Shown here in pieces: positions 1 through 55,222 of a stretch of DNA of 55,222 nt. Every line of letters starts with the position of its first letter. Positions within the stretch are counted from its first letter, which is position 1. The translations under genes were made by a program, and so were the position numbers. Below the pieces are notes generated by a model. That model was not told the origin of the DNA, made no database searches, and was given only the letters and a program-made list of their open reading frames with translations. Origin of the DNA: Nitrosopumilaceae archaeon (GTDB lineage: Archaea > Thermoproteota > Nitrososphaeria > Nitrososphaerales > Nitrosopumilaceae); NCBI GenBank assembly GCA_028279545.1, contig JANQNN010000051.1, forward strand, positions 1 through 55,222, read 5' to 3'.

Positions 1-90
1 AGACCACAAAAGCAAAGACCACAAAAGCAAAGACCACAAAAGCAAAGACCACAAAAGCAAAGACCACAAAAGCAAAGACCACAAAAGCAA
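1..90 (+). repeat. Six perfect 15-bp tandem repeats coding for TTKAK
   Basis: The unit agaccacaaaagcaa occurs six times without a mismatch from the first base of the window, and may continue to the left. It is in frame with the DHH phosphoesterase and encodes Thr-Thr-Lys-Ala-Lys. A seventh unit decays after agac. The length (a multiple of 3) lets copy number change without a frameshift. Confidence 0.95.
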
Positions 91-1082
91 AGACTCGAAA
101 ATCATTAAGAACAAAAACTATCTGTATTTCACATAAGGAAGATGCAGATGGAATAAGTTCCGCAGCTTTAATCCGACAAGCCTTTGGAGGCGACGCTATT
201 TTGGTTGATTATCCAGGACAAATGGATGCATTAAGATATGTAGTTTCAGATGAAAAATTGAAATCCTTATACATTTGTGATTTAGGATTGAGCAAAAAAA
301 CACAAGATGAATTTGTTGAACTTTTAACGACTTTAAGAAAAAATAAAGTTTCTGTAACCTATATTGACCATCATGATATTGATCCCGAGATAGTAAAATC
401 CTTAGAAAAAATTAAGGTAAAAATTATTCATGATACAAATGAATGCACAACAGTACAAATTTACTCTGCTTTCAAATCCAAATTACAGGATCATTCTTCA
501 TTTATCGCAACATGTGCTGCAATTACCGATTATATGGAAGACAGACCAATTGCATCAAAATTATTGCAAATTTATGATAGGCAATTCGCTTTGATTAACG
601 CTACTGTCCTTACTTACAATATTGTGGGCCATCAAAAAGATCCTGATTATCTTTTGTATCTAGTTGAAGAACTAGCAGATTCAAAATTCCCTCATGAAAT
701 ACCAAACACATTTGAATTTGCTCAAATCCAAGTTGAAAAACTTTCCCAGATGATTGCAAAAGTGAAACAAGGAATGAAAACCATGAAAAACCTCGGGTAT
801 ATGGAAATACTTGATGCCGGAGCTAGTGGTGCAGTCAATTTCGTTTTAGGATTATCTGGAAAGGATGTTGGAGTGGCATATAAAGAAAGAATTGATCATG
901 GGATTTATGCAGTTTCGATTCGTGGTTCAAAATCTCTAAAAACTCATTTGGGTAAAATTGTAAATATCCTAGCCACCGACCTTGGTGGTTCTGGTGGAGG
1001 TCATGATAAAGCATGTGGTGCAGTAATTCCAAAGGATAAAATCCAAAAATTTGTAAAAGAACTCAACAAAAAATTAAATTAA
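1..1082 (+). CDS. DHH/DHHA1 family phosphoesterase (5' end outside window)
   Basis: Predicted metal-dependent phosphoesterase of the DHH (RecJ-like) superfamily, acting on nucleic acid or small nucleotides. The frame is open from base 3 to the stop at 1080-1082, so the true start lies outside the window; the TTG at 201 is inside the domain. Motif I (HKEDADG) is at 132-152, the DHHD motif near 370-381, and the DHHA1 glycine-rich motif (GGSGGGHDKACG) near 982-1017. The first 30 codons seen are a TTKAK repeat, giving a lysine-rich tail before the catalytic domain. The family assignment is firm; the substrate is not known. Confidence 0.88.
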   Translation, partial: TTKAKTTKAKTTKAKTTKAKTTKAKTTKAKTRKSLRTKTICISHKEDADGISSAALIRQAFGGDAILVDYPGQMDALRYVVSDEKLKSLYICDLGLSKKTQDEFVELLTTLRKNKVSVTYIDHHDIDPEIVKSLEKIKVKIIHDTNECTTVQIYSAFKSKLQDHSSFIATCAAITDYMEDRPIASKLLQIYDRQFALINATVLTYNIVGHQKDPDYLLYLVEELADSKFPHEIPNTFEFAQIQVEKLSQMIAKVKQGMKTMKNLGYMEILDAGASGAVNFVLGLSGKDVGVAYKERIDHGIYAVSIRGSKSLKTHLGKIVNILATDLGGSGGGHDKACGAVIPKDKIQKFVKELNKKLN

Positions 1083-1083
1083 T

Positions 1084-1506
1084 CTATTTTAAAAATCCTG
1101 GAATCTTTTTTACAAGTTGAGCAATAGAAAATCTTCCAGGCCCAATAACAATTATTGATAATACTGCTGCCAACATTACCAAGTCCCATTCCCATCCTCC
1201 TTGAGAAATTAAAAATCCGTTTTCCCATCTAATGTGAAATATGGCACCAAGTAAAATAATGGCAAAGATAGATGAAGAAATTCTAGTAAAAATTCCTACA
1301 ATTAAAAATATTCCTCCAATTAATTCTGCAAGTGCAATTGGGAGTTGCAATTCAGGGGGAATGCCAATATTGATTAACCATTCTTGCCAGCTTGGGTCAA
1401 ATTTTTTTAAACTGTGAACTATGAAAATTACTCCAATGGATGCACGCAAACCCCAATGAGTAAAATCATGGAGAATATTTTCCTGAATTGGAGTTTCTAG
1501 CTTCAT
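1084..1506 (-). CDS. DoxX family membrane protein
   Basis: A 140-residue protein with about four hydrophobic segments. It matches the DoxX family: an N-terminal RASIGVIFIVHSLKKF segment, then a LAELIGGIFLIVGIFTRI helix, and a C-terminal DLVMLAAVLSIIVIGPGRFS helix. DoxX proteins are small inner-membrane proteins linked to quinone/thiosulfate redox or oxidative stress; the role here is not known. It is convergent with the DHH gene (1 bp apart) and divergent from the DUF3179 gene, with which it shares a promoter region of about 100 bp. The ATG at 1504-1506 is the start. Confidence 0.85.
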   Translation of the reverse strand: MKLETPIQENILHDFTHWGLRASIGVIFIVHSLKKFDPSWQEWLINIGIPPELQLPIALAELIGGIFLIVGIFTRISSSIFAIILLGAIFHIRWENGFLISQGGWEWDLVMLAAVLSIIVIGPGRFSIAQLVKKIPGFLK

Positions 1507-1611
1507 GGCTAAACCCTTTGAATTTTTAATAAAAGGATTTTTCCAAATTGTGATTTCTTAGAACAGAATTGGAAGAATTTTTTAATAATTTTTAAGTTAC
1601 TAATTGAATAG

Positions 1612-2724
1612 TTGAATCTAAAAATTATTGTGCCTTTAGCTCTAGGAATAATTGGAATTGCTTTTTTGGCAGTAACTTTATCTGATTCCCCAACTCAACC
1701 AATTTCTTCAGGAGAAGATAAGATTGTCTCGAATCTTTCTCAAAATAATACGACAATATTTGAAACAAACGGTGTAAAGCACATTATTCCACTTGATAAA
1801 ATTAAAGGAGGAGGTCCACCTAAAGATGGAATTCCTTCCATTGACAATCCTAATTTTGCAAAAGTAAAGGATTCTCAATTTGTTTCTGATTCAGATGTTG
1901 TAATTGGATTGGAAATTGATGGCGATTCAAGAGCATACCCATTGTTCATTTTAGTGTGGCATGAAATTGTAAATGACCAGGTTGGTGGAGTTCCTGTTGC
2001 AGTAACTTATTGTCCTCTGTGTTACACAAACCAAGTTTTTGAGAGAAAAATAAATGGAAAGGAAGTGGAATTTGGAACTTCAGGAAAGTTGTACAATAGT
2101 AATTTGTTGATGTATGATAGGTGGACTGACTCTTATTGGAGTCAAGCTCTTGGAATTGCAGTAAAAGGTGAATTAGCAGGGGCAAAGCTAAAAACAATTC
2201 CCTTTGATGTAATTACTTGGGGAGACTGGAAAAACCTACATCCAGAAACCCTTGTTTTAACAACCGAAACGGGCCACCTTCGTTCATATGCAACAGACCC
2301 TTATGGTGATTATTACACGGACAAAAAAATAATTTTTCCAGTTGATAATTTAGATGATCGCATGCATCCAAAGGAAATAGTTATTGGATTTAGTGAAGAG
2401 GGAATTCACAAGGCTTACAAACAAAATGATATTGAGAAAAATAAAATTATCAATGACAATATTGGTGAAAAATCAATAATGCTAGTATCATTATTTTCAC
2501 AAAATTCAAGAGCTTTTGAACGGAATCTGAATGATAAAATTTTAGAATTTGATTTTGTGGAGAATAAAATTATTGATTTCCAAACTAATTCAGAATGGAA
2601 TTATGAAGGAGTTGCTATTTCGGGTCCATTCAAAGGAGAATCTCTAACCCGAATGTCAATTGAACCTGGTTTTTGGTTTGAATGGATAGCGTTTCATCCA
2701 CAAACAGAAGTGTGGGGAATATGA
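1612..2724 (+). CDS. DUF3179 domain-containing exported protein
   Basis: A 370-residue protein with an N-terminal hydrophobic segment (about residues 3-23), so membrane-anchored or secreted. The DUF3179 signature follows: DGIPSIDNP, then the stretch with AYPLFILVWHEIVND and the Cys-containing YCPLCYTNQVFER motif, then a LYNSNLLMYDR / SYWSQ region. The function of the family is not known; the conserved Cys pair could bind metal or be redox active. The start is TTG at 1612. The stop overlaps the next gene's start (ATGA at 2721-2724), which suggests translational coupling. Confidence 0.85.
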   Translation: MNLKIIVPLALGIIGIAFLAVTLSDSPTQPISSGEDKIVSNLSQNNTTIFETNGVKHIIPLDKIKGGGPPKDGIPSIDNPNFAKVKDSQFVSDSDVVIGLEIDGDSRAYPLFILVWHEIVNDQVGGVPVAVTYCPLCYTNQVFERKINGKEVEFGTSGKLYNSNLLMYDRWTDSYWSQALGIAVKGELAGAKLKTIPFDVITWGDWKNLHPETLVLTTETGHLRSYATDPYGDYYTDKKIIFPVDNLDDRMHPKEIVIGFSEEGIHKAYKQNDIEKNKIINDNIGEKSIMLVSLFSQNSRAFERNLNDKILEFDFVENKIIDFQTNSEWNYEGVAISGPFKGESLTRMSIEPGFWFEWIAFHPQTEVWGI

Positions 2725-3212
2725 TAAGCCCAATTCAAAAATCTCTTTTAATTGGATTTCTTACAATTGCAATCTATCTATCTGTAGTGGTAATTACTAC
2801 TCCTGCCTTGCCGGCAATTGATGCAATCAGCGCTGCTTTCCAGCTTAATTCGATTGTTATAATTGGAATGGGTGTGGGAATTGGATTACAAATATTTCTT
2901 TCAGAAAAAGGTAAACAGTTAGGTTGCAAAGTAAATGTAAAGAAAAAAGCCTTTGGGGGGAATTCTAGTAGCGCAGCCGCAACTTCCTTTTTTTCATTTT
3001 TCTCTTTAGTACCACTTGGATGTTGTGGGTGGTGGCTTTATGCACTATCATTGCTTCCAAGCGTCGTTGGAACTGGAGCATCTGCAATTTTAATTGAGTA
3101 TAGTCAACCTCTTGCTTATCTTGGATTGGTAATAATTTTTGGCTTTAATGCTTTAACTGCCTACAAATTAAGAAAAGAAATACGTTCGAAAAAACTTGAA
3201 AATTTTAGATAA
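2721..3212 (+). CDS. Small membrane protein with Cys-Cys motif, unknown function
   Basis: A 163-residue protein with about four membrane segments: an N-terminal helix, a second near residues 40-60, a third around PLGCCGWWLYALSLLPSVVG, and a fourth before a basic tail. I do not recognise the family. The adjacent cysteines at the start of the third helix recall small mercuric or metal transport proteins, but this is only a resemblance. The ATG at 2721 is preferred over the in-frame one at 2682 because it forms an ATGA overlap with the DUF3179 stop, so the two are probably made together. Confidence 0.75.
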   Translation: MISPIQKSLLIGFLTIAIYLSVVVITTPALPAIDAISAAFQLNSIVIIGMGVGIGLQIFLSEKGKQLGCKVNVKKKAFGGNSSSAAATSFFSFFSLVPLGCCGWWLYALSLLPSVVGTGASAILIEYSQPLAYLGLVIIFGFNALTAYKLRKEIRSKKLENFR

Positions 3213-3332
3213 ATTAAAAAATTATACATTCTTCAAGTTATTTTTTATCAATTACCAAAAAATCGGAAAAAGACGAAAGATACATCCTGTTTGTAAATTA
3301 AAACAACAAAGATGCTTCATATCCTTGTTTTA

Positions 3333-3530
3333 TTAAATCCTTGGAATCTCAAACCTTTTGCTTCTTGGTTTTGATCTTAATCTTGTTTTACAACACTGAC
3401 AAAGAGATTCTTTTGTTAAAAAAAAAGTTGAACAAAGTGAACACCATTTTTGGCCAGAGTTGTATCTTAATTTATTTGACAAACTCTTCGGTTTTAGACG
3501 TTCACACAATCCACGACAAATCTGTACCAT
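3333..3530 (-). CDS. Small zinc-ribbon protein
   Basis: A 65-residue basic protein with a CxxC-type pair in KWCSLCSTFF followed by a LCQCCKTRLRSKPRSK segment, which would form a treble-clef or ribbon zinc site. An extra Cys pair lies at the N-terminus (ICRGLC). The layout (RY..G.KWC..C..F, then CxCC, then LR.KPR) is one I associate with short conserved thaumarchaeal proteins of unknown role. A TATA-like TTTAAATA lies about 22 nt upstream of the ATG, as expected for a leaderless message. The overlapping plus-strand ORF shows no such signal. Confidence 0.7.
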   Translation of the reverse strand: MVQICRGLCERLKPKSLSNKLRYNSGQKWCSLCSTFFLTKESLCQCCKTRLRSKPRSKRFEIPRI

Positions 3531-3582
3531 AGATTTAGTTTGTTAAAAAATTTATTTAAAATAATTTCCAAATCAAAATCAG

Positions 3583-4038
3583 CTACGAAACGACTTCAAC
3601 AATCGTATCAATTTCAGTCATAGAATTGAGTGGTAAATTAGCAACCCCCACCGCTATTCTTGAGTGCTTTCCTTTTTCTCCAAAAATTTCATAGATCAAA
3701 TCTGATGCAGAATTAATTACCTTGGGATGTTGAGAAAATTCAGGTTCGGAATTTACAAACCCTGAGAGCCTCACAATTCTTGAGACTTTATCTAAATCAC
3801 CTAATTCTCGTTTTATTTGAGCTAAAATGTTAATTGCACACATTCTAGCTGATTTTTGGGCAGTTTCCAAATTCTCATCTGAAACCTTTCCTGTAAAAAT
3901 GACTTTGCCATTTTCCATAGGAATCTGACCAGAAATAAAGATCAAATTTCCAGTTCTAACTGCAGGAATATAAGATCCTGCTGGAGTTGGAGGAGATGGA
4001 AGTTTAATTCCAAGCGATTCAAGTTTTTCTTCAATCAA
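3583..4038 (-). CDS. RidA family protein (YjgF/YER057c/UK114)
   Basis: A 151-residue Rid-family protein. Family hallmarks are GSYIPAVRTGNLIFISGQIP near residue 22, the CAINILAQIKRELGDLDKVSRIV helix-strand region, and the GVANLPLNSMTEIDTIVEVV C-terminus. RidA proteins hydrolyse reactive enamine/imine intermediates from PLP enzymes. The strict catalytic Arg motif of true RidA (R near the C-terminal sheet) is replaced here by GVANLPL, so this fits the broader subfamily with uncertain activity. TTG is the likely start. It lies downstream of the TrmB gene in the same direction, 28 bp away. Confidence 0.85.
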   Translation of the reverse strand: MIEEKLESLGIKLPSPPTPAGSYIPAVRTGNLIFISGQIPMENGKVIFTGKVSDENLETAQKSARMCAINILAQIKRELGDLDKVSRIVRLSGFVNSEPEFSQHPKVINSASDLIYEIFGEKGKHSRIAVGVANLPLNSMTEIDTIVEVVS

Positions 4039-4066
4039 GATAGTTGTAAAAATTTTTGGGGAGATT

Positions 4067-5227
4067 TTAATTTTTAGTTATTTTGATGTGAGTTTTTTCA
4101 CCCTTGTTAGAATTATTTTGGAAAATCATTCTAGTTTTGTATCCTTTTTTCTGTAAATACCCATCTAAAATTGAAACCCATGGTAAAGAGTGTCCGCTAT
4201 TTAATTTAGATTCTACAGTAATATTTTTTGTATTTGCATCAAAATTAACATGACCCGAACACATGATTTGCACTGCTGCATCAATTATTTCAATAATGTC
4301 GTCTAAAGATTTTGTTTTAAGATTAATTCCATTTTTTTCAAGGAGTTTTATTAAATCTGTCTCACTTTTTTTCGAAACAATCGCAGAATTCAAAACGTGA
4401 GTTAATCCATTTTCGTTTATTGTTTTTATTAACTTGTAAGTCTCTTGGGCTTCTGATTTTGTCATATCAGCTAAGCATTCAGTCTTTATAGCATTGCGCC
4501 AAATATTTGAAAAAAGTTTACTCTGGTTTTCTCCAAAAATTTCTGTAGAAGAAAAAGTTAAACCTTGACCATTTTCTTCACTAATAATCAAAATTTCAGT
4601 TTCGTCAAAAATAAAACAATTTTGAATAACTTCTGATGCTCGTATTTTAATTCCATCGGGTATTTTCCTATATGTTTCAGTACCAATCAACGAAGAAGGA
4701 ATAATTAATTTTACATCTAAACTTCTTCTTGTCACTGAAAGTAATTGTTCTTTGCACTCTGATAATAAACCCAGTCCCCATTGGTCAACTGAGATTTGTA
4801 TTGATGATTTTGAGCCTTCTATCATCTTATGTAATTGATTTATTACATTATTTGCGCGAAGTTGAAAGTATCTCTTTTCTTCAGATCCTCTAGATTTTCT
4901 ACTCTCTTCACTTGTTTTTTTGAGTTTTGAGACAAGAGTATTCATGGCATTAACTTTGTTTATTTGTTCATGAATTATAGAATCAAAAGCATCTTCTGGA
5001 GATATTGGAGTACAGGTAATTGGTTTACTCTTTGATATGATTGCTAGCTTCTTTTTTTCTAATTTTAGTAAAATGGGATATACTTTGGTTCTAGGCAAAT
5101 CTGAATAATATGCGAGTTCACTAGCAGAAATGGTCCCTTTGGATATTAGAGTAACATATGCCTGAGCCTCATATTTACTCAATCCAAATTCCTCTAAACT
5201 TACAGTCAGGGCTTGCTCATTTACCAT
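4067..5227 (-). CDS. TrmB family transcriptional regulator
   Basis: A 386-residue regulator. Residues 8-75 form a TrmB-type winged helix (LEEFGLSKYEAQAYVTLISKG, then ELAYYSDLPRTKVYPILLKLEKK). A central region (about 130-250) has the phospholipase D-like/sugar-sensing layout of TrmB effector domains. The C-terminal 90 residues are an added domain that I do not recognise. TrmB proteins control sugar and central metabolism genes in archaea. It is divergent from the cdvC operon with a 160-bp gap, so it could act on either side. Target and ligand are unknown. Confidence 0.82.
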   Translation of the reverse strand: MVNEQALTVSLEEFGLSKYEAQAYVTLISKGTISASELAYYSDLPRTKVYPILLKLEKKKLAIISKSKPITCTPISPEDAFDSIIHEQINKVNAMNTLVSKLKKTSEESRKSRGSEEKRYFQLRANNVINQLHKMIEGSKSSIQISVDQWGLGLLSECKEQLLSVTRRSLDVKLIIPSSLIGTETYRKIPDGIKIRASEVIQNCFIFDETEILIISEENGQGLTFSSTEIFGENQSKLFSNIWRNAIKTECLADMTKSEAQETYKLIKTINENGLTHVLNSAIVSKKSETDLIKLLEKNGINLKTKSLDDIIEIIDAAVQIMCSGHVNFDANTKNITVESKLNSGHSLPWVSILDGYLQKKGYKTRMIFQNNSNKGEKTHIKITKN

Positions 5228-5386
5228 AAATTTAGTTGTAATTTTCTTAGGTAAAATCCAAAGCTAAATTCCTTTACACAAACACTCAAAAAAAATCAAA
5301 AATGTATCTTCAGACTGGTGTAACTATGGATAATGTTTAACTTGTAACATGGCTTTCAAATACAAATTTTTTCTAAAATAGAACCT

Positions 5387-5932
5387 ATGAGAGGGCAATA
5401 CAAATTATCTATGGATTATGACAATGTTTCTCAGATTCGTTCAATAGCCCCACGACTGTATTTTTCGAATGATTTACTTTCCAAAGTTTTAGATATTTTG
5501 AAAAATAAAAAATCCATGCTTAAAAAATCAAATAAAATTATGATTAAGGAGATGGCTCAAGAGGAACTAAGTTATAACAAAGAAATTGATTTGGAGCGAA
5601 AGATTTCATTTTCAATTGAAATTTTATATTATATTCAAAAAAGAATTGGAAGAATCTCAAAAATTGATGAAATTCCTAAAATTTTTCCCAGCCTTGTGCC
5701 TATGATAAGAATAATTAGTGCTCAACTTGAAGATATTAACCCAGAGTCAAGTAGGCTCCTTTCAGAATTATCTGTGCATTTGGGCAGTATAGCACTAGAT
5801 TCTGCTTCGCTAACTACGGCACAATTTGATTTTACTGACTCAAACATAGAATCCTCTCTAATGCTAGATGAAGTAAAATTGATGGTAGACTCTAAATTAA
5901 GTAAGCAGTACCCTCAACTTGATTTTTTGTAA
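5387..5932 (+). CDS. Helical protein upstream of cdvC, possibly ESCRT-III-like
   Basis: A 181-residue, all-helical protein with a basic N-terminal half and an acidic C-terminal half. The segment from about residue 105 (KIFPSLVPMIRIISAQLEDI, then PESSRLLSELSVHLGSIALDS) resembles the helical C-terminal half of CdvB/Snf7 proteins (a Pro-containing hydrophobic helix, then L..L...L.SI). This is judged by eye and is weak. It starts a three-gene run ending in cdvC (gaps of 11 and 0 nt), which favours a role with the Vps4-like ATPase. An ATG at 5411 is an alternative start. Confidence 0.6.
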   Translation: MRGQYKLSMDYDNVSQIRSIAPRLYFSNDLLSKVLDILKNKKSMLKKSNKIMIKEMAQEELSYNKEIDLERKISFSIEILYYIQKRIGRISKIDEIPKIFPSLVPMIRIISAQLEDINPESSRLLSELSVHLGSIALDSASLTTAQFDFTDSNIESSLMLDEVKLMVDSKLSKQYPQLDFL

Positions 5933-5943
5933 GCCTTTAACAC

Positions 5944-6438
5944 TTGACTTTCCTAAATTCTAAACAAAATTTTTCAAAGGATTTAGATTTTATTCAAAAA
6001 ATTTCCACCAAATTGGACCAAAAGATATTATCAAATAAAATGTCGATAGATTCGAAAATTGAGAAATTATCCTCTGAGGAACTTCAAGACATTAAGAAAA
6101 TTGTAAGTTTTGCTGAATTTTTACTATGTAAATACGAAGACAAAAAGGAAATTAAAGAAATTTTAGATTATTTTGTTTCAATTATTCATGACTCTGCTGA
6201 TTCAATTGAAAGTGTGGATGATGAGGTATCTGAATTAATAATCTCCTCTGAGGATTCAATTAATAAAATAAAAGAAATTCATACTAATATTTCTGAAAAG
6301 TATGATTTAAAATCTAATTTAAAACCTAAAAAGAAACCTTTCCAAAATAGTCCAAATAATTTAACAAAATTAGCGATAGAGATTAACTCCAATGAATACC
6401 AACAAAATTCTAAAGATAAAGATGGACAGGTAATATAG
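5944..6438 (+). CDS. Helical protein directly upstream of cdvC, unknown
   Basis: A 164-residue charged helical protein. Coiled-coil-like helices run to about residue 120 (including KIVSFAEFLLCKYEDKKEIK), followed by a basic, proline-containing linker (KPKKKPF) and an Asn-rich tail. I do not recognise the family. The tail could be a docking segment for the MIT domain of the next gene, but no classic MIM motif is clear. Start is TTG at 5944, 11 nt after the previous stop. Its TAG stop is followed at once by the cdvC ATG, so the three genes are almost surely one transcript. Confidence 0.6.
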   Translation: MTFLNSKQNFSKDLDFIQKISTKLDQKILSNKMSIDSKIEKLSSEELQDIKKIVSFAEFLLCKYEDKKEIKEILDYFVSIIHDSADSIESVDDEVSELIISSEDSINKIKEIHTNISEKYDLKSNLKPKKKPFQNSPNNLTKLAIEINSNEYQQNSKDKDGQVI

Positions 6439-7632
6439 ATGAGTTTAGCTCCCCAAGAATTAGAAAATAATGCAAGCACCTATGCCTCAGAGGCAATAAA
6501 ATTGGATTCCCAAGGTGCCAGGGGAATGGCTATTACAAATTATCAAAAAGCAATCGATTCTCTTGTAAAATTATTACAATTATACCCTAACAGTAAACTA
6601 AATACTTTGTATAAAGAAAGATGCAATTCATATCACAAGAGAATTAATGCCCTTCAACAATCACATGGGGTAGACCCAGCAGTTGATCCCAAAGCTTCTC
6701 CTGAAGAACAAAAAGCATCAGTCCAGAGACAAGATGATGAAAATGATTTTGAAGAATTAGTAATGAAAGAAAGACCCAACGTAAGTTGGAGTGAAGTAAT
6801 TGGTTTAGACGATGCAAAAAGTGCATTGCGTGAATCTATAATTTATCCAACCAAAAGACCTGATCTGTTCCCACTAGGGTGGCCAAAAGGAATGTTACTT
6901 TATGGACCTCCTGGCACAGGAAAAACAATGCTTGCTGCAGCTACAGCAAGTGAAATGGATGGTTATTTCATCAATGTAGATGCATCCTCTATGATGAGTA
7001 AGTGGTTGGGCGAGGCTGAAAAAAATGTATCTAAATTATTTCGTATGGCTAGAAAATATGCTGAAAAAGAAAGCAAACCTGTAATTTTATTTGTTGATGA
7101 AGTTGATTCCTTGTTAGGTTCAAGAAATAGTGAAGTGGGTGGAGAAATCAGGACAAAAAATCAGTTTCTAACTGAAATGGATGGTGTAAATGGAAAGGGA
7201 AAAGATTTGATGTTATATGTAATTGGTGCCACCAATAAACCTTGGAGTTTAGATTGGCCTTTCTTAAGAAGGTTCCAAAAAAGAATTTACGTATCTCTTC
7301 CAACGGAAAAGGCAAGAGAAAGTCTATTCAAACAATACACTTCTGACCTTAATCTAAGTCCCAGAGTTAACTCTTCTGAATTAGCTAGTATGTTTGATGG
7401 TTATAGTGCAAGTGATATCAAAGATGTTTGTCAATCAGCTCATCTTAAAACCGTCCATGAATTATTTGATTCACCAGAATATCATGAACCTGTAGAAGGA
7501 GAACCTCCACAAAAGCCTAGAACACTAACCACTGCAGATTTTCGAAGTATAATGGCTCGAAGAAAACCAAGCGTTTCAACAGAAATGATTCGTGCATATC
7601 ATAAATGGAGCGAAGAGTTCAGAGCACTATAG
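6439..7632 (+). CDS. cdvC: CdvC, Vps4-like AAA+ ATPase of archaeal cell division
   Basis: A 397-residue ATPase that remodels ESCRT-III-like CdvB polymers at the division site. Residues 5-75 form an MIT domain (helical, with a tetratricopeptide-like pattern). After an acidic linker comes the AAA+ module: Walker A GPPGTGKT near 156, Walker B ILFVDEVDS near 218, and an arginine-finger region LRRFQKR near 280. The C-terminus has the Vps4 helix ending YHKWSEEFRAL. Length and order match archaeal CdvC. It is preceded without a gap by two small helical genes on the same strand. Confidence 0.95.
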   Translation: MSLAPQELENNASTYASEAIKLDSQGARGMAITNYQKAIDSLVKLLQLYPNSKLNTLYKERCNSYHKRINALQQSHGVDPAVDPKASPEEQKASVQRQDDENDFEELVMKERPNVSWSEVIGLDDAKSALRESIIYPTKRPDLFPLGWPKGMLLYGPPGTGKTMLAAATASEMDGYFINVDASSMMSKWLGEAEKNVSKLFRMARKYAEKESKPVILFVDEVDSLLGSRNSEVGGEIRTKNQFLTEMDGVNGKGKDLMLYVIGATNKPWSLDWPFLRRFQKRIYVSLPTEKARESLFKQYTSDLNLSPRVNSSELASMFDGYSASDIKDVCQSAHLKTVHELFDSPEYHEPVEGEPPQKPRTLTTADFRSIMARRKPSVSTEMIRAYHKWSEEFRAL

Positions 7633-7809
7633 ATTATTTCAATTAATTAACAAAACAACATAAACCAACTGCCTTTGTCTTGAAAAAATCGATCAATTAT
7701 TAAAAACTAAGATTCGTTTTAAATTGAATTTAAATTTCTTTTTGTCTTAAGCGATCATTTCTTTCTTAAATTAATCTCTCACAAAATTTAAATCCCGAAT
7801 TAAAAGCAC

Positions 7810-8982
7810 ATGACGAGGGTCACAATAACTACCAAGAAATCGCGCCACGCAAACAAGTTTGGAAAACTGATTTTTGATGATGGTACCGTTCTTGAAGGGA
7901 TGGGATTTGGTTATTCAACAACTGTTTTTGGTGAAATTGTATTTAATACTGGAATGGTTGGCTATCCAGAGACTCTAACTGATCCATCTTATAGTGGTCA
8001 AATTCTAACTCTTACTTATCCGCTAGTGGGAAACTATGGGGTACCCGATCCCACAATAAAAGACCCTGATGGGATCCCAAAATTCTTTGAATCAAACAAA
8101 ATCCAAATCCGCGGCCTGGTGGTCCATGAATTGTCCCTTTCTGCTAGCCATTGGAACCTTTCATTAACTCTTGATGAATGGATGAATAATGAAAAAATTC
8201 CTGGAATTTCAGGAATTGATACTAGGGAATTAACCAAGAAAATAAGGAAAGGTGGAGTAATGATGGCCGCTTTAGTAGTTTCTGATTCTGAAATTGACGA
8301 GGAGAAAATTAGAAAACAACTTCAATCTGCCCCAAAATATGTTTCTGAAAAATTTATGGATGCTGTCTCTACTTCCCAAGAAGAAGTCTATGGCCAAACA
8401 GGTGAACCTGTTGTTGTAATTGATACTGGGGCAAAAAATTCCATTTTACGAAACATTAGAAATCTGGGATATAAAGTGATAAAATTACCATGGGATACAT
8501 CTTTTGAAAAAATAATTTCCTATAAGCCTAAAGGAGTGGTAATAAGCAATGGTCCAGGTGATCCTCAAAATTGTCCAGACACTATTGAAACTGCAAAAAA
8601 ATTAATTGAAAGTAACATACCTACCCTAGGAATTTGTTTGGGAGCTCAAATTATTGGGATAGCAGGAAATACCAAAACCTACAAACTAAAGTATGGTCAT
8701 AGAGGACAAAACAAACCTTGTGTAAATTTAGATAATGATCAAATTTATGTTACAAGTCAAAATCATGGTTATGGAATTGACCCTGTTTCATTAAAAAATT
8801 CTGATTTTAATTTATGGTTTAAAAACGTAGATGACAATACAGTCGAAGGAATCAAACATAAAATAAAAAACTGCATCGCAGTACAGTTTCATCCAGAAGC
8901 AACACCTGGTCCTTATGATTGTAAATTCGTCTTTGAAGAGCTAAGTCACCTAATGGGGGAGGGAAACACTGCCAAAAAATGA
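7810..8982 (+). CDS. carA: Carbamoyl-phosphate synthase small (glutaminase) subunit
   Basis: A 390-residue subunit that releases ammonia from glutamine and feeds it to CarB, for pyrimidine and arginine synthesis. The N-terminal domain carries GKLIFDDGTVLEGMGFGYS. The class I glutamine amidotransferase domain follows, with the nucleophile Cys276 in LGICLGAQIIG and the His in VQFHPEATPGP near 360. The ATG at 7810 gives the standard N-terminus. The last 14 bases overlap the proposed carB start, consistent with a coupled operon. Confidence 0.96.
   Translation: MTRVTITTKKSRHANKFGKLIFDDGTVLEGMGFGYSTTVFGEIVFNTGMVGYPETLTDPSYSGQILTLTYPLVGNYGVPDPTIKDPDGIPKFFESNKIQIRGLVVHELSLSASHWNLSLTLDEWMNNEKIPGISGIDTRELTKKIRKGGVMMAALVVSDSEIDEEKIRKQLQSAPKYVSEKFMDAVSTSQEEVYGQTGEPVVVIDTGAKNSILRNIRNLGYKVIKLPWDTSFEKIISYKPKGVVISNGPGDPQNCPDTIETAKKLIESNIPTLGICLGAQIIGIAGNTKTYKLKYGHRGQNKPCVNLDNDQIYVTSQNHGYGIDPVSLKNSDFNLWFKNVDDNTVEGIKHKIKNCIAVQFHPEATPGPYDCKFVFEELSHLMGEGNTAKK
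8958..8962 (+). promoter_or_regulatory. Shine-Dalgarno GGAGG for carB, deciding a CTG start
   Basis: GGAGG lies inside the end of carA, six bases before CTG at 8969. In this frame the only codons between an upstream TAA and the conserved ILVLGSG motif that could start translation are this CTG. The ATGs nearby (8953, 8979) are in other frames. Many genes in this window lack a Shine-Dalgarno, so the match is informative. Confidence 0.6.
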
Positions 8983-11900
8983 GGAGTTAAAAAAAATTCT
9001 AGTACTAGGTAGTGGGGCAATAAAAATCGGAGAAGCCGGCGAGAGTCGCTAAAAACGACCGTCAATTTGACTACTCCGGAAGCCAATGCCTCAAAGCAAT
9101 TCGGGAAGATGGACTGAAAAGTGTATTAATCAATCCAAACATTGCTACTATTCAAACTGATACCCGGTTTGCAGACAAAGTCTATCTTCTACCAGTAACA
9201 CCAGAGTACGTAGAATCAGTTGTAGAAAAGGAAAGACCTGATGGAATTATGCTTGCATATGGAGGCCAAACTGCGCTAAATTGTGGAGTAAAGCTAGAGG
9301 ATAATGGTATATTACAAAAATATGGCATAAAGGTTCTAGGAACCCAAGTTCCTGGAATTAAAAGGGCTGAGGACAGACAATTATTCAAAGATTCAATGAC
9401 ACAGTGTAATGTTCCAATTCTAAGAAGTAAAACTGTTACAAACTTTGAAGATGCAAAAAGAGTTGCCGAAGAACTCTGTTATCCTGTAATAATTAGAGTG
9501 GCATATACTTTGGGAGGAAAAGGTGGAGGAGTTGCATACAATGAAATTGAATTACATGAAATAGTTGAGAGGGGGCTACGTGCAAGCTTGGTTGGGCAAG
9601 TCCTAATTGAAGAATACATTGGGCATTGGAAGCAAATTGAATATGAGGTAATGCAAGATTATGCTGGAAATAACGTTATAGTATGTAATATGGAAAATGT
9701 TCTTTCAATGAAAGCCCATACAGGAGATAACATTGTAGTTGCACCTTCACAAACAATTGATAACAATGAGTATCATACACTTCGTTCAGCAGCATTGCGT
9801 GCAACCAAACATGTGGGAATTGTAGGAGAGTGTAATATTCAATATGCATTAGATCCGGATTCTGATAGGTATGTTGCAATCGAAATCAATCCTAGATTAT
9901 CAAGGTCATCTGCTCTTGCAAGCAAAGCTACAGGTTATCCTCTGGCTTACATGTCAGCAAAAATTGGATTAGGTTATGATTTATCTGAACTTGTAAACAG
10001 AATTACAAAAACTACAACTGCATGTTTTGAGCCTTCATTAGATTATATTGTGTGCAAACACCCAAGGTGGGATTTTTCTAAATTTGAATTCGTAAATAGA
10101 AAACTAGGTCCTACTATGAAATCCGTAGGAGAAGTAATGGCTGTAGGAAGAACATTTGAAGAATCCATCCAAAAAGCAATTCGCATGTTAGATATTGGAA
10201 ACGACGGTCTTGTATTAAATAGAAATACCGGTCAAACTTTTGATGAGGAAGAATTAGAAAACAAGTTATCACATCATGATGATTTTATTTTGTATTATGT
10301 GGCAGCTGCTCTAAAATTTGGATTCTCCATACAAAGAATTTACAAATTGTCATCAATTGACCAATGGTTTATTGAAAAAATAAAAAACATTGTTGAAGTT
10401 GAAGAAAAATTAACAAAAAATGAATTAAACAAATCACTACTTTGGGAGGCAAAAAAAGCTGGGTTTTCAGATAAACAAATTGGCCGTGCAAAAAACAAAA
10501 CTCCAGAGGAAATTCGAGACTTTAGAAAAGAAAATGGAGTTTTGCCCTCAGTAAAACAGATTGATTCATTGGCTGCCGAATGGCCTGCTGCAACAAATTA
10601 TCTATATCTTACCTATGGAGGGAACTCTCATGACATCCAAGTACAATCTGAAGATAAGGGAATTATTGTTCTTGGAGCAGGTCCATACCGAATAGGAAGC
10701 AGCGTAGAATTTGATTGGGGAACGGTAAATATGGTTTGGTCACTCCAAGAAAACGGAGAAAAAAATATTTCAGTTGTAAATTGCAACCCTGAAACTGTAT
10801 CTACTGATTATGATATTTGTAGTAGATTGTATTTTGAGGAATTAACTCAGGAACGAATATTGGATATAACAGAGTTTGAAAATCCTAAAGGAGTAATTAC
10901 TTGTGTAGGTGGACAAACAGCTAATAATCTTACACCTGGTTTAGCTGAAAACAATGTCAAAATATTGGGAACAAGTGCTTTTGATGTAGATAGAGCAGAA
11001 AACCGTTCAAAATTTAGTGCAGAACTTGATAAACTCCATATCCAACAACCACGGTGGCAGGCTTTTTCAAATCTTAGTGCAGCAAAAGACTTTGCAGAAG
11101 AAGTTGGTTTCCCTGTTATTGTAAGGCCCTCTTATGTGTTATCAGGAGCTGCAATGAAAGTGGTTTGGTCAAAAGAAGAATTAAAGACATACGTAAAGGA
11201 AGCTACGGATGTTTCTCCTGATCATCCAGTTGTTATTTCAAAATTTATGTTAAATTCATTGGAAGTAGATGTTGATGGAGTTAGTAATGGAACTGAAGTA
11301 ATAATAGGTGCAATTGTTGAGCATATCGACAGTGCAGGAGTTCACTCTGGGGATGCAATGATGTGCATTCCTCCATGGCGGCTAAATAACAAAACAATTG
11401 AAACCATTACAGAATACACTAAAAAAATTGCAACGACATTTAATGTAAAAGGTCCATTTAACTTACAATTTCTAGTTCACGATAATCATGTCTATGTAAT
11501 TGAATTAAACATTAGAGCGTCTCGTTCTATGCCATTTGTTTCAAAACTTGTAAAAACAAATTTAATTTCTTTAGCTTCTGCTGCCATCTTGGATAAGCCT
11601 TTGCCAAAAATTCCACAAAACAAATGGCAAAAGATTCATAATTATGGAATTAAAGTCCCACAATTTTCATTTATGCAATTAGATGGAGCAGATATTACTT
11701 TAGGCGTGGAAATGCAATCAACAGGCGAGGCTGCGTGTTTTGGAACCAGCTTTTTTGATGCTTTATCAAAGGGTCTAACTTCGGTTGGGTACAACCTACC
11801 TGACAAAGGAGCTGCTTTGGTGACTGTTGGTGGTGACCAAAACAAAGAAAAATTACTTCAATCAATTGCACTGCTAAAAAATCTTGGTTTTAAGATACTT

Positions 11901-12242
11901 GCAACTGAGCATACGGCAGAATTTTTTGAAGAAAAAATTGGCCAAATTGAAATCGTTCATAAAATTTCTGAACCGGAAAGAAAACCAAACATTGCTGATT
12001 TGTTACACGAAAGAAAAATAAATTTCATAATTAACATTCCAAGTACATCCACACTTGAAAAATATGTTGGAATGCTTGATGATGAATATCAGATTAGAAG
12101 AAAGTCTTTAGAATTAGGTGTCCCTGTCCTTACTACCATTGAACTAGCAGATTCTTTTGTTAAAACATTAGAGTGGTTAAAAAATAACAAACCTACAATT
12201 GAGCCAATAGAACCATATGATCCATTGGATTATAGCACTTGA
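8969..12242 (+). CDS. carB: Carbamoyl-phosphate synthase large subunit, interrupted by a 22-nt putative BHB intron
   Basis: Makes carbamoyl phosphate from bicarbonate, ammonia and two ATP. Exon 1 (8969-9043) encodes the expected N-terminus MPKNEELKKILVLGSG and then AIKIGEAGE. The frame then meets a stop at 9050-9052. Skipping exactly 9044-9065 joins GAG to TTT GAC TAC, giving the family's GEFDYSGSQ sequence, and the frame stays open to 12242. The joined protein is 1083 residues, normal for CarB, with two ATP-grasp halves and a C-terminal MGS-like domain. The start appears to be CTG at 8969, six bases after a GGAGG Shine-Dalgarno. The 3' end overlaps a convergent gene by 13 bp. Without splicing, translation from an internal start would lose part of the first biotin-carboxylase-like N-domain. 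Confidence 0.88.
9044..9065 (+). other. Putative 22-nt archaeal BHB intron in carB
   Basis: The 22 bases have no place in the CarB protein and shift the frame (22 is not a multiple of 3). The flanks fold as a bulge-helix-bulge: GGCG (9038-9041) pairs with CGTC (9060-9063) through four pairs including one G-U. Three-base bulges AGA (9042-9044) and AAT (9064-9066) sit on either side. The inner helix GTCG (9045-9048) pairs with CGAC (9056-9059) around a 7-base loop. The protein-defined junctions fall after the second base of each 3-base bulge, exactly where archaeal EndA cuts. An outer exon-exon helix is not obvious, so it is of the relaxed type. No RNA evidence is available here. Confidence 0.75.
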
Positions 12243-12982
12243 TCTAAAATAGATTCATCACCTATAGGTGTTCCATCAAGGGTAACTATTCTTGCAGTTG
12301 AAATTTCTTTAATTTTTTCCATAATAGGCGAAATTGATTTTTTGTATTTTTTTTTGTTTGTAGAATAAAGATACTTGTTAAACGATGGAACAACTATTAT
12401 TTCAATTTCTCCTGATTGAGATGGGAAGATTTGTTCTTTTTTGGTCTTTAATGAAACCCAAACTCTCTGACCATTTATGATAGAATCTTTTTGAAAAAAT
12501 ACAGGATGAATATGACCCATTATAATTTTATCAACATGAGAAAAATTTTCAGAAGGCATCGCATGTCCATGAGTAAAAAGAATATTTTCTTCCACCATTC
12601 CAATGGAACTGATTAAGGAAACACCATCTGGAACAAGTCTTTGAATATTTGCATCATGATTTCCAGGAACCAAAACAACATTACAGATTTTTTTTATTTT
12701 TTCTAAAAACAGAGGCACTTCATTCCATTCAAATTTTGATATGTTTTTGATACTGGATTTTAAATCTCCTAATAATATTAAAGAATCAGGTTTTTCCAAT
12801 TGAATGATTTCTGATATTTCATTAATTGTTTCATTAATGGTTGTATTTTTTCCAAGAAAAATTTCATTTGAAGCAAAATTGCTTTCAAAACCTATGTGTA
12901 AATCAGTTACAACAAGATGTTTTTTATTGCCTTCAACTATTAATGCTGGTTTTCCTGAAATTAATTTTTCGCGTAACACCAC
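12230..12982 (-). CDS. Metallophosphoesterase
   Basis: A 250-residue calcineurin-like phosphoesterase. The five metal motifs are in order: DLHIG near residue 27, GDLK near 72, GNHD near 107, HGHA near 138 and GHIHP near 156. The size and the VEGNKKHLVVTDLHIGFE start fit the archaeal group often associated with Lhr-type helicases, though no helicase is present here. The likely role is nucleic-acid or phosphodiester hydrolysis; the substrate is unknown. Start is GTG at 12980-12982. It is convergent with carB (13-bp overlap) and divergent from the SWIM gene. Confidence 0.85.
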   Translation of the reverse strand: MVLREKLISGKPALIVEGNKKHLVVTDLHIGFESNFASNEIFLGKNTTINETINEISEIIQLEKPDSLILLGDLKSSIKNISKFEWNEVPLFLEKIKKICNVVLVPGNHDANIQRLVPDGVSLISSIGMVEENILFTHGHAMPSENFSHVDKIIMGHIHPVFFQKDSIINGQRVWVSLKTKKEQIFPSQSGEIEIIVVPSFNKYLYSTNKKKYKKSISPIMEKIKEISTARIVTLDGTPIGDESILDQVL

Positions 12983-13013
12983 AGATATACGATAGACTTT
13001 AGATTAATTTCTT

Positions 13014-13316
13014 GTGAAAGAAACAAATGACCGCATTAAATCTCTTGTTTCTGAAAAACGCATAAAACTGCATATTTTTGAGCCAAGTAACAGAGAAATC
13101 TGGACGGTTGTTGGAAAAAGTAAAGAACATTGGTTAGACCCTGATGAGGAATACTGTTCTTGCCCTGGTTTTTATTTTGGGAAACTTTCAGGAAAAAATC
13201 GATGCTATCATTTAGAGTCTGCTCTTTTGGCAAAAAAAGAAAATAATTTTGAAAAAATAATTTTTTCTGATGAAGAGTACATTGAATTTCTTGTGGGTTT
13301 AATTTCTGATTTGTAA
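13014..13316 (+). CDS. SWIM zinc-finger protein
   Basis: A 100-residue protein with the SWIM signature CxC...CxH: Cys48, Cys50, Cys64, His66 in YCSCPGFYFGKLSGKNRCYHLE. SWIM fingers bind nucleic acid or protein and occur with recombination and helicase factors. Nothing else is fused to it. Start is GTG at 13014. It is divergent from the metallophosphoesterase with a gap of about 30 bp, so the two probably share a compact promoter region. Confidence 0.8.
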   Translation: MKETNDRIKSLVSEKRIKLHIFEPSNREIWTVVGKSKEHWLDPDEEYCSCPGFYFGKLSGKNRCYHLESALLAKKENNFEKIIFSDEEYIEFLVGLISDL

Positions 13317-13366
13317 ATTTTTACTTACTAGAGCTTATTAATAACAAGAAAAATTTCTAATTAATT

Positions 13367-13618
13367 ATGGATGAAGAACAGCACAATTCACAAATCGAAA
13401 AGATTGCCAAACAGATGATGGAAGATAATTTATCTATTGATGAACAAGACCCAAGAAAATTGCAAAAATATAAAGATCAAACCATTTCTGATTGTGGTTT
13501 AAACGATGATGATGCATTAAAGCTAACTTATGAGGCATTGCTTTACTTGAAGTTAAAAAATTCGGATGGTACTGACCCAATTCAAAAAGGCGATCAATTT
13601 GGGGCTGGATTTAGCTGA
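13367..13618 (+). CDS. Hypothetical acidic protein
   Basis: An 83-residue protein, helical and acidic (many Asp, Glu and Gln), with no Cys cluster except one Cys and no membrane segment. I do not recognise the family. The ATG start, even codon use and clean tail-to-tail junction with the next minus-strand gene support it as real. No function can be given. Confidence 0.65.
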   Translation: MDEEQHNSQIEKIAKQMMEDNLSIDEQDPRKLQKYKDQTISDCGLNDDDALKLTYEALLYLKLKNSDGTDPIQKGDQFGAGFS

Positions 13619-13918
13619 TTAATCTAACGGAATAGATTCAATATCTTCTTTTGACACTCCCTTCCAAAGTCCTATCATCCCTTCAGGTTCTACATTTTCC
13701 ACATTAGTAATCTCTTGAATTTTTATTTGATCTGGGTTTGGTGGCATCCATAACATTGCCATGTAATCTCCTACCTCTCCTACCTTTGTGGGTTGGGCCA
13801 AGATGATTTTCTCTTTGGAAAATCCCTTTGCGATTAGAGCATTTTCTGATTTTTCTCGTAAATCCATTCTTCCATGGGTAAACAAATAGATATTTTTTTG
13901 AGTGTCAATTTCTCCCAT
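13619..13918 (-). CDS. Hypothetical protein
   Basis: A 99-residue protein of mixed alpha/beta pattern, starting MGEIDTQKNIYLFTHGRMDL. The first half (a strand, then a charged helix with LREKSENALIAKGFSKEKIILAQ) looks like a small Rossmann-like fold, and the rest is strand-rich. I do not recognise the family. Start is ATG. It ends directly against the stop of the preceding plus-strand gene and is divergent from atpF. Confidence 0.65.
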   Translation of the reverse strand: MGEIDTQKNIYLFTHGRMDLREKSENALIAKGFSKEKIILAQPTKVGEVGDYMAMLWMPPNPDQIKIQEITNVENVEPEGMIGLWKGVSKEDIESIPLD

Positions 13919-14007
13919 AATTTCAAAACCAATCTTAACTAAATCAACCTTTCCTGATCCTATACTTCCTAAAAAGGGTTAAATTGCCTTGAACCGGATT
14001 TTGAGCT

Positions 14008-14301
14008 GTGAAAATATTTACGGTGGGAAGCAAATCTTTTGTAACAAGTTTTCAGCTAGCTGGAATTCCTGGAAGAATTTCTGCCACTCCTGAAATTGCC
14101 CTTGAGGAAATAAAAAAATTAACTGATGATTCCGATGTGGGATTAGTTCTAGTTAGTGATGATATTACAGAATCTATTAATGATGAATTAACTGCATTAC
14201 GTGCTGAAAAATCAACTTTAGTATTTGCACTACCTGCAGCTGGTAGTAAGAAAACTGAAGTTGACTATAGATTAATGCTTAAAAAGATTCTTGGTGTCTA
14301 G
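14008..14301 (+). CDS. atpF: A-type ATP synthase subunit F (isolated copy)
   Basis: A 97-residue protein with the subunit F pattern: MKIFTVGSKSFVTSFQLAG at the N-terminus, a central LALEEI-like helix, the DVGLVLVSDDITE strand, and a C-terminal EVDYRLMLKKILGV helix. Subunit F is in the central stalk of the archaeal A1Ao ATP synthase. No other synthase subunit is in the window, so it is encoded away from the main operon or is a second copy. The start codon is GTG at 14008. The fold match is good, but the identity is not proved by the sequence alone. Confidence 0.72.
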   Translation: MKIFTVGSKSFVTSFQLAGIPGRISATPEIALEEIKKLTDDSDVGLVLVSDDITESINDELTALRAEKSTLVFALPAAGSKKTEVDYRLMLKKILGV

Positions 14302-14341
14302 TTTTTTAATATACTTATATCCAATATTTTAAAAGTTTGAC

Positions 14342-15370
14342 ATGAAGACGGCTGTAGTAGAAAAACCATCTACAATTTCGATAGAAGAAAAAGAAGAATT
14401 AGTTTTAGGCTCTGGGGATATTTTGGTTCAAATGCAAGCTTGTGGGATTTGTGGTTCTGATTTGGAAAAAGTATTTGGCCAGTATGGACAACCATCCATG
14501 AAATTAGGCCATGAACCGGCGGGAATAATTTTAGATGTTGGCGCTAATGTAGTTGATTTTAAAAAAGGCGATAGAGTTTTTACTCATCATCATGTTTCTT
14601 GTAATTCATGTCATTATTGTAAACATGGTGATGAAACAATGTGTAAAAAATATTCTGAAAGCAATCTTTCTCCTTGTGGTTTGTCAGAAAAATACATAGT
14701 TCCTGAATGGAACGTTGTACACGGGGGAGTTTTAAAACTTCCAGATTCAATGACATTTGAGGAGGCAGCAATGATTGAGCCATTGGCTTGTTGTGTAAGG
14801 TCTTGGAGAAAATTAAACTATCAAGAAGGGGATTCTGCAGCTATTTTTGGAGTTGGACCTACTGGAATCATGCATGTAATGCTTGCTCAATCCAAAAAAT
14901 TTTCAGATATTTTTTGCTTTGATGTAAATGATTTTAGATTAAATTTTGCTAAAAAACTCAAGGTATCTGAAACAATAAACTCGTTAAAAGAAAATAAATT
15001 AGAAAATATCATTAATCAAACAGGAGGACTAGGAGTAGATATTGCAATTGTAGCTACGGGAAGTTTAAAGGCCTTAAAAGATGCAATTGAAATTGTAAGA
15101 AAAGGTGGGACAGTTTTGATGTTTGGAGTGCCATCAAAGGGCTCAATAATGGATTTAGATATGAATAAAATTTATTCAAAGGAAGTCACTTTAGTTACAA
15201 GTTATGCTGCATCGGACGAAGATACTAAAGAGGCTCTTCATCTAATTGATTCATCAGATTTTAATGTGAAACAACTTGTCACTCATACTTATCCAATTTT
15301 GGATTCTCAAAAGGCATTTGATCACGCCAAAAGTGGAGAAAATGCAATGAAGATAATTATCACTAAATAA
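14342..15370 (+). CDS. Zinc-dependent dehydrogenase (MDR/alcohol dehydrogenase family)
   Basis: A 342-residue medium-chain dehydrogenase that oxidises or reduces an alcohol/aldehyde with NAD(P). The catalytic zinc site is visible in CGICGSDLEK and GHEPAG. The structural zinc lobe has four cysteines in CNSCHYCKHGDETMCKK, and the cofactor site is GVGPTG. The sequence resembles threonine/sorbitol-type dehydrogenases but the substrate cannot be assigned. It ends 45 bp before an LsrF-type aldolase on the same strand, so the two may act in one sugar-phosphate route. Confidence 0.85.
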   Translation: MKTAVVEKPSTISIEEKEELVLGSGDILVQMQACGICGSDLEKVFGQYGQPSMKLGHEPAGIILDVGANVVDFKKGDRVFTHHHVSCNSCHYCKHGDETMCKKYSESNLSPCGLSEKYIVPEWNVVHGGVLKLPDSMTFEEAAMIEPLACCVRSWRKLNYQEGDSAAIFGVGPTGIMHVMLAQSKKFSDIFCFDVNDFRLNFAKKLKVSETINSLKENKLENIINQTGGLGVDIAIVATGSLKALKDAIEIVRKGGTVLMFGVPSKGSIMDLDMNKIYSKEVTLVTSYAASDEDTKEALHLIDSSDFNVKQLVTHTYPILDSQKAFDHAKSGENAMKIIITK

Positions 15371-15415
15371 GAAAGGCTTAAGAAAGGTATTTTTTTCTTT
15401 CAAAATCGAAGAAAG

Positions 15416-16264
15416 ATGGATTGGGGATTACAAAATAGACTAGCAAAAATAATCAATCCTCAGAACAATCGATCTTTGATGCTGGCAGTAGACCATGGAT
15501 ATTTCTTGGGACCAACTGAAAGATTAGAAAATCCAAAAAAAACCATTAGTCCCTTGTTGAAATATTGTGATTCCTTAATGCTTACTAGAGGTGTTCAGAG
15601 AACCTCTGTCACAGCTAATACTTCTGTTCCTATGGTTTTACGAGTATCAGGCGGTGCAAGCATAATTGGTGAGGATCTGTCTCAAGAACAAATTACAGTT
15701 ACTATGAAAGAAGCAATTCGCTTAAACGTAAGTGCTGTTGCCATGTCCATGTTTGTTGGCTCTAAATATGAAAACCAGACAATCGTAAATCTTGGTAGAC
15801 TGGTAAGTGCTGCTGAAGAATACGGGATACCTGTTTTGGCAGTTACTGCTGTTGGAAAGGAACTTGGAAAAGATGCAAGATATCTATCTCTTGCATGCAG
15901 GATTGCTGCAGAGCAAGGTGCTCATATTGTCAAGACCTATTATTGTGATGATTTTGAAAAAGTAACTGATTCTTGCCCTGTTCCAATAATTGTTGCAGGG
16001 GGAAAGAAAATTCCTGAACGGGAAGCAATGCAATTAACATACAATTCCATTAAGGGTGGAGCAGTAGGTGTTGATATGGGCAGAAATATCTGGCAATCAG
16101 ATAATCCTGTTCCAATGATAAGGGCAATACGCTCTATTGTTCATGGAAATGCCAATGTGGACCAAGCTTTCAAACTTTATAATCAATTATGCAAAGAAAA
16201 CAAACCAAATAAACAAAATAAAAACAAACCAAATAAACAAAATAAAAACAAACAGAAAACGTAA
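15416..16264 (+). CDS. LsrF/DhnA-type class I aldolase
   Basis: A 282-residue class I (Schiff-base) aldolase close to E. coli LsrF in sequence as I recall it: DWGLQNRLAKI, LMLAVDHGYFLGPTERLE, LTRGVQRT, then the Schiff-base Lys in AHIVKTYY. The tail of the domain has AGGKKIPERE and GVDMGRNIWQSDNP. LsrF handles a phosphorylated autoinducer-2 derivative; related archaeal enzymes make FBP or an aromatic precursor (ADH synthase), so the exact substrate is open. FBP aldolase/phosphatase elsewhere in the window makes a glycolytic role less needed. The C-terminus carries an Asn/Lys repeat tail not found in LsrF. Confidence 0.8.
   Translation: MDWGLQNRLAKIINPQNNRSLMLAVDHGYFLGPTERLENPKKTISPLLKYCDSLMLTRGVQRTSVTANTSVPMVLRVSGGASIIGEDLSQEQITVTMKEAIRLNVSAVAMSMFVGSKYENQTIVNLGRLVSAAEEYGIPVLAVTAVGKELGKDARYLSLACRIAAEQGAHIVKTYYCDDFEKVTDSCPVPIIVAGGKKIPEREAMQLTYNSIKGGAVGVDMGRNIWQSDNPVPMIRAIRSIVHGNANVDQAFKLYNQLCKENKPNKQNKNKPNKQNKNKQKT
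16201..16248 (+). repeat. Two 24-bp tandem repeats at the aldolase C-terminus
   Basis: Two perfect copies of a 24-bp unit (16201-16224 and 16225-16248) encode NKPNKQNK twice, followed by a partial third unit and the stop. The unit length keeps the frame. It gives the aldolase a basic, disordered tail of about 21 residues. Confidence 0.9.
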
Positions 16265-16687
16265 CTAACCTTTAATCTTTGATAGGTGTATATGAGCTAT
16301 TTTCCAAGTTGGACTCTTTATCAAAACAAATGTAGCTCTTCCATCAATTGACATATGTTCTCCTGTGTAGGCTTTGGTATCAACAAGCATCCCTTTTTGT
16401 GTTAAATCAAATGCTGCAACTGCCGAATCTCCAAAGACGCTAATCTTTGGGTTTTTCACCTCGTAGTCATAATCTGTAATGCTAATGAATTTTAATTGTT
16501 CAAGCTCCAAAGTTGTCTTCAAGTCTTTTAGATCATAGGGGGGCAAGTCACTAAAGCTAGAAAATTTAGAATCATCAAGATGAATAGCTTCTAGTTGAGA
16601 AAAATCCTTTGTCTTTCCTGCCTCAAAAAAAGTCTCTATAATCTTGATAATCTCCTCATTTTCTGACAAAATCGCTAATCCTTTCAA
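16265..16687 (-). CDS. NTF2-like (SnoaL/DUF4440-type) protein
   Basis: A 140-residue protein with the cone-shaped NTF2-like pattern: an N-terminal helix (IKIIETFFEAGKTKDFSQLE), then strand-rich segments ending in the FVLIKSPTWKIAHIHLSKI pair typical of this fold. Such proteins can be small enzymes or binding domains; function cannot be stated. The start is probably TTG at 16685-16687. It is tail-to-tail with the aldolase. Confidence 0.75.
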   Translation of the reverse strand: MKGLAILSENEEIIKIIETFFEAGKTKDFSQLEAIHLDDSKFSSFSDLPPYDLKDLKTTLELEQLKFISITDYDYEVKNPKISVFGDSAVAAFDLTQKGMLVDTKAYTGEHMSIDGRATFVLIKSPTWKIAHIHLSKIKG

Positions 16688-16753
16688 GGAAATAATGAGT
16701 TTAAATCTTCTGAAAATTCTATTTCACAAATTCTCGATTATTTTTTTGAGAAT

Positions 16754-16761
16754 ATTTATTA
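16754..16761 (+). promoter_or_regulatory. TATA box for the ilvB operon
   Basis: ATTTATTA lies 30 bases upstream of the ATG of the short leader ORF (16792) and about 118 upstream of ilvB. At the usual archaeal spacing the transcript would start at about 16785-16788, just before the leader ORF. A weaker CTTTAATG at 16843-16850 could serve ilvB directly. Confidence 0.5.
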
Positions 16762-16791
16762 GGAATCAAAGGGATTAGATTTTGAAAATCA

Positions 16792-16848
16792 ATGAGCGTA
16801 AAAAAAGAGGGTATTCAGGCTAGCTTGCTGCTAGGCAAAGTGCTTTAA
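16792..16848 (+). CDS. Candidate leader peptide upstream of ilvB
   Basis: An 18-codon ORF reading MSVKKEGIQASLLLGKVL, with three consecutive leucines and a fourth at its end plus two valines and an isoleucine. Its ATG sits where a leaderless transcript from the TATA box at 16754 would begin. It ends 30 bases before ilvB. The position and composition resemble bacterial branched-chain leader peptides that sense charged tRNA, but no such system is established in these archaea that I know of, and chance cannot be ruled out for so short an ORF. Confidence 0.4.
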   Translation: MSVKKEGIQASLLLGKVL

Positions 16849-16852
16849 TGCA

Positions 16853-16868
16853 TGTAAAAATTTTTACA
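16853..16868 (+). promoter_or_regulatory. Perfect 16-bp palindrome upstream of ilvB
   Basis: TGTAAAAATTTTTACA is a perfect palindrome with no spacer, ending 10 bases before the ilvB ATG. It could be an operator for a dimeric regulator (for example an Lrp-type protein) or a transcript element. In an AT-rich genome, part of the symmetry may be chance; the GT/AC ends make it less trivial. Confidence 0.4.
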
Positions 16869-16878
16869 AATTAAAATT

Positions 16879-18588
16879 ATGGCAACAAATTTGAAAAATA
16901 AATTGGAAATGACCGGTGCTAAGGCACTGATGACAGCATTGGAAAAAGAAGGAGTAAAAGAAGTCTTTGGCCTACCGGGAGGTGCAAATCTTCCAATGTA
17001 TGATGAATTTGCTAGATGTGATATTAGACATATTTTGACAAGACATGAACAATCAGCAGCCCATATGGCTGATGGTTTTGGAAGAGTAAGCAGAAAACCA
17101 GGGGTTTGTTTTGCAACATCTGGACCTGGTGCAACAAACATTTTGACAGGAATTGCAACAGCTCAGGCAGATTCTGCGCCAATGATTGCAGTTACAGGGC
17201 AAGTTCCAGTAGAAATGATTGGAAAAGACGCATTTCAAGAGAGTGATATTATTGGAATGGCAAATCCTGTAGTAAAGTATGCTTTCCAACCAAGAAATGC
17301 AATTGAAGTACCAGAAGTAGTAAGAAAGGGATTTTACATTGCAGAGACTGGAAGACCTGGTCCTGTTTTAATTGATATCCCAAAGGATGTTCAGACAAAC
17401 AAAGCTGAGATGTCTTTTCCAGAAGAATTTAAAATTAAAGGTTATCATCCATGGACAGATCCTGATATTATTCACGTTGAAAAAGCAATTGAAATGATTC
17501 TAAATGCAGAAAAACCTGTTATCCTAGCAGGTGGTGGAACTATAATTTCATCAGCATTTGCAGAATTACAATCAATTGCAGAATTACTAATGGTTCCTGT
17601 AGTAACCACCTTTAAGGGAAAAGGTGCATTTCCTGAAAACCATCCGTTGTCCTTAGGACCAATTGGAATGCATGGGCATGCAGAAGCAAATAAGATAATG
17701 ACTGAAGCTGATTGTGTTTTGGCAATTGGTACTAGATTTTCAGACAGGTCAGTTGGAACATTTGAGACCTTTGAAAAACGACTAAAAATAATTCACATGG
17801 ATGTAGACCCAGCTGAAATTGGAAAGAATCAAACAACAAGTGTTGCAGTAGTTGGTGATGTTCGAGCATCACTTCGAATTATGGTAAAACTAATGATGCA
17901 AAAGACACTTAAAAAAACTGAGGACACTCCTTGGTTTAAACATGTAAAAGAAACAAAAGACTATTGGAGAGAAAACTTGAAGTTACATCCAGGAGAAATG
18001 GGTGCAGCAAAAATTCTTCGCAAGCTAAGAGAATTACTTCCTCATCAATCCATAGTAACTACAGAAGTAGGGCAACATCAAATGTGGGCATCATTATTCT
18101 TTGATGTCATTCAACCTGGAACTTTCTTTAGCTCTACTGGACTTGGAACAATGGGATGGGGATTTCCTGCAGCCATTGGTGCAAAAGTAGCAAAACCCGA
18201 TGTTCATGTAGTAGATATTGCAGGTGATGGTAGCTTTAGTATGACAGAAAATTCTCTTGCTACTGCAGTTTTAGAAGATATTCCTGTGATTGTGTTTGTC
18301 TTAAATAATTCATCATTGGGAATGGTTGCTCAATGGCAAAGAACGTTTTATGGAAGACGAATGATAGGAGTTGAGCAAGGAAAATGTCCTGACTATGTAA
18401 AATTAGCAGAATCATATGGTGCGCAAGGAATTCGTGCCCAATCAATGGATGAACTAGATAGGGCAATAAAGACGGCCTTGAGCAGTGATGTAGCAACTGT
18501 AATTGATATTCCAATAGATCCTGAGGAAGATGTTTTACCCTTTGTTGCACCAGGAACTTCTCTTGAAGATATGGTGCTTCCTTCTTAG
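16879..18588 (+). CDS. ilvB: Acetolactate synthase large (catalytic) subunit
   Basis: A 569-residue thiamine-diphosphate enzyme, the first common step of valine, leucine and isoleucine synthesis. The TPP/substrate Glu lies in LTRHEQSAAHMADGFGR near residue 58, the FAD-type central domain follows (about 190-330), and the TPP/Mg motif GDGSFSMTENSLATAVLEDIP is near 455. Length and motifs are normal. The ATG at 16879 gives the usual N-terminus. It is followed by ilvN with no gap, then leuA, in one operon. Confidence 0.96.
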   Translation: MATNLKNKLEMTGAKALMTALEKEGVKEVFGLPGGANLPMYDEFARCDIRHILTRHEQSAAHMADGFGRVSRKPGVCFATSGPGATNILTGIATAQADSAPMIAVTGQVPVEMIGKDAFQESDIIGMANPVVKYAFQPRNAIEVPEVVRKGFYIAETGRPGPVLIDIPKDVQTNKAEMSFPEEFKIKGYHPWTDPDIIHVEKAIEMILNAEKPVILAGGGTIISSAFAELQSIAELLMVPVVTTFKGKGAFPENHPLSLGPIGMHGHAEANKIMTEADCVLAIGTRFSDRSVGTFETFEKRLKIIHMDVDPAEIGKNQTTSVAVVGDVRASLRIMVKLMMQKTLKKTEDTPWFKHVKETKDYWRENLKLHPGEMGAAKILRKLRELLPHQSIVTTEVGQHQMWASLFFDVIQPGTFFSSTGLGTMGWGFPAAIGAKVAKPDVHVVDIAGDGSFSMTENSLATAVLEDIPVIVFVLNNSSLGMVAQWQRTFYGRRMIGVEQGKCPDYVKLAESYGAQGIRAQSMDELDRAIKTALSSDVATVIDIPIDPEEDVLPFVAPGTSLEDMVLPS

Positions 18589-18597
18589 GTGAATTTT

Positions 18598-19080
18598 ATG
18601 TGGGCAATTCTTTCTTTGTTGGTTGAAAACAAACCTGGAATCTTGTTTAAGGTAACTCATCTTTTTAGATCAAGGAACTTTAACATTGATAGTATCTCAG
18701 TAGGAGTCACTGAAAATCCAGAATATTCGAGAATGACAATCACTACTTTAGGAAACGAAAAAAAGGTGGCACAAATCGTAAAACAATTAGATAAAATGAT
18801 TGACACAATTGAGGTAAAACACTTAGATGAACATAAAACAGTATATAGAGAATTGAGCATTTTTAAGATAAAACTAAGTAATGCAAGTGATAGTATGGAA
18901 ATAAACAAGTTGGCAAATGCATATGGAGGAAAAGTACATGATGTTAAAAAAAACTCTATAATGGTTGAATTAACAGCAACACCTGATCAAATTGAGGCCT
19001 TTAAGGAATTAGCTGAACCATTTGGAATAATTGATGTTGCAAGAACTGGTGTTGCTGCTTTGCAGAGGAGTGGGGTATGA
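18598..19080 (+). CDS. ilvN: Acetolactate synthase small (regulatory) subunit
   Basis: A 160-residue regulatory subunit. An ACT domain at the N-terminus (ILSLLVENKPGILFKVTHLF, then RNFNIDSISVG) binds valine for feedback inhibition, and a second ACT-like half follows. The ATG at 18598 is preferred over the in-frame GTG at 18589 since it gives the family's usual start. Its stop overlaps the leuA start as ATGA. Confidence 0.95.
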   Translation: MWAILSLLVENKPGILFKVTHLFRSRNFNIDSISVGVTENPEYSRMTITTLGNEKKVAQIVKQLDKMIDTIEVKHLDEHKTVYRELSIFKIKLSNASDSMEINKLANAYGGKVHDVKKNSIMVELTATPDQIEAFKELAEPFGIIDVARTGVAALQRSGV

Positions 19081-20594
19081 GAATACGAGTCTTTGATACA
19101 ACTCTACGAGATGGAGAGCAAACTCCAGGAATCTCCTTGTCTCCTGATCAAAAACTTTCCATTGCAAAAAAATTAGATGAATTAGGAGTTGATGCAATTG
19201 AGGCAGGATTTCCAATAATATCTGAAGGTGAACTAAAAGCAGTAAAGATGATTACAAGTGAAGGATTGTCTTGTGAAGTTTGTGGGTTAACTAGAACACA
19301 CAAAAAAGATATCGATGCTGCAGTTGATGGCGGATTAAACTACATTCACACCTTTATTGCAACTTCTGATATTCATTTAGAACACAAGCTCAAAATGACA
19401 AGAGAGCAAGCACTTGCAAAGGCAATAGAGGCAGTAGAATATGGAAAATCAAGAGGTCTTCAAGTAGAATTTTCTGCAGAAGACGCAACAAGAACTGATA
19501 GAGAATTTCTAAAACAGGTATTTAGAGAAGTAGCAAACGCAGGAGCAGACCGAATTGATATTCCTGATACTGTAGGATATGCAACACCTGAATACATTTC
19601 AGAGATTACAAAAGATGCAATTGAGGCAACAAAACTTCCTGTTAGTCTTCATTGCCATAATGATTTTGGATTGGCAGTAGCAAATGCATTGTCTGGAATC
19701 AGAGCAGGAGCTCAATGCGCTCATGTCACAATAAATGGAATAGGAGAGCGTGCAGGAAATGCATCCTTAGAAGAATTTACAATGGGATTACAATGCTTAC
19801 AGTGGGACCAAAAATATGAGACTGGAATAAAGCCTGAATTAATTTATGAGACATCACGATTTGTCTCAAAAATTGTTGGAATTCAAGTTCAACCAAACAA
19901 GGCAATAGTTGGCGATAATGCATTTGGTCATGAATCAGGCATTCATACACACGGAGTGCTAAACAATCCCTTAACCTATGAACCCATTAGTCCTGAGCTA
20001 GTTGGAAGAAAAAGATGGCTCCAAGTAGGAAAACACGCAGGAATTCATGGAATGAATGCCATGCTTGAAGAGTATGGAATTTCTCCAACTGAGGAACAAT
20101 CAAAACAAATTCTTGACAAGGTCAAGGTTTTAGGGGATCAAGGAATCCAGGTAACTGATGTTGAATTACTTTCAATTGCCTCAGAGGTTTTAAGAGAAGC
20201 AGGAATAAAAAGAATTGTTCATCTTACAGGTTTTTCGGTTTCAACAGGAATTGGAACCATGCCTTACGCGTTTGTCAAATTAAACATTGATGGAGAAGAT
20301 TTTATTGGAACTGATTATGGTGTGGGTCCAGTTGATGCAGCATTAAATGCAATACAAAAAATTACAGGAAAAATCTCAGAGATTAAGATAAAGGATTATG
20401 GGTTGGCATCAATATCAGGTGGTTCTACTGCCTTGTGTGAGGTTACAGTTCGCCTAGAAGATGCTGATAGAAACAAAGTAACATCAAAATCTGTTGGTGA
20501 AGATATAGTTACAACCAGTGTTCAGGCAGTAATTGATGGAATAAATCGAATAATGCTAAAAAAGACCCTAAGGGAGAAGCTTGCAAATAATTAG
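19077..20594 (+). CDS. leuA: 2-isopropylmalate synthase
   Basis: A 505-residue enzyme that joins acetyl-CoA and 2-ketoisovalerate, the committed step of leucine synthesis. It has the HMGL-like barrel: DTTLRDGEQTPGISLS at the start, the metal-binding LHCHNDFGLAVAN near residue 195, and NGIGERAGNASLEE near 220. A C-terminal LeuA dimer domain (about 370-500) is present, the leucine-feedback type. Close relatives make citramalate or homocitrate; the operon (ilvB-ilvN-leuA, with leuB downstream) favours leuA. Confidence 0.88.
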   Translation: MRIRVFDTTLRDGEQTPGISLSPDQKLSIAKKLDELGVDAIEAGFPIISEGELKAVKMITSEGLSCEVCGLTRTHKKDIDAAVDGGLNYIHTFIATSDIHLEHKLKMTREQALAKAIEAVEYGKSRGLQVEFSAEDATRTDREFLKQVFREVANAGADRIDIPDTVGYATPEYISEITKDAIEATKLPVSLHCHNDFGLAVANALSGIRAGAQCAHVTINGIGERAGNASLEEFTMGLQCLQWDQKYETGIKPELIYETSRFVSKIVGIQVQPNKAIVGDNAFGHESGIHTHGVLNNPLTYEPISPELVGRKRWLQVGKHAGIHGMNAMLEEYGISPTEEQSKQILDKVKVLGDQGIQVTDVELLSIASEVLREAGIKRIVHLTGFSVSTGIGTMPYAFVKLNIDGEDFIGTDYGVGPVDAALNAIQKITGKISEIKIKDYGLASISGGSTALCEVTVRLEDADRNKVTSKSVGEDIVTTSVQAVIDGINRIMLKKTLREKLANN

Positions 20595-20655
20595 GAATAA
20601 CCCACTCATGGAAAATAAGTTAATAATTTATCTAGGAAATAATTGAGATAATCTT

Positions 20656-21096
20656 ATGACAAAAAACATTCTTGTTCCATATGATTTTACAAACTATGGG
20701 GATCTGGCATTTGAAAAGGCAGCTGAGATTGCCCAAAAATTTCAGTCTAAATTAACCTTGTTGACTGTAATTGGAGGTGATATTGATACTTCTGGTATGA
20801 ACTTGACACGTGCTCAAGAGGCACAAGATGAAGCTGAAAACAAAGCCAAAAGCGGTATGAGTCAGCTAATTGCTTCTCATCCACTAGAAAATGTAGAAAT
20901 TTCTGTAAAGATAATTCATAATCCTTCTGTAGCTGAGGCAATTCTTTCATTTGCAGATAATAACGGAATTGATTTGATTGTTATGGGTTCTCATGGAAGA
21001 TCAGGGTTTAAAAAAATAGTACTTGGAAGCGTAGCTTCAGGGGTTGTTACCAAAGCAAATTGCCCTGTGATGATAGTAAAACCCACCAAATCTTAA
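20656..21096 (+). CDS. Universal stress protein (UspA family)
   Basis: A 146-residue single-domain Usp. The N-terminus ILVPYDFTNYGDLAFEKAAEIA and the ATP-type motif GSHGRSGFKKIVLGSVASGV near residues 113-132, followed by CPVMIVKP, are diagnostic. It lies between leuA and leuB on the same strand with its own short upstream region, so it may be separately transcribed. The role is probably stress response or nucleotide binding. Confidence 0.9.
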   Translation: MTKNILVPYDFTNYGDLAFEKAAEIAQKFQSKLTLLTVIGGDIDTSGMNLTRAQEAQDEAENKAKSGMSQLIASHPLENVEISVKIIHNPSVAEAILSFADNNGIDLIVMGSHGRSGFKKIVLGSVASGVVTKANCPVMIVKPTKS

Positions 21097-21134
21097 AACT
21101 AATCATTTAAAATTCCCTAGATTGGAAACCCAAC

Positions 21135-22148
21135 ATGTACAAAATATCTCTAATTACAGGTGATGGAATTGGTCCTGAGCTTTCAGAATCTGCAGTATCT
21201 GTTCTAAATACTATCCATGATAAACTTGATTTAAAATTTGAAATAAACCAACTTCAAGCAGGAGATTTAACATTAAAAGAAACAGGACATGCACTTCCAA
21301 CTGAAACAATTAATGCAATTAAACAATCAGATGTTTGTCTTAAAGCACCAGTTGGTGAGAGTGCAGCTGATGTAATCGTAGTTTTAAGAAGAATGCTTGA
21401 TCTTTATGCAAACATTAGACCTGCAAAATCATACCCAAACATGTCAGCCTTAAGAGATGATATTGATATGGTAATTGTTAGAGAGAATACTGAGGACCTT
21501 TATACCGGAAAAGAATTTAGTTTAGGCGACTCTGCAGTTGCTTTGAGAATTATTTCAGAAAAAGCATCAAAACGAATTGCAAAGTATGCATTTGAGACTG
21601 CAAAGCAGAGAGATTCTATGAAAAAAGTAACATGTGTTCATAAATCAAATGTCATGAGAGTCACTGATGGGGTATTTGCAAAAGCTTGTTCGGATATATC
21701 AAAAGAATATCCAGACATTTCATTCGAGCAAATGTATGTTGATGCATGTGCCATGAATCTTATCCGTCAGCCACATCAATTTGATGTTATAGTTACTACG
21801 AATCTGTTTGGAGATATTTTATCAGACGAGTCATCCCAAGTAGTTGGAGGTTTGGGAATGGCACCTGCTGCAAACATTGGAGATGAATTTGCATTATTTG
21901 AGCCAGTACATGGGGCTGCATTTGATATTGCAGGCCAAAACATTGCAAATCCTTCATCATTTTTGTTATCAATAAAGATGATGTTTGATTGGCTTGGAAA
22001 AAAGAATAACGACACAAAATGTTTTGAAGTGGGAGAAAAATTAGAGGCTGTAATTTTTGATCTTGTAAAAAATGGAATAAAAACTAAAGACATTGGTGGA
22101 GATAAAACTACTACAGGATTTACTAAAGAAATTACAGATAAACTTTGA
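21135..22148 (+). CDS. leuB: Isopropylmalate/isocitrate dehydrogenase family, probably LeuB
   Basis: A 337-residue beta-decarboxylating dehydrogenase. Motifs are GDGIGPEL at the N-terminus, the substrate region VVLRRMLDLYANIRPAKSYP near residue 92, RENTEDLYTGKE, and the Mg/cofactor block with DILSDESSQVVGGLGMAPAANIG near 230-252. The LDLYANIRP form is that of isopropylmalate or homoisocitrate dehydrogenases, not isocitrate dehydrogenase. The position after leuA supports 3-isopropylmalate dehydrogenase. Confidence 0.85.
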   Translation: MYKISLITGDGIGPELSESAVSVLNTIHDKLDLKFEINQLQAGDLTLKETGHALPTETINAIKQSDVCLKAPVGESAADVIVVLRRMLDLYANIRPAKSYPNMSALRDDIDMVIVRENTEDLYTGKEFSLGDSAVALRIISEKASKRIAKYAFETAKQRDSMKKVTCVHKSNVMRVTDGVFAKACSDISKEYPDISFEQMYVDACAMNLIRQPHQFDVIVTTNLFGDILSDESSQVVGGLGMAPAANIGDEFALFEPVHGAAFDIAGQNIANPSSFLLSIKMMFDWLGKKNNDTKCFEVGEKLEAVIFDLVKNGIKTKDIGGDKTTTGFTKEITDKL

Positions 22149-22215
22149 AAATTTAGTCTCTATTAGAATAGAATCTACAAACACTCCCTCAAGGGCCATT
22201 TGATTTTGTTATTAA

Positions 22216-22356
22216 TCATGAATTTAAAATTTTAAGATTTACTGAAATTTCAAAAAAATCCAAAGTTACCTCAGGGTTAATCGTTATTGCAAATCCAACA
22301 ATTAAGCCAATTAAAAACAAAAGAACAACTAGAATAATATACCATTTTTGAATCAA
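22216..22356 (-). CDS. Small single-pass membrane protein
   Basis: A 46-residue ORF starting with TTG at 22354-22356. It has one strong membrane helix (WYIILVVLLFLIGLIVGFAI) followed by a short polar tail ending KILNS. An ATTTATTAAT element lies 15-24 bases upstream, which would make a leaderless message. The amino-acid pattern is that of a small membrane protein, not random AT-rich sequence. I know no family for it. It is convergent with leuB. Confidence 0.5.
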   Translation of the reverse strand: MIQKWYIILVVLLFLIGLIVGFAITINPEVTLDFFEISVNLKILNS

Positions 22357-22504
22357 TGATAATTTTTGAGATTAATAAATCACTTAAACATATCTTTTAT
22401 TTTGTAATAATTTCTTAAATTTACCAAAAATTTTTTTAAATTAAATCAACAAGAAAAAACAAAACGTTCGGTTAAAAGAAATTTTTAAAAATATTTTGAA
22501 ATAG

Positions 22505-22828
22505 CTAAATCCCACAACAAGTTCGCATATTTCTGACTGGGGGAGTAGGTCGATTTATCTTTCTCCCATTTATTGATTTTATTACCACTTTTTTAGATTG
22601 AAAAATAACTTCAAAATTATTTCCTTCCCCTATAGAATTTAGATAGTTTTGAATAGATTCAGTTACCTTGTTGGTTTCAATATTTTCATCATTTTCTAGG
22701 GCTGATAAGAAAAACTCTTTTTGTTTTATTACTGGAAGTGCTTGTACATCGTCTGCCACGTAAACTAACAAATCATGTTTGATTGGCAACATTTCCTTGC
22801 AATCTACACAAATCATGAATCTAAACAA
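22505..22828 (-). CDS. Hypothetical protein with Cys motifs at both ends
   Basis: A 107-residue protein. The N-terminus has CVDCKE and the C-terminus ends RTCCGI, so the two ends could jointly bind metal. The middle is alternating strands and helices with a basic patch (KKVVIKSINGRKINR). I do not recognise the family and give no function. Confidence 0.65.
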   Translation of the reverse strand: MFRFMICVDCKEMLPIKHDLLVYVADDVQALPVIKQKEFFLSALENDENIETNKVTESIQNYLNSIGEGNNFEVIFQSKKVVIKSINGRKINRPTPPVRNMRTCCGI

Positions 22829-22928
22829 GAGCGGTTCCTTATAGGTTATATGCTAATTTTGTGCGTAACTAAAAATTTTCAAATCTAAAAATCAGAAATT
22901 TATACTATCAAAATTATTAGAATATTAA

Positions 22929-23672
22929 TTGCCACAAGATGACAAAAAAGTCCTTCCAGCTGATTTTTCTTCTGATTATAGTTTACCTGGACGCTTTGAG
23001 GAAAGTAATTTTGCATACGTTGAACCTGAAATTCCAAAACAAAAACCCTCTAGTAAGGGAATTTGGATAATGGCAATATCAATTGCAATAGTTGCTTTGG
23101 GATTTTTTTCATTTTACTTTATGAATCAAGATGAGATAGATTCTAGAATTATCCAAGGTAGTCTAGTTTTAACTCCGGAAAATAAACTGGTTCGCCAATA
23201 CGATGTAGGTGAATATGGAAGCGATCATGCCCACGCAGCAATAACAATTTTTGTAAATAATGAACTAGTAAATTTTGGCCATTCGAATTTTCAATTATTG
23301 AGTAAATACATTCATTTTGAAAATCATAATCCCTATCTTATTCACAAACATGCTACTGGTGCACCATTAGAGATACTTTTCTTGTCTTTGGGAATAAAAA
23401 TCACCCCAGATTGCATAATTATTAATTATTATTCTGAAAATATCAACAAAGAGTTCTGCTCAGATAAGGACAACTCTTTGAGATTTTACATAAATGGTAA
23501 CCAGTATGATTCGAATATTTCTCAATATGAGTTTGATCACAATGACAGAATATTGATTTCTTTTGGAAAGTCTGATGCAATACCTTATCAACTAGAGTTT
23601 TTGGATTCATTGGAAATTTTTGACATTCCTAAAAAAACTCCAAATTTTCAAGGTGAGAATATTAACCTTTGA
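22929..23672 (+). CDS. Membrane-anchored His-rich protein, unknown function
   Basis: A 247-residue protein with a cytoplasmic N-terminal stretch of about 45 residues, one membrane helix (IWIMAISIAIVALGFFSFYFM), and an extracytoplasmic domain. That domain is rich in paired histidines: DHAHAA near residue 99, HFENHN near 134, and HKHATG near 143, with a further two Cys at about 163 and 177. This looks like a metal site. I recall related thaumarchaeal sequences labelled as disulfide isomerase-like, but no thioredoxin CxxC is present, so I leave the function open. TTG is the start. Confidence 0.7.
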   Translation: MPQDDKKVLPADFSSDYSLPGRFEESNFAYVEPEIPKQKPSSKGIWIMAISIAIVALGFFSFYFMNQDEIDSRIIQGSLVLTPENKLVRQYDVGEYGSDHAHAAITIFVNNELVNFGHSNFQLLSKYIHFENHNPYLIHKHATGAPLEILFLSLGIKITPDCIIINYYSENINKEFCSDKDNSLRFYINGNQYDSNISQYEFDHNDRILISFGKSDAIPYQLEFLDSLEIFDIPKKTPNFQGENINL

Positions 23673-23687
23673 TTAAAAAAATAAAAT

Positions 23688-24044
23688 CTAGTCTTTTCTT
23701 TTTTTAAGATCAGATTTTGGAGGATTAAGTGACCAAAAAAATAATGCCAATCCTATTGGTATCATTATTAGCAAAGCTGCAATTAGAGTTATGGTGTAAA
23801 AGGTTGAATCAAGTCCTGGGAAAAAAGGGCCTGGAAAGACTGCATAAAACCACAAAAACCCAATAAACACAAGTAGAATTTTATTTTTTTTGAGAATTTT
23901 TTTCCAATTCAAACGTCTTTTTTTAATATAGCATTCTTTACACCTGGTTTTATCATCAGTCATACATGAGGTACAACAACTTTTATCACAAAAATAACAT
24001 ATTCTATCTCCAAATGACGACCCACAAAAATCACATTTGTACAA
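23688..24044 (-). CDS. Zinc-ribbon membrane protein
   Basis: A 118-residue protein. The first 45 residues have a dense Cys pattern (CDFCGSSFGDRICYFCDKSCCTSC, with CKEC after), probably two zinc sites like a B-box or ribbon. Two membrane helices follow (LLVFIGFLWFYAVF and a longer one with IAALLIMIPIGLALFFW), then a basic tail. Function is unknown. Confidence 0.7.
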   Translation of the reverse strand: MYKCDFCGSSFGDRICYFCDKSCCTSCMTDDKTRCKECYIKKRRLNWKKILKKNKILLVFIGFLWFYAVFPGPFFPGLDSTFYTITLIAALLIMIPIGLALFFWSLNPPKSDLKKRKD

Positions 24045-24095
24045 TAAATTAGATCCTCGCCAAGGAATTTATCTTTTTTTTAAAAATTACCAATT

Positions 24096-24103
24096 TTTAT
24101 AAA
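24096..24103 (+). promoter_or_regulatory. TATA box for the 43-residue zinc-ribbon gene
   Basis: TTTATAAA ends 23 bases before the ATG at 24127, which is the spacing expected if transcription starts at or next to the start codon (leaderless). Confidence 0.5.
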
Positions 24104-24126
24104 TCGTTTTTACAACCATACCGTAT

Positions 24127-24258
24127 ATGGTTGATTGCTGTATCTGTAAAGTAAACAAGGCAACTCTAAAAATCACCGATGGCAACCCAAAATACAAAGG
24201 CAAACCAATATGCGCTGAATGCCAAGGTTATAGAAAACTTTTGAAAGAAACTAAGTAG
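24127..24258 (+). CDS. Small zinc-ribbon protein (43 residues)
   Basis: The ORF starts MVDCCICKVNKATLKI and has a second pair CAEC after KYKGKPI, giving a four-Cys zinc ribbon of a compact, common archaeal type. It ends with the basic RKLLKETK. The TATA box at 24096 supports it. Its stop overlaps the end of the next minus-strand gene by 8 bp. Probably binds nucleic acid or protein; function unknown. Confidence 0.65.
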   Translation: MVDCCICKVNKATLKITDGNPKYKGKPICAECQGYRKLLKETK

Positions 24259-24502
24259 GTTCTTCTTTACTCTTGTTTTTTGCAACCCATTCTTCATATT
24301 TTTGGATTAAATCATCTACATCTTCTTGATTTTCAGAGTAGGTCAGGATTACTCCAAAGGCCCCTTTTTTATCATGACCTCGTGCAAAATATCCCCAAAA
24401 AGAATCTGGAAGTTTCTGAAAATTACCTGAATCATGGGAAACTCCAATTAGGTTATTTCCTATTACCTCAGCTACTTTTTTGGCATCATCTGCTTGAATC
24501 AT
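24251..24502 (-). CDS. Hypothetical protein
   Basis: An 83-residue soluble protein with a mixed alpha/beta pattern: an N-terminal helix ADDAKKVAEVIGNNLIGVS, a strand pair with FGVILTYSENQ, and a C-terminal acidic helix. I do not recognise the family. It is upstream of nothing on its strand and its 3' end overlaps a small zinc-ribbon gene on the other strand. Confidence 0.6.
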   Translation of the reverse strand: MIQADDAKKVAEVIGNNLIGVSHDSGNFQKLPDSFWGYFARGHDKKGAFGVILTYSENQEDVDDLIQKYEEWVAKNKSKEEPT

Positions 24503-24549
24503 GCCTAATTTTGTTTTTTTCCTAATAAAAATATGATTTAAAATTAGTT

Positions 24550-25836
24550 TTATGGTTTTAATCTATCAGGATCTCTTGGATACAAAACAACCTCTCTGAC
24601 ATTATCAATTCCAATTAATGTAGTCATTAGTCTGTCAAGACCAAGGCCCCAACCCGAATGAGGAGGCATTCCCCAATCAAAGGTTTGAAGATGATCAGCA
24701 AATTGAGCAGGATCTAATCCTTGTTCTTTGAGTCTTGCTTTGAGAATTTCAGTATTATGCAATCTTGTTCCACCTGATGATAATTCAAGATAACCATACT
24801 GAAGATCAAAAGAACGAGAAAGGGTTGGGTCCTCATCTTTTTCTCTAATGTAAAATGGTTTTAATTTCATTGGCCAATCCGTAAGAAAATAAAATCCCGG
24901 ATGCTTCTCACCAATTAATCTTAAATGAGAATCAAGCAAGTCATCACCAAATTCTATTTTTTCTCCATGTTGTTTTAATTCGTCAATTACCTCATTATAC
25001 GTAATTCTCTCAAAGGGGGAAGAAGGAATTTCTATTGTGTGTCCAATTATTTCTTGTTCTTTTTTGCAATTTGTTGAAACAAACTTGTAAACTTCTAAAA
25101 TCAAAGTTTCCAAAACATCCATTACATCATTGTAATCCATAAATGCAGCTTCAATGTCTACACTTGTAAATTCACTTAGATGACGACCTGTATGAGATTT
25201 TTCTGCTCTGTAAAAATTTGAGATTTCAAAGACTCTTTCTAGTCCTATGGTCATTTGTTCTTTGTATAATTGAGGGCTTTGTGCAAGATATGCAGTTTTT
25301 CCAAAATAGTCAAGTGAAAATAAATTTGCTCCTCCTTCACTTGCACTTCCTATAATTTTTGGTGTAGTTATTTCAAAAAATTTTTTTTGAGATAAAGTAT
25401 TTCGCAAACTCGCTAGAACATAATGTCTTAGTTTGAAAATAGATGCAGTCTTTTGATTCCTCATATCAAGAGCACGATAATTCAGTCTTGTGTCAATATT
25501 ACTTTCAACTCGCCCGATTGGGTCAACTGGCAAAGGATGAATGGCTTTAGCCAGCACTTCAATCTCTTCTGCTTTTATTTCAAAATTAAAGTCTCGAGCC
25601 TTGGTTTCTTGAACTATTCCTCTTATACTTACCGTGCTCTGGCGGTTTATTTCTTCTAGGTTTTCATTTAATTCTCCTTTTACAATTACTTGAGAAATTC
25701 CCGAAACATCACGTAAAGTAATGAACGTCATTTTCCCCATTTTTCGAAGGTCTTCAATCCATCCGCCTAGAGTCACTTCGGTTCCAATCAAATCTGAAGT
25801 AAGTTCAGAGATATCATGAGTTTTTACAAATTTCAA
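24550..25836 (-). CDS. aspS: Aspartyl-tRNA synthetase, archaeal type
   Basis: A 428-residue class IIb synthetase that charges tRNA-Asp (many archaeal forms also charge tRNA-Asn). An OB-fold anticodon domain is at the N-terminus (EVTLGGWIEDLRKMGKMTFITLRD). The class II core follows with motif 2 (FEISNFYRAEKSHTGRHLSEF) and motif 3 (GWGLGLDRLMTTLIGIDNVREVVLYPRDPDRL). The protein lacks the bacterial insertion domain. It follows a KH-type gene on the same strand (6-bp gap) and is likely in its operon. Confidence 0.95.
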   Translation of the reverse strand: MKFVKTHDISELTSDLIGTEVTLGGWIEDLRKMGKMTFITLRDVSGISQVIVKGELNENLEEINRQSTVSIRGIVQETKARDFNFEIKAEEIEVLAKAIHPLPVDPIGRVESNIDTRLNYRALDMRNQKTASIFKLRHYVLASLRNTLSQKKFFEITTPKIIGSASEGGANLFSLDYFGKTAYLAQSPQLYKEQMTIGLERVFEISNFYRAEKSHTGRHLSEFTSVDIEAAFMDYNDVMDVLETLILEVYKFVSTNCKKEQEIIGHTIEIPSSPFERITYNEVIDELKQHGEKIEFGDDLLDSHLRLIGEKHPGFYFLTDWPMKLKPFYIREKDEDPTLSRSFDLQYGYLELSSGGTRLHNTEILKARLKEQGLDPAQFADHLQTFDWGMPPHSGWGLGLDRLMTTLIGIDNVREVVLYPRDPDRLKP

Positions 25837-25842
25837 CCAATT

Positions 25843-26385
25843 TCACGCTCGTTTATTTTCAAACTCTATCTCAATGTCAAGGTTTCGGGCATTTTTAACA
25901 ATTTGAATTACAGTCTCCATATTTATTGGAAATCTAGGAGTCCATTTTCCAGAAATCACAGCCTTTGTTTTTTGAATTCCCCCTGGAGCCCAGACTGAAT
26001 TAATAGACAAAACTTTGGTGGGAAAGAACATATCTTCAATGAATTTTTTATCATTTTCTTCAGCCTCTACGAGCCAAATTTTTCCTTGAAATTGCTCTTG
26101 AAGAAGTCTATAAAGAACTCTACTTCTTCTAATTGTCAAAATATCATTTTTTGATAGAGACAAAACAAAATTTCCTTCAAACTCTTTACAAGAATAAAGT
26201 GTAAAATCATCGATCTCTTGATTTGTTTTTGCTAATCGAGCTAGAATGATTGAGGCATTGACATCAGCTTTCGTTAGTTTTCCATCCTCTACTTTTTTTT
26301 CACATTGTGGACAAAGTAAGGAATTTTTTGCATCAAACAAGCATATTGGAAGTTTCATTTGGTCCGACTTTTTAATTTCTAGCAA
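25843..26385 (-). CDS. NusA-like KH-domain protein with zinc motif
   Basis: A 180-residue protein. Residues 18-31 have a Cys pair (LLCPQCEKKVEDG), possibly completed by Cys further on. The central segment (LARLAKTNQ..) and the C-terminal half (residues 110-180, with a KH-like GGIQKTKAVISGKWTPRFP region) match the archaeal NusA-like RNA-binding family in my judgement. The role would be in transcription elongation or RNA binding. It lies 6 bp upstream of aspS. Confidence 0.65.
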   Translation of the reverse strand: MLEIKKSDQMKLPICLFDAKNSLLCPQCEKKVEDGKLTKADVNASIILARLAKTNQEIDDFTLYSCKEFEGNFVLSLSKNDILTIRRSRVLYRLLQEQFQGKIWLVEAEENDKKFIEDMFFPTKVLSINSVWAPGGIQKTKAVISGKWTPRFPINMETVIQIVKNARNLDIEIEFENKRA

Positions 26386-26440
26386 AGTTGCTTATATCCT
26401 TAATGAAAAACAAAAATCATAGAAAAGATCCTTGAAAGGT

Positions 26441-27376
26441 ATGCGTTTGTCTGTTAGGGTTCTAATTGCAAGATATTCATCGTCCCAGGGATCGGTTTAT
26501 GCTGCAGAGAATGTTAACTTTGAATTAGAAGAAGGCCAATCAATTGGAATTGCTGGTGAAAGTGCATGTGGGAAAAGTACTGTTGGTCTATCTCTGATTA
26601 GAATGCTTTCTGGTGGAACCATTCAAGGGGAAATAATGTTTAATGATGAATCTATTTTGGATCTTTCAGAGTCTGAGTTTAATGAAAGATTCAGATGGAA
26701 AAAAATTTCAATGATTTTCCAAGGAGCAATGAATTCCTTGGATCCAGTTTTTACTATCAATGACCAATTTGTAGAGGTCTTAAAGCAACATGGTTTTGAT
26801 GGCGATTTTGAAAAAACTATTCTTGATGCAATGAAATCTGTTAGTCTTGATGAGAATGTTTTGAAAAAGTACCCACATGAACTCAGTGGTGGAATGAAAC
26901 AACGAGTAATTATTGCCATGGCTTTGCTCTTAAAACCAGAGTTTGTAATAGCTGATGAACCTACAACTGCCTTGGATGTTCTAATTCAGGCACAAATTAT
27001 CAACTTGTTAAAAAAACTCAAAAAAGAGGGAATGTCATTTATGCTAATAACCCATGATTTGGCAGTGTTATCTGAAATTGCCGATAAAATTGGAATAATG
27101 TATGCTGGACAGATGGTGGAGTTTGGCTCTTCTTTTGAAATTTACAAAAACCCAAAACATCCATACACCCAAGGTTTGTTAAAATCAATTCCTACATTGC
27201 ATGGTGATGCTCCTACGTACATTAAAGGTGTCCCTCCTAGTCTTTTAGAACCTCCTACTGAATGTCGGTTCATAGAACGTTGTCCACTTGCATTTGAAAA
27301 ATGCAAAAAACTTCCTCCAAAATTTAAAACAAAAACAGGATATGTTCAATGTTGGTTGTATGAAGATGAAAAATAG
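26441..27376 (+). CDS. OppD/DppD-type ABC transporter ATP-binding protein (isolated)
   Basis: A 311-residue ATPase of the peptide/nickel transporter class. Walker A is GESACGKST (the usual third Gly is Ala), the signature is LSGGMKQR, and Walker B is FVIADEPTTALD. The C-terminal extension has the family's Cys cluster CRFIERCPLAFEKC and the HPYTQGLLKSIP motif. No permease, binding protein or partner ATPase is in this window. The ATG at 26441 is chosen; an in-frame TTG at 26432 is possible. Confidence 0.85.
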   Translation: MRLSVRVLIARYSSSQGSVYAAENVNFELEEGQSIGIAGESACGKSTVGLSLIRMLSGGTIQGEIMFNDESILDLSESEFNERFRWKKISMIFQGAMNSLDPVFTINDQFVEVLKQHGFDGDFEKTILDAMKSVSLDENVLKKYPHELSGGMKQRVIIAMALLLKPEFVIADEPTTALDVLIQAQIINLLKKLKKEGMSFMLITHDLAVLSEIADKIGIMYAGQMVEFGSSFEIYKNPKHPYTQGLLKSIPTLHGDAPTYIKGVPPSLLEPPTECRFIERCPLAFEKCKKLPPKFKTKTGYVQCWLYEDEK

Positions 27377-27377
27377 T

Positions 27378-27662
27378 CTATTTTGAATTTAAATATTCTT
27401 TATCAATTTTTTTCAAATAATGCTCCTGAATTTCGGATATCTCTTTTTGTGTAATATTTTTGCAAACCATTTTAGTATAATTAATTAAATCTTGTTTTGT
27501 TCCCGTTTTTTCTAACTCTTCTAATCTTTGAAAAGTTTGTCTTTCAAATTCCATTACACTTCGAAGTTCATTACTTAGTTGTGTTATTTCCATTTTCTGA
27601 AAGTCTTTTGGAACTCTTAAATGTAATTCTTCAATGAGTTTTTGAACTTCTTCAACTGTCAC
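27378..27662 (-). CDS. Hypothetical helical protein
   Basis: A 94-residue, all-helical charged protein with leucine-rich heptads (VQKLIEELHLRV, then ERQTFQRLEELEKTG), suggesting a coiled coil. No Cys cluster besides one Cys, no membrane part. I do not recognise the family. It is convergent with the ABC ATPase, 1 bp apart. Confidence 0.6.
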   Translation of the reverse strand: MTVEEVQKLIEELHLRVPKDFQKMEITQLSNELRSVMEFERQTFQRLEELEKTGTKQDLINYTKMVCKNITQKEISEIQEHYLKKIDKEYLNSK

Positions 27663-27693
27663 AATTTCACTTTATTTTTTAGTCTAAAAAAAG

Positions 27694-27795
27694 CTAGCTC
27701 TTATTTTGATTTATTTTTTTATGCTCTAGTACATTTTTTAGCCCATCAGTCATACTTAGAGAATCTAAATCAATTTGACAATAGGGGCATTTCAT
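27694..27795 (-). CDS. Tiny CPYC protein
   Basis: A 33-residue ORF starting MKCPYCQIDLDSLSM, with one CxxC pair at the start and a His at about 25. Half a zinc site is visible, so it may work as a dimer or be redox active. It begins 6 bases after the stop of the upstream gene on the same strand, so it may be co-transcribed. Very short, so moderate confidence only. Confidence 0.45.
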   Translation of the reverse strand: MKCPYCQIDLDSLSMTDGLKNVLEHKKINQNKS

Positions 27796-27801
27796 ATAAA
27801 A

Positions 27802-28179
27802 TTAATTTCCAAATTTTTTAACAATAGGTAAACAAGAATCAATTATTCTTAGCATTTCTGATCGGATTACTTTTTTATCAATTGAAACCCAAATTCGAAG
27901 CTTCCCAATTGCAAATGAAATTATTTGAACTTTTTTTCTTTCTTCCCATACAAACTCAATTTCCCCCAAGTTTTTATCAAAAAAACTTTCAAGATCGGTT
28001 TTAATGGCAATATGTGAAAATTGATATTTTGTATTTTCTGTATCCAAAAGAGGTTCTAGATCATCTCTTCTCTTATAGGCTACCAAAGCTCCTAATTCGT
28101 TAATCACTCCTACAAACCTAACATACGGACTAATTGAGGCTATATCTTCACAAATTTTTGTATAAACAATCTTGTCCAA
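27802..28179 (-). CDS. Conserved thaumarchaeal-type protein, unknown function
   Basis: A 125-residue protein starting MDKIVYTKICEDIASISP. It has a strand-rich centre (VRFVGVINELGALVAYKRR) and ends in a helix (LRIIDSCLPIVKKF). The VRFVGVINE..G.LVAYK pattern is one I link to a family of short thaumarchaeal regulatory-like proteins with a roadblock/PAS-like look, perhaps DUF6659, but this is from memory. No function is claimed. Confidence 0.65.
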   Translation of the reverse strand: MDKIVYTKICEDIASISPYVRFVGVINELGALVAYKRRDDLEPLLDTENTKYQFSHIAIKTDLESFFDKNLGEIEFVWEERKKVQIISFAIGKLRIWVSIDKKVIRSEMLRIIDSCLPIVKKFGN

Positions 28180-28294
28180 TTGCTTCTGGTCTAAAAATAT
28201 GATATTTTAATGATTTTAATTTTCAAAACCCAATTTTCTGATGGCTTCACAGTATCTTCGATTTTATTAAATAATCCTAGGGCATGTTTGAATT

Positions 28295-28933
28295 GTGGAT
28301 TTTTCAGCAATTTTTCCAATTGCTCCTGAGGTAGGTTATATTGGATTAACTTTAGTTAGCTTTTTGGGATCTTTAATCCCCTTTGTGCCTATTCCCTCTT
28401 TTCTATTGTTGGCTACAATGTCAGTTGGAGAACAATTTAATCTCCATGTATTGGCCATAATTTCTGCCGTCACAGCAACAGCTGCTAAAGTAATTGTATT
28501 TTCTATCAGTTATCAAGGTAGGAGAATAATCAGTGAAAAGTCTAGAAAAAGAATGCGACCCTTTGAGCGGTTAGTTAAACGCTATGGAGGAGGAGCTGCA
28601 TTTTTTGCTGCAGCAACACCAATACCTGATGATTTAATTTATGTTCCACTTGGATTAGCAAAGTATAATCCTAAACGATTTTTCATTGCAACTCTAACTG
28701 GCAAACTTGTTTTAAGCTATGCAATTGTGTTTATCTCTCATTATATGGGCTTGTCTTTAGTTGAACCATTCCTTGAAGATATTGAAGACGTGAATACTAT
28801 CTATATCGGAATAATTATTTTCGGCGCCATAATGACATCTGTTGTTATTTTGCTACTAAAATTAGATTGGCAAAAGATAATGGGTAGATTGGCTCCTTGG
28901 ACTCTTGATGAGAACAACGAAAACAACGATTAA
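28295..28933 (+). CDS. VTT/DedA-type membrane protein
   Basis: A 212-residue protein with five or six membrane segments. The VTT (SNARE-associated/DedA) features are the re-entrant PFVPIPSFLLLATMSVG segment, then the RYGGGAAFFAAATPIPDDLIYVPLG region with the conserved Arg/Gly and Pro residues, and a second helix pair. DedA-like proteins act in lipid scrambling and membrane homeostasis; the specific substrate here is unknown. The start is GTG at 28295. It is convergent with the glycosylase gene. Confidence 0.82.
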   Translation: MDFSAIFPIAPEVGYIGLTLVSFLGSLIPFVPIPSFLLLATMSVGEQFNLHVLAIISAVTATAAKVIVFSISYQGRRIISEKSRKRMRPFERLVKRYGGGAAFFAAATPIPDDLIYVPLGLAKYNPKRFFIATLTGKLVLSYAIVFISHYMGLSLVEPFLEDIEDVNTIYIGIIIFGAIMTSVVILLLKLDWQKIMGRLAPWTLDENNENND

Positions 28934-29493
28934 GATATTTTTATTTTAAAATTCCAAAGGTTTTCTAAACCAGTTTTAATTCCAATTCTTGGTGTTGCAA
29001 ATATTTTTCTCCTAGTTTGCAACCCTTCAGAAATATACAAACCCGAATCTTTAGTCAAATCAACTCCACATTGTTTTTTTGTAATATTGAATGCTTGAGT
29101 TAATTTACCAGGACCATTTGTGAGATTTTTTTCATCATCTTTTCCTCTATTTTTTTTCATTATGTTAATACCATCTTCTGGCTCAATGGAACGAATAAGT
29201 ACAGCACCAGCTTTGAGTTTAGGATTTCTTGCAACTACATTGAAGCAAAAATACATGCCATATGTGAAGTAGACATATGCTCTTCCTACCTCTTCAAACA
29301 TAGGCTTATTTCGTTCAGTTTCTCTTCTAAATGCATGACTTGCAGGATCATCTGTATGACCATAGGCCTCAGTTTCTGTGATGATTCCCGAAATCATTTG
29401 ATTTCCAATTTTTCTGACGAGTCTTTTTCCTAATAGTCCCTTCGCTACTGTTACTGTATTTCTGGAATAAAATTCTCTAGGAAGAAAATTCAA
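28930..29493 (-). CDS. 3-methyladenine DNA glycosylase (AAG/MPG family)
   Basis: A 187-residue base-excision repair enzyme that removes alkylated purines. The AAG fold is shown by LPREFYSRNTVTVAKGLLGK at the start, GIITETEAYGHTDDPASHAF with the catalytic Glu near residue 42, GRAYVYFTYGMYFCFNVV, and the late LTNGPGKLTQAF. It overlaps the upstream uracil-DNA glycosylase gene by 17 bp, making a two-gene DNA-repair unit. The 3' end overlaps the VTT gene by 4 bp. Confidence 0.92.
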   Translation of the reverse strand: MNFLPREFYSRNTVTVAKGLLGKRLVRKIGNQMISGIITETEAYGHTDDPASHAFRRETERNKPMFEEVGRAYVYFTYGMYFCFNVVARNPKLKAGAVLIRSIEPEDGINIMKKNRGKDDEKNLTNGPGKLTQAFNITKKQCGVDLTKDSGLYISEGLQTRRKIFATPRIGIKTGLENLWNFKIKIS

Positions 29494-30070
29494 TATCTAT
29501 AGGAACATTTTTACCATTTTTTAATTCTGTGATTAAATCAAACAATTTTTTTATATCCTTTTTAAAAACTTCAATTAATTTCTGATTATAAATTGTAGCT
29601 GCAGGATGAATTGTTATAAAATACAACTGATTATTTTTTATTCCCAATTTTCCTCTAAATTTGGTAATCTCACTTCCTCCTAAAATTGAACCAAAGGCTG
29701 TGTTTCCTAGAATACAAATAATCTTAGGTTTAATAATTTCAATTTCCTTTTGAATATATTCTTGACATGTTTCTTTTTCTAATTTGCTTGGAGCTCTGTT
29801 GTTTGGAGGTCTGCATTTAACCGCGTTTGTAATGTATACGTCTTCTCTAGAAATTCCAATACCCTCAAGTGCTTCAGATAATCTTCTTCCAGCCACACCA
29901 ATAAAGGGCTCTCCACGAAGATCTTCATTTCTTCCAGGAGCCTCTCCTACAAACATCACATCAGATTTGGAATTTCCCTTTCCTGGGACTGAGTTTGTTC
30001 TAGTTTTACAAAGATCACATTTGTTACAATCAATGACATTTTGTCTTACAATTTCTAATTTGGAACTCAT
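29477..30070 (-). CDS. Type-4 uracil-DNA glycosylase (Fe-S)
   Basis: A 197-residue enzyme that removes uracil from DNA. Type-4 features are the Fe-S Cys pair near the N-terminus (CNKCDLC), then VGEAPGRNEDLRGEPFIGVAGRRL, then VKCRPPNNRAPSKLEKETC with the other cysteines, and HPAA near residue 154. The ATG is at 30068-30070. It is directly downstream of tldD (1 bp) and overlaps the alkyladenine glycosylase gene, suggesting co-expression. Confidence 0.93.
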   Translation of the reverse strand: MSSKLEIVRQNVIDCNKCDLCKTRTNSVPGKGNSKSDVMFVGEAPGRNEDLRGEPFIGVAGRRLSEALEGIGISREDVYITNAVKCRPPNNRAPSKLEKETCQEYIQKEIEIIKPKIICILGNTAFGSILGGSEITKFRGKLGIKNNQLYFITIHPAATIYNQKLIEVFKKDIKKLFDLITELKNGKNVPIDIEFSS

Positions 30071-30071
30071 T

Positions 30072-31493
30072 TTAATTCACACTTTTTACAGTAGCCTTTC
30101 CTCTAATGGAAGGACCCCCATTACCCATAATCATTGATTGCATGGGGTCTCCTTTTCCGCAATTGGTAATTGGCCTTACCGTAAAATCATTTCCACATGC
30201 ATCAATTGATTCAAAAAACTCTGGAGCAGTTCCCATTACAATTACATCTCTTAACAAATCAGTAATTTCGCCATCTTCAATTTTTTGAGCGTATTGGCAT
30301 GAAATACTCCAATTGTATCGTTTCATATCAATTGATGGGATTTTCATGTTTGAGATGAGATAACCGTCGTTTATTTCTTGTATCATTTCATTTACATTCC
30401 AATTTCCAGGTTCGATGTAGGTACATGCCATTCTAATTAAAGGGACAAACCTATAGTCTGTAGCGCGCATATTCCCTGAAGAATGACTACAAAAAATTTC
30501 TGCAGTCTCTCTATTTTGCATGTGGTTTTCTAAAATTCCATTTTTTACCAAAGTTGTTTTTTGAGTTTTAACTCCTTCATCATCAAAGTAATACCATCCT
30601 AAACTTTCTTTAATTGTAGGATCGTCAAATACATTTAGATGGTTGGATCCTATCTTTTCTCCAAGCTTATCTTTCCACCATGCTCCACCTGCCCAAGCCA
30701 TTTCCTTTCCAAGTACTCTGTCAGCTTCAGAAGGATGTCCTAAAATTTCATGGGTTAACAAAGATACAAAATCTGGATTCATAACAACAGTTGATTTTTG
30801 TTCATTTACAGGCTTGGCATCAATAAGTTGAGAAGCTTTTTCTGAAATTTGTCTAGCACTAATTTGACATTTGTCGTTTTTTTCAATTTGTTCTATTCCG
30901 CCCCTTCCTCCTTCTGTAATGTTAATTGACTGTGTTAATCCATTTTCATGAGCAGTTGCACTCATATCGATAACTACATCAGTAAAGTTCTGTAAAATTT
31001 CAGAACCTTCCGTACTAACAAAATATTTTGAATTTATTGTGTACCATGGATTTACTGAGGATTTTATAATTCGAGGTTTTTCTAAAATTATTTTATCGCA
31101 TTCTAATCCAATTTTTACTAAATCATCAATTTCAGGGTTTTTCAAGACTGGATAATTGATTTTTTCTTTGTATGTTTTAATTGGAATTAGTTTGGTTTGA
31201 TTCTGCTTTGCTTTTGAAATATAGTTCACACTTTTAATGGTCTTATTTACCGCTTCTTTTATCTCCTCAAAGGATCTGGGATTATCAAAAGAGCAAAAAC
31301 CCCAGGATCCATTTACTAAAAGGCGAATCCCAATTCCTTGCTCGGTGGCACTTCTAACATGCTCAATTTCTCCATTTTCAATAAGAATGGATTTTCTTTC
31401 CTGCTTTTCAGCTCTAATATCACAATATTGAACTCCTTTATCTTCTACAAATCGTAGTACTTTTCCTGTAAGATCCTGAAGAATCGAATCCAT
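30072..31493 (-). CDS. tldD: TldD family metalloprotease
   Basis: A 473-residue TldD/PmbA family protein. The metal site is HEILGHPSEADRV (HExxGH) near residue 248. The N-terminal domain has GVQYCDIRAEKQERKSILIENG and the C-terminal domain ends with GNGGPSIRGKATVKSV. TldD pairs with TldE/PmbA in other organisms to degrade or process peptides; a partner gene is not in this window. It is followed by two glycosylase genes in the same direction. Confidence 0.9.
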   Translation of the reverse strand: MDSILQDLTGKVLRFVEDKGVQYCDIRAEKQERKSILIENGEIEHVRSATEQGIGIRLLVNGSWGFCSFDNPRSFEEIKEAVNKTIKSVNYISKAKQNQTKLIPIKTYKEKINYPVLKNPEIDDLVKIGLECDKIILEKPRIIKSSVNPWYTINSKYFVSTEGSEILQNFTDVVIDMSATAHENGLTQSINITEGGRGGIEQIEKNDKCQISARQISEKASQLIDAKPVNEQKSTVVMNPDFVSLLTHEILGHPSEADRVLGKEMAWAGGAWWKDKLGEKIGSNHLNVFDDPTIKESLGWYYFDDEGVKTQKTTLVKNGILENHMQNRETAEIFCSHSSGNMRATDYRFVPLIRMACTYIEPGNWNVNEMIQEINDGYLISNMKIPSIDMKRYNWSISCQYAQKIEDGEITDLLRDVIVMGTAPEFFESIDACGNDFTVRPITNCGKGDPMQSMIMGNGGPSIRGKATVKSVN

Positions 31494-31531
31494 GAAAATT
31501 ATTGATTTATGGTGGTTCGTAAATCTTCTGT

Positions 31532-31678
31532 CTAGTTACTTGATATTGCAGGCATGGTAAAGTAGTATTCATCCTCAAAACCATAATCTGTTTTACCCAA
31601 ATGTCTGAGATGCTCAAAATACGCAGTACTGTTGGAGTAAAATTCCTCGTTTTTTGGGGTTTCTTGTTTATTTTCCAT
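31532..31678 (-). CDS. Small hypothetical protein (48 residues)
   Basis: An ORF starting MENKQETPKNEEFYSNSTAY and ending SSN, acidic, with aromatic residues (YEDEYYF-like stretch near the C-terminus: YGFEDEYYFTMP). Too polar and regular to look like random AT-rich sequence. It has its own ATG and sits between the histidine-kinase gene and tldD, all on the minus strand. No family recognised. Confidence 0.55.
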   Translation of the reverse strand: MENKQETPKNEEFYSNSTAYFEHLRHLGKTDYGFEDEYYFTMPAISSN

Positions 31679-31746
31679 AACTCAACTTCAAAAAAATTCT
31701 TTTTTCTAGCAGAGTGAGAAATTTTAGTTCAGCGAGTTGGTTTTCT

Positions 31747-32817
31747 TTAAGCAGTATGTGCGATGGCTATCTTTGGAAGTTTTATTGTAAATTTAGCGCC
31801 TTCTCCTTCCGTACTTTCAACTGAAATTGCTCCACCATGATTATCAATTATCCCTTTACAAATTGCTAATCCCAAACCACTACCTCCTCTTTCTCTTGTA
31901 AGGGTTGCATCTACTTGATAGAATTTTTTGAAAAGATCTTTTTGTTTGTCTTTGGGAATTCCCATTCCATTATCCTTTACACTTATTTTAATATCAGTTT
32001 GATCATCTTCCATAATTACCTCAATTTTTCCTTTATTGGGTTCCACAGCTATTATGGCATTTTTGATCAAGTTAGTCAAAACTTGTTTAATTCTTTCTGA
32101 ATCATGGTAAATTACACAAGATTTGCTGTTTGATTCTAACTTTACTCCATTTTCTTCTGCTTGGGGCAAAAGAGAATTTACTGATTTTTTAATAGATTCC
32201 TGAATGTCGTAATTTTCTTTTTTCATCCGTAGGTGTCCTATCTCTAATTTTTGTGCATCAAGCAAATCTGAAATTATTCCTAAAAGAGTTTCTGCACTAG
32301 ATTTGATTATACTTAATCGTTCTTTTTGTTGTTGATTTAATTCTCCCAAATGTTCACCGAGTAAAATATCTGAATATCCTTGGATAGGAACTAAAGGTGT
32401 TTTTAATTCGTGTGTAATCATTGCCAAAAATTCATCCTTGGCAATATCTGTTTTTTTAGCTTCTTCTTCTTTCTCTTTTATTGTATTTGACATTACATTA
32501 AAAGAGTCAACTAATTCTCCAATTTCATCTTTGGATTTGTATTTTATTTTTTCACCATAAGCACCTTCCTTTACTTTTGACAAGGCTTCGTTGATTTTCT
32601 TTAATGGAGACAATGATTGCCGTATAACTACTGGAACCAAAAAAAATGTAGCAATATCTATTGCAAGAAGCATTTGAATTGTTGTTTGTTGATCAGATTC
32701 GTTACCAAAAATTCCAGATTTTTCATCTTGGTATAGTAAAAATAGGTTAAAGGCAGCTGCTACAATTAAAATTCCAATTAATACATACAGTTTACTGACG
32801 ATCTTCACATTAAACAA
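31747..32817 (-). CDS. Membrane sensor histidine kinase
   Basis: A 356-residue kinase. Two membrane helices (about residues 9-29 and 47-64) bracket a very short extracellular loop. A HAMP domain follows (about 65-115), then a HisKA domain with the phospho-acceptor His136 in THELKTP. The HATPase domain has the N box (NLIKNAI), G1 (DNGMGIP) and G2 (GSGLGL). With so small a loop it probably senses a membrane or cytoplasmic signal. An HPt gene on the same strand and a receiver gene on the other lie within 2 kb. Confidence 0.92.
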   Translation of the reverse strand: MFNVKIVSKLYVLIGILIVAAAFNLFLLYQDEKSGIFGNESDQQTTIQMLLAIDIATFFLVPVVIRQSLSPLKKINEALSKVKEGAYGEKIKYKSKDEIGELVDSFNVMSNTIKEKEEEAKKTDIAKDEFLAMITHELKTPLVPIQGYSDILLGEHLGELNQQQKERLSIIKSSAETLLGIISDLLDAQKLEIGHLRMKKENYDIQESIKKSVNSLLPQAEENGVKLESNSKSCVIYHDSERIKQVLTNLIKNAIIAVEPNKGKIEVIMEDDQTDIKISVKDNGMGIPKDKQKDLFKKFYQVDATLTRERGGSGLGLAICKGIIDNHGGAISVESTEGEGAKFTIKLPKIAIAHTA

Positions 32818-32985
32818 GGCACGCCTGAAGTTTAAAGAAATGAGATGTTATTTTCAGAACAAACAATACAATTTCATAATTTCTTTGCAAAAAACCCATT
32901 TTTTATAAAAAAAGGTTAATGATTGTCAAGTGAAATGATTTTTTATTTATAAAAAATTTGATTCAAAAAAAGATTTCAAAATAAG

Positions 32986-33360
32986 CTAGTTTGCTACTGC
33001 AGATAATTTTGATATCATTTTTTGTATCTTTATTATGTCTTGATGATTATTCATTGCAGTTCTCATTTGTTCAATTGAAATGCAAAGGTGCTCATAAATT
33101 CCGTCGATTTTTTCCCCTACAATAATTTTCTTCAAAATCAAATCAAGAGGTATTGCTAAGTTCCCAACAACTTCTTTTCCCATCATTGGAGCAAGCCCCT
33201 TAATCTTATGCATGTGCTTTTCAATTTTATTAGAGTTTTTTACAATGTCCCCATCATTTTCACATGAATCCAAAATATTGGATATGCATGAAAGCTCATC
33301 GTTTATTTCTTGAGTTGCAATTTCTATGAACTCTTCAGAAATAAATTCTAATTCACTCAT
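32986..33360 (-). CDS. HPt (histidine phosphotransfer) domain protein
   Basis: A 124-residue helical protein with the HPt motif HKIKG (His51) followed by LAPMMG, as in HxxKG..xxG of phosphotransfer proteins. It has no other domain, so it would pass phosphate between a kinase and a receiver. It is upstream of the histidine-kinase gene in the same direction and divergent from the receiver gene, with about 290 bp between, holding both promoters. Confidence 0.75.
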   Translation of the reverse strand: MSELEFISEEFIEIATQEINDELSCISNILDSCENDGDIVKNSNKIEKHMHKIKGLAPMMGKEVVGNLAIPLDLILKKIIVGEKIDGIYEHLCISIEQMRTAMNNHQDIIKIQKMISKLSAVAN

Positions 33361-33651
33361 GGAAATTTTTTGGTTTTAGAGCATTTAGTGCCATGTCAGT
33401 TGAAAACTTTTCAGACGAGTTGTTGTTCAAACTGAACACCAAGAATTATGGCTAAAATCAAATTTTCAAAAAATTATTGAAAAGTCAAACCAAAAATTGG
33501 GAAACAGATATTCTTTAATTTTTTTGATAACTATTTTTACTGGTAGAAAAAATTCAGAATGTTTCTATTTTTACGTGTTAAAATAATTTATTCTTTAATG
33601 TGATTTGACACATTAATTATTTTTAATATAACAAGTTTAGATGTAATTAAA

Positions 33652-34008
33652 ATGGCAAATATTATGATTGCAGATGATTCTGCTGCGATTCGTTTAGTTT
33701 TAAAGGATATTTTATCAATAGGAAAACACACCATTTCTGCAGAAGCCACAAATGGAGAAGAGGCAGTAGACTTGTTTTTTCAAACAAATCCTGATTTGTT
33801 ATTATTGGATTTAGCAATGCCAAAAAAAGATGGACTTACTGTCCTTAAAGAAATCATGGAAAGAAATTCACAAGCTAAAATTGTGTTAATCACTGCAAGT
33901 GATGATCAAAAAATAATAAACCAGTGTATGGAAATTGGTGCTATAGGATACATATCCAAACCATTTGATTTCAATAACGTCTTAAATAAAATTAAAGATG
34001 CTTTATAG
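33652..34008 (+). CDS. CheY-like single-domain response regulator
   Basis: A 118-residue receiver with all key residues: Asp8-Asp9 (acid pair), phospho-acceptor Asp53 in LLLLDLAMP, Thr81 in LITAS, and Lys103 in ISKPF. There is no output domain, so it acts through protein contact or as a relay. The neighbouring HPt and kinase genes suggest one phosphorelay. Confidence 0.92.
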   Translation: MANIMIADDSAAIRLVLKDILSIGKHTISAEATNGEEAVDLFFQTNPDLLLLDLAMPKKDGLTVLKEIMERNSQAKIVLITASDDQKIINQCMEIGAIGYISKPFDFNNVLNKIKDAL

Positions 34009-34068
34009 CATATTAGGAATCAAGTAAACTAATTTAGGGCCCCTAACATTCTAAAAATAGAAAAAATT

Positions 34069-35883
34069 TTGTCAAAGATTGTTCTAGATACAAGTGTAAT
34101 TATCAATGGATTATTTACCTCCCAAATAGAAATCGGCAACATTCGAAATTCAGAGATTATCATTCCTCAGTCCGTTATTGATGAATTACAATCCCAAGCC
34201 TCCCAGAAAATGGAACAAGGTTTTTTGGGTTTAAAAGAAATTAAAAAACTCAAAGACTTTTCTAAAAACTTTGGCCTAGAAATTTCTATTATTGGGTCCC
34301 ATCCAACCTTGGAAGATATCCAATTAGCTGGAAAAGGAAAAATTGATGCAATCATTAAAGACATTGCCAAAAAAAACCAAGCAACTCTTTATACTTCAGA
34401 TGGTGTTCAACACTTGGTAGCGCAAACAGAAGGTATATCTTCTGTTTTTTTACAGCCCACCATTAAAGAAAAGGATCTTGAATTCCTAAAATTTTTTGAT
34501 TCTGAAACAATGAGTGTACATCTTAAAGAAAATCTTTGTCCCTTGGCAAAAAAGGGAAAACCAGGCTCTTTCTTATTGACAAAATTAAGTGATAAGATAC
34601 TTGCCAATGATTATTTAGATTTAATTTCAAACCAAATTTTAGATACAACCAATAATTTTGAAGACAGTACGCTTGAGATTTCAAAAAATGGGGCTTTTGT
34701 GGTTCAATACAAGGATTACAGGATAGCAATAACTAAACCTCCATTTTCTGAATCTTCTGAAATAACAATCGTTCATCCTATCGTAAAACTATCTCTTGAT
34801 GATTATTCAATTTCTGAGGAACTAATGGAGCGTTTTAAGGATAGGGCAGAAGGAATTGTTATTTCAGGACCTCCTGGTTCAGGAAAAAGTACATTAGCAT
34901 CTGGACTGGCAAATTTTTACCATAGTCAAGGAAAAATAGTAAAAACTTTTGAATCTCCCAGAGATTTGCAAGTGGACCCAGGTATTACTCAATACAGCAA
35001 ACTTGAGGGAAGTTTTGACAATTCTGCGGATATTCTATTGTTGGTAAGACCGGACTACACCATCTTTGATGAGGTTAGACGAAGAGAGGACTTTCAAACA
35101 TTTTCTGATTTAAGACTAACAGGAGTAGGTATGGTAGGTGTGGTTCATGCCAATTCCCCCCTAGACGCAATTCAGCGGTTTATTGGAAAAATTGAGCTTG
35201 GAATAATTCCTAATGTTCTTGATACTGTTGTTTTTGTCAAAGACGGAAAAATTTCAAAGGTGTATGACTTGGAATTAAAGGTGAAGGTTCCTACTGGCAT
35301 GACTGAATCTGACTTGGCAAGGCCGGTAATTGAAATTAGAAATTTTGAAAACAACGCATTGGAGCACGAAATTTACACCTTTGGAGAAGAAAATGTTATT
35401 GTTCCCATTGGAAAAAGTGGCCAAAAAGTAGGAATTGAAAAACTAGCTGAAGAAAAGATTAGGGATATTTTCAAACGATACGACTCAAAATCCGAGGTTG
35501 AAATTTTATCAGACACTCGAGTCCGTGTTCATGTTGCTAAAGAGGCAATACCTTCAATCATTGGTAGAGGGGGTTCCAACATTAATGATATTGAAAAATC
35601 TTTAAACATCCACATTGATGTTGTCGAAAAAGACCCTTCAAAGGTTAGTTCAAATGATTTAGCATTTTCATTTTCCGAATCAAAAACGTCTCTAGTGTTT
35701 ACAGTTGGACGAGAATATACTTCAATGTATGCTGATATTTTTGTTAATAACAAGTATGTCACATCATCCCGAATAGGGAAAAAAGGCCAAATTAAAATTC
35801 CAAAACGCTCTGAGATGGGCAAAACAGTAATGGAACTTGCAGATTCTCAAGATGAGATTCAGATTTTTCTTAAAGATTTTTAA
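34069..35883 (+). CDS. PIN-ATPase-KH protein
   Basis: A 604-residue protein with an N-terminal PIN domain (VLDTSVIINGLF, with the acidic residues also at IDAIIKDIAK), a PilT-type ATPase (Walker A GPPGSGKST near residue 268, with LRPDYTIFDEVRRRED as Walker B region), and a KH domain near residue 490 (VAKEAIPSIIGRGGSNIND). This three-part layout is a known archaeal architecture, likely an RNA-processing or ribosome-linked enzyme; exact function is unproven. Start is TTG at 34069. It overlaps the DtxR gene by 14 bp tail to tail. Confidence 0.88.
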   Translation: MSKIVLDTSVIINGLFTSQIEIGNIRNSEIIIPQSVIDELQSQASQKMEQGFLGLKEIKKLKDFSKNFGLEISIIGSHPTLEDIQLAGKGKIDAIIKDIAKKNQATLYTSDGVQHLVAQTEGISSVFLQPTIKEKDLEFLKFFDSETMSVHLKENLCPLAKKGKPGSFLLTKLSDKILANDYLDLISNQILDTTNNFEDSTLEISKNGAFVVQYKDYRIAITKPPFSESSEITIVHPIVKLSLDDYSISEELMERFKDRAEGIVISGPPGSGKSTLASGLANFYHSQGKIVKTFESPRDLQVDPGITQYSKLEGSFDNSADILLLVRPDYTIFDEVRRREDFQTFSDLRLTGVGMVGVVHANSPLDAIQRFIGKIELGIIPNVLDTVVFVKDGKISKVYDLELKVKVPTGMTESDLARPVIEIRNFENNALEHEIYTFGEENVIVPIGKSGQKVGIEKLAEEKIRDIFKRYDSKSEVEILSDTRVRVHVAKEAIPSIIGRGGSNINDIEKSLNIHIDVVEKDPSKVSSNDLAFSFSESKTSLVFTVGREYTSMYADIFVNNKYVTSSRIGKKGQIKIPKRSEMGKTVMELADSQDEIQIFLKDF

Positions 35884-36337
35884 AATTTTCTAAAATTTTA
35901 GGATTTGATTTAAGAAATGTGATAAATTTACGCAATTGCTTGATTGTTTTAGGATTTAGGTGATGTTCAATTCCTTCTGCATCTTGATTGGCAGTCTCAT
36001 ATCCAATACCAAGTATTTCAAAAAATTCTAACAAAATACCATGCTTTTGACGAATAGTCTCAGCCACTTGATTTCCTTTTTTGGTTAAATTAATTCCGTG
36101 ATATTTTTCATATTCCAAAAAACCACTCTCATCTAACCTTTGAAGCATCTTAGTGACGCTGGGAGCACTAACATGCATGTATCTGGATATATCCAGCGTG
36201 GTTGCATAGCCTTTTAGCTCTACTAATTCTGAAATTATTTCCAAATAATCTTCCATTCTGGTACTAAAATTAGCTCTTTCCAATTGGTGAGCAGCTTTAA
36301 TTGATTCTAATCTTTTGGAATCCTTTTTCAATATCAT
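35870..36337 (-). CDS. DtxR/MntR family transcriptional regulator
   Basis: A 155-residue metal-dependent regulator. The winged helix reads FSTRMEDYLEIISELVELKGYATTLDISRYMHVSAPSVTKMLQRLDESG in segments, and the dimerisation/metal helix has the usual acidic/His ligands (ETANQDAEGIEHHL). It would repress metal uptake genes in response to Mn or Fe. No metal-transport gene is beside it. Its 3' end overlaps the PIN-ATPase gene. Confidence 0.88.
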   Translation of the reverse strand: MILKKDSKRLESIKAAHQLERANFSTRMEDYLEIISELVELKGYATTLDISRYMHVSAPSVTKMLQRLDESGFLEYEKYHGINLTKKGNQVAETIRQKHGILLEFFEILGIGYETANQDAEGIEHHLNPKTIKQLRKFITFLKSNPKILENFKNL

Positions 36338-36459
36338 ATTTTCATTTATCCACTATAATTGGATTATTTATTGGAAAATCAAGCTATTTGAAATTGACTT
36401 CTAGGTATCAGGTTTTGATCTTTGAATCTTAACTAATTTTTCCTAAATCAGACTATGAT

Positions 36460-36810
36460 ATGGTAGATCCCTTAAAGGTACGGCTCGAAAAATTACGAAA
36501 AATTCACGCAACTACCCATAGAAGAGCAAGCCTTTATTCTGATATTGCAAAAATTGACCATAGTCACACCTCAAAGTCCCTTGGATGCTTACAAAAGGCA
36601 CCAGCTCCTGGAAAAAAACTCCAAAAAGTTGGTTTTCTTATGCTTTGGGTGCCAGAACCTAGCGGTGTAACTTGTGCAATAGGAGGGCCAATGATTGTAG
36701 CAGGCAAATATCTAGAGAAAAAATACAACAGTTCAACCATTCATGATATCGGCCATGAAACAAAGAATACTTTATCATCGTTAAGTGATTTTAAACAATC
36801 GATTCTTTGA
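36460..36810 (+). CDS. Conserved small protein, unknown
   Basis: A 116-residue protein: a basic, His-rich first half (RLEKLRKIHATTHRRASLYSD in part) and a hydrophobic central segment (VGFLMLWVPEPSGVTCAIGG) that may insert in the membrane, then a polar C-terminal helix. I have the impression of a conserved thaumarchaeal family of unknown role. The ATG at 36460 starts it. Divergent from the DtxR gene. Confidence 0.6.
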   Translation: MVDPLKVRLEKLRKIHATTHRRASLYSDIAKIDHSHTSKSLGCLQKAPAPGKKLQKVGFLMLWVPEPSGVTCAIGGPMIVAGKYLEKKYNSSTIHDIGHETKNTLSSLSDFKQSIL

Positions 36811-36991
36811 AAATTTTGAAAAACTAATTGATTATTTTTTATCCGTACGAAGGATTTTTCAATTTTTGAAAAATTTGACTGTTTTTTTACTAAAAATATT
36901 AAATTTTCCCGTCTCAATTTTTCTTATTAAATTTCAGTTTCCTCTTTCTTTATCGAATAGGTTGAATACTAGTATACTCTTTTAATTAATT

Positions 36992-37168
36992 ATGGAAGAA
37001 AAAAATGAAATTGAAGAGTTAATTGATAATATGATATCTGGTGGAGATGATTTGGTGGATCATTTGAAAGAAGTATTGCCAGACTCTTTTGCAGAGACTC
37101 TAACAATGTTCCAAGAATCAAATGTGGTCAATCTAAATAAAATTAAAGATTTTGTAAAAAGCAAATAA
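36992..37168 (+). CDS. Small acidic helical protein (58 residues)
   Basis: A 58-residue ORF (MEEKNEIEELIDNMISGGDD at the start, DFVKSK at the end). Strongly acidic first half, amphipathic helices, no Cys. It lies in an otherwise empty 430-bp stretch between two plus-strand genes, and its composition is that of a protein, not random AT-rich DNA. An AGTATACT element is 14 bases upstream. Function unknown. Confidence 0.6.
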   Translation: MEEKNEIEELIDNMISGGDDLVDHLKEVLPDSFAETLTMFQESNVVNLNKIKDFVKSK

Positions 37169-37242
37169 TCTTTAGTATTTTTTTAATCCTTTGAATTATC
37201 CTATACAGTACATTTAATTTTTCTTGTATTTCGACCAAAGTA

Positions 37243-37821
37243 TTGAAGAAGACAATTATTGTTATTGCAGCAGTTGTAATTGCAATAATTTTGATTATTT
37301 TTTCACTATATGCATATTCTTACTCTAAAATACAGGTATCTCTTGTGGATGTATCATCAATTGCTATAGAATTAGAGACATTATCTTGGGATGTTATTTT
37401 AAATTTAGGCATTGAGGTTTTATCTGGAAATTGGATAGAAGCTGCAGTAAGTGTAATTTCAGGAATAAATCTTGAACTTGTCTTTGCCTTGAGTAATAAC
37501 GGGTTGCTTCCTGTTTATATTCCTGAGTTAGCATATGATCTTTCTCTAAATGGTATTTCAATAGGAAACGGTTTTAGTGAAATTAACACCACTATTGACC
37601 CTGGAGACACCAAAGAAATCCCAATAATGCAAATTATTGAAAAAAATAACCTTAGCCCTGCAATTGAATCCATTATTAATTCAGAAGGAATTGTGGAAAT
37701 TGGGGTAAGTGGGACTGCTTATTTTGAAATCTGGGGAAATAGTATTCCAGTTCCCTTTGAATCTACTCAACAAGTATCAATTATTGACGAGATACAAAAT
37801 CAACTTGAAAAGGTCATCTAA
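37243..37821 (+). CDS. Membrane-anchored LEA14/WHy-like protein
   Basis: A 192-residue protein with an N-terminal membrane helix (TIIVIAAVVIAIILIIFSLYAY) and a beta-rich external domain. The pattern (LELVFALSNNGLLPVYIPELAYDLSLNG, then a Pro-Gly-Asp turn and EIPI) is like the WHy/LEA14 domain. Such proteins are linked to stress tolerance; this is a fold-level guess. TTG is the likely start. Confidence 0.6.
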   Translation: MKKTIIVIAAVVIAIILIIFSLYAYSYSKIQVSLVDVSSIAIELETLSWDVILNLGIEVLSGNWIEAAVSVISGINLELVFALSNNGLLPVYIPELAYDLSLNGISIGNGFSEINTTIDPGDTKEIPIMQIIEKNNLSPAIESIINSEGIVEIGVSGTAYFEIWGNSIPVPFESTQQVSIIDEIQNQLEKVI

Positions 37822-37897
37822 GAGGTTTAATCTTTTTAGATGTCTGTTCAAAATAAAACAGAACTGGAGATAAATTCTAATTTTTGAAATTCTTTTT

Positions 37898-38053
37898 GTG
37901 TCTGAGCAAAAATTAAAGGAGCCAAAAATAAGAAATTTAGATTCTTATCCCTGTAGCCCAAATTGCTGGTGTAAAGCAAAATAACTCCCAATTATTCCAA
38001 AACCTGAAGATTTTGTGGAATTTTTAGGAAAAAATAGAGATTTGCTTGATTAA
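37898..38053 (+). pseudogene. Small CxxxCxC protein ORF split by an in-frame TAA
   Basis: From GTG at 37898 the frame reads MSEQKLKEPKIRNLDSYP, then CSPNCWCKAK, then TAA at 37982-37984. The same frame continues without another stop through LPIIPKPEDFVEFLGKNRDL to a second TAA at 38051-38053. The part beyond the first stop looks like real protein, which suggests a recent nonsense change or a sequencing error. It could also be a real 28-residue peptide followed by chance sequence. Confidence 0.4.
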
Positions 38054-38085
38054 GATATTTTAAAAGCAACGCTGGGCTTATTTTT

Positions 38086-38577
38086 GTGACTACACGAACT
38101 CAAGTTCTAATTCCTGTGGCTGCGGCAGCTGTGGTGATTGGAATTGTTGGTATCTACTCTATTCCTTCCGACAGTAAATTAGAAACTGTTGAGTTTCCGA
38201 GAGGGACAATTAAGATTGATGATACGGTATTGGAGGTTCAAGTCGCAGACACTGAACCAAGAAGGATACGTGGATTGATGTTTCAAGACCAATTGCCTTA
38301 TGATCAAGGAATGATTTTTGTATTCCAAGAATCTGGAATTTACTCTTTATGGATGTTAAATATGCAATTCCCTCTTGATATGATTTGGTTTGATAAAGAC
38401 GGCATGATTGTTCATATTGAAAAAAACATTGCACCCTGTAAAACCCCTGCTGAAATTATGGCCTGTCAAAGTATTGTGCCAGATAAAGAGGCTATGTATA
38501 TTTTGGAGGTAACTTCAGGATTTATTGACAAATTTAACATCACTAAAGATTCAAAACTAAATATAATATCCATATAA
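38086..38577 (+). CDS. DUF192 family exported protein
   Basis: A 163-residue protein with an N-terminal hydrophobic segment (QVLIPVAAAAVVIGIVGIYS) that anchors or exports it, then the DUF192 core: a VADTEPRRIRGLMFQDQLP start, GMIFVFQESGIYSLWMLNM, and FPLDMIWFDKDGMIVHIEKN. DUF192 is a small beta domain of unknown function often found in secreted or membrane-linked proteins. The start is GTG at 38086. It lies 2 bp upstream of the next gene's possible TTG start. Confidence 0.85.
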   Translation: MTTRTQVLIPVAAAAVVIGIVGIYSIPSDSKLETVEFPRGTIKIDDTVLEVQVADTEPRRIRGLMFQDQLPYDQGMIFVFQESGIYSLWMLNMQFPLDMIWFDKDGMIVHIEKNIAPCKTPAEIMACQSIVPDKEAMYILEVTSGFIDKFNITKDSKLNIISI

Positions 38578-38618
38578 AATTGCAAAAACTTTTCATATAC
38601 AGAAAGGATAGAAAAAAA

Positions 38619-39251
38619 ATGAACAAAAAATTTTTGATACCTACTGTTTCAGGTATTATTATTGCAATAATTTTGGTTGCCTTTATGATCCCAACACCTG
38701 AGAAGTCTGATTCTGATTCTGGTATATTATCGACTTCCTACGTTGATACAAACAAAAACATTCAGCTCGAATTGCATAAACAAAATATTGCAATGTCTTC
38801 AGCTTTGAAACTAAACGGATTTTCCATAGAAAAGTATTGTACATTTTTTGCCGATGAATCTATACAGAATGCAATTGAGTACTGCACCTCAACTGAACTT
38901 TTAGATTCCCAAGGCCAGTATTTGGGAAATATACACATGGTTGGGGTTCCTAATAATCCAAAATATGTAATTGGAGCAATTCAAGTAGATCCCCTTGTCT
39001 CTCAACTAGACGAGGTTAAAATCATCACTCAGACAATGATTGAATCTACGGTGTGTTTATGTTGGGAGGATGTGAAACCAGGTGGTTTTGATTCGGTATC
39101 AGATTGGATTGATGCTGCTAACGCCCATCATCTTGAAGCAAAACGAATTACAAGTAAATCAGAAATTAATGGTTTAGCACAAAAAGATCTATTGCTTGAG
39201 ATCACTACAAACACTGAAGGGTATTTTTGGAAATTAATCATTCCTAGTTAG
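38619..39251 (+). CDS. Exported hypothetical protein
   Basis: A 210-residue protein with a signal-anchor (LIPTVSGIIIAIILVAFMIP) and an external domain with four or more Cys (EKYCTFF, IEYCTS, STVCLCWED), so it may hold disulfides or metal. The ATG at 38619 is taken because it gives the signal-anchor without a long charged lead; an in-frame TTG at 38580 is possible. It follows the DUF192 gene in the same direction. Family not recognised. Confidence 0.65.
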   Translation: MNKKFLIPTVSGIIIAIILVAFMIPTPEKSDSDSGILSTSYVDTNKNIQLELHKQNIAMSSALKLNGFSIEKYCTFFADESIQNAIEYCTSTELLDSQGQYLGNIHMVGVPNNPKYVIGAIQVDPLVSQLDEVKIITQTMIESTVCLCWEDVKPGGFDSVSDWIDAANAHHLEAKRITSKSEINGLAQKDLLLEITTNTEGYFWKLIIPS

Positions 39252-39395
39252 GAATGGATAAAAAACTAAAACGAACTTTTCACTCTAATTTTTTAAAAAA
39301 TTCAAGAAATTCTTTGTTACATTATACAAAGGGATTAGGTAAAAATTTACGACTAGTTTTTAACACACAAAATAGTTCTCTGGTTAGCGTTTACA

Positions 39396-40169
39396 ATGAT
39401 TGATCAATTGTGGTTAATTCCTTTAGGATTTGCAGCAGGTGTTTTAGGCTCTATGATTGGGCTTGGCGGTGGAATAATAATAGTTCCCATTTTGACATTT
39501 TTTGGTTTTTCACCTACCTTGGCTGCTAGTAACAGTCTTTTTGCAGCATTTAGTAATGCCGTGGCCTCTACTATTTCCTATTCAAAACAAAAAAGAATTG
39601 AATTCTCATTAGGAATTAAACTAGGGTTACTAACCATACCTGGAACTATTTTAGGTGCTTATGTTTCTAGCAATGTAACTCCCGAAATTTTTAAAATTCT
39701 TTTTGGATTTGTTTTGATAGCATCTGCAGGCTATATTTTTTTAAGAAAAAAAATTGAGAATAGAGAAATTAATCTATCCAAACAAATGATGATTTTTGCT
39801 ATTGGTGCAAGCTTTTTTGCTGGAATAATTTCAGCCTTTTTTGGAATAGGGGGAGGAATAATCTTTGTCCCACTAATGGTAGTAGGAATGGGAATGGCAA
39901 TGAAAAAAGCAGCTCCTACATCTCAATTAATTTTGTTATTTGCTTCTTTATCTGGTGTAATTGTTCATACTATTTTGGGCCATTCTGATTTCCTACAAGC
40001 CGGTTTACTTGCTATTGGTTCCTTTGCAGGAGGATTGGTAGGTGCTAGATTATCTGTTGATATTCGTGAAAGATATTTACAAATTTTGGTTTCATTTGCA
40101 ATACTTGCTGCTGCTATCAAAATGTTCTTTGATTCTTTTTATGATAATCTATATTTGATTAATAATTGA
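39396..40169 (+). CDS. TauE/SafE-type (TSUP) permease
   Basis: A 257-residue protein with about eight membrane helices and two homologous halves. The family repeats are GFAAGVLGSMIGLGGGIIIVPIL at the N-terminus and the matching FFAGIISAFFGIGGGIIFVPLM in the second half. TSUP members export sulfite, sulfonates or other small anions. Substrate unknown. It has its own upstream region. Confidence 0.88.
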   Translation: MIDQLWLIPLGFAAGVLGSMIGLGGGIIIVPILTFFGFSPTLAASNSLFAAFSNAVASTISYSKQKRIEFSLGIKLGLLTIPGTILGAYVSSNVTPEIFKILFGFVLIASAGYIFLRKKIENREINLSKQMMIFAIGASFFAGIISAFFGIGGGIIFVPLMVVGMGMAMKKAAPTSQLILLFASLSGVIVHTILGHSDFLQAGLLAIGSFAGGLVGARLSVDIRERYLQILVSFAILAAAIKMFFDSFYDNLYLINN

Positions 40170-40233
40170 CCAATAACTAAATTCAAAGATACCTATCAAA
40201 AATTTTAAAGAATTTCTAAATTAAAATTAGAAA

Positions 40234-40683
40234 TTATCTTGGTGGCTCTTTTTTAATTCTGTAGAGGTTTTTCTTTGAAATTAAAACGGTTTCTTCAGCT
40301 TGGTTAATTCCTTCAAAGTCAATTGAAATTTTTCCATAGGTTTCATCGATTTCTTCTTTCCCTGAAACAGTATACTGTATTTTTAGGACTTCATCTGTGT
40401 GAAGTGGTTTAAGAAATCTAGTGCATCTGTTACCCCATTCAGGGTCTCCGTCAATTCCAATTAGGACTATGTGGTTTCCATAAATTTGGTTTAGTCTAGT
40501 AAATTCCCCTTCAATTCTTGATAATGCTGCCCTTCCTGATACCAAAGTGTTCTTGCTTCCGTAGTCTTCCAAGAATGCATTTTTTACTCTTGAAAAGTTT
40601 AGGTATTCATCTAATTCTTTTTCTGAAATGCTACACGTTGAAAAAAATTTATCCCCTACCTTAAAATCCGAAAATTTTTTCAT
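40234..40683 (-). CDS. MaoC-like hot-dog protein
   Basis: A 149-residue protein with a hot-dog fold pattern as in MaoC hydratases: FSDFKVGDKFFSTCSISEKEL at the start and a FLKPLHTDEVLKIQYTV strand pair late. The usual hydratase Asp/His pair (D.NP.H) is not seen in the expected helix (FSRVKNAFLEDYG), so activity as an enoyl-CoA hydratase is doubtful. It starts 3 bp after the stop of the tandem SDR gene, so the two are one unit. Confidence 0.65.
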   Translation of the reverse strand: MKKFSDFKVGDKFFSTCSISEKELDEYLNFSRVKNAFLEDYGSKNTLVSGRAALSRIEGEFTRLNQIYGNHIVLIGIDGDPEWGNRCTRFLKPLHTDEVLKIQYTVSGKEEIDETYGKISIDFEGINQAEETVLISKKNLYRIKKEPPR

Positions 40684-40685
40684 TC

Positions 40686-42473
40686 TTATCTTAATTCATC
40701 AACACAAAATGTAACTTCAGAAGATGAAGTTGCACTGTCTGATACTAGGAAATTCAAAGCCTGACTAATATTTTCATTATTTGGTTCAGAACCAGTTACT
40801 GAACCTGGAAGGATGGTAAATAATCTAATTTTTGATTTTAGAACATCACTCAATTCCTGGTTTACCGTAGTGGTAAATGGTCGAAGAGCTCCTCTAAAAA
40901 CTTCTACTTGGGCTCTTTGAGTTCCAGAGACTTTTCTTCCTGATGGAAGATCAGGACCAATTATCATAAACGCGCCAGTTGCATCTTTGTAAAGTCGAGG
41001 ATCTTTTGCTCCCCCTGGAACAAATTGTTCTAAGGCTCTTTGAGCTACTGTGGCAGGAGTTGTAATAAATTTCTCAATCAGGTCCTCCCACTTTGATCTT
41101 GATAATTCAGTTAATTTTGAAATTTCAGGTAATTTTCCTGTAACATGAACTACAGCAAGAATTTCTCCTAGATTGGTCTTAGCTGTGTTTAACCATTTTT
41201 CAACCTCATCAGGATTTTTTATATTTACAATATGGGAATGAAACGCATTACTAATTGAATCTTGAATCTCTTTAGGTGTAGACTCTGAAATAAAACAAGC
41301 AACTTTACCTCCATTATTTTCAACATGTTTGGCTAAAAATTGAACTCTTTCAGAATCTATTTGGTCAGTGGCATCAATGGTAAAGACTATAGATTTTCCT
41401 GAAAAGTCTGGTTGATGAACATTGGGTGTGGTAGTTCCAATATGTGGTTTAACTGGATAAAATACTCTGTCTCCTGGAATAACCTTTCCGTTTATTATTT
41501 TTGAAATTTCATCATCACACAAATTCAAAACAGATTCAGCAACTTGAGATTGAGATAGAAATTCTTGGTTTGCAATCATATGTGAAGTATTGTTTTGAAC
41601 TTTTTCTGCAATGTATTGAATTTTATTCAAAAGATTTGTAAATGTGGTGTTTAGTTTTTCAGCATCAATTCCATTTTCTTGTGATAATTTTTGAGCAGCA
41701 TTTGCAATTCCTTCTTTAACTACATTTTCGTCTTCGCCAAGTAATGGTAATAGTTCCTTGTTTGCAGCATCAACTTGTTCTGGTGTTAAATCTTCAAAAC
41801 CACTTACTCTCATAAATTCAGATGCAGCTTTTGGATAAACTGTTTTGTAAATTCTATCTGAATGTACGGGTCCAGGATTTGTTGCAATTGAAATAATTCC
41901 TTTATCTGTTAACTCCCAAGACATTGCTTCAGCTAGTCTATTTTTAGCTCCTTGTGATGCAGTGTATGGGCTTCTAAATCGATAAGGTCTTTGTTCTAGT
42001 GGTCTTTCTTCTGTAAAGAATGTTGAAATTGTAATTATTTTTCCACCCTCTTTCATAACTTTTAATGATTGTACTGAACCCCAAAAAGTTCCGGTAAGAT
42101 GAATCCCAATTGTACTTTTAAAATCATCTAAGGGAGAATTTGGAAAACACGTTACTGGACCTGAAACTCCGGCGTTGTTAACAATAAAATCAATAGTAGA
42201 ATTTTCATTTTTTAGGGTGTCAAACATTGCAGTCATTGCATCCTCGTCTGCAACATCTACTCCTGAGAATATTTTGACAGTAGCACCACTGTTAATTTGG
42301 GCTATAATTCCTTCAAGCATTTTTGAAGTCTCTTCCAAGGGCTCTCGTCTTCTACCTAGAATTATTACGCTTGCTCCATTTTCAACGAACTTTTTGGCAA
42401 TTGCCTGACCAATTCCAGTCCCACTCCCGGTGATTAAAGCAGTTTTTCCTTGAAATTTAGACATAGATAACAA
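40686..42473 (-). CDS. Tandem short-chain dehydrogenase, like the N-terminal half of malonyl-CoA reductase
   Basis: A 595-residue protein made of two SDR-type Rossmann units. Unit 1 (to about 350) has TGSGTGIG at 15-22 and NNAG at 99-102. Its catalytic region has Ser150 and Tyr170, but the YxxxK Lys is a Gln (YTASQ, Gln174). Unit 2 (about 350-595) lacks the glycine motif. Order, size and segments such as NPGPVHSDRI match, from memory, the first half of the bifunctional Chloroflexus malonyl-CoA reductase, which reduces malonate semialdehyde. A role in 3-hydroxypropionate chemistry is therefore possible but not proved. A hot-dog gene follows directly. Confidence 0.7.
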   Translation of the reverse strand: MLSMSKFQGKTALITGSGTGIGQAIAKKFVENGASVIILGRRREPLEETSKMLEGIIAQINSGATVKIFSGVDVADEDAMTAMFDTLKNENSTIDFIVNNAGVSGPVTCFPNSPLDDFKSTIGIHLTGTFWGSVQSLKVMKEGGKIITISTFFTEERPLEQRPYRFRSPYTASQGAKNRLAEAMSWELTDKGIISIATNPGPVHSDRIYKTVYPKAASEFMRVSGFEDLTPEQVDAANKELLPLLGEDENVVKEGIANAAQKLSQENGIDAEKLNTTFTNLLNKIQYIAEKVQNNTSHMIANQEFLSQSQVAESVLNLCDDEISKIINGKVIPGDRVFYPVKPHIGTTTPNVHQPDFSGKSIVFTIDATDQIDSERVQFLAKHVENNGGKVACFISESTPKEIQDSISNAFHSHIVNIKNPDEVEKWLNTAKTNLGEILAVVHVTGKLPEISKLTELSRSKWEDLIEKFITTPATVAQRALEQFVPGGAKDPRLYKDATGAFMIIGPDLPSGRKVSGTQRAQVEVFRGALRPFTTTVNQELSDVLKSKIRLFTILPGSVTGSEPNNENISQALNFLVSDSATSSSEVTFCVDELR

Positions 42474-42698
42474 ATCAGTCTCAAAGTATTATTTAATTTG
42501 ATTGATAGTAGGAAAATATCAAAGTTTTTTTTACCTTTAATGCTTAATTTGCATACTATCTGATTGGATTTCTTGAATTATTCATAATAGTGTATTTTCT
42601 GATTATTTTAGGGCAGACTAGAAGTACAATCTTTTTGAAATTTGGACTTTGGAGGAATCTACCAAACCCTTATCTTCTTTTGAAGGACATCTAAAGTG

Positions 42699-42809
42699 AT
42701 GAACACTGCTCCTTATTGGAATAAAAAAATTTGCTCGGATTGTAAAAGAGTAAGATGCCAAAAAGGATGTATCTGTGATTGCCATCAATTACGCGATAGA
42801 AGATATTGA
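42699..42809 (+). CDS. Tiny Cys-rich protein (36 residues)
   Basis: An ORF starting MNTAPYWNKKICSDCKRVRC, followed by KGCICDCHQLRDRRY. Six cysteines and one His in 20 residues would bind one or two metal ions. It overlaps a longer AT-rich frame with no protein character. It sits alone in a 430-bp gap between the SDR gene and the next plus-strand gene. Function unknown. Confidence 0.6.
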   Translation: MNTAPYWNKKICSDCKRVRCQKGCICDCHQLRDRRY

Positions 42810-42905
42810 TTTTCTTGATATTTTTGCAACTGCTTTAAACAAACCCAAATTTGTTAAGGCAAATTTCTTGATATCTTTATTTGTGGGTAAAATTCTAGAT
42901 TTTTT

Positions 42906-43142
42906 ATGCATGATACAGAATCTGATACTTTCATTTACAAAACCTGGCCTGAAAAATTTAGCGATATGCTAGCCGATATCGGAGTTGAATCCGAAGCTAA
43001 AGACATTGCATCAGTTGATTTAGAAAAGGGAGATTTTTTTAGCAGATATTTTTCTCAAACACCACGAATGGTTACAAACAAGGGTTGTCTTGAGGTTAAA
43101 AATACTAACATTGATTTAGTTCAAATTATTCAAAAGGGTTAG
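42906..43142 (+). CDS. Hypothetical protein
   Basis: A 78-residue protein, mixed charge, starting MHDTESDTFIYKTWPEKF. It is followed 3 bp on by a second small gene on the same strand, so the pair is likely an operon. I do not recognise the family. A single Cys and no membrane segment. Confidence 0.6.
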   Translation: MHDTESDTFIYKTWPEKFSDMLADIGVESEAKDIASVDLEKGDFFSRYFSQTPRMVTNKGCLEVKNTNIDLVQIIQKG

Positions 43143-43145
43143 AAT

Positions 43146-43523
43146 ATGCAAGATCCAAATCCACTTCCATGGGGTGCTGAAGATAGATTCCAAGCTCATT
43201 TTATAGTCCGGAAAGATACCGGAAGATCTGCTTCAAATTATACTGCGAGGACAAAATTAAAAACCCAAGGACACTTTGCTGATAAAAAATTAATTAGCGT
43301 CAGTTGGGATGGTGCTGGCAATTTAACAAAATATCTTAATGAAGATTCTGAACTAAACGAAATGATTGCAAAACAAAGCATTAGGGATGCAACAATTTAT
43401 GTCGAACCAACTGAAGGCGCAATCAGAATTAGAAGTAAATGGAAAAATCATTTAGACTTTGGAATATCTGAAGAATTATTTTGGATATATGACCGCATTG
43501 CCGGTCACATAAAGAAAGCTTAG
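43146..43523 (+). CDS. Hypothetical protein
   Basis: A 125-residue soluble protein with a beta-rich pattern (AHFIVRKDTG, KKLISVSWDGAG, ATIYVEPTEGAIRIRSKWKN), starting MQDPNPLPWGAEDRFQ. It is paired with the previous gene (3-bp gap). Its stop overlaps the end of endA on the other strand. Family unknown to me. Confidence 0.65.
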   Translation: MQDPNPLPWGAEDRFQAHFIVRKDTGRSASNYTARTKLKTQGHFADKKLISVSWDGAGNLTKYLNEDSELNEMIAKQSIRDATIYVEPTEGAIRIRSKWKNHLDFGISEELFWIYDRIAGHIKKA

Positions 43524-44056
43524 GCTTTCCACCAATCAAGTGCAAGAAAATCTACATTATCTTTTCCTTTTGGGATTGCTAAAATGAATTGCTTTCTGAC
43601 CGTTGTAGCCAAACGTCCAGCCAAAACAATTCCGGTTGAGGAAATTTTATCACTTCTGCTATAAACTTGAATTAAAAAAGGTGCATGATCAATACCTGGA
43701 CCCTTTTCGTAAACAGCAAAATCACAACCAAACTTTATTCCAGGATTTATTATGTATCCTTTATTTCGAAAATGCTTGTAAACTAAATATTTTTTATCAA
43801 AATTATGATATTCTTTTTTACAAATCTCAAGCATGATGTTAGAACTAATTTTTTTCTTTTCCTTGTATATGGTAATTTTTTTATTTTCCAATAGGTATAA
43901 TCCTTCAATAAGATCTAAAATCAATGGAACATCAATTTCATCAAATTTGGGTTTTGGAATTCCTATTGGCTTTCCATAATATCCATTTGAAAAAAGCTTT
44001 CGAGAATCTTCGATATTCCAAACAATTAACCTATTTTCCACCAACTGACATTTCAT
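43520..44056 (-). CDS. endA: tRNA-splicing endonuclease EndA
   Basis: A 178-residue endonuclease that cuts BHB motifs in tRNA and other RNAs. The catalytic triad is visible: Tyr116 in FAVYEKGPGIDHAPF, His124 in the same segment, and Lys155 in TVRKQFILAI. The N-terminal domain is the usual beta-rich half. The size fits one subunit of the archaeal enzyme (homotetramer or mixed). This same window holds a BHB-like insertion in carB that it could process. Confidence 0.93.
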   Translation of the reverse strand: MKCQLVENRLIVWNIEDSRKLFSNGYYGKPIGIPKPKFDEIDVPLILDLIEGLYLLENKKITIYKEKKKISSNIMLEICKKEYHNFDKKYLVYKHFRNKGYIINPGIKFGCDFAVYEKGPGIDHAPFLIQVYSRSDKISSTGIVLAGRLATTVRKQFILAIPKGKDNVDFLALDWWKA

Positions 44057-44134
44057 CAGAAAATATGAAAGAATCTTCGTATATGAATTGTATTTCTAAA
44101 TTGAATTTAGTGGAAAAATATGAAAAAAGGTGAA

Positions 44135-44839
44135 TTATAGGCTTAGTGCTAAAAGTATGAACGAATCAGATACTCTTTGACACTTGTCTGCCATTTCTTC
44201 AATTCCTTCAATTACATCTTTCATTAGCAAGAGTTCTTTGGTGTTTGTAACTTCAGATAGAAGTTTCATGGTTGCTTGTCTATATTTTAGGTCGATTTCT
44301 CGCTCAATTGTTTGAGTTTCTTGCGCTAATTCAATTGCACTTGCAGTATTTGAGCTCAAACTCCTAATAATCTCATTTAGTTTGTAGACTTGATCTACTA
44401 CTAACTCAATTAGTTTTGTAAGATCTTCATCTAACTTTGAACTTTTTAGAGTTGCTGCTTTAACGTTTGACAGCTTGAATGAAATTCCTGTAATGTATCC
44501 TGCAATCTCATCCATTGTGTAAGCAGTATTTAGAAGATTTTCTCTATTCATAATTAATCCTCCCACGTCTGCAACCTCTCTTGTTATTTTTCGTCTAAGA
44601 TTTTCTACCTCTTCTTCTATAGTTGAGATTTGAGCAAGCGTATTTTTGATTCCAGATTTGTCTTTTTTCATCATTAAATCTGGAAGTGCTGCCAGTTCTC
44701 TTGAGGCATTTAGAATTCTATTTATCTCATCTTGCAAAACTGCAATTGCCTTTCTTTTAGCTTGAACTTCAAGTTCTCCGCTATACATTTCAAAAAGTGA
44801 TCTTGGGCTAGGTAATTTAAATCCTCGATGACTAAACAA
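44135..44839 (-). CDS. DUF47/PhoU-like protein
   Basis: A 234-residue, all-helical protein. The pattern matches the DUF47 (TIGR00153) family of PhoU-like proteins: long helices with VADVGGLIMNRENLLNTAYTMDEIAGYITG in the middle, and a C-terminal LKDVIEGIEEMADKCQRVSDSFILLAL-type helix. These proteins are found with phosphate transporters. No Pit-type transporter is beside it here. It lies 16 bp downstream of the DNA-ligase gene. Confidence 0.8.
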   Translation of the reverse strand: MFSHRGFKLPSPRSLFEMYSGELEVQAKRKAIAVLQDEINRILNASRELAALPDLMMKKDKSGIKNTLAQISTIEEEVENLRRKITREVADVGGLIMNRENLLNTAYTMDEIAGYITGISFKLSNVKAATLKSSKLDEDLTKLIELVVDQVYKLNEIIRSLSSNTASAIELAQETQTIEREIDLKYRQATMKLLSEVTNTKELLLMKDVIEGIEEMADKCQRVSDSFILLALSL

Positions 44840-44855
44840 ATTCTTTGTGCGTAAA

Positions 44856-46622
44856 TCACATCAAACTTTTGCCATGAGCTATTTTTTTCTGACCCTTATA
44901 GAGACTAATTACTTCTTGATTATTTGAGGCATCTTCGGGAAATTTCTCAACTCTGATTTTACCTGTAAACTTTGGGAACCGTAAAGCAAGGCCTGCGCCT
45001 TTTCTAATCTCATCTTTGGCCGCTTTATGAATTGGGCTTAATGTAATTTCAGAAGCTACCACCTCAATTACAAGTTCAGGTTCAAACCAAACATCAGCTT
45101 CCATTTCACTAATAATTCTTGGATTTTTCTTTATCGTTACTTTGGATGATAAAATCTGGTAGAGTTGATCCAAGTATTCATCTGTAAATCCAGTTCCAAC
45201 TTTACAAATGCTGGTAAAAGTATCGTTGTCTTCATCATATGATGCTAAAAGCAATGTTCCATAAACTCCAGTTCTTCTTCCTTTTCCAAAAAAACCACCA
45301 ATTACAACCAAGTCCAAACTATCGCCCAATTCATTTCTGTATTCGCGTTTTAATTTGAGCCAGTGACTTCCACGGGCACCAGCTTGATATGGCTTGTCAA
45401 GCATCTTGAGCATTAATCCCTCACAACCAGAATTAATACTGTTTTCAAGATAATCTTCAATGTCATTTTCAGATTTTACAATTGTCATAGGGACTAGTTT
45501 AGAATAGTCATCTTCTTTTACAATTTTTTCTAATAATTTTCTTCTTTCTTGGTATTCAAGCTCTAAACAACTATTTCCATTATGGTACAAAACATCAAAA
45601 AAATTAACTGTAATGGGATACTGTGAAACTGCTTTTTCAATCTTGTACTTTCTTCTTCTATGCATTAATTCTTGAAACGGCAAAAACTCTCCAGTGTTTT
45701 CATTTATGGCTACTGCTTCGGCTTCAAGTATTACTTCATCTGCCTGAATGGATTTAGGTATTTTTTCAATTATGTCTGGATAATATTGGGAAATGTTTTC
45801 TAAACTTCTTGAAAATAAAACAACTTTTTCTCCCTTTACATGTAATTGAACTCTTTCTCCATCTAGTTTGTATTCTGCAGCAAATTTTTCCCCCATTTTT
45901 TCTATTGTTTCTTCTTCACTTTTTACACGATCTGCAAGCATTGGTCTTATGGGATTGAATAAAATTATTTTAAATTCTTGTATACCTTGTAGTGATTTTG
46001 TCGCAACAACTTCTGCTACTTTTCCTAAATCACTTGAAACATTGTAAGCCTTTTCAAGAATTGTTCGGTTTTCTTTATTCCCAGTATATGCAATTGCCAT
46101 TGCATCCATTAAGGTATTCTCTGCAACACCAAGACGCAAAGTACCAAGTAAAATCTTTAAGATAAAACTTGCTTCAAGAGGAGTTGCATCATTTAACAAA
46201 CTAGAAATGTATTTCATTTTCATATCTTGCGAACGATTTCCTTCAAGTTTGGCAATTTTGAACAAAGTTTCATAAACTCGCTCGACAGTAATATTTTCTA
46301 CAAGAAAAGTAGTCTGTGTTTTTTGTTCTAAAATTATTGTAGCTGCTTGGCCTAAATCTCCTGTTTTTCTGTACTCTTCTTCAATTTTTTTTGAAGTTAT
46401 GCCTGAGGATTTTGAAATTGCCTTTATTGCTAATTTTTCTGCTACTCCTAACTCAATTCCTTCAAAATCTGGTCTAAGTTTTCCCTGTAAAAGATAAACA
46501 ATCCTTCCAACAACATCTTGAGGAGTATTTTTGAATAATTCTACCAAATAATCTGTTAGCTCTAATCTCTTTGTAGTTGACTCCATCTTGTTTAGGGAAT
46601 CTGATAAAATAGAAAACTTCAC
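44856..46622 (-). CDS. lig: ATP-dependent DNA ligase
   Basis: A 588-residue replicative ligase. The N-terminal DNA-binding domain (to about 210) is followed by the nucleotidyl-transferase domain with the AMP-accepting Lys252 in EYKLDGERV, then the EGLMLKMLDKPY motif and a C-terminal OB fold. It joins Okazaki fragments with ATP. The size and order are normal for archaeal ligases. The genes on each side (DUF47 below, a Cse60-like gene above) are on the same strand. Confidence 0.95.
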   Translation of the reverse strand: MKFSILSDSLNKMESTTKRLELTDYLVELFKNTPQDVVGRIVYLLQGKLRPDFEGIELGVAEKLAIKAISKSSGITSKKIEEEYRKTGDLGQAATIILEQKTQTTFLVENITVERVYETLFKIAKLEGNRSQDMKMKYISSLLNDATPLEASFILKILLGTLRLGVAENTLMDAMAIAYTGNKENRTILEKAYNVSSDLGKVAEVVATKSLQGIQEFKIILFNPIRPMLADRVKSEEETIEKMGEKFAAEYKLDGERVQLHVKGEKVVLFSRSLENISQYYPDIIEKIPKSIQADEVILEAEAVAINENTGEFLPFQELMHRRRKYKIEKAVSQYPITVNFFDVLYHNGNSCLELEYQERRKLLEKIVKEDDYSKLVPMTIVKSENDIEDYLENSINSGCEGLMLKMLDKPYQAGARGSHWLKLKREYRNELGDSLDLVVIGGFFGKGRRTGVYGTLLLASYDEDNDTFTSICKVGTGFTDEYLDQLYQILSSKVTIKKNPRIISEMEADVWFEPELVIEVVASEITLSPIHKAAKDEIRKGAGLALRFPKFTGKIRVEKFPEDASNNQEVISLYKGQKKIAHGKSLM

Positions 46623-46665
46623 TTTAATCTTATGTTATAATCCAGAATAAAAGTTTGGATATATT

Positions 46666-46857
46666 TTACAATAATCCCGGACCAGCTGAGTGACCAGGTG
46701 GCTCTCCTTCATAGTGAATTAAAACAAAGACCTGGGACTTTTCATTTTTATTTAGATGGCTGGTTATCTTGATATCTATTACTTTGACATCTTTGATAAA
46801 ATTATTTACAGACTTTTCAACAACGTGTTCAACACCGCTAAAGATCTTTATTGGCAC
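46666..46857 (-). CDS. Small Cse60-like protein
   Basis: A 63-residue protein, IKIFSGVEHVVEKSVNNFIK at the start, then a strand with VKVIDIKITSHL and SQVFVLIHYEGE. This helix-strand-strand pattern recalls the Cse60 family of small proteins. It ends in a Gly/Pro-rich tail. Function unknown. It lies 43 bp upstream of the ligase gene. Confidence 0.55.
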   Translation of the reverse strand: MPIKIFSGVEHVVEKSVNNFIKDVKVIDIKITSHLNKNEKSQVFVLIHYEGEPPGHSAGPGLL

Positions 46858-46897
46858 AAAAATTACAATCTTTTGATATAATTATTTGTTTTTAGGT

Positions 46898-47308
46898 TTA
46901 GATGTATTTGAAAATGGTCGGTTTTCTTTGGTTTGGGGTTTTTGATACAAGTGCAAAGTTGTAAAGAGGATAGGAATTTTTGTATTGTTTCATAAAACTC
47001 CATGCGACATCGTGGGTTTTGAATTCTGTTCGAATTCCTTCAATTTGACTTGGCTTGCCAAATACATCAAAAACAACTACGTCATATTTTTTTGGTCGGT
47101 TGTGAGGCCTTGCTTTTAGCAACCATGCTATTGCAAATATGAAAACTGATCCTAAAATAACGACTTCGCCTGCATTTTTGAAAAAAGTATTGAAAATACT
47201 GGGAATTGTTTGACTGAACAATTCAACAACAATACCTGAAAACCCAATTACTGCGATTGCTGTAAATGAATAGGTTTTCCAGTCAAAGATCTTCAAAGCT
47301 TTATGCAT
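46898..47308 (-). CDS. Hypothetical two-helix membrane protein
   Basis: A 136-residue protein with two membrane helices (SFTAIAVIGFSGIVVELF and EVVILGSVFIFAIAWLL) followed by a basic cytoplasmic domain (YDVVVFDVFGKPSQIEG, then a C-terminal RKPTIFKY). No family recognised. It starts with ATG and is one of a row of minus-strand genes. Confidence 0.6.
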   Translation of the reverse strand: MHKALKIFDWKTYSFTAIAVIGFSGIVVELFSQTIPSIFNTFFKNAGEVVILGSVFIFAIAWLLKARPHNRPKKYDVVVFDVFGKPSQIEGIRTEFKTHDVAWSFMKQYKNSYPLYNFALVSKTPNQRKPTIFKYI

Positions 47309-47380
47309 TAGATACTTTAGTTAGATTCGCTTTTTGATTTAACTATTTCTCAAAAATTATTCAACCCTGAACCAAATTTT

Positions 47381-48514
47381 TTAATCAGGATCTTCGTAAT
47401 TTTCTTTCTTTTCTCCACTTGAAGCTCCTTCAAGAGCTTTCATTTTGGAATCAAGAATATCTATTCTTGCTCTGTATCCTTCTGCATATTCTAATTCAGA
47501 AGGAACCAAAGTTGCAGGATGAACAAATCCTTGACTTCTCATTGCAAGTGCCTTCTTTGTTGCGATTTCTCTTATGTAATCCCAATCAGGAGTTGAGAAT
47601 CCATCAAAGGGTCCTACCAATTTGCCATTATGCATACTAAAAACAAGAGATTGAACGATTGGAATGCAGAAATTAATTGAAGCTGCTGAATTTATTTTAA
47701 CGGGCATTAGTGGCATATGATGACTTCCACGGGTATTTCCTGCTACATAATGGGGATTGTTAAAAACGCTTCCGACTTCTTCAGTTGCAGGAAAATTCTT
47801 TTGTGTCCTTACCATACAAATTGGATCATCTTTTCCAACATATGTTCCTGCAATATTGTGTAATCTATCAGTTGATGATGCAACAATTGGTTCTCCATCT
47901 TTTGTAGTGACAGTAGAGACTACATATCTACCAGGATACATCAAAGCGGCTTCTACTAGTGGTTTGTCTTCCCAAAGTGATAATTCTGCAATCTTTCCTT
48001 CTTCGACATCCATAATGTTCATGTTAACACCACGAGCAAGTGATTTGTTTACAATTAATCCCGTATTACTTAGTGAATCAACAAACATTCGATAAAATGG
48101 ATAGTTAAATGCTCCAGGTTCTGTTTTGTCAGCAGCATAAACTGTAAAGGCCTCGTTTGGTCTTTCTTCAAATTCCATCTCAGCTACGCCAGGACCCATT
48201 CCTTTTACATTTCCTGAAAATGAATCTTTGAGTAGGTCCTGCCCTGCTCCATAGAGTCCTTCTTCTCGTGCAACTGCAGTTCCTGCCATAAATGCATCCC
48301 ATGCAAGTTTGTGAATTTGGTTATTATCTACACCATGAGTGTGTGACATTACAATGTGGACGTCATCCCCACAATAACCGATATAGTGATCAATTAGAAG
48401 ATCCCCTGAATCTTTGATGGTTTTTCTTACTGCGTCAAGTAAACCATCACTTGGTCTTGTGTGACCTCCCACTCCGCCGACATCGGCTTTGATTACTGAT
48501 ACTGTAATTTTCAT
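47381..48514 (-). CDS. Fructose-1,6-bisphosphate aldolase/phosphatase
   Basis: A 377-residue bifunctional gluconeogenic enzyme that both makes and dephosphorylates FBP, typical of autotrophic archaea. The N-terminus MKITVSVIKADVGGVGGH carries metal ligands, and further acidic motifs occur (HTHGVDN near residue 61, PFDGFSTPDWDY near 300). The ATG at 48512-48514 is the usual family start; a TTG 12 bases upstream is possible. It is divergent from the EF-1A gene. Confidence 0.93.
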   Translation of the reverse strand: MKITVSVIKADVGGVGGHTRPSDGLLDAVRKTIKDSGDLLIDHYIGYCGDDVHIVMSHTHGVDNNQIHKLAWDAFMAGTAVAREEGLYGAGQDLLKDSFSGNVKGMGPGVAEMEFEERPNEAFTVYAADKTEPGAFNYPFYRMFVDSLSNTGLIVNKSLARGVNMNIMDVEEGKIAELSLWEDKPLVEAALMYPGRYVVSTVTTKDGEPIVASSTDRLHNIAGTYVGKDDPICMVRTQKNFPATEEVGSVFNNPHYVAGNTRGSHHMPLMPVKINSAASINFCIPIVQSLVFSMHNGKLVGPFDGFSTPDWDYIREIATKKALAMRSQGFVHPATLVPSELEYAEGYRARIDILDSKMKALEGASSGEKKENYEDPD

Positions 48515-48646
48515 ACTTGATGTCAAGTAAACCTCGATTTATGTGTAGTTTTTGTTTATTTTTTGATCCAACAAAATATTAAAAAAATACCATTTTTTTT
48601 TCAAAAATTCATAACAGTAATAAATCCCCTCAGAGACGAACCTTAC

Positions 48647-49945
48647 ATGGCAGATAAACCACACTTGAACATGATTATTACCGGTCACATTGATAACGGT
48701 AAATCAACAACTATGGGTCATTTCTTGATGGATCTTGGAGTAGTTGATGAGAGAACCATTGCAGCACATGCAGCCGAATCCGAAAAGACCGGAAAAGGTG
48801 ATACTTTCAAGTACGCGTGGGTTATGGATAATATTAAAGACGAAAGAGAAAGAGGAATTACAATAGATCTTGCTTTTCAGAAATTCGAATCAAACAAGTT
48901 CTTTTTCACCTTAATTGACGCCCCAGGACACCGAGACTTTATCAAAAATATGATTACTGGTGCATCTGAGGCAGATTGTGCGGTTTTGGTACTTTCTGCA
49001 AAAGAAGGTGAAACCGATACTGCAGTTGCTCCAGGCGGTCAAGCAAGAGAGCATGCATTCTTGCTTAAAACCTTAGGTGTAAACCAACTAATTGTTGCTA
49101 TCAACAAAATGGATGACAGCAATTATTCTGAAGATGCCTTCAAGACAGCAAAAGAAAAGGGTGAAAAATTAGTAAAATCTGTCGGTTACAAATTAGACAA
49201 GGTTCCATTTGTACCAGTCTCAGGATGGAAGGGAGATAATTTAGTTAAAAAATCTGAAAATATGCCATGGTATACAGGAAAGACACTACTTGAGGCATTT
49301 GATGACTTTGAGGTTACTGAAAAACCAACAGGTAAGCCACTACGTGTACCAATTCAAGACGTTTACACCATTACAGGTGTTGGAACCGTACCAGTAGGCA
49401 GAGTTGAAACTGGAATAATGAAGGCAGGAGACAAAATCATTGTAATGCCTTCAGGTGCTGTTGGTGAAATCAAATCAATTGAGACACACCACACAGAAAT
49501 GCCATCAGCCGAAGCTGGTGATAACATTGGATTTAACCTAAGAGGAATTGAAAAGAAAGATATCAAAAGAGGTGACGTATTAGGAACTCCTGATTCACCA
49601 CCAACTGTAGCAAAAGAATTCAAAGCTCAAGTTATTGTAATTCATCACCCAACTGCAATTGCACCTGGGTATACTCCTGTAATGCACTGTCACACAGCAC
49701 AAGTTGCTGCAACTGTTACAGAGTTTTTGCAAAAAATAAATCCAGCAACTGGTGCAGCTGATGAGGAAAATCCAAAATTCCTAAAGGTTGGTGATTCTGC
49801 TATTGTTAAAATTAGACCAGTAAGACCAACTCCTATTGAAACTTTCCAAGATTTTCCTGAGATGGGTAGATTTGCATTGAGAGATATGGGTGCAACTATT
49901 GCTGCAGGAATTGTCAAGGAAATTACTGAAAAATACACTCCATAG
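48647..49945 (+). CDS. tuf: Elongation factor 1-alpha (aEF1A)
   Basis: A 432-residue GTPase that brings aminoacyl-tRNA to the ribosome. The P loop is GHIDNGKST (His of the usual GHVDHGKST is Asn), then the G2/G3 region with DAPGHRDFIKNM near 90, NKMD near 150 and two beta-barrel domains after. The ATG at 48647 gives the usual MADKPHLN N-terminus; an earlier in-frame start (48563) adds an unlikely lead. It is followed by rpsJ (10 bp) and rpo12. Confidence 0.96.
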   Translation: MADKPHLNMIITGHIDNGKSTTMGHFLMDLGVVDERTIAAHAAESEKTGKGDTFKYAWVMDNIKDERERGITIDLAFQKFESNKFFFTLIDAPGHRDFIKNMITGASEADCAVLVLSAKEGETDTAVAPGGQAREHAFLLKTLGVNQLIVAINKMDDSNYSEDAFKTAKEKGEKLVKSVGYKLDKVPFVPVSGWKGDNLVKKSENMPWYTGKTLLEAFDDFEVTEKPTGKPLRVPIQDVYTITGVGTVPVGRVETGIMKAGDKIIVMPSGAVGEIKSIETHHTEMPSAEAGDNIGFNLRGIEKKDIKRGDVLGTPDSPPTVAKEFKAQVIVIHHPTAIAPGYTPVMHCHTAQVAATVTEFLQKINPATGAADEENPKFLKVGDSAIVKIRPVRPTPIETFQDFPEMGRFALRDMGATIAAGIVKEITEKYTP

Positions 49946-49955
49946 GAATTTTTAG

Positions 49956-50264
49956 ATGGCCCAAGCTGCTCGTGTTAAACTTACTTCGACCAGCCTTCCC
50001 AAGTTAGATGGCGTATGTACTGAGATAATGGGTATTGGCAAAAAGACCGGTGTTAAAGTAAAGGGCCCTACTCCGCTTCCAGTAAAAAGACTACATGTTG
50101 CAACAAGAAAATCCCCCTGTGGAAGTGGTACTGAAACTTATGAAAAGTGGGAGATGAGAATGCATAGAAGAATAATTAACATTAATGCAGATGATAAAGC
50201 AATAAGACAATTAATGAGACTTAAAATTCCTGATGACGTTTACATAGAGTTATCACTCACGTGA
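49956..50264 (+). CDS. rpsJ: Ribosomal protein S10
   Basis: A 102-residue small-subunit protein. The family segment KGPTPLPVKRLHVATRKSPCGSGTETYEKWEMRMHRRIININ is visible in its parts (KGPTPLPVKRLHVATRKSP, then WEMRMHRRIIN). It lies 10 bp downstream of EF-1A, the common archaeal arrangement. Confidence 0.96.
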   Translation: MAQAARVKLTSTSLPKLDGVCTEIMGIGKKTGVKVKGPTPLPVKRLHVATRKSPCGSGTETYEKWEMRMHRRIININADDKAIRQLMRLKIPDDVYIELSLT

Positions 50265-50295
50265 TTTGGGATTACCTTAAATTATAGAAAATTTT

Positions 50296-50502
50296 ATGAT
50301 AAACATGGTTGATGAAGGCTTTGAAGACATGGGAGAAGAAGCACCAGAAGAATCCTTTGATGTTGTTTACTCTTGTTTAAGATGTGACACTCATGTTTCA
50401 AACACTGAATTATCTAGATTACCTGAAATCAAATGTATTTGTGGATTTAGAGTTTTTATCAAAGCAAGACCTCCAGTAGTTAAAACTGTAAAGGCAATTT
50501 AG
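50296..50502 (+). CDS. rpoP: RNA polymerase subunit P (Rpo12)
   Basis: A 68-residue zinc protein of RNA polymerase: the CLRCD pair (Cys32, Cys35), then KCICGFR with the second pair, and a basic tail. It is smaller in its core than the N-terminal acidic extension suggests, but the zinc ribbon is intact. The ATG at 50296 is used; ATG at 50305 is possible. Co-transcribed with rpsJ is likely. Confidence 0.88.
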   Translation: MINMVDEGFEDMGEEAPEESFDVVYSCLRCDTHVSNTELSRLPEIKCICGFRVFIKARPPVVKTVKAI

Positions 50503-50697
50503 TTACCTGTCTTTTTTGTAACTGTGCTCTCTTTGCAAGTGAGTTCTCATATCTTCCATGTTTGAAAAATTTTTGTTACACACTTTGCAGTCATATGGAT
50601 TGTCTTTAAAGTGAACAACTTGTTTGTGTTGCATTAACTCTTCTTGTTTTGAGAATTTACTATTACAAATATCGCATTTTATTTTTTTAAAAAACAT
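50503..50697 (-). CDS. Two-finger C2H2 zinc protein
   Basis: A 64-residue protein with two C2H2 fingers: CDICNSKFSKQEELMQHKQVVH and CKVCNKNFSNMEDMRTHLQREH in the two segments. C2H2 fingers usually bind DNA. The ATG at 50695-50697 overlaps the stop of the upstream zinc-ribbon gene by one base (TAATG on the minus strand), favouring coupled translation. It is tail to tail with rpo12. Confidence 0.85.
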   Translation of the reverse strand: MFFKKIKCDICNSKFSKQEELMQHKQVVHFKDNPYDCKVCNKNFSNMEDMRTHLQREHSYKKDR

Positions 50698-51107
50698 TAT
50701 CCAAACTCTGCTTTTTTTCCATCCCAACACTTTCTGCAGAGCTGACCTTTAATCTTCCATTTTGGTTTTGGATTGTATCGTATTAATCCCATCTTTGCAC
50801 TACACAAAGAACAATAATTTTTCTCAGTGGTGTGGTCTTTTTCTTTTTTATCAAAACAATCTTTGCACAACAAGCCATTCATATCCCATTGCCATCGGGG
50901 CTCCCAAAGATCAGAGATTTTTCTTGTAGTGCCACACATTACACAAGGTTGTCTTATTGTTGCCTCGTAGAACTGTTTTGTTTTTTCAACATGACAATCA
51001 CCACAAAGAGAACCTTTGATATTCCACTCTCTTTTTGGTTTGTGTTTGTGTTTTAGCTCTTTATTACAAACAGCACAAAATGCTGGCTTTCTGCTAAAAA
51101 GACCCAT
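50697..51107 (-). CDS. Triple zinc-ribbon protein
   Basis: A 136-residue protein built from three similar ribbons, each with two CxxC pairs: CAVC/CGDC, CVMC/CKDC and CSLC/CRKC. Each unit is spaced by a W-containing linker (REWNIKGSLC, RWQWDMNGLLC, KPKWKIKGQLC), so they arose by duplication. It probably binds nucleic acid. It is the first gene of a two-gene unit with the C2H2 protein. Confidence 0.8.
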   Translation of the reverse strand: MGLFSRKPAFCAVCNKELKHKHKPKREWNIKGSLCGDCHVEKTKQFYEATIRQPCVMCGTTRKISDLWEPRWQWDMNGLLCKDCFDKKEKDHTTEKNYCSLCSAKMGLIRYNPKPKWKIKGQLCRKCWDGKKAEFG

Positions 51108-51170
51108 AGTATTTTTTTATAGCAAGCTTGCCATATATCTATCTAAAAATTAAAGTAAAAAACTAGGGGA

Positions 51171-51293
51171 TTATTCTGAGAGTAATTTCTCAAGGGCTTG
51201 GCTTGTGTTAAGCATGCCATTTCTCTTTGCATACTCTTCGATGATTTTGTGTTGTTTTTCAGTAAAACAAACAGGCATTGAGCGTTTTTCCAT
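51171..51293 (-). CDS. Tiny ribbon-helix-helix protein (40 residues)
   Basis: The ORF starts MEKRSMPVCFTEKQHKIIEE and reads on as a strand, helix, turn (NGMLNTS) and second helix, as in RHH DNA-binding proteins of about 45 residues. The TATA element GTTATATAAT (51315-51324 on this strand's upstream side) is about 22 bases ahead, fitting a leaderless start. It faces the giant surface-protein gene across a 340-bp intergenic region. Confidence 0.65.
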   Translation of the reverse strand: MEKRSMPVCFTEKQHKIIEEYAKRNGMLNTSQALEKLLSE

Positions 51294-51488
51294 GAATTAT
51301 TTTGAGCACGTTGAGTTATATAATTTGCGATTAAAATTGGCTTCAGATCGTGTAATTATTTTCTTATTGTAAATTATAATCCAACAGTTGAACCTATTTT
51401 TCAAATTTAAAAAATTAGATTTTCCCAAAAAATTTTTTTGAGATAAAAAAATCATCGAGCCTAATTTTTTATGCGTAATATTAAAAAA

Positions 51489-51496
51489 TTATAAAT
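51489..51496 (+). promoter_or_regulatory. TATA box for the surface-protein region
   Basis: TTATAAAT, followed by 24 bases to the ATG of a 31-codon ORF (51521). It overlaps the edge of an inverted repeat. The next in-frame long gene starts 138 bases after it. No other clear TATA box lies between. Confidence 0.5.
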
Positions 51497-51516
51497 GTAA
51501 CAAAAAAAATGTTACA
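51496..51516 (+). promoter_or_regulatory. Inverted repeat, possible operator
   Basis: TGTAACA, seven bases of A, then TGTTACA: a perfect 7-bp inverted repeat. It begins at the last base of the TATA box and ends where transcription is expected to begin, a position that would block polymerase if bound. A tiny RHH gene lies close by and could be its regulator, but this is a guess. Confidence 0.4.
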
Positions 51517-51634
51517 ATCTATGACTAGTTTTTCGTTAAATTATCGGGCTTTTTCAGACATATTCATAGGAAAAATACAAAAACAAGAACCGCAGTCTCT
51601 GAGGGAATTATTTTAAGGGAATAAAATTTTCATA

Positions 51635-54600
51635 TTGATTACATTTCTTAAAAGTGTAAAACGCTTACCCTCATACAAATCGACTAGTCTTTTTGGCCTT
51701 TTGTTTTTAATTGTGTTAATTTCAATTTCTGTATCTTCTTCAAATGCGCTGGCAGCAGTTTATGATGGAACAAAAGCAGGAGTAATATTGACTTTTGAGC
51801 ATGCAGAAGATAATCAGCTTACTGAAATTAATAATCATATGTCTGATATGCTTGGAACCATGTCGCCAATTTCAGACCGAGTTGGAAACAGCGGATACAT
51901 AACACAACAACAATTACTTGATTTGCAAGACAGAGGTTTTGAGATATCGTCACACTCAAAAGCACATGAAAGAATTTCGTCATCAACTTCTGCAAGTGTT
52001 TTGTATGATGAACTTGTTCAAAGCAAATTAGATTTAGAAGCTATGGGTTTTGAAATTAACGGATACGTATGGCCATATAACGCAGTTACAAGTGAAGCCT
52101 TTGATATTGTAAAGGAAAATTACTTGTGGACTACATTTTACAGTCCAATTTCTGGCTATCCTGATTACATGACATTAGAATCACTTGAAGATTCATTTGA
52201 AGACCATGGAGTTTATCACCAATACTCACATGGTGTAGGAAATGGATATTCGTTAAATACATTTGTAGAAGTAAAAGATGAGATTGATTATGCAATTGCA
52301 AATAATTTTTTGATAGGTTTCAAATTTCACGGTATACACTCTGGAGGTGGTGGTACTGTAACTCCACCTGCAATGTTTGAAGACATTATTGACTATCTAA
52401 GAGAACAAAGAGATTTAGGAAATCTAGATGTCCTTACAAGAAGTCAAGGACTTGGAATTGATAATGCAGATACTATAGCACCAGTAACTTCTGCATCACC
52501 ACCAGGAGCTGAATACACATCTGTTCAACTAGTTACACTATCATCAAATGAAAATGGAATTACATACTATACTTTAGATGGTTCAGAACCTACTACATCA
52601 AGTGATGTTTACTCTACACCAATTCTGGTATCGTCAACAACTACCCTCAAGTTCTTTTCAGTTGATGATTCAGGAAATGAAGAAATTGTAAATATCGAAG
52701 ATTATACTCTAAATCTTGATGCTGCAGATACTACAGCACCAATTACTAGTGCATCACCCTCTGGTGCAATTTACACCTCTGGGCAACAAGTAGCGCTAAG
52801 TTCAAATGAGAATGGAATAACCTTCTATACTCTTGATGGTTCTGAACCTACTACATCTAGTGCCATTTACTCTTCACCCATTTCAATTCCTACCTCCACT
52901 ACCCTCAAGTTCTTTACAGTCGATAATGCCGGAAACGTCGAACCAGTAACTACAGAAGATTATACAATTTCTATTCCTCCTTCAGCTGAAATTCTCTTTG
53001 ATAATTCCAATTCCACTTTATGTGACACAAACCCATGTACCATTACACTTGATGTTGCACCAGGCAGTGATAGAATGATTATTGTGGTATCTACAGTTGA
53101 AGGTGCCCTAGAACTAATCCAATCAATTGATGTCAATGGAGTTTTAAACAAAGGAGTTCCAGTTGGTTCTCAACAGGTAGGAGCAGGCTCTACTGAACAA
53201 AGTGTAGAGATGTTGCGCATCATGGAGACTGATATCATAGATGGGACAAACACAATTTCAATTAATTTCTCAGGACCTCCATCTGATGCAGGAATCTCTG
53301 TAATGTCCTTTATTGGAATAAAACAACAAGCACCTGAAGTAATAGCACAAAACACAATACTTTCAAGTGCATCAATTTCTACTCCAGTTGATATTCCTAC
53401 TGATGATTCTTTAATAGTCTCAGCTGTTGGTAACGGGCAAGGTGGTGGCTCTTACACACATGGTGCAAATCAAACAGAAAGATTTGACTTTACAGTTCCT
53501 AGTGCATGGCATGCAGTAACTACAGAAATTTTTGAAACTGCAGGTTCAGATGTACAATCTCACACATTTTCAACATCTGCAAACAGACAAGCACAAATTG
53601 TTGCAGTCTTTGCGCCAGCCTTTGAACCAGGACCTGACAACACACCACCAGTAATCACACTTTATGGTGCAAACCCGCAAACTATCGAACAAGGAACAGG
53701 ATACATAGAACTAGGTGCTACCACTGATGATGGTTCGCTAGTTGTAATTGATTCATCAGAGTTTGTTGATGAAGTTGGCACTTACACCATTTACTATGAC
53801 TCAACAGATGCTGCAGGAAATGTAGCAGTTACAGTAACTAGAACAGTAAATGTAATCCCAGATAATACATCACCAGTAATCACACTTGTTGGTGCAAACC
53901 CACAGACAGTCGGACTTGGTTCAGGATACTCAGAACTTGGTGCAACTACGGATGATGGTTCGCTAGTTACAATTAATTCATCAGAGTTTGTTGATGCAGT
54001 TGGCACTTACACCATTTACTATGATTCAACTGATGTTGCAGGAAATGTAGCAGTTACAGTAACTAGAACAGTCAATGTTGTAGATTCTGTTGATGTATTT
54101 GGAATCGTGGAAATTTATCCTACAGCAGAGGGCGGAAATGAATGGTTTATGGATATGGCAAACCCTTCCGCAGATCCTAGATTTAATCCAAAAGGAACAA
54201 TCACCCAAAATCCTGACGGGTCATGGAAGATGCAACAAACCCAGGTGCGAATGATTGTATATTCAACAGATCAATCAACCTATGAAAATACTCCAATTCC
54301 AACATATTCTAGAACGGAACTAGATTCCAAAGGCTATATGCAATTGCCATCTGATTGGAAAAACTTTGAGATAACAGGCTATGTAAAGCTAAACTCACCT
54401 GAGGCTGATGACGAATTTGTTTGGTATGGTAGAGGTGGGGCTCACACTAACTCCAATGGTGGTTGTGAGGGTTCATCATACAAAGGATTCCTTGAATATC
54501 ATGGAACAAGTGCATTTGCAAAAGAATCTTGGCATGTCAATTATGCATTTACTGAAAGAGTACAAAGTACAACCTCATTATTTGACAGATGGATTGGATT

Positions 54601-55222
54601 GAAATATGTCGTGTATAACGAACCTGGTGTAAACTTTGCCCAGCAGGTTCATCAAGAATTATGGCTTGATGATGATACCACTAACAATTGGGTTAAGATA
54701 AATGAGTTTATTGATGACGGCTTTGGTGAGGATGCATCTCATTGTGGTCCGGCATTTGCAGAAAACATGCCAATGACTTGGGGTGGACCTGAAGCTGTTT
54801 TTAGGACAGATGATACGCCGGACTTTGATTTCAAAAATTTGAGTGTAAGAGAAATTCAAGATGTCTTTGCACCAGTTACTACTGCATCACCACCTGGCGC
54901 TACTTACAATTCTGTCCAACAAGTTACTCTAACATCAAATGAAAATGGAATTACATACTATACTCTTAATGGTTCTGAACCTACTACATCTAGTGATGTT
55001 TACTCTACACCAATTCTAATATCAACATCATCTACACTGAAATTCTTTACGGTTGATGATGCAGGAAATGAAGAGGCAGTGAAAACAGAAGACTACACCA
55101 TTGACATTGATACTTCAGATACCACAGCACCAATTACTACTGCAACACCACCTGGCGGCACATACACATCAGCTCTTGTAACACTTGAAGCAAATGAGAC
55201 TGCAACAATATACTATACCACT
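51635..55222 (+). CDS. Giant exported multi-domain surface protein (3' end outside window)
   Basis: At least 1196 residues, open to the right edge. A signal peptide with SLFGLLFLIVLISISVSSSN is followed by a polysaccharide-deacetylase-like domain (to about residue 278) with HSKAH as the second motif and GYVWPYNAVT as the third, but TFEHAED replaces the usual TFDDG. Then come two chitobiase C-terminal-like repeats, an unassigned beta domain, two DUF5011-like Ig repeats, a large carbohydrate-binding-like domain (about 817-1075) and more chitobiase-type repeats. It is probably a cell-surface adhesin or cell-wall enzyme. The start is taken as TTG at 51635. Confidence 0.8.
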   Translation, partial: MITFLKSVKRLPSYKSTSLFGLLFLIVLISISVSSSNALAAVYDGTKAGVILTFEHAEDNQLTEINNHMSDMLGTMSPISDRVGNSGYITQQQLLDLQDRGFEISSHSKAHERISSSTSASVLYDELVQSKLDLEAMGFEINGYVWPYNAVTSEAFDIVKENYLWTTFYSPISGYPDYMTLESLEDSFEDHGVYHQYSHGVGNGYSLNTFVEVKDEIDYAIANNFLIGFKFHGIHSGGGGTVTPPAMFEDIIDYLREQRDLGNLDVLTRSQGLGIDNADTIAPVTSASPPGAEYTSVQLVTLSSNENGITYYTLDGSEPTTSSDVYSTPILVSSTTTLKFFSVDDSGNEEIVNIEDYTLNLDAADTTAPITSASPSGAIYTSGQQVALSSNENGITFYTLDGSEPTTSSAIYSSPISIPTSTTLKFFTVDNAGNVEPVTTEDYTISIPPSAEILFDNSNSTLCDTNPCTITLDVAPGSDRMIIVVSTVEGALELIQSIDVNGVLNKGVPVGSQQVGAGSTEQSVEMLRIMETDIIDGTNTISINFSGPPSDAGISVMSFIGIKQQAPEVIAQNTILSSASISTPVDIPTDDSLIVSAVGNGQGGGSYTHGANQTERFDFTVPSAWHAVTTEIFETAGSDVQSHTFSTSANRQAQIVAVFAPAFEPGPDNTPPVITLYGANPQTIEQGTGYIELGATTDDGSLVVIDSSEFVDEVGTYTIYYDSTDAAGNVAVTVTRTVNVIPDNTSPVITLVGANPQTVGLGSGYSELGATTDDGSLVTINSSEFVDAVGTYTIYYDSTDVAGNVAVTVTRTVNVVDSVDVFGIVEIYPTAEGGNEWFMDMANPSADPRFNPKGTITQNPDGSWKMQQTQVRMIVYSTDQSTYENTPIPTYSRTELDSKGYMQLPSDWKNFEITGYVKLNSPEADDEFVWYGRGGAHTNSNGGCEGSSYKGFLEYHGTSAFAKESWHVNYAFTERVQSTTSLFDRWIGLKYVVYNEPGVNFAQQVHQELWLDDDTTNNWVKINEFIDDGFGEDASHCGPAFAENMPMTWGGPEAVFRTDDTPDFDFKNLSVREIQDVFAPVTTASPPGATYNSVQQVTLTSNENGITYYTLNGSEPTTSSDVYSTPILISTSSTLKFFTVDDAGNEEAVKTEDYTIDIDTSDTTAPITTATPPGGTYTSALVTLEANETATIYYTT
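52469..52974 (+). repeat. Chitobiase-C-like repeats 1 and 2
   Basis: Repeats start at 52469 and 52727. Each encodes an APxTSASP start, then ENGIT(Y/F)YTLDGSEPTTSS and TTLKFF.VD. A third (54860) and a fourth (55118, cut by the edge) follow after other domains. Repeats 1 and 3 are close at the DNA level. Confidence 0.85.
53636..54078 (+). repeat. Two near-identical 225-bp repeats (DUF5011-like)
   Basis: Copy 1 begins at 53636 and copy 2 at 53861 (225 bp, 75 residues apart). Both encode PVITL.GANPQT followed by GATTDDGSLV and GTYTIYYDST. DNA identity is high over most of the length, which points to recent duplication or gene conversion. Confidence 0.85.
54860..55222 (+). repeat. Chitobiase-C-like repeats 3 and 4
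   Basis: Third copy from 54860, fourth from 55118 running off the window. The third shares a long stretch with copy 1 (around 52549-52630 against 54933-55014) with few changes. The array may continue to the right. Confidence 0.8.

Follow-up and report, generated by a model that had tools for sequence, protein, structure and literature searches.

The window analysed here, a stretch of 55,222 nucleotides from a Nitrosopumilaceae archaeon, carries a gene for a tandem SDR protein that very probably belongs, by its structure, to the malonyl-CoA reductase (MCR) group and whose occurrence follows that of amoA. It is put forward as a strong candidate, not as a demonstration, for a reductase of carbon fixation in ammonia-oxidising archaea (AOA). 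That the protein works in the 3-hydroxypropionate/4-hydroxybutyrate (HP/HB) cycle is probable; the narrower proposal, that the thaumarchaeal version of this cycle has in it its NADPH-dependent malonyl-CoA reductase, is tentative, at slightly less than an even chance. From the gene itself, its conservation and distribution, its predicted fold and its substrate motif we infer the substrate, the direction of the reaction and the role.

AOA are abundant microbes that fix CO2 globally, in soils and in the dark ocean, through an energy-efficient variant of the HP/HB cycle. In Nitrosopumilus maritimus the reductase genes of the cycle, that of malonyl-CoA reductase among them, are not assigned although the activities exist in extracts, and succinyl-CoA reductase, acryloyl-CoA reductase and succinic semialdehyde reductase are further steps of the model that lack an assigned gene (PMC6038301). 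According to a 2020 paper, bioinformatic means cannot identify the malonyl-CoA reductase of N. maritimus (PMC6964070), and the markers compiled in 2026 for the AOA cycle variant do not include the enzyme (PMC12894919), in keeping with what the sequence-only reading of this DNA had stated. The literature accessible to us gives no MCR gene for AOA, a proposal in subscription literature having possibly been missed, and a literature search for expression data on the tandem SDR found none. For Nitrosocaldus, which is without the known malonic semialdehyde reductase, unspecified SDRs with ~30% identity to Chloroflexus MCR were named as candidates for that enzyme (PMC5797428); the characterised malonic semialdehyde reductase of N. 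maritimus is cited there as Nmar_1110. One of the Nitrosocaldus candidates could be the tandem SDR gene, and the idea pursued here is therefore partly anticipated.

Gene structure and predicted fold

The tandem SDR gene occupies positions 40,686–42,473 on the minus strand and reads as 595 residues from a TTG codon; translation more likely starts at the ATG at codon 4 (position 42,464; 592 residues), since the start of many orthologues lies at this point. Three parts can be distinguished: SDR-A (residues 1–205), a mostly helical extra domain of about 140 residues (206 to ~345) and a degenerate second unit, SDR-B (residues ~345–595; 40,689–41,441, minus strand), with the conserved stretch RA..EVFRG..RP...T.NQE. 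Pfam adh_short matches residues 10–206 (41,856–42,446, minus strand; E 2e-39), which hold the motifs TGSGTGIG, GRR (NADP-type, R41-R42) and NNAG, and this is the sole Pfam SDR match in the window protein. The same family matches the second unit of an orthologue from family f3 (genome G038; E 5e-8). A sequence profile of SDR-B run against the PDB finds SDRs weakly (best E 2e-6); these are generic ones, with no match to MCR, whose SDR4 is not reached.

An AlphaFold2 model built from the orthologue alignment (pLDDT 88, pTM 0.89; low confidence in loop 153–163) contains SDR-A, the mostly helical region at ~206–345 and a second Rossmann-like unit at ~345–595. The two-unit SDR with a normal first and a degenerate second unit, as originally described, is thus borne out, with its start more likely at the ATG; the helical segment between the units had gone unnoticed in that description. 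In a Foldseek comparison with the PDB the best 24 matches are all bacterial MCR chains, aligned over both units (631–709 alignment columns), and are followed by the MFE-2 structure 2et6 (TM 0.54) and then by single SDRs. The C half of MCR leads with E 2e-26 and a TM of 0.72 by query length, ahead of the N half with E 4e-24 and a TM of 0.69 by query length, or 0.74–0.76 by target length.

The bacterial MCR C half (Chloroflexus 8j2b/8a8t, Roseiflexus 8hi5 and the 6k8s C-domain) shares with the tandem SDR the succession of a catalytic SDR, a helical extra domain and a non-catalytic SDR, a layout described as SDR3–extra domain–SDR4 (PMC10470521). Since the long helical inter-unit segment is as in this half, we place the protein nearer to it, the CoA-acylating half, than to the N half, where the segment is shorter, as estimated from alignments, and the Foldseek E-values are slightly weaker. 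The sequence-only reading had likened the layout to the N half. Its link to MCR stands and is stronger than could be seen at that stage, upheld by the best structural matches and by the substrate motif described below, but the predicted layout appears to fit the C half at least as well, the margin being modest. Unlike the C half, the tandem SDR is a free-standing archaeal gene, shows 17–18% identity to it in the structural alignment and has a second unit that is not recognisable as SDR4 by sequence.

Active-site residues and kinship with malonyl-CoA reductases

Among 32 orthologues from four archaeal families (43–88% identity to the window protein) conservation concentrates in SDR-A, with TG.GTGIG, GRR (R41-R42) and NNAGVSGPV, and the strongest conserved stretches are EE....QRPYRFR.PYT..QG.KNRL and GPVHSDRIYKTVYP. 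The former includes a YxxRxxY substrate motif (Y164-R-F-R167-S-P-Y170; 41,964–41,984, minus strand, coordinates computed from residue numbers) that ends in the catalytic Tyr and whose Y164, R167 and Y170 are kept in 32/32 orthologues. In Roseiflexus MCR each of the two catalytic units has a YXXRXXY motif (Y172YGRIAY178 and Y743PNRSDY749), by which the malonate end of the substrate is bound (PMC10470521, Zhang et al. 2023). In a profile alignment with this enzyme Y164/R167/Y170 fall on Y743/R746/Y749 of SDR3 and on Y172/R175/Y178 of SDR1, T151 is matched to Ser731/Thr165, R207 to Arg785/Arg215, the Arg behind PGP that serves in CoA/MSA binding, and R41 to Arg41, which binds NADP; T151, R207 and R41/R42 are likewise invariant among the 32 orthologues. 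The motif, the Ser/Thr, the Tyr, the Arg785 equivalent and the NADP-type Arg are all shared with the MCR C half. The N half (8aew, 8hi6, 6k8v), a malonate semialdehyde reductase, resembles the tandem SDR in its two SDR units, in YxxRxxY, in a Thr for the catalytic Ser and in PGP(I/V)xS(D/E)RI, whose Ser and Arg bind NADP/MSA. YxxRxxY is absent from 26 other archaeal and bacterial SDRs inspected, a set with many near-duplicates, and likewise from 8 bacterial SDRs retrieved with the query (34 other SDRs in all).

The SDR tetrad Asn-Ser-Tyr-Lys is His125-Thr151-Tyr170-Gln174 here, all four residues being invariant in 32/32 orthologues. The protein has neither the N-S-Y-K tetrad of classical SDRs (FabG type) nor the Ser/Thr-Tyr-Lys triad of MCR, of which T151 and Y170 are present and the Lys position is Gln174 (codon at 41,952–41,954, minus strand, also computed from the residue number); the MCR N half, by contrast, keeps YxxxK. 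This exchange, already pointed out in the first reading, is fixed throughout the orthologues and is therefore neither a sequencing error nor the sign of a decayed copy. Mutating the equivalent Lys753 or Lys182 of Roseiflexus MCR abolishes or sharply lowers activity (PMC10470521), which justifies the earlier warning that the chemistry may be different. Gln174 for the catalytic Lys together with His125 for Asn, both departures from the C half, is the main problem for an MCR role.

In Roseiflexus the Lys of SDR1 orients the cofactor ribose, and a Tyr743-Arg746 pair protonates the CoA thiolate (PMC10470521). The counterparts of this pair are both kept in the tandem SDR, and Gln174 could in principle orient the ribose in place of Lys. 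K177, one helical turn past Gln174, is also invariant. A FabI-like Y-x6-K arrangement (Y170...K177) was considered and set aside: its spacing agrees, but by helix register it is Gln174 that takes the Lys place of YxxxK, and K177 is therefore treated only as a possible stand-in for the catalytic Lys.

By sequence, SDR-A scores 83 bits per domain against MCR and 91 bits against the generic SDR 4iuy, so that MCR is not separated from other SDRs. Even between the SDR1 and SDR3 units of MCR sequence similarity is no greater than between these units and ordinary SDRs, and sequence alone therefore cannot settle kinship with MCR. Trees of SDR-A that include both MCR units place AOA and MCR together, on long branches, with support of 97/95, 95/95 and 95/93 under different outgroups, and of 84/91 with a smaller outgroup. 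Removal of the active-site loop columns and of those in the PGP stretch makes the grouping vanish without its being rejected (p-AU 0.46), so that the tree restates what the motif shows and adds no independent evidence. A placement away from MCR, named earlier as a refuting outcome, was thus not obtained, but the grouping found instead rests on the active-site columns. A search for plasmid relatives returned single SDRs only, with no MCR, and a scan of genome contigs for the tandem SDR had its best 80 loci all from AOA.

Distribution and genomic neighbourhood

An order-level survey covered 61 genomes, of which those with a completeness of 90% or more were taken as near-complete. The tandem SDR is present in 34/34 near-complete genomes with amoA and in 0/12 near-complete genomes without it (Fisher p 3e-11, uncorrected for kinship), a co-occurrence that may represent a single evolutionary event. 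Phylum-wide, it was found in 73 of 398 genomes, all within amoA-carrying families, and it is retained in genomes of ~0.8 Mb (G013, G034). Genes of the 4-hydroxybutyryl-CoA dehydratase family (PF11794) are more widely distributed and also occur in lineages without amoA. Two tandem PF11794 genes are present in G037 and G053 of family f2, as published for Nitrosocaldus (PMC5797428). At the tandem-SDR loci of G013 and G034 (L029 and L026; genus g5) the matched frame contains one TAG, yet the ORF scan gives almost full-length ORFs, the TAG lying either inside or just past the gene.

The genome from which the window derives carries amoA, and its host is a Nitrosopumilaceae-type AOA with Nitrosopumilus and Nitrosarchaeum as the nearest named relatives among the matches listed. 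In the AOA loci compared, no gene of the HP/HB cycle is a conserved neighbour of the tandem SDR. The gene that adjoins it in many AOA encodes a 149-residue protein with a MaoC-type hot-dog fold (40,234–40,683, minus strand) and starts 2 bp after the tandem-SDR stop codon; the MaoC-like nature assigned to it beforehand is upheld by its model, the spacing of 3 bp is not. The model (pLDDT 86) finds the MaoC/NodN-like structures 1q6w and 4ffu as best PDB matches (Foldseek E 1e-7, TM 0.64–0.75), and the protein has no Pfam match. Although the fold is the same, the D-x4-H dyad of (R)-specific enoyl-CoA hydratases has no equivalent pair among the invariant columns of 31 hot-dog orthologues, which have their own conserved GRA....EGEFT and YGN. 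The protein may bind acyl-CoA.

The hot-dog gene is absent from G010, G013, G015, G025, G031 and families f2 and f3, and lies elsewhere on the chromosome, apart from the tandem SDR, in G043. In G011 and G032 (L010 and L009) only the first ~30 hot-dog residues match, just downstream of the tandem SDR, which suggests a gene decaying or truncated in that genus. A role as essential partner was accordingly rejected: the gene has been lost in several genera and is therefore not essential and, being neither universal nor equipped with the hydratase dyad, it stands outside the carbon-fixation argument into which it had first been drawn. An MFE-2 or PHA-type pair was rejected as well. MFE-2, the peroxisomal multifunctional enzyme type 2 (2et6), does combine a tandem SDR with a MaoC-fold partner, a MaoC-type hydratase fused in the full protein, but its TM to the model is low and the MaoC-like protein of AOA is dispensable and lacks the dyad.

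Convergent to the pair, a TauE/SafE-type membrane exporter is encoded at 39,396–40,169 on the plus strand and is found nearby in many AOA. Searches for Rfam families around the tandem SDR and hot-dog genes, and for the FAS1_DH_region family in the window's own genome, gave no match. Elsewhere in the window, in the carB region (8,970–9,330), the carB ORF (9,249–12,242) lacks its N-terminus, the start being readable upstream in another frame; the frameshift near 9,050 is either genuine or a fault of the assembly.

Candidate reactions and their meaning

In the proposed reaction NADPH would be bound at SDR-A, and the free carboxylate of malonyl-CoA would be held by Y164, R167 and Y170 in the way described for Roseiflexus MCR, with SDR-B and the helical extra domain closing over CoA. 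The thioester would then receive a hydride, and CoA and malonate semialdehyde would be set free, the latter being reduced by a separate reductase of the Nmar_1110 type known in Nitrosopumilus. Perhaps succinyl-CoA, the substrate of the other unassigned CoA-acylating step, may also be reduced by the tandem SDR. The fuller version, in which one free-standing tandem SDR, with a His/Thr/Tyr/Gln active site that sets it apart from its bacterial counterparts, performs both the malonyl-CoA and the succinyl-CoA reductions of the AOA cycle, is rather unlikely.

Other reductions of the cycle have to be weighed against the CoA-acylating one. A semialdehyde reductase similar to the MCR N half, as the sequence-only reading suggested, which would turn malonic and/or succinic semialdehyde into the hydroxy acid, is favoured by the YxxRxxY and PGPIESxRI that this half shares with the protein, by the resemblance of SDR-A to SDR1 in PGP(V/I)xS(D/E)RI and by the higher TM by target length for the N half. 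In its favour are also the lack of the known malonic semialdehyde reductase in Nitrosocaldus, where low-identity SDRs were named as candidates (PMC5797428), and the succinic semialdehyde reductase that lacks an assigned gene (PMC6038301). We nevertheless consider it quite unlikely: N. maritimus already has Nmar_1110, cited as characterised, the long helical extra domain and the best Foldseek E-values favour the C half, and an SDR of alcohol-dehydrogenase type relies on Tyr-Lys acid chemistry, which Gln174 would weaken. The exact retention of the malonate-binding motif makes a pure succinyl-CoA reductase or an acryloyl-CoA reductase improbable, and acryloyl-CoA lacks a free carboxylate that could sit in the YxxRxxY site, even if these steps lack an assigned gene in the N. 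maritimus model (PMC6038301), a CoA ester with a carboxylate suits the MCR fold and the altered tetrad (H125, T151, Y170 and Q174, with K177) would suit altered chemistry.

A role in carbon fixation as such is weakened by the consideration that other AOA-specific genes would co-occur with amoA too. The tandem SDR might then be an AOA core protein of another kind, for example an enzyme for lipids or cofactors, or else a protein that binds nucleotides without catalysis, its SDR tetrad having been lost, as the K to Q and N to H exchanges, the absence of adjacent cycle genes and the adjoining MaoC fold in many AOA would allow. This is unlikely in our estimate: the substrate loop QRPYRFR.PYT..QG.KNRL is the most conserved stretch of the whole protein and therefore argues against lost catalysis, and the entire two-unit architecture matches MCR above anything else in the PDB. 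Two further protein families, Asd (PF02774) and aldehyde dehydrogenase (PF00171), are known for CoA-acylating reductions of the malonyl-CoA type. Nearly every genome, AOA or not, has one Asd-type and one ArgC/LysY-type PF02774 gene. The malonyl-CoA/succinyl-CoA reductase of Sulfolobales (4dpk), an Asd-family enzyme unrelated to SDRs, would fill the same step of the cycle, but an extra copy of this type was found in none of the near-complete AOA genomes. That a moonlighting Asd reduces malonyl-CoA, leaving the tandem SDR some other task, is very improbable: each near-complete genome has at least one Asd-family gene, to which 4dpk is homologous, but relatives without amoA have Asd as well, mostly in equal copy number, and a representative AOA Asd is nearer to true Asd (307 bits against 1ys4) than to the Sulfolobales MCR (195 bits against 4dpk). 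Aldehyde dehydrogenase was rejected as a universal AOA reductase, PF00171 being missing from 8/34 near-complete AOA genomes (G010, G013, G015, G019, G020, G025, G027 and G034; single-contig ones include G010, G015 and G027). Since neither family supplies a candidate shared by all AOA, the tandem SDR is the one of MCR type that remains among the families compared.

The carbon-fixation candidacy raised by the sequence-only reading is thus retained as to superfamily and pathway, for a gene that tracks amoA, with the C-half reaction now more probable than the N-half one and the MaoC-like protein dropped. One conserved gene with the MCR fold and the substrate motif narrows the gap at malonyl-CoA reduction in AOA to one testable candidate. 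If a single tandem SDR did carry out both CoA-ester reductions, it would be a third solution beside the Asd-type enzyme of Sulfolobales and the bifunctional enzyme of Chloroflexus. If the proposal is true, the gene would provide a specific marker for the AOA pathway, a new enzyme for 3-hydroxypropionate production and a data point on whether the archaeal cycles have independent origins.
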